The notes below the pieces were generated by a model. The model ran no database searches. It saw only the letters and a program-made list of their open reading frames with translations, and had not been told where the DNA came from. A stretch of DNA of 40,294 bases, taken from contig CANQUX010000016.1 in NCBI GenBank assembly GCA_947627155.1, positions 1 through 40,294 on the forward strand. The letters run 5' to 3'. Origin of the DNA: an uncultured Alphaproteobacteria bacterium. GTDB taxonomy: Bacteria > Pseudomonadota > Alphaproteobacteria > CAAHEQ01 > UBA3637. The position numbers were made by a program, and so were the translations under genes. Shown here piece by piece: positions 1 through 40,294 of the stretch; the stretch's first letter is position 1; each line of letters begins with the position of its first letter.

Positions 1-160
1 GTACGATTTTTGCAACACTTTTTTTTAAAATTTTGAAAAAAAATTTATTTTAAACGGAATTCATTGATTTTTCAGCTGTTTTTGAATGATAGATTTTAGC
101 CTTTTAAAAGCAAAAATTACCCCCGAATCCGCGTTGCATTAAAGGTACATTTAATTTGTG
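1..160 (+). repeat. Promoter-bearing repeat element, copy A (left end cut by window)
   Basis: This is the first of four copies of a ~170 bp AT-rich element. It begins inside the left inverted end (GTACGATTTTTGCAAC at 1-16) and ends with GCGTTGCATTAAAGGTAC (131-148) followed by a TTTAATTTGTGC end. The two ends are imperfect inverted repeats of each other (TGCAAC facing GTTGCA, each beside GTAC). Unlike the copies in front of the prepilin-like genes, the -10 position here reads TGTGCA instead of TATGCT or TATACT, so the promoter is probably weak or dead. It lies just upstream of the small-RNA unit rather than a gene. The repetition is seen directly; its nature (MITE-like element or regulatory cassette) is inference. 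Confidence 0.7.
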
Positions 161-187
161 CAACACGCCCCAAAACTCTTTTTCTGC

Positions 188-216
188 TTGACATTGATTC
201 TTAATGCCTTTATACT
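188..216 (+). promoter_or_regulatory. Sigma-70 promoter of small RNA
   Basis: A perfect TTGACA at 188-193 is separated by 17 bp from TATACT at 211-216. This is the best promoter match in the window. It lies directly upstream of a folded, non-coding stretch that ends in an intrinsic terminator, which gives a predicted transcript start near 222. Confidence 0.8.
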
Positions 217-221
217 CAAAG

Positions 222-430
222 GCAAGGCAAGTGATGTGTGCCCCGAGGTGTGAGAACCTCTTTCAACAGTGTTCTTGGAAAAGAACAGATTTTCGCCTTG
301 TTTTTTTAATAAACAAGGCAAAAAATCGAACGACCGGAAGGCGGTAAAATAGCCTTTTGGTCAATATACTACGCTATACTTGTGAATAGTTGTTAACTTC
401 CGGTCGCCTCTCATCAAGGCGATTTTTTTT
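222..430 (+). ncRNA. Candidate small RNA of about 205 nt
   Basis: A strong promoter (188-216) and an intrinsic terminator (404-430) bound a stretch with no credible ORF or ribosome-binding site. Visible foldings are a GAGGT/ACCTC hairpin near 245-260, a GTTCTT/AAGAAC hairpin near 271-286, GCCTTGTTT (295-303) facing AAACAAGGC (311-319), and a perfect 10 bp pairing CGACCGGAAG (331-340) with CTTCCGGTCG (397-406). The last pairing overlaps the terminator stem, so the two structures may be mutually exclusive. The length would suit a 6S-like RNA or a trans-acting sRNA, but I do not recognise a family. I see none of the conserved SRP-RNA, tmRNA or RNase P motifs. The identity is unknown; that it is a transcription unit is well supported. 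Confidence 0.65.
404..430 (+). terminator. Intrinsic terminator of small RNA
   Basis: TCGCCT (404-409) and AGGCGA (417-422) form a perfect 6 bp stem with a 7 nt loop, followed by eight T residues (423-430). Confidence 0.85.
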
Positions 431-441
431 GAATATGCATC

Positions 442-612
442 AAAAAAACGTACGTTTTTTGCAACACTTTTTTTTGATTTTTTCAAAAAAAATTTAATGT
501 GAGGAAATTTTAATGCAATATCAAACGGTTATAAAGCGGTTATTTTGCCAATTTTTGAGGGTAATTTTACCCCGGAATCAGCGTTGCATTAAAGGTACGT
601 TTAATTTATGCT
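442..612 (+). repeat. Promoter-bearing repeat element, copy B
   Basis: This is a complete copy. The left end is AAACGTACGTTTTTTGCAAC near 446-465 and the right end is GCGTTGCATTAAAGGTACGT near 581-600. It shares the T-run/A-run core and the GGTAATTTTACC-like segment with copy A. Its right end is the promoter of the first prepilin-like gene, 24 nt before the start codon. The small-RNA unit is sandwiched between copies A and B, as expected if it was captured or bracketed by two element insertions (inference). Confidence 0.75.
584..612 (+). promoter_or_regulatory. Promoter of first prepilin-like gene
   Basis: TTGCAT (584-589), a 17 bp spacer containing the palindrome-like GGTACGTTTAA, then TATGCT (607-612). 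The same -35 and spacer precede the other two prepilin-like genes at 29395-29424 and 40213-40241. The conserved GTAC core in the spacer could be an operator for a shared regulator (inference). The ribosome-binding site AGGAAG lies at 625-630. Confidence 0.7.
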
Positions 613-636
613 ATTTGCATTGAAAGGAAGCGAAAA

Positions 637-2094
637 ATGAGCAATAAAATGAAGAAAAAACAAGTTCAAAATCAGGCGCAAGAAGGGCGCAGTATGGTTG
701 AAATGCTGGGCGTTCTGGCAATAATCGGTGTTATCTCAATCGGTGGCATTTCAGGATATAGAATGGCCATGAATCGATATCAAGCGAATCAAATCGCGAA
801 TGAAATCAATCTGATGCGTACCGATGCGAAAGTGAAAGCGGCGGCGCAGGTGACGGGAAAGTTGATGTTGGGGGAACCGTATGATTCGGGACATTTAAAT
901 TTCGGCACTAATTATGAAGTTGATTTTGATTTTATAGATATTAAATCGGAGGATGAAGGCGTAACGGAAGCGGGATATTATATAAAAATATCAGGCGTTT
1001 CGGCGGGCGTGTGTAAACCGTTGGTCACCTTGTTAAACGGCATGAATGAAACGGTTGCATTAAAGGTCAATGACGGGGAATATAGTGCAGATTCGAGCGT
1101 AGATTTCTGCACCGAAGAAAGCAATAATGCGTTAGAGGTAGATTTTTCGACAGAAAAGATAATCAGTAATAGCGGAGAGGAACCGGAACCGCCGGAAGAA
1201 CAAGGCGATGAGCCGCAAGACCCGGAATGCAATGAGGATACCTGCCCGGAAGGAACGTGCAACGATGAAGGAGTGTGTGAATGTTCGGGAGAAAATGAGA
1301 ATTGGACGGGAACGGATTGCATCACATGTCCGACGGGAACAACGTGGAGTGAAACGGAAAGAGACTGCGTGTGTTCAGATGAAAATAAATATTGGACAGG
1401 CTATCAATGTGTAACGTGTGATGCCAGCACCGGCGGCACATGGGACGAAGAAAACAAGGAATGCAAGTGTAATGATGAGAACAAATATTGGAGCGATTCG
1501 GCCGGAGCATGCATTGAAAACCCGTGTAATCATGGGCAAGGGTGCCCTGTAAATCAATTTTGTTTGAGCAGCACTTGTAGTGGATGTAGCAGCGGTACAA
1601 TCACCGAGAGTTGCAGCAAATATGAATGTAAGTCGATATCAGAGTACACAGCAGAAAACAAGGATAGTGAACACCCGGATAAATATGTGATGACGAAGGA
1701 TGGTAAGTATATGAATTGGTGGAGTGCAGAGCGGTTCTGCAATGCGTTAGGGAAGCATATGGTAAGTGCAACTGAATTAAAATGCAAGGATAGGTTTGGT
1801 GAGGATTTCGGGTATGGTAAGAGTAATACATGGTGTTATTGTCACAATGACGAGTCAGAGAAGACATGTAGGCAGTCTAGTACAAGTGAAGTAAGTAGTG
1901 TAATAAAGGCGTTAAGGAAGGCAGAGAACGGGACAGAGACAAAAGGAAATCACTCCTACTGGTTGTATGATGCATATGCAAACACAACTTCCAGTAAAAA
2001 TTCCTGCAACGCGTACTTCTTCTACCTCGGTGACGGTCAAGTCGTCAGCAGCGCTCGCAACAACTACGGCAGCTACTACGTCTTATGTGAGTGA
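637..2094 (+). CDS. Prepilin-like cysteine-rich surface protein with lectin-like variable C-terminus
   Basis: This 485-residue protein has a type IV prepilin-like N-terminus: a short basic leader, then G17|RSMVEMLG with Glu at mature position +5, then a hydrophobic helix to about residue 41. A pilin-type globular segment (about 42-175) follows. Next is an acidic Pro/Glu linker, then EGF-like Cys-rich repeats (about 198-320, motif D-E-N-K-Y-W plus paired Cys), then a C-terminal domain (about 340-485) of C-type-lectin-like appearance ending Y-V-L-C-E. Such proteins are normally cleaved by a prepilin peptidase and displayed at the cell surface; adhesion is inferred. Composition changes along the gene: codons for about residues 330-438 are AG-rich, and from codon 458 to 483, 20 of 26 codons end in C, unlike the rest of the window. 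That tail suggests a DGR variable region. The start is fixed by AGGAAG six bases upstream. Two paralogues lie at 27358-29367 and 38204-40186. Confidence 0.85.
   Translation: MSNKMKKKQVQNQAQEGRSMVEMLGVLAIIGVISIGGISGYRMAMNRYQANQIANEINLMRTDAKVKAAAQVTGKLMLGEPYDSGHLNFGTNYEVDFDFIDIKSEDEGVTEAGYYIKISGVSAGVCKPLVTLLNGMNETVALKVNDGEYSADSSVDFCTEESNNALEVDFSTEKIISNSGEEPEPPEEQGDEPQDPECNEDTCPEGTCNDEGVCECSGENENWTGTDCITCPTGTTWSETERDCVCSDENKYWTGYQCVTCDASTGGTWDEENKECKCNDENKYWSDSAGACIENPCNHGQGCPVNQFCLSSTCSGCSSGTITESCSKYECKSISEYTAENKDSEHPDKYVMTKDGKYMNWWSAERFCNALGKHMVSATELKCKDRFGEDFGYGKSNTWCYCHNDESEKTCRQSSTSEVSSVIKALRKAENGTETKGNHSYWLYDAYANTTSSKNSCNAYFFYLGDGQVVSSARNNYGSYYVLCE
1951..2094 (+). other. Candidate DGR variable region (VR)
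   Basis: The last 47 codons of the gene encode H-S-Y-W-L...Y-Y-V-L-C-E. From 2008 onward nearly all codons are NNC, dominated by AAC, TAC, AGC, GTC, GAC and TTC, and a GC-rich hairpin follows the stop (2122-2155). In DGRs, adenines of AAC-type template codons are mutated to any base, leaving NNC codons in a lectin-fold C-terminus next to a GC-rich end and a hairpin. All of these features are visible here. The reverse transcriptase and the template repeat are not in the window, so the assignment is inference. Confidence 0.5.
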
Positions 2095-2121
2095 GGCCAG
2101 CCCGCTTGCCGTCTTTCCCGA

Positions 2122-2155
2122 TGCCCCGCCTTTACGGCTTCCATTCAGCGGGGCA
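2122..2155 (+). other. GC-rich hairpin just after the candidate VR
   Basis: TGCCCCGC (2122-2129) pairs perfectly with GCGGGGCA (2148-2155) across an 18 nt loop, 27 bp after the stop codon. No T-run follows, so it is a poor terminator. Position and form resemble the hairpin/cruciform that follows the variable repeat in known DGRs. Confidence 0.55.
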
Positions 2156-2166
2156 CCTCTCTCTTT

Positions 2167-2806
2167 CCCCTCTATCGGCCCATAGCGACAGACGACAAAA
2201 TGCCGTCTGTCCCACCCGCCGATAGAGGGGAAATTATTCGCAGCAAACTTATTGTTTCGCGCCGAATCGCTTTATTTTCGGCACATCGCGCTATCCCACG
2301 TTTCACGGGATAGCACTTCCCGCCGAAAATAAGAGAAAGTGTCAAAGCAACATGTCTTTTATCATTTTACTCCACCGAATGCCTAATTCTCGGCACATAG
2401 CGGAGCGGCGCAATTGTGCCGCTCCACATCCGCCGAGAATGAGAGATAGAGACACAATTTCCGTTCTCTGCCAATTCTTATTTTCGGCCCACCGCGCTAT
2501 CCCACAATAGCGGGATAGCACTTCCCGCCGAAAATTAAGAAAATCTCATCACCTGCGAATGGGAAGAAAATAAAATCAGCCTTTACTTGTCACCGCGCCG
2601 GCGCATATTCTTCGCACCGACACTTTCCGCCGAAAATTAAAAAAAACGAGTATATCCACAAAAAAATAAATTATCATCACCCGTAAAATAAGAAAAAGTG
2701 CCAACTGCAAATAGAGCGGGAAAATATCGTTTGCATTCATCCTTTTTGCCAAAATGACAGCCTGCCTACTTTCCCCCTATCGGCGCATCCCACCTGCCGA
2801 TAGGGG
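2167..2806. repeat. Array of nested palindromes (potential cruciforms)
   Basis: Five clear units and one decayed unit fill the gap between convergent genes. Outer/inner stems are: 2167-2179 with 2218-2230 (inner 2188-2194 with 2204-2210); 2272-2282 with 2322-2332 (inner GCTATCCC/GGGATAGC 2290-2297 with 2307-2314); 2386-2394 with 2432-2440 (inner GGAGCGGC/GCCGCTCC 2402-2409 with 2418-2425); 2480-2488 with 2527-2535 (same inner stem as unit 2, 2496-2503 with 2512-2519); a decayed unit with only the right arm at 2629-2640; and 2774-2784 with 2796-2806. Every outer stem ends ..CGGC and restarts GCCG.., while the distal stem sequence differs between units. No T-runs follow, and there is no coding potential. 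The function is unknown. Confidence 0.75.
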
Positions 2807-2828
2807 AAAACAGACCGGTTATTATTCG

Positions 2829-3956
<1,128 letters not shown>

Positions 3957-3983
3957 TTTAATTTTCTTTCGTTTATGTCCTCA

Positions 3984-4937
3984 TTACCCGGCTTCATTTA
4001 ACCGCGTCATGGTTAAAAACTTGTCATGACGATGCGCTTTTAATTCATCAGGCGATAATTTTTCTAATTGAGTTAAATATTTTTCCAATGCGAATCGCAC
4101 ATTTTCCATCGTTTCTTTGGGATATCGATGCGCACCGCCAATCGGTTCGGCAATAATGGAATCAATAATGCCGAGTTTCAGTAAATCTTGCGCCGTTAAA
4201 TGCAAAATTTCCGCCGCTTTGGGCGCCATTTTGGCATCTTTCCATAAAATGGAGGCACACCCTTCGGGAGAAATAACGGAATAAACGGAATTTTCAAGCA
4301 TTAAAACAATATTACCGGCCGCCAAAGCAATGGCACCGCCCGAACCGCCTTCCCCGATAATGCAGGAAATAAGCGGAACTTTTAAATCCAAACACGTTTC
4401 CGTGCCGGCGGCAATGGCTTGACCTTGCCCGCGTTCCTCCCCTTCCATGCCCGGAAAAGCGCCGGCGGTATCAACCAACGTGATAACGGGCACATTAAAT
4501 TGTTCCGCCAATTTCATTAACCGAATGGCTTTACGATATCCTTCCGGTTTTGCCATACCGAAGTTATGCAATAACCGACTTTCGGTATCGTGCCCTTTTT
4601 CATGCCCGATGACCATAACCGTTCGATTGCCCAATTTGGCAAATCCGCCGATAATGGCTTGATCATCAGCGAAATTGCGATCGCCGCTTAACGGACAAAA
4701 TTTTGTGAAAATTTCATTCAAATAATCGGTGGTGTGCGGCCGATTCTCATGACGCGCCACGGCCGATTTTTGCCATGCCGTTAAATTTTTATATAATCCC
4801 GTTAAGGCTTTTGTTTTTTTAGCATTCAGTCTGTCAAGCTCGGAAATGCATCGCTCATCACCGGCCAAAGTGATTTTAATTTCCTCAATACGCTGATCAA
4901 TTTCCGCAATTGTTTGTTCAAAATCCAGATATTGCAT
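3984..4937 (-). CDS. accA: Acetyl-CoA carboxylase carboxyltransferase subunit alpha
   Basis: This 317-residue protein has the usual AccA length and organisation: an N-terminal helical region (1-60) then a crotonase-fold carboxyltransferase domain. Signature segments are D-T-A-G-A-F-P-G followed by E-E-R-G-Q-G-Q (about 155-172), G-E-G-G-S-G-G-A-I-A-L (about 195-205) and S-P-E-G-C-A-S-I-L-W (about 222-231). With AccD it moves carboxyl from carboxybiotin to acetyl-CoA, giving malonyl-CoA for fatty-acid synthesis in the cytoplasm. The gene stands alone here with its own promoter (4969-4997); accD, accB and accC are not in the window. Confidence 0.96.
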   Translation of the reverse strand: MQYLDFEQTIAEIDQRIEEIKITLAGDERCISELDRLNAKKTKALTGLYKNLTAWQKSAVARHENRPHTTDYLNEIFTKFCPLSGDRNFADDQAIIGGFAKLGNRTVMVIGHEKGHDTESRLLHNFGMAKPEGYRKAIRLMKLAEQFNVPVITLVDTAGAFPGMEGEERGQGQAIAAGTETCLDLKVPLISCIIGEGGSGGAIALAAGNIVLMLENSVYSVISPEGCASILWKDAKMAPKAAEILHLTAQDLLKLGIIDSIIAEPIGGAHRYPKETMENVRFALEKYLTQLEKLSPDELKAHRHDKFLTMTRLNEAG

Positions 4938-4968
4938 TTCATTATCCTTTACTTAATCATTTTTTGGT

Positions 4969-4997
4969 AGTATAGTAAAGATGTAAAAAAAAGTAAA
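4969..4997 (-). promoter_or_regulatory. Promoter of accA
   Basis: On the minus strand TTTACT (4992-4997) is separated by 17 bp from TATACT (4969-4974), about 32 nt before the accA start. Confidence 0.6.
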
Positions 4998-5027
4998 GTT
5001 ATTTGTTTCAGTATTAAAAGGAAAAAA

Positions 5028-5297
5028 ATGTCAAATTTATTTTTAATCGGTATCTATTTGCTTATTGTCGGCAATATTTGCGTGGCAGCGGCCGTTCTGG
5101 CGTTTTTAATTTTGTTTTTAAAACGCCAAAAACAGGGGTTTCAATATGTAACAACGCATTTGCTTCAAGTGGAAAAAATGTTAAAAACAAATGAACCCCA
5201 ATCAACACGGTTGCCCGTTTCGGCGAACGAATTTGTTTCCACATATAAATCCGTGAGTATGCCCGATGATGCTGAAATTCATATTACCGAAGATTAA
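5028..5297 (+). CDS. Small single-span membrane protein
   Basis: This 89-residue protein has one N-terminal transmembrane segment (about 4-31) followed by a basic stop-transfer K-R-Q-K and a hydrophilic cytosolic tail of about 50 residues. A clear AAAGG lies upstream of the start. The 3' end overlaps the start of the YejA-like gene by 32 nt, which suggests translational coupling. No family recognised; it may be a small accessory of the neighbouring transport protein, but nothing in the sequence proves this. Confidence 0.7.
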   Translation: MSNLFLIGIYLLIVGNICVAAAVLAFLILFLKRQKQGFQYVTTHLLQVEKMLKTNEPQSTRLPVSANEFVSTYKSVSMPDDAEIHITED

Positions 5298-7068
5298 AAT
5301 CCTTGCCTTTTTATGCTTGTTACTCCCGGGCGTTTTAGGGTATGCTGCCGAAACGTACGTGTTTCAACCGGCCGTTTCCATGTATGGGTCGCCTAAATAT
5401 GCCGCCGGATTTAAAGCATTCGATTATGTGAATGTGCATGCCCCGAAAACGGGAACGTTTCGCCAAAGCGCTTTCGGCTCTTTTGACACATTTAATCCGT
5501 TTTCCGTAAACGGTATTGCCCCCGCCGGTATCGGTCTTTTATTTGATACGTTAATGAAATCAAGCGCCGATGAACCTTTTTCTCTTTACGGCTTAATTGC
5601 CGACGGTATTTTTGTTCTGCCCGAAAAAAAAGGTGTTGCGTTTCACATTAACCCCCAAGCGCGCTTTCAGGACGGTTCTCCCGTTTTGGCGGCGGACGTT
5701 ATTTTTTCCTTTGAAACGTTAAAAGAAAAAGGCGTGCCGACATATCGTTATTATTATCAAGATGTGGAATCGGTAACGGCGCCCGATTCGCAAACGGTTG
5801 TTTTTCATTTTCGTGCCGATTCGCAAAATCGGGAATTGCCGTTTATTTTGGGCGAATTACCGATATTTCCCAAAAAGAATTGGCAATCAAAAGATTTTGA
5901 TAAAACTGATTTAACCGTGCCCGTCGGCAGCGGTCCGTATTTGATTGACTCGTTTCAACCCGGCAGACAAATTGTTTATCGGCGCAATCCCGATTATTGG
6001 GCGCGGGATTTAAATGTTAATCGCGGCTTTTATAACTTTGAAAAAATCAGTTACGAATATTTTCGAGACACCACCGTTGCCATGGAGGCGTTTAAATCGG
6101 GTCTGTTTGATGTTCGACAGGAAAACGAAGCCAAAAAATGGATGCAATTTCAAAAAGAAGCCGATAAATTTGAGCATATCAAACCCGTCTCGTTTATACA
6201 CCGTTTGCCGAGCGGTATGCAAGGCTTTGTTTTCAATTTACGACGCAAAATTTTTCAAAATATTTTTGTGCGGGAGGCTTTAATCGGCGTTTTTGATTTT
6301 CGTTGGATGAATCAAAATCTTTTTTACGGTTTATATCACCGAACGGAAAGCTTTTTTGATAATTCCGACTTAAAAGCCCCTCTCCTTCCCACAGATGCCG
6401 AAAAAAAGTTTTGGCAAAAACTGGGCGTTGCCGAACAAGACATTCCCGATATTCGCAAAAATCCGTTTGCCCATGCACGCACTGTTCGTCAAAAGTTGCG
6501 AACGGCTCTCAATTTGTTGAATGCCGGCGGTTGGTATGTTCAAAACGGTGTGTTAAAAAACAAACACGGACAACCGTTTACTTTTGAAATTTTGCTCGAA
6601 TCGGGCAGCAGCGGCGTATGGGAACGCGTGGTTTTACCCTATATCGGCTTACTGAAACGGCTGGGGATTCAAGCGCGTGTGCGTACCGTTGATACCATTC
6701 AATATAAAAATCGGTTGGATAATTTTGATTACGATATGATTGTCTCCGTTTGGGGACAATCGCTTTCTCCCGGGAACGAACAACGCTATTTTTGGGGAAA
6801 ACAAGCGGCTTTGACCGAAGGATCCATGAATTACAGCGGTATTCAAAATGATTTAATTGATTCGGTTATCGAAGCTTTGATTCAAGCGCAATCGCGCGAG
6901 GAATTAACCGCCGGCGTGCAGGCGTTGGACAGAATATTGTTGTCTCGAAAAATCGTTGTACCGCATTGGTATTCGCCCGAGCTGCGTTTTCTGATTCAAG
7001 ATCAAATACGCTTTCCGCAAAAAACACTTTTAAAAGGGCCCGATATGTCAACATGGTGGAAAGAATAG
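5266..7068 (+). CDS. yejA: Extracellular solute-binding protein, family 5 (YejA/OppA type)
   Basis: This 600-residue protein has a signal peptide (about 1-27, ending G-Y-A-A), then the YejA-like opening Y-G-S-P-K-Y-A-A-G-F and F-D-T-F-N-P-F. The SBP_bac_5 fold runs to the end, including G-S-G-P-Y-L-I and R-N-P-D-Y-W-A-R-D (about 220-245). Length matches YejA (about 600). These periplasmic proteins bind peptides or peptide-like compounds for an ABC importer (YejBEF in enteric bacteria, which also takes up microcin C). No yejB, yejE or yejF follows; the next genes are unrelated secreted proteins, so the permease must be elsewhere or the protein serves another role. ATG at 5266 overlaps the previous gene; an in-frame ATG follows immediately at 5269. 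Confidence 0.88.
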   Translation: MMLKFILPKIKILAFLCLLLPGVLGYAAETYVFQPAVSMYGSPKYAAGFKAFDYVNVHAPKTGTFRQSAFGSFDTFNPFSVNGIAPAGIGLLFDTLMKSSADEPFSLYGLIADGIFVLPEKKGVAFHINPQARFQDGSPVLAADVIFSFETLKEKGVPTYRYYYQDVESVTAPDSQTVVFHFRADSQNRELPFILGELPIFPKKNWQSKDFDKTDLTVPVGSGPYLIDSFQPGRQIVYRRNPDYWARDLNVNRGFYNFEKISYEYFRDTTVAMEAFKSGLFDVRQENEAKKWMQFQKEADKFEHIKPVSFIHRLPSGMQGFVFNLRRKIFQNIFVREALIGVFDFRWMNQNLFYGLYHRTESFFDNSDLKAPLLPTDAEKKFWQKLGVAEQDIPDIRKNPFAHARTVRQKLRTALNLLNAGGWYVQNGVLKNKHGQPFTFEILLESGSSGVWERVVLPYIGLLKRLGIQARVRTVDTIQYKNRLDNFDYDMIVSVWGQSLSPGNEQRYFWGKQAALTEGSMNYSGIQNDLIDSVIEALIQAQSREELTAGVQALDRILLSRKIVVPHWYSPELRFLIQDQIRFPQKTLLKGPDMSTWWKE

Positions 7069-7151
7069 TTTTTTTTAAAAAATTGAATTTTATTCTTGCA
7101 CAATTGAAAAAAAAATGTATGAATAATAGATAGAAGAAATAGGAGGATACG

Positions 7152-7910
7152 ATGCGTCGGATAATTTTAACAGCACTCACACTTTCCATATTGCCGCTTT
7201 CGGCTCAGGCTCAAACCGCTTTTTGGAATTATGATGAAAACAATAACGAAACGCTGATTCCCGCTCAATGCGACGGGCAGTTCGATGAAGCACACGGCGG
7301 TGTGTTTATGCCCTCACCCGATGAATTATATGATCAGGGCGAATTGTTTTTGCTGGAAAAAGGCGAAACACGCAATAACGCCGGTTACTGTTTGCTTTCT
7401 GCCGCCATTCAAGGAAACGTAAAAGCGCAATATCGTGTCGCGCAGTTGTATAACAAAGGATTGGTGTTACCGCAAAATGACATTGTTGCCTATCGATGGG
7501 CCTTTTTAGCTTCCTTAAACGGCAGCAAAGAAGCCGAACAATTGGCTTTAACATTAGAACAGGTTTTGTCGGCTGATGAAATTAAGTTGGCAACCGATAC
7601 CATTGAACCGATTTTGCCGACCATGTCTGAAGAAAAAAGTGCAGAACTTCAAGCGCAAGAAGAGTTGTTAGCCGAGAAAAAAGAAACACTGGAAAGTATT
7701 AATAAAGAAATTGATGAAATGTTGGGCGTTCATTTCGAAGCACCGGTAATTATCAATCCCGCCGAACAAAACACCGAAGAAGAACCCGCGCAAGCGCAAG
7801 CAGATAAAAAAGCCCAAACACCCGCAAAAGTCGGTGGCAGTAAAGCCAAAGCAAATCCCAAACCCGCAGCGCGCTCTGTTTTTAATGAAAGTGACAGAAT
7901 GAAAAAATGA
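7152..7910 (+). CDS. Secreted Sel1-like repeat protein
   Basis: This 252-residue protein has a signal peptide (1-21, cleavage after A-Q-A) and a short helical-repeat region (about 70-140). That region has Sel1-type features: G-Y-C-L-L-S-A-A-I-Q-G-N, A-Q-Y-R-V-A-Q-L-Y-N-K-G, and A-Y-R-W-A-F-L-A. A charged coiled-coil-like stretch (about 155-195) and an Ala/Lys/Pro-rich tail follow. Sel1 repeats mediate protein-protein contacts, often at the envelope. AGGAGG sits eight bases before the ATG. The stop overlaps the next start (ATGA), so the two are co-translated. Specific function unknown. Confidence 0.75.
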   Translation: MRRIILTALTLSILPLSAQAQTAFWNYDENNNETLIPAQCDGQFDEAHGGVFMPSPDELYDQGELFLLEKGETRNNAGYCLLSAAIQGNVKAQYRVAQLYNKGLVLPQNDIVAYRWAFLASLNGSKEAEQLALTLEQVLSADEIKLATDTIEPILPTMSEEKSAELQAQEELLAEKKETLESINKEIDEMLGVHFEAPVIINPAEQNTEEEPAQAQADKKAQTPAKVGGSKAKANPKPAARSVFNESDRMKK

Positions 7911-8266
7911 AAAAAGCCCTCTTTTTCAGCTTTTTATTAACATATTCTCTTGCTTTTGCACAAGAGGCTTTTTTACCGGGAACGGAAGATGTGCCTTTAA
8001 TGGAGGGTTTAATTATCAACCCGACGGCTAATCTTGATTTTGACACGCCTGCCGGACAAATTCGAACGGTCAATGCCACGGGGAAATCTTTAACCGGTCA
8101 AAAAATCACCGCTTATTATCGGCAAACATTGCCGGCGCTCGGTTGGCGTCTTGAAAAAGGTAATCGGTTTGTGCGGGAAAAAGATTCCCTTGTCATTACC
8201 GTTTTACAAGAAACAAAACCGGCGATTATTCAATTTGAAACGACAATGACAAACTTATCCGAATAA
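7907..8266 (+). CDS. Small secreted protein of unknown function
   Basis: This 119-residue protein has a signal peptide (1-18, ending A-F-A) and a mature part starting Q-E-A-F-L-P-G-T-E-D-V-P-L-M-E-G. It then has F-D-T-P-A-G-Q-I and a Y-Y-R-Q-T-L-P-A-L-G-W segment. The P-G-T-E-D-(V/I)-P-L-M opening recalls a small, uncharacterised alphaproteobacterial periplasmic family; I know of no assigned function. Four-base overlap with the preceding Sel1-like gene indicates a two-gene operon. Confidence 0.7.
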   Translation: MKKALFFSFLLTYSLAFAQEAFLPGTEDVPLMEGLIINPTANLDFDTPAGQIRTVNATGKSLTGQKITAYYRQTLPALGWRLEKGNRFVREKDSLVITVLQETKPAIIQFETTMTNLSE

Positions 8267-8293
8267 AAATTGAATGTCTTTTCAGAAAAACGG

Positions 8294-8322
8294 TTGACTT
8301 TTCTTTTTTTTTGATATATAAA
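8294..8322 (+). promoter_or_regulatory. Promoter of rpsT
   Basis: TTGACT (8294-8299), a 17 bp T-rich spacer, then TATAAA (8317-8322), about 43 nt before the rpsT start. Confidence 0.65.
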
Positions 8323-8365
8323 ACTTATCCTGTAAATAAAACTATTTTTTGTTGAGGAAAAAAAT

Positions 8366-8626
8366 ATGGCTAATATTGCATCTGCAAAAACACGTGTCAA
8401 ACGGAACGCCAAAAGAACAAGAATCAATTCCGACCGCTTAAATGCCGTCAGAACAGCCGTTAAAAAAACAAGAGCCGCCATTGCCGCGGGTGATAAAGAA
8501 GCTGCCGAAAGCAGTTTTAAATCCGCCGAATCGGCTTTAATGCGCGCTGCCGGCAAAAAAGTAATCCACAAGAAAAATGCTTCTCGGAAAGTTTCTCGTT
8601 TGGCCAACGCCGTTAAAAAAATGTAA
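8366..8626 (+). CDS. rpsT: 30S ribosomal protein S20
   Basis: This 86-residue, very basic protein begins M-A-N-I-A-S-A-K-T-R-V and has the three-helix S20 pattern, including R-A-A-G-K-K-V-I-H-K-K-N-A-S-R-K near the C-terminus. S20 binds the 5' domain and helix 44 of 16S rRNA early in 30S assembly. It is a single-gene unit with its own promoter (8294-8322), GAGGA ribosome-binding site and terminator (8652-8682), a common arrangement for rpsT. Confidence 0.96.
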   Translation: MANIASAKTRVKRNAKRTRINSDRLNAVRTAVKKTRAAIAAGDKEAAESSFKSAESALMRAAGKKVIHKKNASRKVSRLANAVKKM

Positions 8627-8651
8627 AACGCGCGTGTTCATCGTTACATTT

Positions 8652-8682
8652 AAAAAAGCACTTTTTTACAGGTGCTTTTTTT
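8652..8682 (+). terminator. Intrinsic terminator of rpsT
   Basis: AAAAAAGCAC (8652-8661) pairs with GTGCTTTTTT (8672-8681) over a 10 nt loop, ending in a run of seven T. Confidence 0.85.
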
Positions 8683-8711
8683 AATAAAGTTATCAACCGT
8701 AAAGGAATAAA

Positions 8712-10088
8712 ATGTATTACAGTTATTTTGATATTTTTTCAATCGGTATCGGACCTTCCAGTTCGCATACCGTCGGACCCATGCGTGCGGCAACGGCGTT
8801 TGTTACGTCTTTAAAAGAAAAAAATTTGCTGGCAAACATAACGCATATTCAAGTATTTCTGTACGGTTCTCTGGCTTTAACGGGAATCGGTCACGGCACG
8901 CCGAATGCCGTGATATACGGTTTGATGGGATTAAAAGCCGAATCCGTTGATTTATCACAAAACTATATTACTCAAATTGAAGAAACACATAAACTTTTAT
9001 TGGGCGGAACAAAAGAAATCGATTTTCAGAAAAACACCGATATTGTTTTGGAAAAACAAACATTTCTGCCGCGTCATGCCAACGGATTAAAATTTCAGGC
9101 CTTTGATTCGAACAAAAATCTTCTTTATGAAGATGTTTATTACTCCGTCGGCGGCGGCACCATTATTCGTGAAGGCGAAGAACAGCCGAAAATCGTGCAA
9201 CAAAATGTTCCGTATCCGTTTAACACCGGCGCCGAATTATTACAACTTTGCCGTGAAAACAAAATGAGTATTGCCGATGTTGTTTTCAGAAACGAAGAAG
9301 CGTTACACTCGTTTAAGGCGGTTAAAAGTCATACGGAACGCATACTGCGTGTTATGGATAATTGCATTGAAAAAGGTATTGTCACGGAAGGACAATTGCC
9401 GGGTGAATTACGGTTAGTCCGTCGAGCGCCCACCATTTATCGGCGACTGGAAGAAAAATTCCATCAAAACGATGAAGATGCTCTAATGATTGTTGATTGG
9501 ATTAACCTATGGGCATTTGCCGTTGCCGAAGAAAATGCCTGCGGCGGACAAATCGTCACCGCACCGACCATGGGATCTGCCGGCGTTATTCCCGCCGTTT
9601 TGCGCTATTATTCCCGGTTTGCCTCTAAAAAATCACCGTTTGATATTGCCATCGGACAAGGATTATTTCTTTTAACGGCCTCTGCCGTTTGCAGTTTATA
9701 TCGCTCAAATGCCTCTATTTCGGGGGCGGAAGTCGGTTGTCAGGGTGAAATCGGTGTGGCGGCCTCTATGGCTGCTGCCGGATTAACGGCAGCCATGGGC
9801 GGTTCAACGGCACAAATTGAAAATGCGGCAGAAATTGCCATGGAGCATCACTTGGGGCTGACGTGCGATCCGATTTGCGGCTTGGTGCAAGTGCCTTGTA
9901 TTGAGAGAAACGCCATCAGTGCCGTTAAAGCCGTTAATGCGGCACGGTTGGCCATTCGCGGCAACGGCAATCATCTGGTCACGTTGGACAGCGTCATTAA
10001 AACCATGTTGGAAACAGGGCAAAATCTGTCCAGCGGCTATAAAGAAACCTCACTGGCCGGATTAGCCAAAAACGCTTTCACCTGCTAA
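8712..10088 (+). CDS. sdaA: L-serine dehydratase, single-chain iron-sulfur type
   Basis: This 458-residue protein has the length of the one-polypeptide SdaA family, with an N-terminal beta domain and a C-terminal alpha domain. Visible signatures are [15 protein letters not shown] (10-24), [13 protein letters not shown] (about 285-297), G-C-Q-G-E-I-G-V-A and [12 protein letters not shown], which carries cysteines expected to hold the 4Fe-4S cluster. It deaminates L-serine to pyruvate and ammonia. AAAGGA precedes the start. It converges on the J-domain gene with a 4 bp overlap of stops. Confidence 0.95.
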
Positions 10089-10651
10089 CCCTTGTTACGG
10101 GAAGATAAATAAGTTGTTAAATATCGGTAATGATCAAGTAACTCTTTAAAAAGAGCCTCATTTTTATTGTCACCGCCATTGGCATCGGGATGATATTTTT
10201 TCGCTAACTTTTTAAATTGCTTTTTCACTTCCGTTAAGTTCAGCGGAAAAGAAACCTCCAAAAACTTTATGGCGGCAGCCAATTTTTTATCTGTTTTGTC
10301 GGGCGTTCGCGGCGGATTATATTTTCCGCTCATACCGAGTTCTTCTTCATTAAAAAACCCGAATGAATCATGCAGGTTTTCCGTCATGCGCCGAAAAGTT
10401 TGATTTTGCCCGAGTTTCCATGTCGGCCGTTGCCATGTCATATCGTTTTGAATGTGTTGTTCAATTTCATCACCGGACAATCCCTGATAAAAATCCCAAT
10501 TTTTATTGTATTCGGTCACATGTTTTAAACAAAACCAATAATAACTGTTTAAATTTCTGTCTTTCGGCGCTCGAAACTGACCGTTTTCAGGACAGCCGGG
10601 ATAATCACACGGACGAAAAGGCACTTCTTTTTGCCTCTTTTTATAAATCAT
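10085..10651 (-). CDS. J-domain protein with N-terminal Cys/His knuckle
   Basis: This 188-residue protein has a C-terminal J domain (about 128-185) with the diagnostic H-P-D tripeptide in K-K-Y-H-P-D-A-N-G. J domains stimulate the ATPase of DnaK-type chaperones. The N-terminal half contains C-D-Y-P-G-C and, about 27 residues later, W-F-C-L-K-H, a likely metal-binding Cys/Cys/Cys/His set. There is no Gly/Phe-rich or classical zinc-finger domain, so it is a specialised co-chaperone rather than DnaJ itself. It follows the GT11 gene by 1 nt and probably shares its transcript. Confidence 0.85.
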   Translation of the reverse strand: MIYKKRQKEVPFRPCDYPGCPENGQFRAPKDRNLNSYYWFCLKHVTEYNKNWDFYQGLSGDEIEQHIQNDMTWQRPTWKLGQNQTFRRMTENLHDSFGFFNEEELGMSGKYNPPRTPDKTDKKLAAAIKFLEVSFPLNLTEVKKQFKKLAKKYHPDANGGDNKNEALFKELLDHYRYLTTYLSSRNKG

Positions 10652-10652
10652 A

Positions 10653-12008
10653 TTATTTGTTTTCCTCCAAGGACGGATAAATCAGTTCTTGTTTCTTCGG
10701 ATGATACATAATGCCGCTTTCAATTTCAATCCACCCCGGCACACGCATATAATTCAGCCAATTTCGAGAGTAGGTATCCCATATATCCGGATACGTGACA
10801 ATTTTATCGGGATTTTTATTCAACAAAGCCGCCCACCACGAAAAAGTGGAATTAGCAATAACATTATGCTTGCACAGGCTCATCAACTGCATGTCTCGAA
10901 AATCCGCTTGACGATAATTAACGCGAACAACTTCAAACGGAACGCTTATCTTTAATTCCTCTTCGGCTTTTTCCGGATCATTTGAAAAAACATAAAACCG
11001 CGGATTTTTTGTTCGTTTTAAAATGTAATCAACGGCATTTTGATAATATTTTGAACGACTTAAATTAGGATATCCATGCCAAACATAATCACCCAAACGC
11101 ACATGCAGGCAAACACTGTTTTGCGATTGAAGTTTTTTGGCCAATCTGATATTTTCTTTTTCTGTCAACGGTTTAAATTTAAGCTTTTGTTGAAGATAAC
11201 GCACACTGTCTTCAATATTTTTATAAGATTGATGATAGCCGCGAATTGAAACAATATCGGAACGGAAATGCAAACTTTTGTTATAATTAAAAGAACCGGT
11301 TATCCGACCACGTAACCGCGTTAATTTTCTTTTCAACGTCGATGTAAAAGGAGCGCGGTAAAAAAGCATTTCTGCAAAATTTGTTTGGAAAGCATTTATA
11401 ATACCCGGATTATACCACAGAAATTTTTTGTTAAATCGTTTGGCATAACTGAAACAGCTGGCATATGCAAACATTTGATTACCTAATCCGTGCTTTCCCA
11501 TTTCTTCAAAAATATAAAAATTCAACCATTTATTATCTAAAATAAAAGAAACTGTTTTCTCGGCCGCTTTTTCGGACGAAACGGGTGAAATATAGGTAGA
11601 AGCCAATGACGGTTGCAAAAAGTCAGGCACCACAGGGGCATTTTTTCTGTTAAAATAAAAAAGATGTACGTATTGCGCATCATTATTTGTTGAGAAAAAT
11701 TTTAATTGTCCGAAATCAACTAAAAAAACAGGCGTTGTTTGAAACGGCGGTTTTTGAAACATTTCATTCGTAATAATAAAAGAGCTTGTAATGGGGCAAT
11801 TTTGCGTATAAACCGGATAAATATTTTTATCGGTTAATTTTTGCACCAAAGCCAACATAAAACGGGTTTCAAATAAATTATCGGGCTTTAACCAAATACA
11901 AGCGCGTGTTTTTCCCGTTAAATTATATGATAACAAAGCAACCACACACAAACAGATGACAATGACTGCTTTTCTAATAATGGATATTAAACCTGTTTCC
12001 GCTTTCAT
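10653..12008 (-). CDS. GT11 alpha-1,2-fucosyltransferase-like protein with N-terminal extension
   Basis: This 451-residue protein begins with a signal-anchor helix (about 11-28) and has a ~145-residue N-terminal region I do not recognise. A GT11 domain starts at G-L-G-N-Q-M-F-A-Y-A (about 173-182) and continues with H-V-R-L-G-D-Y (about 300-306) and S-T-F-S-W-W-A-A-L-L (about 383-392). These are the standard GT11 motifs; typical bacterial members are about 280-300 residues, so this one is long. GT11 enzymes add fucose from GDP-fucose in alpha-1,2 linkage, usually to galactose. The start overlaps the upstream permease by 35 nt, within an ABC-exporter operon. With the GT10 gene at 2829-3956 it would suit assembly of difucosylated, Lewis-y-like structures (inference). 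Confidence 0.85.
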   Translation of the reverse strand: MKAETGLISIIRKAVIVICLCVVALLSYNLTGKTRACIWLKPDNLFETRFMLALVQKLTDKNIYPVYTQNCPITSSFIITNEMFQKPPFQTTPVFLVDFGQLKFFSTNNDAQYVHLFYFNRKNAPVVPDFLQPSLASTYISPVSSEKAAEKTVSFILDNKWLNFYIFEEMGKHGLGNQMFAYASCFSYAKRFNKKFLWYNPGIINAFQTNFAEMLFYRAPFTSTLKRKLTRLRGRITGSFNYNKSLHFRSDIVSIRGYHQSYKNIEDSVRYLQQKLKFKPLTEKENIRLAKKLQSQNSVCLHVRLGDYVWHGYPNLSRSKYYQNAVDYILKRTKNPRFYVFSNDPEKAEEELKISVPFEVVRVNYRQADFRDMQLMSLCKHNVIANSTFSWWAALLNKNPDKIVTYPDIWDTYSRNWLNYMRVPGWIEIESGIMYHPKKQELIYPSLEENK

Positions 12009-12759
12009 ATCTTTTTAACCCGTAAGAAAAAATAAAAATACTGAAACTCAAAAAGCAAACACTTGCCGTTATTAAATAGATTAACGTTACCGCCGAAAAA
12101 GTATGCATCAATTCAACCGGCAGAATGGAAATAAACCCGATGGGCAAAAAGGTACAGAAAAACAATTTTAAATATCCGCCGTAAATACTGCCGGGATATC
12201 CCGCAATATTGAAAAACATAAAAAATATGCGTTCACCGATATCCGATGAATTTTTAATAAAAAACGGTAAACTGCTGATTAAAATATTAAGTGCCAAAAA
12301 CACGCAAATTCCCGAAAAGATAAAACAAAGCACCAACGGTAAATTTGAAAAAGAAACCAAACCGGAAAAGAAAATTAACAAAACGCCCGTAATAAAATCA
12401 CCGATTCCCGACGGATCACAAACGGAACACCCCACGTTAAATAAAACATGACGCGGAATCACCAAAAAGGAATCCAACTCGCCGTTTTCAATGAGGCGCA
12501 TTAAATGAATACCGATACCGCGAAAGAAAATCGGCCAAACCGAAAACGTGAGAATAACCAAGCCCGTCATAAACATAAAATCATTGAAAGTCCACGAATG
12601 AATGGTCGGAAAATTTAAAAACATTAAATACCACGCATATAACAACATCAGGTTATTTAAAATCATAAATAAAATGCGCAAAATAAACACTTTTTTCAAA
12701 GCGAACGCTTGTTTAAAACCGATTTTTATCAGCTTTTGATAGTAAATAATTTTATCCAT
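11974..12759 (-). CDS. ABC-2 type permease, second subunit
   Basis: This 261-residue integral membrane protein has about six hydrophobic segments. It resembles the ABC-2 family permeases that occur as unequal pairs beside one ATPase; the segment G-I-G-I-H-L-M-R-L-I-E-N-G-E-L-D-S-F-L in the first cytosolic loop region is typical. It overlaps the first permease by 8 nt and the GT11 gene by 35 nt. With 12752-13537 and 13534-14427 it would form a heteromeric exporter; the substrate is unknown. Confidence 0.8.
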   Translation of the reverse strand: MDKIIYYQKLIKIGFKQAFALKKVFILRILFMILNNLMLLYAWYLMFLNFPTIHSWTFNDFMFMTGLVILTFSVWPIFFRGIGIHLMRLIENGELDSFLVIPRHVLFNVGCSVCDPSGIGDFITGVLLIFFSGLVSFSNLPLVLCFIFSGICVFLALNILISSLPFFIKNSSDIGERIFFMFFNIAGYPGSIYGGYLKLFFCTFLPIGFISILPVELMHTFSAVTLIYLITASVCFLSFSIFIFSYGLKRYESGNRFNIHY

Positions 12760-13537
12760 AAACGCACACCCTTTTCCGAATCATTTTAAATAAAATAATC
12801 AACGCGCCCGCCAGCAGTGCATTCCAGACAATTAAATGAAGAAAAACCGTTAAGGCTTTTTCAAAAGAAAAATCGTAAATTAAAGAAGCAACACCATATC
12901 CCGTCCACCCGAAAGGCGTCATTAAACAAATTTTTTGAAACCATTCGGGATAAAAAATAATCGGGAAAAACAAACCGCCCAACACATATTCGCATTTTTG
13001 AACAATCCAGAAAAACGGTAACGGATCATACAAATATAACGCCGATAAACCGATGAACACCATACAAAGCGAAGCAAAACAAGCGCTTAATATTAGTAAT
13101 CCGAAAACAATCGGCACATAAATCGGGTTAATCGGTAAAAACGAGCCGGTTAAAAGATAAATCATTCCCATGCCGATACAAAACAAGATTGGTAACCGAA
13201 CAAAATAAACCCCCAAGCATTCGCAGAAATTCAATAAAACAAAATGCACCGGACGAATAAACCGATAAGCAATGTTTCCCGTTCGCACCTCTTCTTCAAT
13301 TTCTTTTACGCGGCCTTCCGGTCGCGAAAATTGCAAACCGGCCCCCACGGTTAAATAACTTAAAAAAGAAACAGGATCAATCACCGCACTTGATCCGCCC
13401 GCTTTCAACACAAGCCAAAATTTATGAAAAATCAAAATCATACAACACAAAAAAACAATCCGAATCAAAAAGACACCCCGTTCCCTTTGAAGTTGGTCTT
13501 TCATATTCATTAAAACGGCAAGGAAATATGGTTTCAT
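12752..13537 (-). CDS. ABC-2 type permease, first subunit
   Basis: This 261-residue protein has about six transmembrane segments and the loop E-E-V-R-T-G-N-I-A-Y-R-F-I-R-P, the counterpart of the E-N-G-E-L-D-S-F motif in its partner. The same length and arrangement point to an ancient duplication. It overlaps the ATPase gene by 4 nt upstream and the second permease by 8 nt downstream, so the three are stoichiometrically coupled. Confidence 0.8.
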   Translation of the reverse strand: MKPYFLAVLMNMKDQLQRERGVFLIRIVFLCCMILIFHKFWLVLKAGGSSAVIDPVSFLSYLTVGAGLQFSRPEGRVKEIEEEVRTGNIAYRFIRPVHFVLLNFCECLGVYFVRLPILFCIGMGMIYLLTGSFLPINPIYVPIVFGLLILSACFASLCMVFIGLSALYLYDPLPFFWIVQKCEYVLGGLFFPIIFYPEWFQKICLMTPFGWTGYGVASLIYDFSFEKALTVFLHLIVWNALLAGALIILFKMIRKRVCVYG

Positions 13538-14427
13538 TTTTTGTAAATTGAGGCAATAACGGTTTCTAAATCGGTTGAACGCACAAAAACATTGGAAAAT
13601 GTTTCCGCTGAAAAAATTGTTTGTAAATCGGATATTTTCGTTGGAACTTGAAGAGGTATTTCTTCAATTTTTCCCGATTTTTTCTCCACACATAAAATCT
13701 GTCCGGCACCATATTTTTCTTTTAAATTTTGAATATGTGAATCCAATAATAATTTTCCGTGATTAATGAGTAAAATACGTTGGCAAAGCGATTCAATGTC
13801 TCCCACATCATGAGAGGTTAAAAAAACGGTTGTTCCTTCTTTTTGAACCTGTTTTAACAAAAAAGAACGAAACAAATATTTGGCTTCAATATCAAGACCC
13901 AGAGTCGGTTCATCCAAAAACAAAACCGACGGCCGATGTAACAGCGAAGCAATCAATTCACACCGCATTCGTTGTCCCAGTGACAAATTTTTAACCGGTA
14001 AATTTAAACATTTCTCAATTTCAAACTGCTTGGCAAGCTCATGAACGCGGGATTTCGCCTCCCGAGATGAAAGATTATAAGCCGCCGCCAATAACGTATA
14101 ACTGTCCAACGGCGATAAATGATAATGCAATTGAGATTTCTGCCCAAAAACAACACCGATTTGTCTTACCAGTTTTTCCCTGTTTTTCCAAGGCGTTAAC
14201 CCCAAAACAGATGCGTTGCCCGAGGAGGGATATAAAATAGACGTTAACATTTTGATGGTGGTTGATTTTCCGCCCCCGTTCGGCCCGATAAAAGCAACAA
14301 TTTCACCGGCTTTTACTTCGAAGGAAAGATTTGAAACAGCTTTTTTTTCAATAACTTTACCCCAAAAACCTTGTTTACATTTAAAGATTTTTGTTAATTG
14401 ATCCGTAACAATAACTGTTTCTTTCAA
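13534..14427 (-). CDS. ABC exporter ATP-binding protein
   Basis: This ATPase has Walker A G-P-N-G-G-G-K-S-T-T (about 44-53), signature L-S-L-G-Q-R-M (about 146), Walker B V-L-F-L-D-E-P-T (about 164) and the switch H in L-T-S-H-D. It is of the type paired with ABC-2 permeases (drug/polysaccharide-export-like ATPases). I place the start at a TTG at 14425-14427 because GGGAGG (14435-14440) lies seven bases upstream; no ATG in this frame has a comparable site, and a longer TTG reading to 14469 lacks one. That gives 297 residues. It leads the operon through the permeases, GT11 and J-domain genes. Confidence 0.88.
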   Translation of the reverse strand: MKETVIVTDQLTKIFKCKQGFWGKVIEKKAVSNLSFEVKAGEIVAFIGPNGGGKSTTIKMLTSILYPSSGNASVLGLTPWKNREKLVRQIGVVFGQKSQLHYHLSPLDSYTLLAAAYNLSSREAKSRVHELAKQFEIEKCLNLPVKNLSLGQRMRCELIASLLHRPSVLFLDEPTLGLDIEAKYLFRSFLLKQVQKEGTTVFLTSHDVGDIESLCQRILLINHGKLLLDSHIQNLKEKYGAGQILCVEKKSGKIEEIPLQVPTKISDLQTIFSAETFSNVFVRSTDLETVIASIYKK

Positions 14428-14501
14428 CTTTATGCCTCCCAATAAGATGCCGGGAAAAGCATACTTCAAAACATTATTATTGTCAATTGATTTATACTGA
14501 A

Positions 14502-14837
14502 TTATGATTTTTTATGATATTTTAACAGATTGATAAAAGAATCCAAAAATTCTTTCGGCTGATCTTGTATTTCCAACATTAAATCGGTTAATTCCGGCGA
14601 AAAATTTTCATAATCGGGATATTCACGAGGCAGTAATAATTGATACGGTTCAATGCCAAAAACCGTGGCAATGGATTCGAGCGTTGACAATTTTGTACTG
14701 GCAATATTATTTTCCAACTGACAAACCATTTCAACCGTTTTGCCGATTTGTTCCGCTAATTGAGATTGTGTCATTTTCATTTTTTTGCGATATCTTTTGA
14801 TGTTAGCAGCGACAATAACACGTAATGTGTCACTCAT
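14502..14837 (-). CDS. XRE-family helix-turn-helix regulator
   Basis: This 111-residue protein has an N-terminal HTH_3 domain (about 8-65), including T-Q-S-Q-L-A-E-Q-I-G, V-C-Q-L-E-N and S-T-L-E-S-I-A-T-V-F-G. A short acidic C-terminal helix (about 75-108) may dimerise. It reads toward the ABC exporter operon and is divergent from the outer-membrane barrel gene; either could be its target. The ligand is unknown. Confidence 0.85.
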   Translation of the reverse strand: MSDTLRVIVAANIKRYRKKMKMTQSQLAEQIGKTVEMVCQLENNIASTKLSTLESIATVFGIEPYQLLLPREYPDYENFSPELTDLMLEIQDQPKEFLDSFINLLKYHKKS

Positions 14838-15017
14838 TTTACCTACCTTACACTAAAAAATTATTTCGAATGAATATTTTGTATTTTTATACCGTAATTA
14901 TAATTTCTATTGTGTTTTTTTCAATGAAGTCATAATTTAATATTTTGTATATATTTCCGCTTTTTTATAATTTTTATTTAAATTTTAGTTTTATTTTTAT
15001 CCTTTTTACTACATCTC

Positions 15018-15046
15018 TTGACATCTTCGGGAATAAATAATAAAGT
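15018..15046 (+). promoter_or_regulatory. Promoter of outer-membrane barrel gene
   Basis: TTGACA (15018-15023), 17 bp, TAAAGT (15041-15046). It lies in the 270 bp divergent gap from the XRE gene and also shows that any coding start upstream of 15108 is unlikely. Confidence 0.6.
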
Positions 15047-15107
15047 TACTTCATCAGTTATTATTAAATATTCATTCAGTGCAACATTTTTCTTCGGAGA
15101 AAAAATT

Positions 15108-16052
15108 ATGATAAAAATCAAAGAACAATTCAAAAATTTTTCATTACCTCTTGCCTTGATGACTTCTCTGTCAAGCAGTCTGTTTTTAGCAATTTCCTTT
15201 GTTCCGACATCGGCGCAAAGTGCTGAAAATATCAATTATTTTCAATTATCGACGCAAGAAAATTCTTTCTCGGAAAACGATTCGTTTTTCAAGAACGTTC
15301 TTTTGCGTGCCTTCGGTGATTACAATATGACAAGAAACACGCAGCGGGAAGGTTTTAAAGCTTATTTAAAAGGAACAGGTGCCGATATAACGGCGCAATT
15401 GACCGATTCATTTTCCGCCGGAATCGGATACGGCTATTCAACAACCGACTTAAAAAAAGACGGCTCTAAAACGCGCATTGACGGTGATACTTATTTCGTT
15501 TTCGGTAAATATCAGCCCGAAAAGTGGTATATCTCTGCCAATTTAACTTATAATCACAGCCGATATAAAGATAAAAATCCCGATATTAATCAAGCAAGTG
15601 CCGATATTTATCACGGTGCTCTTTTTTCCGGTTATGAAATGGGAAATGTTCACAATTATTCGGGTTTAAAATATACATATTTGCACGGAAAAGATAAAAA
15701 TAATGCCGCTTTCGGAACACCGTTACAAAACGGAGAAGTTATCACTGCCGTTATCGGAACATCTTATAAACGCTTGTATCATCCGACAGAAAATCTTTCG
15801 TTAACGCCGTTATTTTGGTTATCGGGGCAATATGATTTAAAATCAAACAGTCGGCAGAGTGTGATTGACGTTCCCGATTCCGCATTCATTTACGCTTTTG
15901 AAGGCCGGCGCTTGCATCGCTTGGGCTTGGAAACGGGTGTTCGGCTCGGTATGGCTTACAAACAAGCCGAACTTTCCATCGGATACGGATTAAATTGGCG
16001 TGTCAGTCACACCTCTCAAACGGGGAAACTGAATTTGGCTTGGCACTTTTAG
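15108..16052 (+). CDS. Outer-membrane beta-barrel protein, autotransporter-barrel type
   Basis: This 314-residue protein starts at 15108 (GGAG eight bases upstream). It has a signal peptide to about residue 40, ending near A-Q-S-A, and then alternating amphipathic strands rich in Tyr, Gly and aromatic girdle residues (for example G-I-G-Y-G-Y-S-T-T-D). It ends W-H-F, the C-terminal Phe recognised by the BAM complex. The strand pattern resembles an autotransporter barrel domain, but there is no long passenger, so it is probably a stand-alone porin or adhesin-like barrel. Lying opposite the XRE regulator, it may be under its control. Confidence 0.75.
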   Translation: MIKIKEQFKNFSLPLALMTSLSSSLFLAISFVPTSAQSAENINYFQLSTQENSFSENDSFFKNVLLRAFGDYNMTRNTQREGFKAYLKGTGADITAQLTDSFSAGIGYGYSTTDLKKDGSKTRIDGDTYFVFGKYQPEKWYISANLTYNHSRYKDKNPDINQASADIYHGALFSGYEMGNVHNYSGLKYTYLHGKDKNNAAFGTPLQNGEVITAVIGTSYKRLYHPTENLSLTPLFWLSGQYDLKSNSRQSVIDVPDSAFIYAFEGRRLHRLGLETGVRLGMAYKQAELSIGYGLNWRVSHTSQTGKLNLAWHF

Positions 16053-16238
16053 TTTGTTTTCAAAAAGATCATTTCCCCGTTCAAAACCGTTTCAAAATAA
16101 AACGGCGGCGGATTTTTAGGAAGAATAAATAACAAAAATGATTATTTTTTCCAAAAACGGTTTTTCATATTGCTTTTTTAAACAAAAAAAGGTATAACAA
16201 AAATTAAGCTGTTTCAATTTTTAAAAACGGATAGGGAA

Positions 16239-16799
16239 ATGATAAAATTTTACGCTTTTTTAACAACATTGTTTTTTACAGTCAAATCTTGGGCAAATCC
16301 GGCGTGTCCCGTCTGTATGGTTACGGTCGGTGCGTCTTTGTATCTGGCGGAAAAATCCGGTTTGGATAAATGTGTCATCGGTGTTTGGTCGGGGGCATTA
16401 CTGGCCATTGTCGGTTATTTTCTCATTCGGTGGTTTAACAAAAAAAATTGGCATTTTCCCGCACGTGATTTTATTTTAATGCTTTTATCCGTCGGTTCCA
16501 TCGGGTTTATGTATCTTCCAGATATGCCCGGCGCCATTGATTATCACCCGATTATTATCGGTTTTTTATATATTGATTCGTTTTTATTCAGCAATTTAAT
16601 CGGCGCGGCAGCTTTTATCGGCGGCATTCATTTTTATGAATGGATGAAAGCCAAAAACGGCGGACATGCCCATTTTCCGTTTGAAAAAGTGGTTGTTCCC
16701 GTTTTAACGGTTGCACTGATCAGTTTATTATTTTATTATCATCCGTTGTGCGATTGTGCCGAACAAGCTGCAGCAAATGTACCTGTTTTATCAGAATAA
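16239..16799 (+). CDS. Multi-span membrane protein with CPVC motif
   Basis: This 186-residue protein has a cleavable-looking N-terminal signal (1-19), then N-P-A-C-P-V-C immediately after it and about four further transmembrane segments. A C-D-C near the C-terminus faces the same side as the CPVC if the topology is simple. A CxxC plus CxC pair at the membrane surface suggests thiol or metal chemistry, but I do not know the family's function. AGGGA precedes the ATG. The next gene starts 10 nt downstream of the stop. Confidence 0.7.
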   Translation: MIKFYAFLTTLFFTVKSWANPACPVCMVTVGASLYLAEKSGLDKCVIGVWSGALLAIVGYFLIRWFNKKNWHFPARDFILMLLSVGSIGFMYLPDMPGAIDYHPIIIGFLYIDSFLFSNLIGAAAFIGGIHFYEWMKAKNGGHAHFPFEKVVVPVLTVALISLLFYYHPLCDCAEQAAANVPVLSE

Positions 16800-16809
16800 G
16801 GAGGGAAAA

Positions 16810-17391
16810 ATGGAAAAAGCTAAAAACGTTAAAGAATTTGTTGAACGCATTGACAATATGAAAAAGAAAAATCCGAAAGATCTTTCTTCCGATCAAGATT
16901 TAACTATCGGAATTATGAATTTAATTTCCATTGAGGAACATTTAATTTTTTCCGGTGCCAAAACGGGGAAAAATTCTTTTTATGATATGGTGCAAGACAT
17001 TCGGGAAATGCGCAAAAATTTGCTGTTGAAAGTGATTCCCTCTTATGAAGGAGAAGTGTGGTGCATTTCAAAGCATTTATTGGCAACCGCCATGCGTTTG
17101 ATGGAGGTGGGTACCAAACAACAATCCATGGGTAATAAAGAAGAGGCTTATCAATTATTTAATCAGGCATATGATTTATATTGTCTGTTTTGGGGATTAA
17201 ATATGAATCTGGTTGATGCCAAAGAAATTTCATGGAAACCCGATTCGCTGGAAGAAGTGAAAAAGGAAGCCTCCGCTTTAATAAAACCGGCACAAAAAAC
17301 AGATACACCCGTTGCGGAAGCGCAACCCGATTCTTTATTCGGCAAATTAAAATCGGTGGTGCGTAAAGCGGTTGACTGTTGCATCGAGTAA
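16810..17391 (+). CDS. Conserved helical cytosolic protein, unknown function
   Basis: This 193-residue protein starts at 16810, six bases after a TAAGGAGG sequence. It is predicted almost all-helical, with D-L-T-I-G-I-M-N-L-I-S-I-E-E-H-L near the start and a TPR-like G-N-K-E-E-A-Y-Q-L-F-N-Q-A-Y-D-L-Y segment (about 115-131). No signal peptide or catalytic motif was seen. It sits in a run of plus-strand genes with the CPVC membrane protein before and the CorA/ZntB transporter after. Confidence 0.7.
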   Translation: MEKAKNVKEFVERIDNMKKKNPKDLSSDQDLTIGIMNLISIEEHLIFSGAKTGKNSFYDMVQDIREMRKNLLLKVIPSYEGEVWCISKHLLATAMRLMEVGTKQQSMGNKEEAYQLFNQAYDLYCLFWGLNMNLVDAKEISWKPDSLEEVKKEASALIKPAQKTDTPVAEAQPDSLFGKLKSVVRKAVDCCIE

Positions 17392-17432
17392 AACTGAAAC
17401 CCATCGTTTTAACAAACAAAAGGGGGCAGAAA

Positions 17433-18404
17433 ATGACGACGATTACACCGGAATTCGGCGTTACGTTTGACGGAAAAGGCGGTGCTAAACTGCTTGATTT
17501 AGAGCGTGTTCCCAACACATCGGAAAAGCCGATGTGGATTCACATTGACTATAAAGATGCCGAAAATCAGGAATGGCTCAAAGAAATGCGGTTGGATGAA
17601 CGCGTCATTGAAAATTTGGTTGATGAAGATACGTCGCCGCGTTATTTTCCGAAAAAGAAAGGCATTTTGGTTGTGATGCGAGGCATAAACACTCAAAAAT
17701 CCGCCGAAATCGATGATATGGTTGCCCTTCATATCTGGCTTGAAAAAAACAGAATTTTAACCCTTTCCCACCGACCGATTCCGGCTGTTCGCCGCGTGCG
17801 CTCCCTGTTACGGAAGGGTATGGGTCCCGAAACACCGTCCGATTGCTTTATTGCCCTGTTGAAAGTGATGACGGAACACATTGAAAATACCATTGTGCAA
17901 ATCGGTGATGAAGTCGACGCATTGGAAGAAAAAGTGATTGAACCCGATAGCTTTCGCAACAAATCCATTCGGGAAAATTTAAGTCAGTTACGGCATAAAA
18001 TTGTGGGATTACGGCGTTATCTGGTTCCGCAAAGAGACGTGGCAAAAGTGTTAAGAAGTGTTTCGCATCCGGTGTTAACGGAAGAAAACACAAATCAGTT
18101 GCGGGAAATTTATCTTGATTTATCCAAAGCCGTGGAAGATTTAAATTCGGCGCGCGATCACTCCACCGTCACGCAGGAGGAGTTGGATTCCAAAACCAAT
18201 GTGAGTTTAAACCAAACCATGTATATCATGTCGATTGTTATTGTTATTTTTACGCCGCTCACGTTCATCACCGGTTTATTGGGTGCCAACATCGGCGGTA
18301 TTCCTTTCGGGCAAGACAGTCACGGATTTAGTATTATTGCTTTATTTTTATTTTTGATAGCTGTGTTGCAATTATCCGTTTTGAAAAAAATGCGCTGGTT
18401 CTAA
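17433..18404 (+). CDS. zntB: CorA-superfamily transporter, ZntB-like
   Basis: This 323-residue protein starts at 17433 behind GGGGG. It has a large N-terminal cytosolic alpha/beta domain, a long helix (about 150-260) and two C-terminal transmembrane helices. Between these is the pore-entrance motif G-L-L-G-A-N-I-G-G-I-P (about 280-290), the ZntB form of the CorA GxN signature; here the middle residue is Ala where Met or Val is usual. The family moves divalent cations; ZntB handles zinc in enteric bacteria, although direction and ion specificity cannot be read from sequence. The 3' end is 1 nt from the convergent HExxH gene. Confidence 0.88.
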   Translation: MTTITPEFGVTFDGKGGAKLLDLERVPNTSEKPMWIHIDYKDAENQEWLKEMRLDERVIENLVDEDTSPRYFPKKKGILVVMRGINTQKSAEIDDMVALHIWLEKNRILTLSHRPIPAVRRVRSLLRKGMGPETPSDCFIALLKVMTEHIENTIVQIGDEVDALEEKVIEPDSFRNKSIRENLSQLRHKIVGLRRYLVPQRDVAKVLRSVSHPVLTEENTNQLREIYLDLSKAVEDLNSARDHSTVTQEELDSKTNVSLNQTMYIMSIVIVIFTPLTFITGLLGANIGGIPFGQDSHGFSIIALFLFLIAVLQLSVLKKMRWF

Positions 18405-18405
18405 T

Positions 18406-19047
18406 TTACCATTTCGGACATAATTTCGTTGTTTCCCGATAGGATTCGGGTGTATCGATAGAATAATTTTTTTCGGCAATTTTGCGGTTGATATGATCTA
18501 ACAATGGTTTAATTCTTTCTTGTATCTGATGAAATTGCTTGTGCATAATTTGCTTGGCACGCGCGGAAGTGTAGGCATATTCCGGACGCAAATTTTTAAC
18601 GGCTTCTCTTAATTCTTTTTCAATGTCGGGACGGAAAAATGTTAAGGCTTGCTGAAAAACAGCAACATGATAATCTTCATGCTCTTTAATCACTTTATAG
18701 TTACAAGAATCTTTTGAATATTTTTTATCAATATAAACTTTTAAACTTTGATAGCCCAACGTGAAATGAATGGATTTTAATCCGATGCAAACCCACTTTC
18801 CTTCCGGTTGAACAAAAGTTTCTCCTTTCATACCCACTTGAATAGTTGCTGTTGTTAATCCCAATGTATTTGGTGAAACTTTACTGCTTGTTAAGTTACG
18901 AAAATCACGCCGACTGTGCATAGTATCATATATAACGGAAGGACTGGGCGCTGAAATATCAATTTGTATTTCATTTTTGTCACACAAAGCATTTGCGTTT
19001 TGTGCGTATAAGAAATATAATAAAAAAATAAACACTCTTTTTTTCAT
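18406..19047 (-). CDS. Secreted HExxH-containing protein (putative metalloprotease)
   Basis: This 213-residue protein has a signal peptide (1-20, ending A-N-A) and a mature domain with H-E-D-Y-H-V-A-V-F-Q-Q-A (about 121-132), a zinc-protease HExxH motif in a helix. It resembles the DUF922-type predicted periplasmic proteases in layout (beta-rich first half, then E-H-E-x-x-H helix). A third zinc ligand is not obvious. Divergent from exonuclease III with a 32 nt gap. The biological role is not known. Confidence 0.65.
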   Translation of the reverse strand: MKKRVFIFLLYFLYAQNANALCDKNEIQIDISAPSPSVIYDTMHSRRDFRNLTSSKVSPNTLGLTTATIQVGMKGETFVQPEGKWVCIGLKSIHFTLGYQSLKVYIDKKYSKDSCNYKVIKEHEDYHVAVFQQALTFFRPDIEKELREAVKNLRPEYAYTSARAKQIMHKQFHQIQERIKPLLDHINRKIAEKNYSIDTPESYRETTKLCPKW

Positions 19048-19079
19048 TCTGTTTCAAATATAGCAAAAAGGAAAATAAA

Positions 19080-19874
19080 ATGCAAATTATTTCATGGAAT
19101 GTTGCCTCAATTCGTGCCAGATTACCGTTATTATTGCATTTATTAGCCGAAAAACAACCGGATATTGTTTTATTGCAGGAAATTAAAGCAACGGAAAACA
19201 CTTTTCCGTTCGAAGCCTTAAAAACAGCCGGTTATTTTGCTTACATTCACGGGCAAAAAGGTTTTAACGGGGTTGCCGTTTTAAGCAAAAAGCCGTTGGA
19301 AATGATAGATTTATCTCTTCACGATTTGGCAGATGAACAAGCCCGTTTTATTGCCACACGTTTTGAAAAAACACTTTTTATTTGTGTTTATGCACCGAAC
19401 GGTGCGCCACCGATGAATAATCCCGCTGACAACAGTCGCCTTCTTTATAAAATTTCTTGGTATAAAAGTTTAAAGCAAACGCTTGAAAACTATTTAAATC
19501 AAGGTTTTTCCGTTGTTTTCGGCGGTGATTTTAACGTGATTGAATCGGATGAAGATGTTTACGATCCCGAGGTGTTTCGTTTCGGTCCGCTCATGGTACC
19601 GCCGGTTCGAAACGCTTTTCAACAAATCACAAACCTGCCTTTCGTTAACACAATAAAAGCCGTTCCGCACCCTCACCCGCTTTATTCTTATTGGGATTTT
19701 CAAATGCTTGCTTTTCAACGAAATTTAGGCATTTTACTTGATTTTATTTTTATTCCGAATGCTTGGAAACAAAATCTTGTTCAATCGGGTGTTTACCGTG
19801 AATACAGAAAAAGGGAAAAACCTTCCGATCATGCACCGGTTTATTGCCTGTTAAACGATTCCTCCGATTCGTGA
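19080..19874 (+). CDS. xthA: Exodeoxyribonuclease III
   Basis: This 264-residue protein is an EEP-fold AP endonuclease/3'-5' exonuclease. Motifs are I-I-S-W-N-V-A-S-I-R-A-R (3-14), L-L-Q-E-I-K (catalytic Glu, about 37-42), V-Y-A-P-N-G, G-G-D-F-N-V (about 149-154) and the terminal S-D-H-A-P-V (Asp/His pair). It repairs abasic sites and blocked 3' ends. The 3' end overlaps the convergent CDGSH gene by 34 nt, a rather long overlap of real coding ends. Confidence 0.93.
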   Translation: MQIISWNVASIRARLPLLLHLLAEKQPDIVLLQEIKATENTFPFEALKTAGYFAYIHGQKGFNGVAVLSKKPLEMIDLSLHDLADEQARFIATRFEKTLFICVYAPNGAPPMNNPADNSRLLYKISWYKSLKQTLENYLNQGFSVVFGGDFNVIESDEDVYDPEVFRFGPLMVPPVRNAFQQITNLPFVNTIKAVPHPHPLYSYWDFQMLAFQRNLGILLDFIFIPNAWKQNLVQSGVYREYRKREKPSDHAPVYCLLNDSSDS

Positions 19875-20566
19875 AGTGCCGGACTGTCAGAGGCATGTGA
19901 CCCATCACAAAAAGGCATATTTTTACTCTTTCCGCACCGACAAAGCGCTTGTAACCGGCGTTTTTCATAAGGCTTTCCGTTATCATCCGTCACGGTAATG
20001 TTGCCGCGCAACCCTAACGGACCCGATACTTTTAATTGCGGATCTTCAATCACCAATATCAAGGGATCAGATTCCGATTCTATCACGGCACCTGTTTGAT
20101 TATTCGTTATAATTAAACGTCCGGCCGGACAAAGATGTGCTTCCCGCACGGTTAATTGATCCGTGATCGGTTGTCCTTGTCGCACCAGATTCCAAATCCG
20201 TCCGAATCCGTCACAAAAACGCGCAAATGCACAATATTTTTCATTATCATGCAATGTGAGATTCGGCCCCGTAAACGTTTCGGCACCGGATAATATCGGC
20301 AAATGTGATGCTGTACAAACTCCATGAAATCCGTGAATATGTTGTCCGTCGCAAAAGGGTTTATTGCGACTTTTTCCGCATCGACAAAGCATTACCTGCT
20401 CTTTTCCGATATTTTTATCTTCCCCGATCTGATATTTTGTAATAACTCCGTTTTCATCGGGCATTAAGTGTGCTTCTTTAATCGGCACTTTTCCTTTAAC
20501 AAGATACGGGCCGTTCGGCGTGACCGTAACGGTGACCGATTCGGCATTTGTTTCTGATTGATCCAT
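19841..20566 (-). CDS. CDGSH iron-sulfur domain protein with two clusters
   Basis: This 241-residue protein starts at 20566, where GAGG precedes ATG. It has two CDGSH-type 2Fe-2S motifs: C-R-C-G-K-S-R-N-K-P-F-C-D-G-Q-H (about 76-91) and C-R-C-G-K-S-K-N-M-P-F-C-D-G-S-H (near 215-230). Both keep the 3Cys-1His ligand set; the first has Gln where Ser is usual. The middle part contains Y-C-A-F-A-R-F-C-D, common in this longer bacterial family. CDGSH proteins are linked to redox sensing and iron-sulfur handling; the partner here is unknown. Confidence 0.85.
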   Translation of the reverse strand: MDQSETNAESVTVTVTPNGPYLVKGKVPIKEAHLMPDENGVITKYQIGEDKNIGKEQVMLCRCGKSRNKPFCDGQHIHGFHGVCTASHLPILSGAETFTGPNLTLHDNEKYCAFARFCDGFGRIWNLVRQGQPITDQLTVREAHLCPAGRLIITNNQTGAVIESESDPLILVIEDPQLKVSGPLGLRGNITVTDDNGKPYEKRRLQALCRCGKSKNMPFCDGSHASDSPALHESEESFNRQ

Positions 20567-20646
20567 ATTTTTTCCTCTTTTTTCTTTTCTTATGGATTTT
20601 AAAAAGCAAAAAAACAAGTGAAAGACGATTATTTTTAGTCAAAATA

Positions 20647-20676
20647 TTGTAATTTTTATTTGAAACCTTATATATA
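20647..20676 (+). promoter_or_regulatory. Promoter of DUF378 gene
   Basis: TTGTAA (20647-20652), 18 bp, TATATA (20671-20676), about 25 nt before the start codon. Confidence 0.5.
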
Positions 20677-20700
20677 AGCAGACAACGAAAGGAGACTATG

Positions 20701-20898
20701 ATGGATATATTGATGAAAACACTTTCCGTGTTATGTCTGATCGGCGCTTTGAACTGGGGGCTGGTCGGATTATTCGGTTTTGATTTGGTTGCGTTTTTAT
20801 TTGGCGCCATGAGCATTGTATCCCGCATTATTTATTCCGTTATCGGAATCGGTGCGGTGGTGTTGGTTGTGCTGGCCATTCGAAACCATATCGAATAA
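20701..20898 (+). CDS. DUF378 small membrane protein
   Basis: This 65-residue protein has two transmembrane helices and the DUF378 signature L-C-L-I-G-A-L-N-W-G-L-V-G-L-F-G-F-D. GGAG (20691-20694) is six bases from the second of two adjacent ATGs, so I choose 20701 over 20698. Function unknown. It is a single-gene unit with its own promoter and a terminator at 20905-20934. Confidence 0.82.
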   Translation: MDILMKTLSVLCLIGALNWGLVGLFGFDLVAFLFGAMSIVSRIIYSVIGIGAVVLVVLAIRNHIE

Positions 20899-20904
20899 CA
20901 AAAA

Positions 20905-20934
20905 AACATCTCCTTTCACGGGAGATGTTTTTTT
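20905..20934 (+). terminator. Intrinsic terminator, usable from both sides
   Basis: AACATCTCC (20905-20913) and GGAGATGTT (20921-20929) enclose a 7 nt loop and are flanked by A- and T-runs, so the structure can end both the DUF378 gene and the convergent virB4 transcript (stop at 20950). Confidence 0.85.
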
Positions 20935-20949
20935 ACTTTATTTTTTTTC

Positions 20950-23394
20950 TTATGCTTTATCCAAATAGGCCTGAACCAGTGCATCGGTATCTTGTATTTG
21001 TTTTGAAAGCTGTTCAGCTAACAACACATTTTTGTTACCGGAAGAATAAACTTTTAAATATGAGCCTAATCCGCTTAAATCAACATCCAGAATAACCGAT
21101 TCGTGAATGGCGGGACGCGAAACCAAAATAGCATATTTCCTGTCGGCGAATTCTTTACCCATAATAAAATTCATTTCACGCGGTGTTAAGTTCCATGTGG
21201 CATAATCGGACGGATTGGCCTGCGGGTTGCGGAAGAAAATAACCGTTTGACACTGACCGCGAATCACATCGCCCAATCCGTTATCATCCAAAAAGCGCGG
21301 CTGCTGGAAGGCGCACAAAAATGCCTGCCGTTTTTTACGTCCTTCCCGTAAGCCGACAATAAAGCTGTCTTTAAACATCGGGTGTTCCAACATCGGCGCC
21401 GTTTCATCGATCATAATTAAGCTCGGTGATCCCGTTGCCGTTGCCAACGTGTGAATACGATGCATCACATAGCTGATAACGGCAGGCGCCAACACGCCGT
21501 CTTGGAAAATGGTGGTAAAGTCAAAAGCCATATAGCGACTGGATAAATCCAAATTATCGGTTAAAGAGTTAAAAATACGGCCGTATTGATCATCGTTTAC
21601 CCAGCGGAACAATTCCCGACGCATAAATCCGTTCGGCGCAAAACAGCTCTTATAAAGATTTTTCATTAACCGCTCATCAGGACGCAAATATTCAAAAGCC
21701 GTTGTAACGGCCCGGGCAATTTCCTGCTCGGAAACGGCATCCGTTCCGCCGGTAATATCTCGCATCCACGTGCGCAAAAAGGCGCGATTATCAGATGTAT
21801 CAGGCACAGCAAACGGATTTAACGACACCGATTCTTCCCCGCCGTCAAATCGAACATACGGCGCATTTAACATTAAAGCAAACACTTTGGCACCGTTGTT
21901 GCGATCAAAGAAGTATGTGTGCAAATCGGGGATTCGCATGGATTGTCCGGCCATAAAGGAGAAGAATGTTGTTTTACCTTGTCCCGTCGGCCCGATTAAA
22001 GCCGTATGTGCCACCGCATAAGCCTCTTCCGAAACGTGGAATTGGAAAGCATACGCCGTACCGGTAATGGTGCGGAAATAAGAAAGCGGCATCGGACCCC
22101 AGTCGGATTTCCGTCGACCTTCGGCCGTTTTATCAATACAAATACTGCATGCTACCACGCGTGATAAATATAAGAACGTACGCGGATAAATTTCATACGT
22201 CGGGAATTGCGCAAAAAACGAAGCTTGCGCCGCCCAACCGTCACGAACGGGTGTTACGTTATAAATACGACAGATTTTTTCAACTTCCTCCTGTCCGAAT
22301 TTCACTTCATCTTTTGTTTGCCCGAAAATAAACACCGTCATGGCATATTCGTTTAAGGTTTGTCCGTCGGCATCTGATTGATCCAACCACTCCAAAGCTG
22401 TTGAATACTGCGCCATCACGTTTGTTGAAAAAGTGGTTAAAAAGGCCATACGCCTTTGTTGCATCAGCAACATATTGGCTTTAATCATCGGAATGGCTTT
22501 AATATTATGTAACAGCGTGACTTCGCAATCGATACTTAAAATATCGGCAATCATTTGTTCGTCCATAAAGTCGCCGGGCTTGCGAATACCGATACAAATG
22601 CCGAGTTTTTCCTTATCACCCGAAATAAATTTAATAATCCCTTCATCGCGGGTAAAATGAATATAATCCGCCGTTAAAAGCGCATTTAAATATTCTCCCT
22701 GCTCACCGCCGATTCGCGGTTTGGGAACAGATAAAGGACTTGCCAACTGGGCAAACAACCAAAACGGACTTTGATCATTTGTTTTAAAGGGCGGTTTTTC
22801 GGAAACAAGATGCGGTTCATACATATCCAAAATGGAGGTTAAAGCCAGTGATGCCTGTTGCAAATCGTCCATGGCATTTTTTCGATCATTAACGGAAATA
22901 ACAATATAATGTTTGTTGCGAAACACCCGATGCAAACTTTCCATCCATTTATCGGAAACCGTGCGCAACAATTTACTGTCTTTATGTTGTCCCAAATCGG
23001 ACAAAGAAATTTTTTCCCGAACGGTAATCACGCGCGAAACAACCTCCAACTGCGCCATGGAATCAATCCATTGTTTTCGGGCACCCGTTAAGGCAACGCG
23101 TTCGGAACCGGTTAATAAGGTTGTATCAACACCCTTTACTTCATACACCCGCGCCAACGAACCGTTGCGTAAATGAATGGTGGCACCGTCTTCATCTAAT
23201 TTACTGAACGGCAAAAAGTCGGAGACACGCGTTTCTTTGGGTTTCGGTAAAATAATATCACCGAGCTTTGTGACAAACACAGACATAATCATCATGGTAC
23301 CGATAACGCCGATAACGGCCATCCACGTTGAAAACGAGGAAGCACCCTGCGCCAACATGCCTAAAACGTTCATATCCATGGGTATACTGTTCAT
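20950..23394 (-). CDS. virB4: Type IV secretion ATPase VirB4
   Basis: This 814-residue protein has the usual VirB4/TrbE/CagE length. It has an N-terminal membrane-proximal helix (about 18-45), a CagE/TrbE_VirB domain, then the ATPase core with Walker A G-P-T-G-Q-G-K-T-T-F (about 465-474) and Walker B L-I-M-I-D-E-T-A-P (about 657-665). VirB4 powers substrate export and pilus assembly at the inner-membrane complex. It lies 21 nt after virB3. No virB6, virB8, virB9, virB10, virB11 or virD4 is in the window, so the rest of the system must be elsewhere, as in lineages with a dispersed T4SS. Confidence 0.93.
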   Translation of the reverse strand: MNSIPMDMNVLGMLAQGASSFSTWMAVIGVIGTMMIMSVFVTKLGDIILPKPKETRVSDFLPFSKLDEDGATIHLRNGSLARVYEVKGVDTTLLTGSERVALTGARKQWIDSMAQLEVVSRVITVREKISLSDLGQHKDSKLLRTVSDKWMESLHRVFRNKHYIVISVNDRKNAMDDLQQASLALTSILDMYEPHLVSEKPPFKTNDQSPFWLFAQLASPLSVPKPRIGGEQGEYLNALLTADYIHFTRDEGIIKFISGDKEKLGICIGIRKPGDFMDEQMIADILSIDCEVTLLHNIKAIPMIKANMLLMQQRRMAFLTTFSTNVMAQYSTALEWLDQSDADGQTLNEYAMTVFIFGQTKDEVKFGQEEVEKICRIYNVTPVRDGWAAQASFFAQFPTYEIYPRTFLYLSRVVACSICIDKTAEGRRKSDWGPMPLSYFRTITGTAYAFQFHVSEEAYAVAHTALIGPTGQGKTTFFSFMAGQSMRIPDLHTYFFDRNNGAKVFALMLNAPYVRFDGGEESVSLNPFAVPDTSDNRAFLRTWMRDITGGTDAVSEQEIARAVTTAFEYLRPDERLMKNLYKSCFAPNGFMRRELFRWVNDDQYGRIFNSLTDNLDLSSRYMAFDFTTIFQDGVLAPAVISYVMHRIHTLATATGSPSLIMIDETAPMLEHPMFKDSFIVGLREGRKKRQAFLCAFQQPRFLDDNGLGDVIRGQCQTVIFFRNPQANPSDYATWNLTPREMNFIMGKEFADRKYAILVSRPAIHESVILDVDLSGLGSYLKVYSSGNKNVLLAEQLSKQIQDTDALVQAYLDKA

Positions 23395-23415
23395 TGATTT
23401 TTATTATCCTTATTT

Positions 23416-23706
23416 TTAAGGCGCCAACTTATGCCCTTTAACGGGGTAAACATTCTTTGTGGGAGAAGACATCGGCCCGTAAGTCATCATCATACGAGAC
23501 ATGTGCGGTTCGTTCCAGGCATACCCGGCAATAATGAAATGGCCGATTCCCAACGGCAAAATAAACCATAACGGGTTTGTGTTAAACACGGCCAAACACA
23601 TGACCATAATGCCCATTTGCATGGAAAAATTAACAACCGCCGGCACAAACGGCGCCCAAAAGATTTTAGGCGGCATGGCCACGGCTTTCAAAATCGGTTC
23701 ACGCAT
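23416..23706 (-). CDS. virB3: Type IV secretion protein VirB3
   Basis: This 96-residue protein starts at 23706 (M-R-E-P-I-L-K-A) after an AAGGAAAA site; a longer reading upstream has no support. It has two adjacent transmembrane segments (about 22-70) and a short hydrophilic tail. Small size, hydrophobic hairpin and position directly before virB4 identify VirB3, which associates with VirB4 at the inner membrane. Confidence 0.85.
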   Translation of the reverse strand: MREPILKAVAMPPKIFWAPFVPAVVNFSMQMGIMVMCLAVFNTNPLWFILPLGIGHFIIAGYAWNEPHMSRMMMTYGPMSSPTKNVYPVKGHKLAP

Positions 23707-23990
23707 TGTTTTTTCCTTTTTAAAATCACTTTTTTTTATTATAACAGATAAAAAAACAAATGAACAGAAAAAAATGAAAAAAAAGCGTCTTTTTTTGAAA
23801 AAAATACTTTTTCGGAAAAAATAAACCCGCCCGAAAGCTTTGAAAACAATCGAAAGAGTGTTCATTTATCTTTTTATGTTTTTTATTTTAAAAGAATCGC
23901 AAAAATTTTTGACGAACGCCGAAGACTGCGGCACAAAAAACATTTTTATGCCTCTTTTCGGCAAAACGGCTTTGAAAGATGAAAAAATGA

Positions 23991-24018
23991 TTGACTTTTT
24001 AGTGAAAAAAGGTATTGT
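23991..24018 (+). promoter_or_regulatory. Promoter of gatCAB
   Basis: TTGACT (23991-23996), 16 bp, TATTGT (24013-24018), 63 nt before gatC. It lies in the 375 nt gap between virB3 and gatC, which otherwise holds only T-rich sequence and no gene I can support. Confidence 0.55.
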
Positions 24019-24081
24019 AAAAACGTGTCAGGGAGAACACGAACGATATTTTTTTCGAAAACAAAAAAGAGAGAGAATAAA

Positions 24082-24369
24082 ATGAGTTTTAATGAAAAAA
24101 CAATCAAAAGCATTGCCAAGCTGGCGCGGTTACGCTTTCCGGCAGAGCAGGAAGAGAAGTTTATGAATGATATTAACGGCATATTACAATGGGTGGAAGA
24201 TTTAAAAGAAGTTGATATCACAAATGTGGAACCGTTGGTTTCCGTTACCCCGCGCAAAAATGCCGTGCGCAAAGATGAAGTGTCGGTCGGCGATATTCAA
24301 GCGGAATTGATGGCAAATGCCCCCGAATCGATACAAGGTTTTTATGTCGTACCCAAAATGGTGGAGTAA
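24082..24369 (+). CDS. gatC: Asp/Glu-tRNA amidotransferase subunit C
   Basis: This 95-residue protein starts at 24082 (M-S-F-N-E-K-T-I-K). It has the GatC pattern: I-A-K-L-A-R-L, then I-L-Q-W-V-E-D-L, then a run ending V-P-K-M-V-E. GatC stabilises the GatA/GatB heterodimer. First gene of the gatCAB operon, with 5 nt to gatA. Confidence 0.94.
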   Translation: MSFNEKTIKSIAKLARLRFPAEQEEKFMNDINGILQWVEDLKEVDITNVEPLVSVTPRKNAVRKDEVSVGDIQAELMANAPESIQGFYVVPKMVE

Positions 24370-24374
24370 GAAAA

Positions 24375-25859
24375 ATGGTTGAACGTTTAACAGATTTAAC
24401 AATAGCCGATGCGCTTGATTTACTGAATAAAAAAGAAATTTCCTCGGTGGAATTAACCCGCGCGCATTTGGCGGAAATGGAAAAAGCGCGCTTTTTAAAC
24501 GTGTTTATTACCGAAACGCCGGAATTAGCTTTAAAACAAGCGGAAGAGAGCGATAAAAAACGCTTATCCGGTGAAAAAATCGGGCGATTGGAGGGGATTC
24601 CCATTGCCAATAAAGATTTATATTGTACCAAAGGCATTCGCACAACGGCCGCATCAAAAATTCTGTCCGATTTTGTGCCGCCCTATGAGTCAACGGTTAC
24701 GCAAAATTTAAAAAATGCCGGCACGGTGATGCTGGGAAAAGTCAATACCGATCAGTTTGCCATGGGCGGCTCAACCATGACCAGCTATTTCGGCGTGACC
24801 AAAAATCCGTGGACGGATGAAACCGGTGCTTATTCTTTGGTGCCGGGCGGTTCTTCGGGCGGATCGGCTGCCGCGGTGGCTGCCGGGTTATGTTTGGGCG
24901 CAACCGGATCGGATACCGGCGGATCCATTCGGCAACCGGCCTCTTTTTGCGGCATTACAGGCATTAAGCCCACATACGGCAGATGTTCGAGATACGGTAT
25001 TGTGGCATTTGCCTCCTCATTGGATCAGGCCGGTCCCATGGCGCGCACGGTTAAAGACTGCGCCTTAATGCTTCGGGAAATGGCGGGTATGGATTCGCAC
25101 GATTCAACGGTGGCCGATTTACCCGTTCCCGATTTTACGCAATTTTTAGGGCGAGATTTAAAGGGAAAAATCATCGGTATTCCGAAAGAATATCGTTCCA
25201 AAGATTTAAATCCCATGGTGGCGGAAGTATGGGATAAAGGCATTCGAATGATTCAAAACGCGGGTGCCGAAACGATAGAAATTTCTTTACCGCATACAAA
25301 ATACGCCTTGCCGGTTTATTATATTATTGCCTGCGCGGAGGCTTCATCAAATCTGTCGCGGTATGACGGCGTGCGTTATACAACGCGGGTACCGGGTAAA
25401 ACATTGGATGAAATGTATGAAAACACGCGGACCGACGGATTCGGTGCCGAAGTGATTCGGCGGATTCTGCTCGGAACATTCGTGTTGTCTGCCGGTTTCT
25501 ATGATGCCTATTACATTCGGGCACAACGGGTACGGCGGCTCATTTATAACGATTTTGTCGAGGCGTTCCAAAAAGTAGATGCCATTTTGGCACCGGCCGC
25601 GCCGACAACAGCTCTTTCTTACGAAGCCATGAAGACAATGAGTCCGGTTGATACTTATTTGGGTGATGTTTTCACCACACCGAGTTCGTTAGCGGGTGTT
25701 CCGTCCGTTGCATTGCCGATTGCTTTGGCGAAAAACGGTTTGCCGGTCGGTTTACAGGTTATCGGTCGTCATTTTGAAGAGCAAACGGTCTTTCAAGTGG
25801 CGCAAGCTTTGGAAAATGAAGCGCATTTCGTGAAAACACCGCATTATGTGAAAGGATAA
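24375..25859 (+). CDS. gatA: Asp/Glu-tRNA amidotransferase subunit A
   Basis: This 494-residue amidase-signature protein has the Ser-cisSer-Lys triad: Lys in I-A-N-K-D-L (about 76-81), cis-Ser in [12 protein letters not shown] (about 155-166) and the nucleophile in [11 protein letters not shown] (about 176-186). It releases ammonia from glutamine, which GatB uses to convert Glu-tRNA(Gln) or Asp-tRNA(Asn) into the amide form. Its presence implies that direct GlnRS and/or AsnRS charging is absent in this organism (inference). Confidence 0.97.
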
Positions 25860-25862
25860 GTC

Positions 25863-27314
25863 ATGTACACAATTCAAGGAAAAACAGGCACGTGGGAATT
25901 GGTTATCGGATTGGAGGTCCATTGTCAGATTATTTCTAAATCCAAGGTGTTTTCGCCGTCCGATACCGCATTCGGCGCCGAACAAAACACACACGTTTCA
26001 TTTATTGACGCAGCCTTTCCGGGCATGTTGCCGTCAGTCAACGAAAAATGCATTGAGCAATGCGTTAAAACAGGTATGGGGTTAAATGCCGTTATCAATA
26101 AATATTCGCGATTTGATCGCAAGAATTATTTTTATGCCGATTTACCGCAAGGTTATCAAATCAGTCAATTATATCATCCGATTGTCGGCGAAGGCTATAT
26201 TGAAGTCACCACCTCGGAGGGCACGCGCAAAATCGGTGTCGAGCGGTTGCATTTAGAGCAAGATGCCGGGAAATCCATTCACGATATGAGCCCCACGCAA
26301 TCGTTTATCGATTTAAATCGGTGCGGTGTCGGTTTAATGGAAATTGTTTCCAAGCCCGATATGCGTTCGCCCGAAGAAGCCGGCGAATATTTACGGCAAC
26401 TGCGCGCGATTGTGCGTGCATTGGGCACATGTGACGGGAATATGGACGAAGGCTCCATGCGTTGCGATGTAAATGTATCGGTGCGAAAAACGGGTGAAAC
26501 GGGGTTACGTCCGCGGGCAGAGGTGAAAAACGTGAATTCCGTTCGTTTTGTTATGCAGGCGATTGAAATTGAAGCCCGACGGCAAATTGATTTATATGAA
26601 TCGGGCGAATCTTTCGATCAGGAAACCCGTTTGTTTGATTCGGTCAATTTGGAAACACGGCTGATGCGTTCCAAAGAAAATGCAAACGATTATCGCTACT
26701 TCCCCGATCCGGATTTATTGCCCGTTATTTTAACCGATGAATATATTGAAAATATTCGGCGCAATTTGCCGGAATTACCCGAAGCCAAGAAAAAACGGTA
26801 TATTGAAACATTGGGGTTAACGCCTTATGACGCCGGCATTTTAACGGCCGATACCGAAACGGCGCATTATTTTGAAACCGCCATTATCGGACAAGATGCC
26901 AAAAAAGTGGCCAACTGGGTGATGGGCGATTTATTTGCTTATTTGAATAAATCGGGCAAAACCGTTACGGAAAGTCCTATCAGCGCAGAAAATCTCGGCG
27001 CATTGGTCGGATTGATTTCCGATGGAACCATTTCCGGCAAAATTGCCAAAGAGGTGTTTGAGCTGATGGCCGAAACCGGCAAAGCGCCTGCGGTTATTGT
27101 GGAGGAAAAAGGCTTAAAGCAAGTTTCCGATACCGGCGCCATTGAAGCATTGATTGCCGATATTCTGGCGCAAAATGCCGATAAAGTGGCAGAAATTAAA
27201 GCCGGAAAAGAAAAGCTGAAAGGCTGGTTTGTCGGTCAGATTATGAAAGCCTCGCAAGGCAAAGTCAATCCGGCGTTGGCCAATCAGTTACTTGATAAAA
27301 AATTGGCAGAATAA
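25863..27314 (+). CDS. gatB: Asp/Glu-tRNA amidotransferase subunit B
   Basis: This 483-residue protein has the GatB kinase-like catalytic domain: [10 protein letters not shown] (about 15-24), [18 protein letters not shown] and [10 protein letters not shown] helical and YqeY-like tRNA-binding tail ends [10 protein letters not shown]. It phosphorylates the misacylated aminoacyl-tRNA and transfers ammonia from GatA. Last gene of the operon, followed by a strong terminator at 27331-27359. Confidence 0.97.
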
Positions 27315-27330
27315 CCTAAACATCAACCGA

Positions 27331-27359
27331 AAAAGCGGACAGAAATGTCCGCTTTTTTT
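27331..27359 (+). terminator. Bidirectional terminator between gatB and second prepilin-like gene
   Basis: AAAAGCGGAC (27331-27340) pairs with GTCCGCTTTT (27347-27356) around a 6 nt loop and ends in seven T. The A-run on the other flank lets it also end the convergent gene, whose stop codon (27358-27360) overlaps the hairpin's edge. Confidence 0.88.
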
Positions 27360-29367
27360 ATTCTTTGCATAAAGCCTGTATATAAGTATGTTCCCCTTTC
27401 CAAGAATTGTATCGAATCCACTTGTTCTCATAACAGGCATGATATGCATGACATTCACCAATTGCTTCCAACCAAAAATGTGTTTGTGTGCCATTCGGAT
27501 CCACTGTTGCAAATTCACCGGTACTTTTTAAATCTTGCACAATTTTTTCTTCAATATCCGATTCCGTACAAAAGGAATCCGAATGAGTGCTGCAACCCAA
27601 CAAACTTCTTGTTGCCATTGGTTTGTGAAGGGCTTTACAAAACCGCTCGGCACTGCCCCATGTCATGACATGTTCGGAATAATAAAATTTTGAGGTCGGT
27701 AAATAGCCTTTTTCCGAATTAACATCAACGCACTTTCCGGAATAAGTCTGCGAATACGGACTGGGAGAAAATTCTTCACACAGCTGATATCTTAATGTCA
27801 TCATACAAAATTCTCCGTCCGCACAATCTTCATTACTGCGGCATTCATATGCATGGCATTTACCGTCGTTAACATACCATAACGATTTTGGCGGACACGG
27901 CTCGCACGTGTTTGTATCTGAATTGCAAACCGGATTATTTGTATCTTTTTCAATGCAATTTTGATTATTTAAGCATTCCACGCATTGATTGGTTGCGGTA
28001 TTGCATTTGGGCGTATTAGGCGTATCTGTGCAGTCGCTATCTGCCGTGCATTCCACACATTCTCTACTTTCATCGTCCCATACCTGATTATCAAAGCATT
28101 GAATGCATATACTTGCATTCGAGCAATGGTAACTTGTTCCTTTGGCTTGGCATTCCTCTTCCGTTTGACAGGTTGTGCATTTGTTTCCTCTGCAAACCAA
28201 CGCTTCTTCACAATCCCCACTTTCTATGCATTCCACGCAAGTGTTAGTATCCGTATTGCATTGCGGTTTTTCGGAATTCTTGCAATCAGCAGATGATAAA
28301 CATTCCACACATTCTCTACTTTCATCGTCCCATACCTGATTATCAAAGCATTGAATGCATGTACTTGCATTTGAGCAGTGATAAGTTGTTCCTTTGGCTT
28401 GGCATTCCTCTTCCGTTTGACAGGTTGTGCATTTGTTTCCTCTGCAAACCTGTTCTTCCGAACAATTACTGCTTTCTATGCATTCCACGCAAGTATTAGT
28501 TTCCGTGTTGCATTTAGGCGTATCAGAATCGGTGCAATCGTCATCTGCCGTGCATTCTACGCACTCTTCGCCGTTCCAAACTCCGCTTTCGCACGTCACG
28601 CATGTATTGTTTTCACAATATTGATTATGTTCACATTGATTATCTTCATAACATTTCACACATACATGCCGTGACGGGTCACAATAATGCGTGCTTTCCG
28701 ATTCGCAATCCGTATCTTCTGCACAAGCAACTAACTCCGACACCGCTTCCGCCGAAAATACCGCATTTAAAACATTTCCGTTTCCCGCTTCGCATTTTCC
28801 CGTCTCCGGATATTCATCTTTATTCACATTAAATGCAATTATATTGTTCATGCCGTTTACTAATTCCGCCAACGGCCGACAAACGCCTTCGGGAATGTTT
28901 TGCAACTCAATATAATAAGCATTTGCAACATGACACGATATATTTGAAAGCTCAACAGTTTCATCATCAGCCAAAGCGCAAGCAAAATCAACGGGATAAT
29001 CATCATTAAATTGAATATGTCCGAGCGTGGATTCACTAATCGGATCATAAGGCTCACCAAGGATTAATTTTTCCGTGCCTTGGGCAATTTTTATTTGCGC
29101 ATCAGTGCGCATGATATTCATTTCATGCGCGATTTGATTCGCTTGATAATAGTTCATCGCCAACCGAAACCCGACAATCCCCCCGATGGACAGAATAGCA
29201 ATAATGGCTAAAACGCCCAGCATTTCAACCATTGAACGCCCGCTTTGTGAGTGTGTTTTGATTCTGTTTTTCTTTCCTGCTTCCCCGCACATAGTTTGCG
29301 GTTGATTGTTTTGCATATATTCTGTTTGGGATTGATTTTTAAATTGTTTTTTTGATTGCATTGTCAT
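27358..29367 (-). CDS. Prepilin-like cysteine-rich surface protein, second copy
   Basis: This 669-residue protein starts at 29367 (GGGAG at 29375-29379); a longer reading would run back into the promoter. It has an N-terminal leader of about 43 residues, then the prepilin motif S-G|R-S-M-V-E-M-L-G and a hydrophobic helix. A pilin-like globular region follows, then a long Cys-rich stretch of repeats of about 30-45 residues (motifs C-N-T-x-T-N-T-C-V-E-C, C-Q-T-E-E-E-C-Q-A-K-G and C-I-Q-C). The C-terminal lectin-like domain has S-A-E-R-F-C-K-A-L and ends A-L-C-K-E. Two consecutive 84-residue blocks are encoded by a 252 bp direct repeat (28049-28300 and from 28301). The C-terminal codons are ordinary for the genome, unlike the NNC tail of the first copy. 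The N-terminal ~215 residues are nearly identical to the copy at 38204-40186. Confidence 0.85.
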   Translation of the reverse strand: MTMQSKKQFKNQSQTEYMQNNQPQTMCGEAGKKNRIKTHSQSGRSMVEMLGVLAIIAILSIGGIVGFRLAMNYYQANQIAHEMNIMRTDAQIKIAQGTEKLILGEPYDPISESTLGHIQFNDDYPVDFACALADDETVELSNISCHVANAYYIELQNIPEGVCRPLAELVNGMNNIIAFNVNKDEYPETGKCEAGNGNVLNAVFSAEAVSELVACAEDTDCESESTHYCDPSRHVCVKCYEDNQCEHNQYCENNTCVTCESGVWNGEECVECTADDDCTDSDTPKCNTETNTCVECIESSNCSEEQVCRGNKCTTCQTEEECQAKGTTYHCSNASTCIQCFDNQVWDDESRECVECLSSADCKNSEKPQCNTDTNTCVECIESGDCEEALVCRGNKCTTCQTEEECQAKGTSYHCSNASICIQCFDNQVWDDESRECVECTADSDCTDTPNTPKCNTATNQCVECLNNQNCIEKDTNNPVCNSDTNTCEPCPPKSLWYVNDGKCHAYECRSNEDCADGEFCMMTLRYQLCEEFSPSPYSQTYSGKCVDVNSEKGYLPTSKFYYSEHVMTWGSAERFCKALHKPMATRSLLGCSTHSDSFCTESDIEEKIVQDLKSTGEFATVDPNGTQTHFWLEAIGECHAYHACYENKWIRYNSWKGEHTYIQALCKE
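28049..28550 (-). repeat. 252 bp tandem coding repeat in second prepilin-like gene
   Basis: The block starting CATTCCACAC at 28049 recurs at 28301, a period of exactly 252 bp (84 codons). The first ~150 bp of the two units are almost identical on reading and the remainder has diverged. The in-frame period allows unit gain or loss without breaking the protein. Confidence 0.8.
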
Positions 29368-29394
29368 TTTCCGACTCCCTTTCATTATACAAAC

Positions 29395-29424
29395 AGTATA
29401 CAATTAAACGTACCTTTAATGCAA
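29395..29424 (-). promoter_or_regulatory. Promoter of second prepilin-like gene
   Basis: On the minus strand TTGCAT (29419-29424), an 18 bp spacer with the conserved GGTACGTTTAAT, and TATACT (29395-29400). It corresponds to the right end of repeat-element copy C. Confidence 0.68.
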
Positions 29425-29570
29425 CGCGGTTTCGGAGGCAAAATTTGCCTTCAAAAGACAAAAAATCACCTCTAAAAAACAGTCGAAAAATCAATGAATT
29501 CCGGCCAAAATAAATTTTTTTTGAAAAAATGCAAAAAAAGTGTTGCAAAAATCGTACGTTTAATTTGTGC
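29401..29570 (-). repeat. Promoter-bearing repeat element, copy C
   Basis: A complete ~170 bp copy in minus orientation. Its distal end reads GTACGTTTAATTTGTGC at 29554-29570 on the plus strand, the inverted counterpart of the promoter-proximal end. The segments TTTTTGCAACACTTTTTTT and GGAATTCATTGATTTTTC are shared with copy A. The remaining 29571-29644 up to the M23 gene is AT-rich with nothing else recognisable. Confidence 0.75.
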
Positions 29571-29644
29571 AATTTGAGTAAAATAAAAAAGATGAAAATA
29601 AAGAAATTATTCTCTATTAAAATCAATCAATATATAAAAAAAGA

Positions 29645-30520
29645 TTATTGACATGAAAAATCAGTAAATACAAGCTCGGGATCAACACGCGTTTCATACC
29701 AGAAAAACGAAAAATGTAAATGCGGACCGGTAGCACGCCCCGTTTGCCCGATTTCACCGATTTTATCCCCGCGCTTTACTTTATCACCACGCGCCACATC
29801 AGTTTTTGATAAATGCGAATAAGAGGAAAATAAACCATATCCGTGATTAACCAACACCGTTTGTCCCGTTAAAAACATATCGGGATGCGCCAGAACGACA
29901 AGGCCGTCAGCCGGCGCGTAAACAGGTGTTCCGACGGGCGCGGCATAATCCGTTCCGCCGTGTCCGCTGCCTTTAACGCCGTTTAAAATGCGTTGCGCTC
30001 CAAACGATCCCGATAAGCGATAATTTTGAACCGGTCTTGAAAAACAAGTCGGGAAAAAGTCGGCGATAAACTTTCGGCGTTCGGCTTTCAATTCGGCATT
30101 TTCCTTTTTGATTCGCTGTTCGTTTTTAATATTGACGGAAACTTTCCCTTGCGGCAATCCGTTCACAATATCTGTTTGCCAGTGACGCATTTCATAAGAC
30201 AATTTTATTTGTTTTTGCGTGTTTTCTTTTTGAAACGTCAATAAAAGCGGTGTTTGCGCCGATTGCGGAATGCCGAAGTAAAACAACCCGGTTGAATGGG
30301 GAATAATTTGCTTATCCTGATAAAAAAGCTTTTCATTTTTTGCCAAAGAACCTTGAATTAACCGCCCGTCTTGCAACGGTGTAGCAAGCGTAAACGCATA
30401 TAAATTTGTAATTACAAAAAAATTACAAATTAGAAAAATCAACGGCGGATAAACAATGTTAATACAGTTTAATTTATTTTTAACGCTTTTATCTTTATTT
30501 AAATCCTTTTCTTTGAGCAT
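29645..30520 (-). CDS. M23 family metallopeptidase (LytM/peptidoglycan hydrolase-like)
   Basis: This 291-residue protein has an N-terminal hydrophobic signal/anchor (about 20-42), a middle beta-rich region, and a C-terminal Peptidase_M23 domain (about 170-285). Zinc ligands are in G-H-G-G-T-D-Y-A-A-P (HxxxD) and G-P-H-L-H-F (HxH). Such enzymes cut peptide cross-links in peptidoglycan; with all ligands present it is probably active. It lies 30 nt after xseA. No clear ribosome-binding site precedes the chosen ATG. Confidence 0.9.
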   Translation of the reverse strand: MLKEKDLNKDKSVKNKLNCINIVYPPLIFLICNFFVITNLYAFTLATPLQDGRLIQGSLAKNEKLFYQDKQIIPHSTGLFYFGIPQSAQTPLLLTFQKENTQKQIKLSYEMRHWQTDIVNGLPQGKVSVNIKNEQRIKKENAELKAERRKFIADFFPTCFSRPVQNYRLSGSFGAQRILNGVKGSGHGGTDYAAPVGTPVYAPADGLVVLAHPDMFLTGQTVLVNHGYGLFSSYSHLSKTDVARGDKVKRGDKIGEIGQTGRATGPHLHFSFFWYETRVDPELVFTDFSCQ

Positions 30521-30550
30521 TTTGTTATTCTTTTGTGAGTATATTTGTAA

Positions 30551-31873
30551 TTACTTTGTAGTCTTTATATCAGGAACAGAAAATAAATCCGGTTGAAACA
30601 TTTTTCTTTCCGGTAAGTCGGAGCGTGTTTTCGGCAGAACAGTTTTTCCGGTTGCCGGTGCAGGCAAAACTTTTAATTGTCCGTCCGCAAATCGAATGTG
30701 AAAATGCGGTAATTCGGCTGCCGCTTGTCGCCGTGATACAATTTTACCTGCATCATTTACAACAAGAGCAAAACCCCGCTCCAAAACGGCGTTATAAGAA
30801 TAAGATTGAAGCAAGGTTGACTTTAAATTTAACGCGGTATCGATTGTTTTTAAATAAACTGCCATACCGTTTTGTAATCGTTCATATTTATCGGACAAAC
30901 GCTCTTGAAACAGCCGAATAACCTCCGAAAGATTGGGTAAAGAACGCGTTAAGGCCTCTAATTTTGTTTGCGCCGTTTCCATAACGCGATATAACCCGTC
31001 AATCAGCCGATTTTCACTTTCATTAAGCCAAGCCGTCAATTCGGCTTGTACGGGAACGGCTTTTTCCGCCGCACCGGTCGGTGTGGGTGCCCGTAAATCG
31101 GCGGCATAATCAATTAAAGTGGTGTCAGTTTCGTGGCCGACGGCGGAAATTAACGGAATTTGCGAATTGGCGGCTGCCCGAACAACAATTTCTTCATTAA
31201 AGCAAAACAAATCTTCAAAACTGCCCCCGCCGCGCGCAACAATCAACACATCGGGGCGGGGAATATGCGTGTTTTGAATGAAAATCCCCTCTTTCGGAAT
31301 AGCGTTAAATCCTTCAATAGCCGTGGCAATTTGTTCGGCCGCGCCCTCTCCCTGAACCAAAACCGGCCATAAGAGAACTCGCCGCGGACACCGTTCGTTC
31401 AACCGATGCATAATATCTCGAATGACGGCACCGGTGGGACTGGTGACAACGCCGATGACTTCCGGTAAAAACGGAATTTTTTTCTTGCGGGAAACATCAA
31501 ACAATCCCTCTTTTTCCAATTTTTCCTTGCGATCGTTTAACAATTTGAGCAAGGCGCCGATTCCGGCGGGACGGGCTTCTTGAACAATCATTTGATAATT
31601 GGATCGGCCGGGATAGGTCGATAATTTGCCCGTACAGACCACCTCCAAACCTTCCGTGAGCGCTGCCATGGTGTCATTATCGCGCCCGCGCCAACAAATA
31701 GCCGATAAAACACTGTCGGCATCTTTTAAAGAAAAATATGTGTGTCCTGACGGTGCTTTTTTAACGCCGACCACTTCACCGCGCACGCGAATATCGCCGA
31801 AAACCTGCTCAACGCAAGCTTTGAGCGAAAGAGAAATTTCGGTAACGGTTAAAACGGGTTTTTCAACTTCCAT
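30551..31873 (-). CDS. xseA: Exodeoxyribonuclease VII large subunit
   Basis: This 440-residue protein has an N-terminal OB fold (about 5-105, with V-R-G-E-V-V-G-V-K) and the catalytic region containing V-V-T-S-P-T-G-A-V-I-R-D, V-A-R-G-G-G-S-F-E-D-L-F-C-F-N-E and S-A-V-G-H-E-T-D. A long coiled-coil and a C-terminal strand follow. With XseB it degrades single-stranded DNA. GGAG precedes the start; the tadA stop directly abuts its ATG. Confidence 0.96.
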   Translation of the reverse strand: MEVEKPVLTVTEISLSLKACVEQVFGDIRVRGEVVGVKKAPSGHTYFSLKDADSVLSAICWRGRDNDTMAALTEGLEVVCTGKLSTYPGRSNYQMIVQEARPAGIGALLKLLNDRKEKLEKEGLFDVSRKKKIPFLPEVIGVVTSPTGAVIRDIMHRLNERCPRRVLLWPVLVQGEGAAEQIATAIEGFNAIPKEGIFIQNTHIPRPDVLIVARGGGSFEDLFCFNEEIVVRAAANSQIPLISAVGHETDTTLIDYAADLRAPTPTGAAEKAVPVQAELTAWLNESENRLIDGLYRVMETAQTKLEALTRSLPNLSEVIRLFQERLSDKYERLQNGMAVYLKTIDTALNLKSTLLQSYSYNAVLERGFALVVNDAGKIVSRRQAAAELPHFHIRFADGQLKVLPAPATGKTVLPKTRSDLPERKMFQPDLFSVPDIKTTK

Positions 31874-32335
31874 TTATTTCTCCGCCGATCGTTTTTGTTG
31901 AAAAAATGAAGTCAGGAGACGCCCGAAAACATCTTTGGAAATTCCCCCCGTAATTTGGGGTTTGTGATGCGTTTGCTTTTGCTCAAACACACGCGCTCCT
32001 TGACAAACACCGCCCGATTTTTGATCGAATGCGCCGAAATAAAGAGCGTCCAATCGGGCATTTGATATAGCGCCCGCACACATGGCACACGGTTCCAACG
32101 TAACAAATAAGGAACAACCGTTTAATCTTTTGGTATTCAGTTTGCGACACGCCTTTTGAATGGCTCTTATTTCGGCATGAGCGGTGGGATTTTTTAATTT
32201 TTCCGTTTGGTTGTAGGCCGAGGCGATAATTTGACGTGTTTGCGTGTCAAAAATAACGGCGCCGACGGGAACCTCCTGTTTTTCGGCGGCTTTTTGAGCC
32301 AAACGAAACGCTTTTTTTAAAATTTTTTCATCCAT
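31874..32335 (-). CDS. tadA: tRNA-specific adenosine deaminase
   Basis: This 153-residue cytidine/deoxycytidylate-deaminase-fold protein has the zinc motifs H-A-E-I-R-A (catalytic Glu, about 54-59) and P-C-A-M-C-A-G-A-I (about 82-90). The N-P-T-A-H-A-E context and length fit TadA, which makes inosine at position 34 of tRNA-Arg(ACG). A guanine/other nucleoside deaminase is a less likely alternative. Head gene of a tadA-xseA-M23 run on the minus strand. Confidence 0.88.
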   Translation of the reverse strand: MDEKILKKAFRLAQKAAEKQEVPVGAVIFDTQTRQIIASAYNQTEKLKNPTAHAEIRAIQKACRKLNTKRLNGCSLFVTLEPCAMCAGAISNARLDALYFGAFDQKSGGVCQGARVFEQKQTHHKPQITGGISKDVFGRLLTSFFQQKRSAEK

Positions 32336-32406
32336 TTGCTTTTTTTACTTCCTTCTTTTTGTTTTTTTGTATATTATAACATTTATTGAAAAAAAGAAAG
32401 AGTTTT

Positions 32407-33126
32407 ATGACGGAAAAAAAAGAAAGAATTGCAAAAGTGATTGCCGGCGCCGGTGTTTGTTCGCGCCGAACGGCCGAAAGTTACATTTTAGCGGGTCGCG
32501 TCACGGTAAACGGGCAAAAACTGTTAACGCCCGCTTTTTTGGCGAGTGAGACCGATATGATTTGCGTTGACGGAAAACCCATCGGTGCAAAGCAGGAAAC
32601 GCGGCTTTGGTGTTATCACAAACCGACGGGCGTTGTTACCACACATAAAGATCCGCAGGGGCGTCCGACCGTTTTTGAGCAATTACCCGCCTATTTGCCG
32701 CGCGTGATTTCCGTCGGACGATTGGATTTAAATTCCGAAGGATTGCTGCTGCTCACAACCGACGGCGCTTTGGCTCGAAAATTAGAGCATCCCGCTTTGG
32801 GGTGGAAACGAAAATATCGCGTACGCCTTCATGGCACATTAACAAAAAGCATTCAGGAAAAACTGCAAAAAGGCGTTACCGTGCAAGGTATTCATTATGC
32901 GCCTTGTCAAATTGAAATTGAGCGTGTGCAAGGAACAAACACATGGGCACTTATTACTTTAACGGAAGGCAAAAACCGAGAAATTCGCAAAATGATGGAT
33001 TTTGTTCATCTGCCCGTTACGCGGTTAATTCGGGTAGCCTACGGGCCGTTTCAGTTGGGTAATTTAGGAAAAGGAGAAGTGCGCGAAGTGACCAAAAAAG
33101 CAGTGAAAGAGTTATTATGCGAATAA
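32407..33126 (+). CDS. rluB: 23S rRNA pseudouridine synthase, RsuA/RluB family
   Basis: This 239-residue protein starts at 32407 (M-T-E-K-K-E-R). It has an S4 domain (about 5-50, with A-G-V-C-S-R-R-T-A-E) and the catalytic G-R-L-D-L-N-S-E-G-L-L-L-L-T (Asp nucleophile, about 104-117), then N-R-E-I-R-K-M-M. The layout best fits RluB (U2605 region of 23S rRNA), but RluE/RluF-like relatives cannot be excluded. It overlaps rsmD by 10 nt, so two RNA modification genes are coupled. Confidence 0.87.
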   Translation: MTEKKERIAKVIAGAGVCSRRTAESYILAGRVTVNGQKLLTPAFLASETDMICVDGKPIGAKQETRLWCYHKPTGVVTTHKDPQGRPTVFEQLPAYLPRVISVGRLDLNSEGLLLLTTDGALARKLEHPALGWKRKYRVRLHGTLTKSIQEKLQKGVTVQGIHYAPCQIEIERVQGTNTWALITLTEGKNREIRKMMDFVHLPVTRLIRVAYGPFQLGNLGKGEVREVTKKAVKELLCE

Positions 33127-33674
33127 TCGGCGGAACATATCGCGGCAAAAAATTATCGGCGGCCGATGAATCGATTACGCGTCCCACTTCGGACAGAGCC
33201 AAAGAAGGCCTGTTTAATATTTTATCGCATTATTTGCTGACGCAAGGGAAAAATTGGGAGGATGTTTTGTTTGCCGACGTATTTGCCGGTTCGGGCGCTA
33301 TCGGAATTGAAGCGTTATCCCGCGGGGCGGCACATATTTTCTTTTTTGAAAGCAATCGCGTTGCCCGCGGCCATATTGAATTAAACGCGCGCGGCCTTCC
33401 CGAATGTTATGCGGTGTTCACAAACGCCTTAACACCGCCGCCGGCTGCTCAAAGCGTTGATATTTATTTCAGCGATGCGCCCTACGGACAAACTTTAACC
33501 GAACGCGCTTTAACGGCTTTTTATAAAACCGGTTGGTTAAATTCTGCCACACTGATTGTGTTGGAAACTCAAAGCGGCGAAAACCCCGTTTTGTCCGATG
33601 AATTTGAACTTGTGCGGCAATGCAGTTACGGACGAAATATGTTTTCCTTCGTGAAAATCAGAGAGTCAAAATGA
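33117..33674 (+). CDS. rsmD: 16S rRNA (guanine966-N2)-methyltransferase
   Basis: This 185-residue protein opens M-R-I-I-G-G-T-Y-R-G-K-K-L, followed by R-P-T-S-D-R-A-K-E-G-L-F-N-I-L and the SAM-binding D-V-F-A-G-S-G-A-I-G-I-E-A. All are RsmD hallmarks. The catalytic motif IV reads D-A-P-Y-G where D-P-P-Y is standard, a single substitution. It overlaps rluB by 10 nt and the next gene by 4 nt. Confidence 0.92.
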   Translation: MRIIGGTYRGKKLSAADESITRPTSDRAKEGLFNILSHYLLTQGKNWEDVLFADVFAGSGAIGIEALSRGAAHIFFFESNRVARGHIELNARGLPECYAVFTNALTPPPAAQSVDIYFSDAPYGQTLTERALTAFYKTGWLNSATLIVLETQSGENPVLSDEFELVRQCSYGRNMFSFVKIRESK

Positions 33675-35218
33675 CGCAGAAATCTTTTTCGTTTTTTATT
33701 CCGGATAAAGAAAATCCGCTGCCGACGGGGGAAGAGTTTCGACGCATTTTGCATTCCCTCGGATTTTGTTTGTTTTTGTTGGTATTCGGCTCGTTTTTAA
33801 TCGATGCTTTTTTATATTTTCGAAACGGCAATTTTCTTTATACGTTCGGTTACGCGGTTATTTTAATTTTATATGCACTCGGCTGGTTACTGGCTTTGTT
33901 TTTCGGCCGCACCGTTACCTGTTTTTTTATTTGTTTTAATTTTTTAATGTTTTGTGTGTTCAAAGAATATTATAAAGTCAATGTAACGCCTCTTTTATTT
34001 TATGATATTTTGTCGGCCTTCAAAGAAGGCGTTCGTGCCGGATTAAGCAATAAAAACTCTTTATTCGATATACCGTTTTTTATTGTTCTTATTTATTCTG
34101 TTTTGACGCTTATTTGGGTGATAAAACACCCGTTTTTTAATTTTAAAAAAGCAGGAATCGGCTTTTTAATCGGTGCCGTTTTTACGGGAATTGCATATAT
34201 GGCCGATATTTTTTATTGGGCGGAACTTTGTTTGTTTTTATTTCCGAGCGTTTATATTTCCTACGAACAGGGAATGCTTTATAAAATAACATATCCGGCG
34301 GAAATATTATTCAAAAATCCGTTACAAAGCTTAAATCAAATAATTATTCCCGGAAATCGGGAAAAATTGAAAAGTTACCAAACCGACAGTATTTTTCTGT
34401 CCCGTTTACCGCAACACATTTATCTGATTCAGGTTGAAAGTTTAACCACACAAGCCGTTCAACCGAATGTTATGCCGTTTTTATCGTCCGTTCAAAAAAC
34501 AGGCAGCGTTTGGTCGGATGTGAATCATTATCATTGTTTGGGATCGGCTAATACCGATTTCGGTATGATGAGCGGATTACCGCTTAATCAATCCGTTTGT
34601 CATTTAATGGTTTATTTTTCTTATCCGCCGGATATTTATAAGCAAATTAAGCCGTTGCCGAAACGATTGGCGGAAAAAGGGTATCAATCAAGTTTTTATC
34701 ACAGTTTTGAAAAATCGTTTTTTAATCGGTTAAAGCATTATTCTCACATGGGATTTCAAAAACTTTACTTTATGGAAGATTATCCTGCCGATTGGGTGCG
34801 CGGCGAATGGGGTGTTTCCGACGGAAAAATGTTACAATTGGCAGCGCTTCAAACACCCCGTCATCAAAAAACATTTGATTTTATTATCACCACAAATATG
34901 CATCCGCCGTTTTTTTCGCATCCCGACGAAAGATATCCCTATCCGACTGCCCGAACGGTTCGGGAAAATTATATGAACGCCGCTTTTGAATTGGATTTGG
35001 GACTTAAAAACTTTTATGAAGCCCTGCCAAACGACAGTTTTGTTATTTTATACGGCGATCATAACGCGCCTGATGCCGATGCTCTTGATACGCCTTTAAT
35101 TCTGTTCTATAAAGGAAATGAAGCAGATAAACCGATAATTCACGGCAAAAAACCGACGGGATTTTCGGGAACGATTGATTTTGTCAATTCACTGTTTGAT
35201 GAAGGAGAAGAAGAATGA
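33671..35218 (+). CDS. LtaS/sulfatase-family membrane phosphotransferase
   Basis: This 515-residue protein starts at 33671 (ATGA overlap with the rsmD stop). It has about five transmembrane helices in the first ~200 residues, then a periplasmic sulfatase-fold domain. Visible motifs are Q-V-E-S-L (about 253-257, metal-binding Glu), G-S-A-N-T-D-F-G-M-M-S-G (about 293-304, with the Thr expected to carry the phospho-intermediate) and L-Y-G-D-H-N-A-P (about 460-467, Asp/His metal ligands). The family transfers phosphoglycerol or phosphoethanolamine head groups to glycans, lipid A or glucans. In a Gram-negative it most likely decorates periplasmic glucans or LPS; the exact substrate is open. Confidence 0.8.
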   Translation: MTQKSFSFFIPDKENPLPTGEEFRRILHSLGFCLFLLVFGSFLIDAFLYFRNGNFLYTFGYAVILILYALGWLLALFFGRTVTCFFICFNFLMFCVFKEYYKVNVTPLLFYDILSAFKEGVRAGLSNKNSLFDIPFFIVLIYSVLTLIWVIKHPFFNFKKAGIGFLIGAVFTGIAYMADIFYWAELCLFLFPSVYISYEQGMLYKITYPAEILFKNPLQSLNQIIIPGNREKLKSYQTDSIFLSRLPQHIYLIQVESLTTQAVQPNVMPFLSSVQKTGSVWSDVNHYHCLGSANTDFGMMSGLPLNQSVCHLMVYFSYPPDIYKQIKPLPKRLAEKGYQSSFYHSFEKSFFNRLKHYSHMGFQKLYFMEDYPADWVRGEWGVSDGKMLQLAALQTPRHQKTFDFIITTNMHPPFFSHPDERYPYPTARTVRENYMNAAFELDLGLKNFYEALPNDSFVILYGDHNAPDADALDTPLILFYKGNEADKPIIHGKKPTGFSGTIDFVNSLFDEGEEE

Positions 35219-37179
35219 TTAACTTAAAAGATTTAGCCGCTGCCATTCGCATTTTATCGGTTGATATGATTGAAAAAGCACAATCGGGGCATCCGGGTAT
35301 GCCGCTCGGCATGGCTGATGTTGCGGCCGTTTTATGGGCCAAATTTTTACGGATTGATCCGACATGTCCCGCGTGGTTTAATCGCGACAGATTTATTTTA
35401 TCCAACGGGCACGGCTCGGCATTATTATACAGCTTATTGTATTTATTCGGCTTTGAAGATGTTGATTTAAATGCGCTTCAATCTTTTCGGCAATTGGGAT
35501 CCAAAACGGCGGGGCATCCGGAAAAAACGCTTATAAACGGCATTGATTTTTCAACCGGTCCTTTGGGGCAGGGGTTAGCCGGCGGTGTGGGTATGGCTTT
35601 GGCGGAACGATTGCTCAATGCCGAATTCGGCGATGCGCTTGTTCATCATAAAACCTATGTTTTCGCCGGTGACGGGTGTTTAATGGAGGGCATCTCCGAA
35701 GAAGCCGTTGCGTTGGCCGGGCATTGGAAACTCAATCAACTGATTGTTTTGTGGGACGATAATCATATTACCATTGACGGCTCAACCGATATTGCTTCTT
35801 CAACCGATATGAAAAAGCGGTTTGAAGCAAACAACTGGCTGGTATTAAAATGCGACGGGCATTCGCCTCAATCAATTGAAAAAGCTCTCACACAAGCACA
35901 AACAAGCGATAAACCGGTGTTGATTGATTGCAAAACAACCATTGGTTTCGGGGCGCCGACCAAAGCGGGCACGCCCAAATGTCACGGGTCTCCCTTGGGT
36001 GCCGATGAAATAGCGGGCTTGCGTCAAAAACTTAATTGGACTTCGGCTCCTTTTGAAATACCGCAAGCATTGTTAACCGAAATTCGTGCGCAGGCAAAGC
36101 AATGGGAAAAAACGCGCCGGGAATGGGAAAAACAAGTGGAAAAATCCCCTTATCGGCAAGAATTTATCAAGCGATTGACTCAAGAGATTCCCGCTTGTCT
36201 TTCAACGGTTTTAAAACAATATAAAGAAGCGGTGATTCACCAAAAAGAAGCCCTTGCCACACGAAAATCTTCCCAAAACATTATTAACTTATTGGCGGAA
36301 AAAATGCCGTCATTGGTTTGCGGTTCCGCCGATTTGGCCGGTGCCTCTTATACCAAGCCTCAAACGGCCGTTGCCGTTACCAAAGACAATTACGCCGGTC
36401 GATACATTCATTACGGTATTCGGGAACATGCCATGGGCGGTATTATGAACGGATTAGCTGCTCACGGCGGATTGATTCCGCTGGCCGGAACGTTTTTATC
36501 GTTTGTTGACTATATGAAACCCGCCATTCGCTTGGCTTGCCTGATGGAACTGCAAGAAATTTACGTTTTAACGCATGATTCAATCGGTGTCGGAGAAGAC
36601 GGGCCGACGCATCAGCCGATTGAACAGCTTGTTTCTTTACGGGCAACACCGAATTTACTTGTTCTGCGTCCGGCAGACAGCGTGGAAACCGCCGAATGTT
36701 ATGAAACGGCGTTGGCGCATCAAAAAACGCCTTCGGCTATTATTTGTTCCCGGCAAGCGTTGCCGCTTTTAAGAGAAAACATCAATGAAAATCTCTCTGC
36801 AAAAGGCGGATACGTTTTAAAAGAGACTCCCGAAAGACGAAACGTCACACTGATTGCAACCGGATCGGAGGTTTCGCTGGCTTGTCGGGCAGCGGCTTTG
36901 CTGGAAAAAGAAAACATTGCCGCCGCCGTTGTTTCCATGCCGTGTCGGGAATTGTTCGAATTGCAATCGGCTTCTTATCGCGAAGCGGTATTGGGAACGG
37001 CGCCGCGCTTGGTGATTGAAGCCGCCTCTTCTTTGGGGTGGGATCGATTTATCGGCGAAACGGGCGCGATTTTATCCGTGGACAGCTTCGGTGCTTCCGG
37101 CAAAGGTGATGATTTATTTAAACATTTCGGATTCACGCCCGAAAATGTGGTTCAAATTGTGAAAAATTTGTTATTATAA
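35215..37179 (+). CDS. tkt: Transketolase
   Basis: This 654-residue protein has standard transketolase length. TPP-binding motif is G-D-G-C-L-M-E-G-I-S-E-E-A (about 153-165). Also visible are A-Q-S-G-H-P-G-M-P-L-G (about 22-32), the pyrimidine-domain G-I-R-E-H-A-M-G (about 401-408) and H-D-S-I-G-V-G-E-D-G-P-T-H-Q-P. It moves two-carbon units between sugar phosphates in the pentose-phosphate pathway. GAAGGAGAAG provides the ribosome-binding site; the start overlaps the previous stop (ATGA). Confidence 0.97.
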   Translation: MINLKDLAAAIRILSVDMIEKAQSGHPGMPLGMADVAAVLWAKFLRIDPTCPAWFNRDRFILSNGHGSALLYSLLYLFGFEDVDLNALQSFRQLGSKTAGHPEKTLINGIDFSTGPLGQGLAGGVGMALAERLLNAEFGDALVHHKTYVFAGDGCLMEGISEEAVALAGHWKLNQLIVLWDDNHITIDGSTDIASSTDMKKRFEANNWLVLKCDGHSPQSIEKALTQAQTSDKPVLIDCKTTIGFGAPTKAGTPKCHGSPLGADEIAGLRQKLNWTSAPFEIPQALLTEIRAQAKQWEKTRREWEKQVEKSPYRQEFIKRLTQEIPACLSTVLKQYKEAVIHQKEALATRKSSQNIINLLAEKMPSLVCGSADLAGASYTKPQTAVAVTKDNYAGRYIHYGIREHAMGGIMNGLAAHGGLIPLAGTFLSFVDYMKPAIRLACLMELQEIYVLTHDSIGVGEDGPTHQPIEQLVSLRATPNLLVLRPADSVETAECYETALAHQKTPSAIICSRQALPLLRENINENLSAKGGYVLKETPERRNVTLIATGSEVSLACRAAALLEKENIAAAVVSMPCRELFELQSASYREAVLGTAPRLVIEAASSLGWDRFIGETGAILSVDSFGASGKGDDLFKHFGFTPENVVQIVKNLLL

Positions 37180-37238
37180 CCTGTCGGTATTGAGAAAACA
37201 AATTCAACGCCTTATTTTTAAGAAAAAAGGAGGCGGAT

Positions 37239-38171
37239 ATGAATTTAAGTCAAAAAACAAACAATTGGGTTCAACATAACATTATTTCCGCATCGCAACG
37301 GCAGGAAATTTTGGAAGCGGAAAAAATAAAACAACCCCCGTTTTTATTTTTAACGCTGCTCTGGACGGCGGTCTTATGTTTATGTTTGGGAATTGCCGCC
37401 ATTATGCGCGCTTATTGGTATCAAATACCCGATAACGTTAAATTAACCATTGTCGGTGTTTTAATTGTGGGCGGCTTAATTTTATCTTATCTGGCCGTTA
37501 AAAAAGAGCGCCATAAATTAGCGGAAACAGCCCTGTTTTTCACGTTTTTGGCAATCGGCGGCGGCATCGGCCTTATTGCTCAAATTTTTAACTTGCCGAT
37601 GGACGGCGCCACCGGTCTTTTATTATGGGCGGTTTTATCTTTGGGTATTGTGTTAATCAGCAAACGAAAATTATTGCCTTTTTTATGGGTACCGTTATTT
37701 TTAGGCGGAATTGTAGGCTATATGAAGCTGGAATTATTACTGCTGTTTTTTGAACAGACCCCGTTATTTGCCACAACCCTGTTGGGAGGCATTTTAATTT
37801 GTTTAATTTATTTATCGCATTTCTTTTCGGACAGAATGGCACAAAGTTTATATCACTGGTCGGTTATTTTATATTTTCCCGTTGTGTTTTTAGGGGATAT
37901 GGCGATGCATAATCCGTTTTTCGGATTTTTGGTCTCGGCGGTTTTTCTGGCTTTATTGGGCTTTTTTGCCGTTATGGCCAAAAAAATGATTTTATTTAAC
38001 GTGACGGTCTTTTTTATCGTGTTACGTTTATTATTGCTTTACTTTCAATCCTTTTCAAACCCCATCGGCGCCGGCGTAGGCTTTTCGCTTACGGGCATTG
38101 CACTGTTAGCGGGAATCGGCTTGTTTTTTTACATGCGTCAAAACAGGTTAAAAGCGAAAAAAACAACTTGA
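37239..38171 (+). CDS. DUF2157 multi-span membrane protein
   Basis: This 310-residue protein has a short cytosolic N-terminus (V-Q-H-N-I-I-S-A-S-Q-R-Q-E-I) and about nine to ten closely spaced transmembrane helices. Tryptophan/glycine-rich loops such as G-G-G-I-G-L-I-A-Q-I-F-N match the DUF2157 family. Function unknown. A strong AAGGAGG precedes the start. A neighbouring DUF4401-type partner, often seen with this family, is absent: the next gene is the third prepilin-like gene on the other strand. Confidence 0.8.
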   Translation: MNLSQKTNNWVQHNIISASQRQEILEAEKIKQPPFLFLTLLWTAVLCLCLGIAAIMRAYWYQIPDNVKLTIVGVLIVGGLILSYLAVKKERHKLAETALFFTFLAIGGGIGLIAQIFNLPMDGATGLLLWAVLSLGIVLISKRKLLPFLWVPLFLGGIVGYMKLELLLLFFEQTPLFATTLLGGILICLIYLSHFFSDRMAQSLYHWSVILYFPVVFLGDMAMHNPFFGFLVSAVFLALLGFFAVMAKKMILFNVTVFFIVLRLLLLYFQSFSNPIGAGVGFSLTGIALLAGIGLFFYMRQNRLKAKKTT

Positions 38172-38203
38172 TTTTATTTTTCTCTTATAACAAGAACCGC
38201 TTT

Positions 38204-40186
38204 TTAATGACACAACGCATGTCCGCCGTTTGGAATATCGTTACGAGCATTGCTATGCAAGTACGCATCACTGGTGCGATAATCATACGCGCTGCTATTC
38301 ACAAAAGCATTTCCCATCCAAATTTGAACCGCATAATATTTTTCCCTATCATGACCAAAAAGCTCTTTTAAATCTTTTGTTCGCTCCGAAAAAATACAAT
38401 AAGGTCGGTTACCGTTCCACCCGAGACCCGTAGCGGAAGTATTTGTTTCTTGATCGATGCAATTGACTATACCGTAATCAGCCATATAGTTTGTCGGAGA
38501 CCAATTCAACGGTTTATTACACTTTGTATCATCGGCATAATTTGCTCTTGCCGCACATAAGTGACAGGCATCAAACCATGTCATACTGTTTTGAGAACCG
38601 TAATACATTGTGCCATCCAGATTTTTAGAATGTTTCAATTCTGCCGCAACCGATTGACAAGAGCCGACACCGGTTTGTTCCGTAGTCGATGACGATTCGC
38701 CAAAATGGCAATACTTTCCGTTTTCACAATTTGCATTGACTTTGCACCCCGGCGCACATTTTGTTCCATCCCAAAACGAATTTTTAGGACACGCTTCGCA
38801 CTTGTTTATCTCTGTATTACAGTTTGGCGTATCGGGTGTATCCTTACAATCTTCATAAGTTACACACTCCACACATCCTTTTTCTTGTCCGCCCCACACA
38901 AGATTACTCGGACATTGAATACACTTATCTTCCTTTGAGCAGTGATAAGTTGTTCCTTTTGCTTGGCATTCTTCTTCCGTTTGACAATTTGTGCATTCAT
39001 TTCCTCTGCACACCAGTTCTGCCGAACAATTACTGCTTTCTACACATTCCACGCAAGTGTTAGTTTCCGTGTTGCATTGCGGTTTATTAGAATTTTTGCA
39101 ATCGGCAGACGATAAACATTCCACGCATTCTCTACTTTCATTGTCCCATACCTGATTCGCAGGGCATTGAATGCATGTACTTGCATTTGAGCAGTGATAA
39201 GTTGTTCCTTTTGCTTGACATTCCTCTTCCGTTTGACAATTTGTGCATTCATTTCCTCTGCATACTTGTTCGTCCGCACAATCTGTGCTTTCTACGCATT
39301 CCACGCAAGTGTTAGTATCCGTGTTGCATTTAGGCGTATCAGGATCAGTGCAATCGTCATCTGCCGTACATTCCACGCACTCTTCACCGTTCCAAACACC
39401 GCTTTCACATGTAACGCATGTATTGTTTTCACAATATTGATTATGTTCACATTGATTATCTTCATAACATTTCACGCACACATGCCGTGACGGATCACAA
39501 TAAGGCGTGCTTCCCGATTCGTCGCAATCCTCCACTCCTTTACATGCCTTTAATTCCGAAACCGCTTCCGCCGAAAATACCGCATTTAAAACATTTCCGT
39601 TTCCCGCTTCGCATTTTCCCGTCTCCGGATATTCATTTTTGTTCACATTAAACGCGATGATATTGTTCATGCCGTTCACTAATTCCGCCAACGGTTTACA
39701 AACGCCCTCGGGAATGTTTTGCAACTCAATATAATAAGCATTTGCAACATGACACGATATATTTGAAAGCTCAACAGTTTCATCATCAGCCAAAGCGCAA
39801 GCAAAATCAACGGGATAATCATCATTAAACTGAATATGCCCGAGCCGGGATTCGCTGATGGGGTCATAAGGCTCACCAAGGATTAATTTTTCCGTGCCTT
39901 GGGCAATTTTTATCTGCGCATCAGTCCGCATGATATTCATTTCATGTGCAATTTGATTGGCTTGATAATAATTCATCGCCAATCGAAACCCGACGATTCC
40001 CCCGATGGACAGAATAGCAATAATGGCTAAAACGCCCAGCATTTCAATCATGCTCCGCCCGCTTTGCGAGTGTGTTTTGATTCTATTTTTCTTTCCTGCC
40101 TTCCCGCTCACGATTTGCGGTTGATTGTTTTGCATATATTCTGTTTGTGATTGATTTTCAAATTGTTTTTTTGATTGTCTTGTCAT
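38204..40186 (-). CDS. Prepilin-like cysteine-rich surface protein, third copy
   Basis: This 660-residue protein starts at 40186, with GGGAG upstream. It has the same plan as the copy at 27358-29367: leader, S-G|R-S-M-I-E-M-L-G, hydrophobic helix, pilin-like region, Cys-rich modules and a C-terminal lectin-like domain. The first ~215 residues are nearly identical to that copy; the Cys-rich part shares its modules in a different order and number; the C-terminal domain is a different, diverged version (M-T-W-F-D-A-C-H-L-C to G-H-A-L-C-H). Two 252 bp units begin at 38865 and 39117. This pattern (constant N-terminus, shuffled middle, divergent end) suits antigenic or ligand diversification by recombination. 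No pilus assembly genes are nearby. Confidence 0.85.
   Translation of the reverse strand: MTRQSKKQFENQSQTEYMQNNQPQIVSGKAGKKNRIKTHSQSGRSMIEMLGVLAIIAILSIGGIVGFRLAMNYYQANQIAHEMNIMRTDAQIKIAQGTEKLILGEPYDPISESRLGHIQFNDDYPVDFACALADDETVELSNISCHVANAYYIELQNIPEGVCKPLAELVNGMNNIIAFNVNKNEYPETGKCEAGNGNVLNAVFSAEAVSELKACKGVEDCDESGSTPYCDPSRHVCVKCYEDNQCEHNQYCENNTCVTCESGVWNGEECVECTADDDCTDPDTPKCNTDTNTCVECVESTDCADEQVCRGNECTNCQTEEECQAKGTTYHCSNASTCIQCPANQVWDNESRECVECLSSADCKNSNKPQCNTETNTCVECVESSNCSAELVCRGNECTNCQTEEECQAKGTTYHCSKEDKCIQCPSNLVWGGQEKGCVECVTYEDCKDTPDTPNCNTEINKCEACPKNSFWDGTKCAPGCKVNANCENGKYCHFGESSSTTEQTGVGSCQSVAAELKHSKNLDGTMYYGSQNSMTWFDACHLCAARANYADDTKCNKPLNWSPTNYMADYGIVNCIDQETNTSATGLGWNGNRPYCIFSERTKDLKELFGHDREKYYAVQIWMGNAFVNSSAYDYRTSDAYLHSNARNDIPNGGHALCH
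38865..39368 (-). repeat. 252 bp tandem coding repeat in third prepilin-like gene
   Basis: Units starting CACTCCACAC at 38865 and CATTCCACGC at 39117 are 252 bp apart, the same period as in the second prepilin-like gene, with long runs of identity such as the segment encoding C-Q-T-E-E-E-C-Q-A-K-G-T-T-Y-H-C. Confidence 0.75.
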
Positions 40187-40212
40187 TTTTGACTCCCTTT
40201 CACTCTACGAAT

Positions 40213-40241
40213 AGCATAAAATAAACGTACCTTTAATGCAA
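40213..40241 (-). promoter_or_regulatory. Promoter of third prepilin-like gene
   Basis: On the minus strand TTGCAT (40236-40241), a 17 bp spacer with GGTACGTTTA, and TATGCT (40213-40218): same -35, spacer and -10 as the first prepilin-like gene. Confidence 0.68.
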
Positions 40242-40294
40242 CGCGGTTTTCGGGGCAAAAATTGCCTTCAAAAGGCCAAAATTTACCATTCAAA
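40219..40294 (-). repeat. Promoter-bearing repeat element, copy D (cut by window end)
   Basis: The promoter-proximal ~75 bp of the element is present (plus-strand AAACGTACCTTTAATGCAAC at 40223-40242, then GGGGCAAAAATTGCCTTC), closely matching copy C. The distal inverted end lies beyond the window. Confidence 0.7.

Follow-up and report, generated by a model that had tools for sequence, protein, structure and literature searches.

About ninety putatively invertible split promoters, most of them beside pilin-like genes, in a gut alphaproteobacterium that encodes Mpi-family invertases

Promoter inversion of the Mpi type is best known in Bacteroides. The serine recombinase Mpi of Bacteroides fragilis is described as inverting 13 regions, seven of which are capsule promoters (PMC4747536, PMC5903667), and in Mycoplasma penetrans most of the 38 genes of the mpl/P35 family are thought to be switched by adjacent invertible promoters, with MYPE8180 and MYPE2900 as the proposed recombinases (PMC2268961). 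The Mpi regulon and the mpl genes are the closest known systems to the one considered here. MYPE8180 and MYPE2900 are tyrosine recombinases, and Hin-type enzymes need matching central dinucleotides. The Correia elements of Neisseria are repeats of about 150 bp with terminal inverted repeats and outward promoters, and are classed as MITEs with target duplications. Hin is described as cleaving all strands, after which a 180-degree rotation follows (PMC3798978). A PhaseFinder-type survey of gut bacteria gives up to 181 invertons per genome, in Mitsuokella multacida, and groups of 2 to 72 (PMC11892184); the word Proteobacteria is absent from the text of that paper, and a literature search (open-licence PMC papers) for invertons or phase variation in Alphaproteobacteria showed nothing on the present lineage.

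The window, that is, the whole stretch of DNA analyzed here, comprises positions 1 to 40,294 of contig C16 (CANQUX010000016.1) in the 1.56 Mb genome of an uncultured gut alphaproteobacterium (GCA_947627155.1, lineage UBA3637; G000, or the own genome, below). It carries several copies of a short repeat, each of which we hold, at a probability of about 0.87, to be an invertible promoter segment (inverton) that has ends like those of serine-invertase substrates and is flipped by a serine recombinase of the Mpi family. Judged from sequence, this would be an extraordinary case of a mechanism of known kind, with about ninety invertible split promoters and several Mpi-family invertases in one genome, and related arrays in congeners. 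All genomes compared are unfinished MAGs. With P and Q denoting the left and right arms of a segment, the features of the window are as follows.

1..148, + strand: putative invertible segment A; the contig begins exactly at the first base of its left core, and no -10 is present in the flank that its right (Q) end faces
188..432, + strand: upstream leader directly before segment B, with a promoter-like TTGACA-17-TATACT and an intrinsic-terminator-like end (both predicted from sequence)
439..465, + strand: predicted P-arm recombination site of B, on the distal side, with its TA centre at 451-452
450..598, + strand: putative invertible segment B of 149 bp, in the majority orientation, with the Q arm facing the pilin-like gene
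583..610, + strand: predicted Q-arm recombination site of B, on the proximal side; its TA centre, at 596-597, falls between the -35 and the -10
584..589, + strand: -35-like TTGCAT, within segment B
607..612, + strand: -10-like TATGCT, outside segment B, after a 17-nt spacer
637..2094, + strand: prepilin-like gene, 485 aa, with a C-type-lectin-like C-terminal domain
27358..29367, - strand: prepilin-like gene downstream of C
29410..29557, - strand: putative invertible segment C, with the Q arm facing its pilin-like gene
38204..40186, - strand: prepilin-like gene downstream of D
40227..40294, - strand: putative invertible segment D, only the Q-arm half, cut by the contig end

A preliminary description of the window had claimed four copies of a unit of about 170 bp. 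The four copies are all present (A to D), and its account of the TTGCAT, the spacer GTAC and the inverted ends is correct, but the unit measures 148 or 149 bp from GTAC to GTAC. A scan of the whole genome with the repeat ends, the check that it had proposed, gave matches far above chance: the right end, GTTGCATTAAAGGTAC, matched exactly 84 times and with up to three mismatches at 159 sites (18 for the reversed control pattern), and the left end exactly 89 times and with up to three mismatches at 111 sites (6 for the controls). From these, 89 full elements were extracted, in 61 stretches (the window and 60 others), with lengths of 148 bp (52), 149 bp (31), 147 bp (2), 146 bp (1), 155 bp (2) and 156 bp (1); four further elements are cut by contig ends (C3:60, C10:61127, C22:16450 and window position 40226). 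The other MAGs of the rabbit (Lapin) series yielded 88 elements. That all 89 and 88 are segments bounded by inverted repeats holds by construction, because they were found by their ends; when aligned, they have near-invariant ends, which are their most conserved columns, and a divergent middle. Because the ends are the most conserved part, the copies do not look like passengers of longer gene duplications without conserved ends, the outcome that the preliminary description had held would count against it.

Some of these elements lie in Lapin MAGs labelled Akkermansia or Gastranaerophilales (L209, L219, L223, L230, L266), probably on mis-binned contigs. Many contigs end inside or beside an element (window positions 1 and 40294; ends of C3, C10, C12, C20, C22 and C31), and C16 starts exactly at the crossover core; such ends reflect either breaks at repeats or mixed orientations in the sample. 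At C6:33438-41962 of G000, a tandem duplication of about 4.2 kb has three elements at its boundaries, and neighbours have either their right or their left flanks in common, a pattern suggesting that the unit was duplicated by recombination between elements. The window has no match in Rfam. The leader at 188-432 is highly structured (fold z -4.46) and precedes many pilin genes, and in L216 and L257 a pilin gene directly follows the leader terminator with neither element nor -10.

A prepilin-like motif lies within 700 nt past the right (Q) end in 75 of the 89 own elements (74 within 182 nt, one at 539 nt); four more elements, whose flanks show a pilin-type start, are followed by a contig end (C2:159445, C12:207, C20:209, C31:3229). 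The prepilin N-terminus itself has 91 matches in the own genome at E <= 10. Eight other neighbour genes were tested against Pfam, namely those of an ankyrin-repeat protein, two sugar/capsule glycosyltransferases, a group-1 glycosyltransferase, an arylsulfotransferase-like protein and three proteins with no Pfam match. What had been pictured as a cassette recruiting genes to one regulon serves a single gene family and a few other genes. The window proteins share the prepilin-like N-terminus, with PF07963 below cut-off in two of the three and absent from the third, and the pilin-like proteins have cysteine-rich stretches. For the C-terminal domain that a subset of them carries, the best of five models reached a pLDDT of 82 (the others about 55), and this model weakly matches C-type lectins and formylglycine-generating enzymes (best E 0.004, none <= 0.001).

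The putative -35 is TTGCAT in the Q arm of 85 of the 89 own elements and TTGCAA in the P arm of 86. A -10-like hexamer follows the -35 at 16-18 nt in 74/74 pilin-side flanks vs 0/69 opposite flanks of the same class, which is to be read as a contrast and not as 74 independent tests, because the flanks are related by duplication. The crossover site therefore divides the promoter, with the -35 inside the segment, the -10 outside it and the GTAC core between. Hence the earlier picture of a cassette whose right end brings both hexamers stands in part: the gene-side end gives the -35, the -10 comes from the flank, and the copy at 1-148 has no -10 on its right side, where its flank is of the gene-distal type of the other copies. 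A sigma-54 promoter (GG-N10-GC) fits copy B by eye and was rejected, copies A and C having CG at the GG position (judged from the window copies), as was a CtrA-type site (TTAA-N7-TTAA), the spacing being N8 in copy B and the outer TTAA being missing from copy D.

In the mechanism that we propose, two inverted sites of the serine-invertase type, each of about 26 bp and with a 2-bp centre (TA here) flanked by arms of roughly AAACG / CGTTT, would lie 144-145 bp apart in the own genome, and a serine recombinase of the Mpi family, presumably the enzyme acting here, would cut at the centres and turn the segment. Because the gene-proximal site would sit in the spacer, between the -35 inside the segment and the fixed -10 outside it, a flip would swap the -35 and its upstream sequence. 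The P arm, with its A/T tract and TTGCAA, is predicted to form a strong promoter, and the Q arm, richer in G+C and with TTGCAT here and no -35 in the congeneric genomes G001 and G005, a weak or OFF one; the A+T content of the 22 nt upstream of the -35 is 0.81 for P and 0.54 for Q in the own elements. The Q arm faces a pilin gene in 74 of the 89 own elements, the P arm in 2 (one with pilins on both sides) and neither in 14; the corresponding numbers are 58, 3 (one with both) and 28 for the 88 elements of the other Lapin MAGs. Among 44 elements of G001 and G005 there are 41 Q and 3 P, five further G005 elements divide into 3 Q and 2 P, and the 11 elements of G003 are all Q. Both orientations are thus found before pilin genes in four genomes, with one of them the minority. 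Most pilin genes would be in the OFF-like Q state and only a handful in P, the pattern of a phase-variable family of which few members are active at any one time, and flipping, at whatever rate it proceeds, would presumably serve to vary adhesion.

The sequence logic by which orientation would switch transcription of the next gene is clear in G001, G005 and G003 and ambiguous in the own species. In G001 and G005 the minority P-facing orientation reads TTGCAA-17-TACACT and the Q-facing one has GGGAAA and no -35, and the segments of G003 contain a complete promoter, TTGACA-17-TATTAT, directed away from the gene (read by eye). The own species has TTGCA in both arms, and for that reason ON and OFF are not readable there from the -35 alone; with P having the A/T-rich upstream tract and being the minority before pilins, we infer that P is ON and Q weak or OFF.

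One clean pair of loci presents the same segment in both orientations between collinear flanks, and does so between two species, not within a population. The own element at C6:41814 and its counterpart L263, from the Lapin-024 MAG of a sister species, have flanks 95.0% identical over 400 columns and 91.0% over 398, and the 148-bp element between them reaches 94.6% identity once it is turned, against 71.7% in its present sense. A single base next to the core departs from the exact inversion product (AAAG instead of AAAC). This pair (e34/e173), which has no same-sense match, was the only one used from a list of 139 'inverted' flank pairs, nearly all of which were judged to be adjacent divergent elements with common flanks or conserved pilin starts.

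Further insight into the ends comes from their centres. In G001 and G005 the sites read AAAGG-NN-CG and AAAGG-NN-CC, and where the centre at one end is GA, TA or AA, that at the other is always its complement. Complementary centres were found within the element in 44/44 cases (GA/TC 30, TA/TA 12, AA/TT 2), as compared to a mean of 23.8 and a maximum of 36 in 200,000 shuffles that did not keep relatedness, and the co-variation concerns one position, as only the first base of the centre varies. A first parse of the same 50 regions had given 46 elements, two of them non-complementary at spacing 130 (GA/GT in L433, TA/GT in L374), while the stricter parse gave the 44, with L374 now TA/TA at spacing 131 and the two lost elements outside the count. 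Another 5/5 G005 elements and 11/11 of G003 (TC/GA) are complementary as well, with 4/17 regions of G005 and 5/16 of G003 yielding no parsed element. By parsimony the centre changed 6 times in G001/G005 (on an unsupported tree), and the match would therefore have been re-made several times. In the own genome only two elements have non-TA centres, C1:53560 and C4:52976, and both are complementary, so that the two-base centres match within pairs, as serine-invertase sites should, in the own exceptions too (2/2).

A Pfam search (PF00239) of the own genome found six proteins, five of which have 197-235 aa and a C-terminal helix-turn-helix. These five match the NCBIfam 'master DNA invertase Mpi family' (NF009949), three above its curated cut-off of 272 bits (315.7, 289.3, 281.7) and two just below (271.4, 265.5), and among their relatives of solved structure are the gamma-delta and Tn3 resolvases as well as a DNA invertase (4m6f, 3uj3). 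Three of the five are encoded within about 1.3 kb of an element, a closeness that is suggestive only as a tie to the sites. The invertase on C5 has counterparts 74-95% identical in G001, G007, G008 and G009, while the proteins of G002 to G006 that were compared include no equally close one, and this type tracks the element in G000, G001, G007, G008 and G009; the exception is G005, which has elements but in which it was not found. The C5 protein is thus the first candidate for the enzyme that acts on the sites. The gene of the C13-type Mpi-family invertase has an inverted pair of sites upstream (L399:1929-2129 and L413; in L413 these are CG-TT-CG and CG-AA-CG, 143 bp apart), and may therefore itself be under an invertible promoter.

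That the same segments are turned by a tyrosine recombinase instead is improbable. The own genome does encode five PF00589 proteins, and the identity of the ends reaches a few bases past the dinucleotide, but each site is a near-palindrome with a 2-bp centre, the genome also encodes five Mpi-family serine invertases, three of them near elements, and a single contig carries four of the five tyrosine recombinases. The preliminary description had itself offered two other explanations. According to one, the repeat is a MITE-like mobile promoter that transposes in and recruits genes, which would accord with about 90 copies, with terminal inverted repeats and with the copies before non-pilin genes, as well as with L249, where a site without an element, AAACGTACGTTT, stands between flanks matching own C2:155686. 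The sequence at L249, however, equals what a deletion between two TA sites would be expected to leave. (As a probe for element-free sites, AAACGTACGTTTA mostly matched left ends with the outer flank TAAAC, and was dropped as evidence.) A target-site duplication had been suggested as a check, but no direct repeat was found: the changing core base is complementary between the ends, co-varying as in inverted repeats and not same-sense as in a duplication, and a MITE with GTAC as its duplicated target was rejected on the same grounds. Moreover, the AAAC/GTTT beside the core is kept at unrelated loci and therefore belongs to the unit, and no longer, transposase-bearing version that could be an autonomous parent was seen among the pattern hits in the own, unfinished genome, a search that was not exhaustive. 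We regard transposition as very improbable.

The other explanation, a fixed element with two operators bound by a looping regulator, whose differences in orientation would be rare accidents, draws on the GTAC in the promoter spacer and on a spacing that is nearly constant in the own clade (144-145 bp in the own genome, 142-145 bp in G007 and G008) while the interiors diverge. The spacing nevertheless shifts to 129, 131 or 155 bp in other species with the sites still paired, inverted copies are present in four genomes, orthologous loci carry a segment in opposite senses, and the genome encodes Mpi-family invertases; nor does a symmetric operator give a reason for complementary centres. This explanation is scarcely credible. 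Inversion by a Mpi-family serine recombinase remains the reading that we prefer.

A diversity-generating retroelement accompanies this gene family in relatives. Searches turned up reverse transcriptases in G001, G003 and G005 and none in the seven remaining genomes, the own one among them; loci of this type lie at L462 (G001), L464 (G003) and L463 (G005), each with the reverse transcriptase and a likely accessory protein, which we take to be Avd. In a pair of repeats near the reverse transcriptase of L464, 17 of 101 positions differ, and at 16 of these the presumed template has an adenine. The C-termini of the own pilins have variability at NNC codons, seen among 14 selected for a motif, which resembles that of a retroelement target. 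It is tempting to combine these observations, at somewhat less than even odds, into a two-layer diversity machine of the genus, in which Mpi-family invertases would flip some ninety split promoters, each with its own pilin-like gene and few expressed, and a retroelement, in three congeners, would rewrite the lectin-like tips of that protein family. Because nearly all own centres are the self-complementary TA, any two sites may moreover be able to recombine, yielding deletions, swaps and inversions.

Mpi-type inversion would thus extend across several species of a little-studied genus of gut Alphaproteobacteria, and the many parallel replicates of one switch in each cell would lend themselves to studying how the ON frequency is maintained at a low level. 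The array resembles the B. fragilis Mpi regulon in its dispersed invertible promoters before surface genes, its NF009949 invertases and its inverted-repeat ends, and differs from it in its host phylum, in having about 90 copies of one segment family before pilin-like genes, in a site that lies inside the promoter spacer so that only the -35 half would flip, and in having five invertases of the family. It has in common with the mpl genes of M. penetrans, an organism of an unrelated phylum with other recombinases, a large paralogous family of surface proteins with an invertible promoter for each member, although the mpl members are fewer than half as many. The size, terminal inverted repeats and outward promoters of the Neisseria Correia elements are matched here, in an element that appears to invert in place rather than to duplicate its target. 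As in the invertons surveyed in gut bacteria, the segments lie near surface genes, and about ninety would not be a per-genome record given the 181 reported for Mitsuokella multacida (PMC11892184), but unlike the surveyed invertons they make up a single homogeneous group, about 90 strong, within one small genome.

What the first reader, a model, noticed from the sequence alone, without database searches (positions are those of the whole stretch)
1951..2160. Candidate DGR-diversified tail on a prepilin-like surface protein
Seen: from position 2008 to the stop, 20 of 26 codons before the final three end in C, and most are AAC, TAC, AGC, GTC, GAC or TTC, while the rest of the window prefers T- or A-ending codons. 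The protein tail has a lectin-like look ending Y-V-L-C-E. A perfect 8 bp GC-rich hairpin follows 27 bp after the stop. Known: DGR variable repeats arise by adenine mutagenesis of AAC-type template codons, sit at the 3' end of C-type-lectin-fold genes and are followed by a GC-rich end and a hairpin. Inference: this gene is a remote (trans) target of a DGR whose reverse transcriptase and template lie elsewhere. A type IV prepilin-like carrier with EGF-like stalk would be an unusual display platform.
Basis: partly seen in the sequence, partly recalled or inferred. Interest (0 to 1): 0.85.

Follow-up and report, generated by a model that had tools for sequence, protein, structure and literature searches.

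The report
Hypermutated lectin tips on pilin-like proteins
The end of this gene is one of at least 25 copies, in one small gut-type bacterial genome, of a segment that a mutation-making retroelement (a DGR) has rewritten over and over, so the cell appears to carry a large, fast-changing set of binding tips on pilin-like surface proteins, although the enzyme itself is missing from this draft genome.

Summary
Window 2002-2101 is a DGR variable repeat (VR). The draft genome holds at least 25 intact VR genes, all in one prepilin-like family of about 70-80 copies. Their VRs share a frame with AAY codons scrambled at bases 1 and 2. Against the inferred template, 389/750 A positions are changed but only 44/1150 non-A positions. 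Two other DGRs of the same GTDB family supply independent templates: a congener (prepilin gene, Avd, TR, RT, target) and a sister-genus locus whose TR has nearly the sequence these VRs predict. A GC-rich hairpin lies just downstream of 21/25 VR genes but only 2/43 other family members. A congener's VR domain is predicted to be a C-type lectin fold (Z 10.7). Not confirmed: no RT, Avd or TR was found in this 95.8%-complete assembly. Half of the contig ends checked lie at this gene family, so a repeat-induced gap is the likeliest reason; loss or a mobile cassette remains possible. No read data tested current activity. New variant of a known kind: many-target, prepilin-borne DGR repertoire.

The parts
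637..2094 (+). DGR target gene: prepilin-like N-terminus, Cys-rich stalk, C-terminal lectin-like domain; 485 aa
   Evidence: ORF and translation; one of about 70-80 paralogs in the genome
685..753 (+). type IV prepilin-like N-terminus GRSMVEMLGVLAIIGVISIGGIS (G at -1, E at +5)
   Evidence: weak Pfam N_methyl hit below cut-off and NCBIfam prepilin-peptidase-dependent protein hit E 0.003, below its cut-off; prepilin peptidase gene present in the genome
1222..1626 (+). Cys-rich, EGF-like stalk (approximate limits)
   Evidence: read from the translation; no Pfam family matched
1627..2091 (+). C-terminal lectin-like domain carrying the VR
   Evidence: alignment with DGR targets of congeners; profile-to-PDB weak hits are mostly C-type lectins; homologous congener domain predicted as C-type lectin fold
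2002..2101 (+). variable repeat (VR): TCC TGC, AAY-derived codons, TTA TGT GAG TGA GGCCAGC; 18 of 30 template-A positions changed, 3 of 46 non-A positions changed
2080..2101 (+). conserved 3' end of the VR, position of a DGR IMH-like element (GYCTTATGTGAGTGAGGCCAGC)
   Evidence: near-invariant in 25 VR genes; assignment as IMH is inference
2122..2155 (+). GC-rich hairpin, arms 2122-2129 and 2148-2155, 18-nt loop
   Evidence: fold; at 21/25 VR genes against 2/43 other family members

Best explanation
Window 2002-2101 is a DGR variable repeat. A DGR reverse transcriptase copies a template RNA with random errors at adenines, and the cDNA replaces the VR of remote target genes. Here one template type (two or three haplotypes) has served at least 25 prepilin-like surface proteins whose C-terminal lectin-like domain carries the VR. 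Shown: adenine-specific, independent diversification of 25 VRs; conserved silent sites; a VR-associated 3' hairpin; complete DGR loci with matching templates in the same genus and in a sister genus. Inferred: the RT-Avd-template locus of this genome lies in an assembly gap at a repeat (about 70%), rather than being recently lost or mobile (about 30%); the proteins reach the surface by the type IV pilin/pseudopilin route and bind variable ligands such as host or food glycans, other cells or phages.
For: 25 unique VR genes, third-base C 78.5% against 18.4% upstream. Versus the inferred template: A 389/750 changed, non-A 44/1150, 90% of mismatches on A. Independent template from congener G001: 24/31 A columns variable against 7/47 non-A, Mann-Whitney p 4.7e-9. 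Independent template from sister genus G041 (Avd-TR-RT): A 389/750 changed; outside six fixed and two haplotype columns, about 43/1075 non-A changed. VR A-columns vary independently between genes (spread and maximum of pairwise identity equal column-shuffled). Identical codon given same residue: 0.90 in fixed VR codons against 0.49-0.53 upstream. Hairpin 21/25 against 2/43. Congener cassette: prepilin, Avd (PF22296 over cut-off), TR, RT (PF00078 over cut-off; best PDB sequence match 8ub7 E 4e-24). Lectin fold of a congener's VR domain. Prepilin peptidase in genome.
Against: No RT, Avd or TR in this genome, nor in G009, which shares the VR type (76% complete). No population reads, so current activity is untested. 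The structure of the window's own domain was predicted with low confidence (pLDDT 45); the fold rests on a congener's domain. The template used for the main count is inferred from the VRs themselves; only the two external templates are independent.
Confidence: 0.93

Rival explanations
1. The VRs were made by a DGR, but this lineage has since lost RT, Avd and TR, so the repertoire is frozen.
For: No RT, Avd or TR in a 95.8%-complete assembly; RT is patchy, in 10 of 43 family genomes and 3 of 10 congeners; some family members carry decayed VR-like tails, such as L028, L030 and L077.
Against: Six of 25 VRs have no non-A change at all and the mean is 1.8 of 46, while upstream regions of the same genes share only 37% residues, so rewriting is recent compared with paralog age. 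26 of 52 contig ends checked lie within 1 kb of this gene family (expected 13%, p 9e-11), and the congener cassettes sit beside such genes.
Confidence: 0.2
2. Recombination or gene conversion from silent copies (pilE/pilS-like antigenic variation), without a retroelement, shuffled the tails.
For: A large paralog family with a shared 3' segment; upstream regions look recombined between species.
Against: Conversion would spread blocks of variable sequence between copies; instead the A-columns vary independently (pairwise identity sd 0.086 against 0.085 shuffled, maximum 0.57 against 0.60) and changes avoid non-A sites.
Confidence: 0.03
3. Ordinary positive selection on lectin loops plus a local codon bias produced the pattern.
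For: Lectin-like loops are often variable; Y, S, N and G, common in binding sites, are frequent here.
Against: Silent third bases and fixed codons are conserved in the VR but not upstream; the variable columns coincide with adenines of external templates.
Confidence: 0.01

Closest known systems
Bordetella phage BPP-1 DGR (Mtd, brt, avd, TR/VR)
   Same: Adenine-specific VR at the 3' end of a C-type-lectin-fold gene, conserved 3' end and inverted repeat just downstream (elements described in PMC12875486); Avd-TR-RT order in the relatives
   Different: Cellular, no cassette beside the target, at least 25 remote targets, prepilin-like carriers rather than a tail fibre; hairpin loop of 18 nt
Remote variable proteins of cyanobacteria (PMC7517822) and Thiohalocapsa PB-PSB1 (PMC10907252)
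   Same: One organism with several C-type-lectin VR paralogs away from the RT, with evidence of trans action; paralog dispersal
   Different: There mostly signalling or conflict-system carriers, 15 targets in Thiohalocapsa, 76 remote targets over a set of cyanobacterial genomes; here at least 25 in one 1.56-Mb draft genome, all in one prepilin-like family
Bacteroides DGRs diversifying type V pilus tip pilins (cited in PMC12632263)
   Same: DGR rewriting a pilin-type surface binding protein in gut bacteria
   Different: Different pilus class (lipoprotein type V pilins) and a different phylum; the original paper could not be read here
DGR loci of gut Alphaproteobacteria MAGs (SIG53, RGIG7750, RGIG4106; sister-genus G041)
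   Same: Same target domain and template design; templates predict the VR columns of this genome
   Different: They carry RT, Avd and TR; this draft does not

Membership tests
Diversity-generating retroelement (VR/target part) | VR differs from template almost only at template adenines | tested here: met
   A 389/750, non-A 44/1150 with inferred template; external templates agree
Diversity-generating retroelement (VR/target part) | VR at the 3' end of a C-type-lectin-fold domain | tested here: met
   VR ends at the stop; congener's homologous VR domain predicted as C-type lectin fold, pLDDT 82, Z 10.7 over 93 residues, rmsd 2.7; own domain model of low confidence
Diversity-generating retroelement (VR/target part) | IMH-like 3' end and downstream inverted repeat | tested here: met
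   Conserved 3' end; hairpin 21/25 against 2/43; function not tested
Diversity-generating retroelement (whole system) | DGR reverse transcriptase in the genome | tested here: inconclusive
   Not found in the 95.8%-complete draft; half of the contig ends checked lie at the gene family; present in 3 of 10 congeners and 10 of 43 family genomes
Diversity-generating retroelement (whole system) | Template repeat in the genome | tested here: inconclusive
   Not found; matching TRs in G001 and G041
Diversity-generating retroelement (whole system) | Accessory Avd protein | tested here: inconclusive
   Not found in own genome, found in 9 of 43 family genomes
Diversity-generating retroelement (whole system) | Ongoing VR variation in a population | not testable with these tools
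   No reads held
Type IV prepilin / pseudopilin | Prepilin peptidase motif (G|x4E) with hydrophobic helix, and a prepilin peptidase in the cell | tested here: inconclusive
   Motif and helix read from sequence, N_methyl hit below cut-off, prepilin peptidase present; processing not shown
pilE/pilS-type gene conversion | Variable blocks shared with donor copies | tested here: not met
   Variable columns independent between copies

The most novel reading that the evidence does not exclude
The genome truly lacks RT and template: a mobile or intermittently present DGR cassette visits the lineage and rewrites a standing set of at least 25 prepilin-borne lectin genes in trans, so the targets are kept by the cell while the mutator comes and goes.
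Probability: 0.15. Interest if true: 0.85.

Novelty: new variant of a known kind. Interest (0 to 1): 0.68.

Why it matters
Most described cellular DGRs diversify one or a few targets. This one appears to serve at least 25 paralogous surface proteins in a 1.56-Mb genome, within a prepilin-like family that is expanded in every genome of its GTDB family examined (4 to at least 80 copies). It would be a bacterial case of a large, separately mutable receptor repertoire built on pilin-like stalks. The 25 VRs also give an unusually large within-genome sample for measuring DGR mutation spectra and the role of the 3' hairpin.

Tried and rejected
Pfam and PHROGs searches of the tail found nothing useful. 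The TR pattern is not in the viral contigs, and the G041 TR region has no match in the phage collection, so no phage origin was found; the RT has one 39% viral-contig relative. Orthologue-by-orthologue VR comparison with G009 failed because the constant regions are too recombined. The first fold of the window's own domain was of low confidence and was not searched. The in-house aligner's list is dominated by C-type lectins; absence of known DGR proteins from its top rows is not taken as evidence. The hairpin's single-sequence folding score is not significant; its association with VR genes is the evidence.

Full report
What is there. The gene 637-2094 (+) encodes a 485-aa protein with a prepilin-like N-terminus, a Cys-rich stalk and a C-terminal domain ending YVLCE. 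The C-rich codon stretch starts at 2002-2008 and runs to the stop; 20 of 25 codons from 2008 end in C. The window is contig C16 of a 1.56-Mb, 32-contig draft genome, 95.8% complete.

One of many. A search of the same genome with the DNA of the tail found the ~100-bp segment again in more than 20 places, all at the 3' ends of genes of the same family. The family has about 70-80 members in this genome; the tool's listing stops at 80. I extracted the genes and found 25 unique members ending in TTATGTGAGTGA (one TTCTGTGAGTGA). A 26th (L023) has the VR but a changed end. The rest have other tails, a few resembling decayed VRs.

Adenine-specific pattern. The 25 VRs read TCC TGC NNC GCG TAC NNC GTY NNC CTY NNY NNY GGT NNC GTC NNC NNC NNC NNT CGC (NNC)n TAC GCC TTA TGT GAG TGA. 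Against the inferred all-AAY template, 389 of 750 A positions are changed but only 44 of 1150 non-A positions, so 90% of mismatches are on A. The inferred template uses the VRs themselves, so I also used two external ones. Columns that are A in the congener G001's TR are variable in 24 of 31 cases against 7 of 47 (p 4.7e-9). The G041 TR, from another genus of the family, has 52% of A cells changed; outside six columns that are fixed differently in all or all but one of the VRs and two haplotype columns, about 4% of non-A cells are changed (with my subtraction: 43/1075). Non-A differences therefore mark template divergence, not VR variation.

Template haplotypes. Silent third bases at four linked positions fall into two or three sets: C-T-C-T, T-C-T-C and C-C-T-C. 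This suggests more than one template, or template replacement over time; it is inference.

Not gene conversion, not plain selection. Pairwise identity at the A columns has the spread and maximum expected if each column were shuffled between genes, so VRs were rewritten independently. Fixed VR codons are identical in 90% of same-residue comparisons, against 49-53% in the 150 codons upstream, where genes share only 37% of residues.

Hairpin. The same hairpin follows 21 of 25 VR genes at 21-40 nt, and only 2 of 43 other family members, both with VR-like tails. In the BPP-1 system an inverted repeat 3' of the IMH raises efficiency (PMC12875486). The same role here is inference.

The machinery. RVT_1 has no match in this genome, and neither do the congener's RT, the Avd profile or a TR. 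Three of ten congeners have a complete locus. In G001 the order is prepilin-like gene, Avd, TR, RT, then a small secreted target; Avd passes the Pfam bAvd cut-off and RT passes RVT_1. Named records for these loci are alphaproteobacterial MAGs, two of them from ruminant gut. In the G041 locus (Avd-TR-RT) the RT frame holds one in-frame TAA. RT is found in 10 of 43 family genomes in 5 of 13 genera.

Gap or loss. Of 52 contig ends with known positions, 26 lie within 1 kb of a family member, against 13% expected (p 9e-11). DGR cassettes in relatives lie beside such genes. A repeat-induced gap is therefore the simplest reason for the missing cassette. The low number of non-A changes (none in six VRs) speaks for recent rewriting. 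Recent loss or a mobile cassette cannot be excluded.

Fold. The window's own domain gave a poor model. A congener's DGR target domain, aligned with it over the shared core, gave pLDDT 82. Its matches in the PDB are almost all C-type lectin domains, the best Bdellovibrio Bd2740 C-terminal domain, Z 10.7, rmsd 2.7 over 93 residues. The profile search agrees weakly.

Display. The prepilin motif is read from sequence; the Pfam N_methyl score is below its cut-off, but the genome has a prepilin peptidase. Surface display is inferred.

Known context. Multi-target and remote-target DGRs are known (PMC7517822, PMC10907252, PMC6642488), DGR targets are typically C-type-lectin surface proteins (PMC8144416), and DGRs diversify type V tip pilins in Bacteroides (PMC12632263). 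I found no paper on prepilin-like carriers at this copy number; the library is partial.

Noticed in passing
window 3882-3934: Perfect 4-bp tandem repeat, 13.2 copies, inside the 5' coding end of a family-10 glycosyltransferase (fucosyltransferase) gene 2829-3956 (-); looks like a phase-variable switch by slipped-strand mispairing.
   Followed up: partly
window 2160-2830: Cluster of nested palindromic repeats (TTATTTTCGGC...GCTATCCC...GGGATAGC...GCCGAAAATAA and relatives) right after the VR gene.
   Followed up: partly
window 1-640: Duplicated leader-like sequence upstream of the gene; non-coding upstream sequence appears about 80% alike between many family members and in other species.
   Followed up: no
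window 27358-29403 (-) and 38204-40186 (-): Two more prepilin-like family members in the window, without the VR signature; the first holds a 252-bp tandem repeat.
   Followed up: partly
L169 987-2132: The sister-genus DGR reverse transcriptase frame has one in-frame TAA: pseudogene, or an assembly error.
   Followed up: no
43 genomes of the GTDB family: The prepilin-like family is present in all 43 genomes, 4 to at least 80 copies each, with or without a DGR RT.
   Followed up: partly
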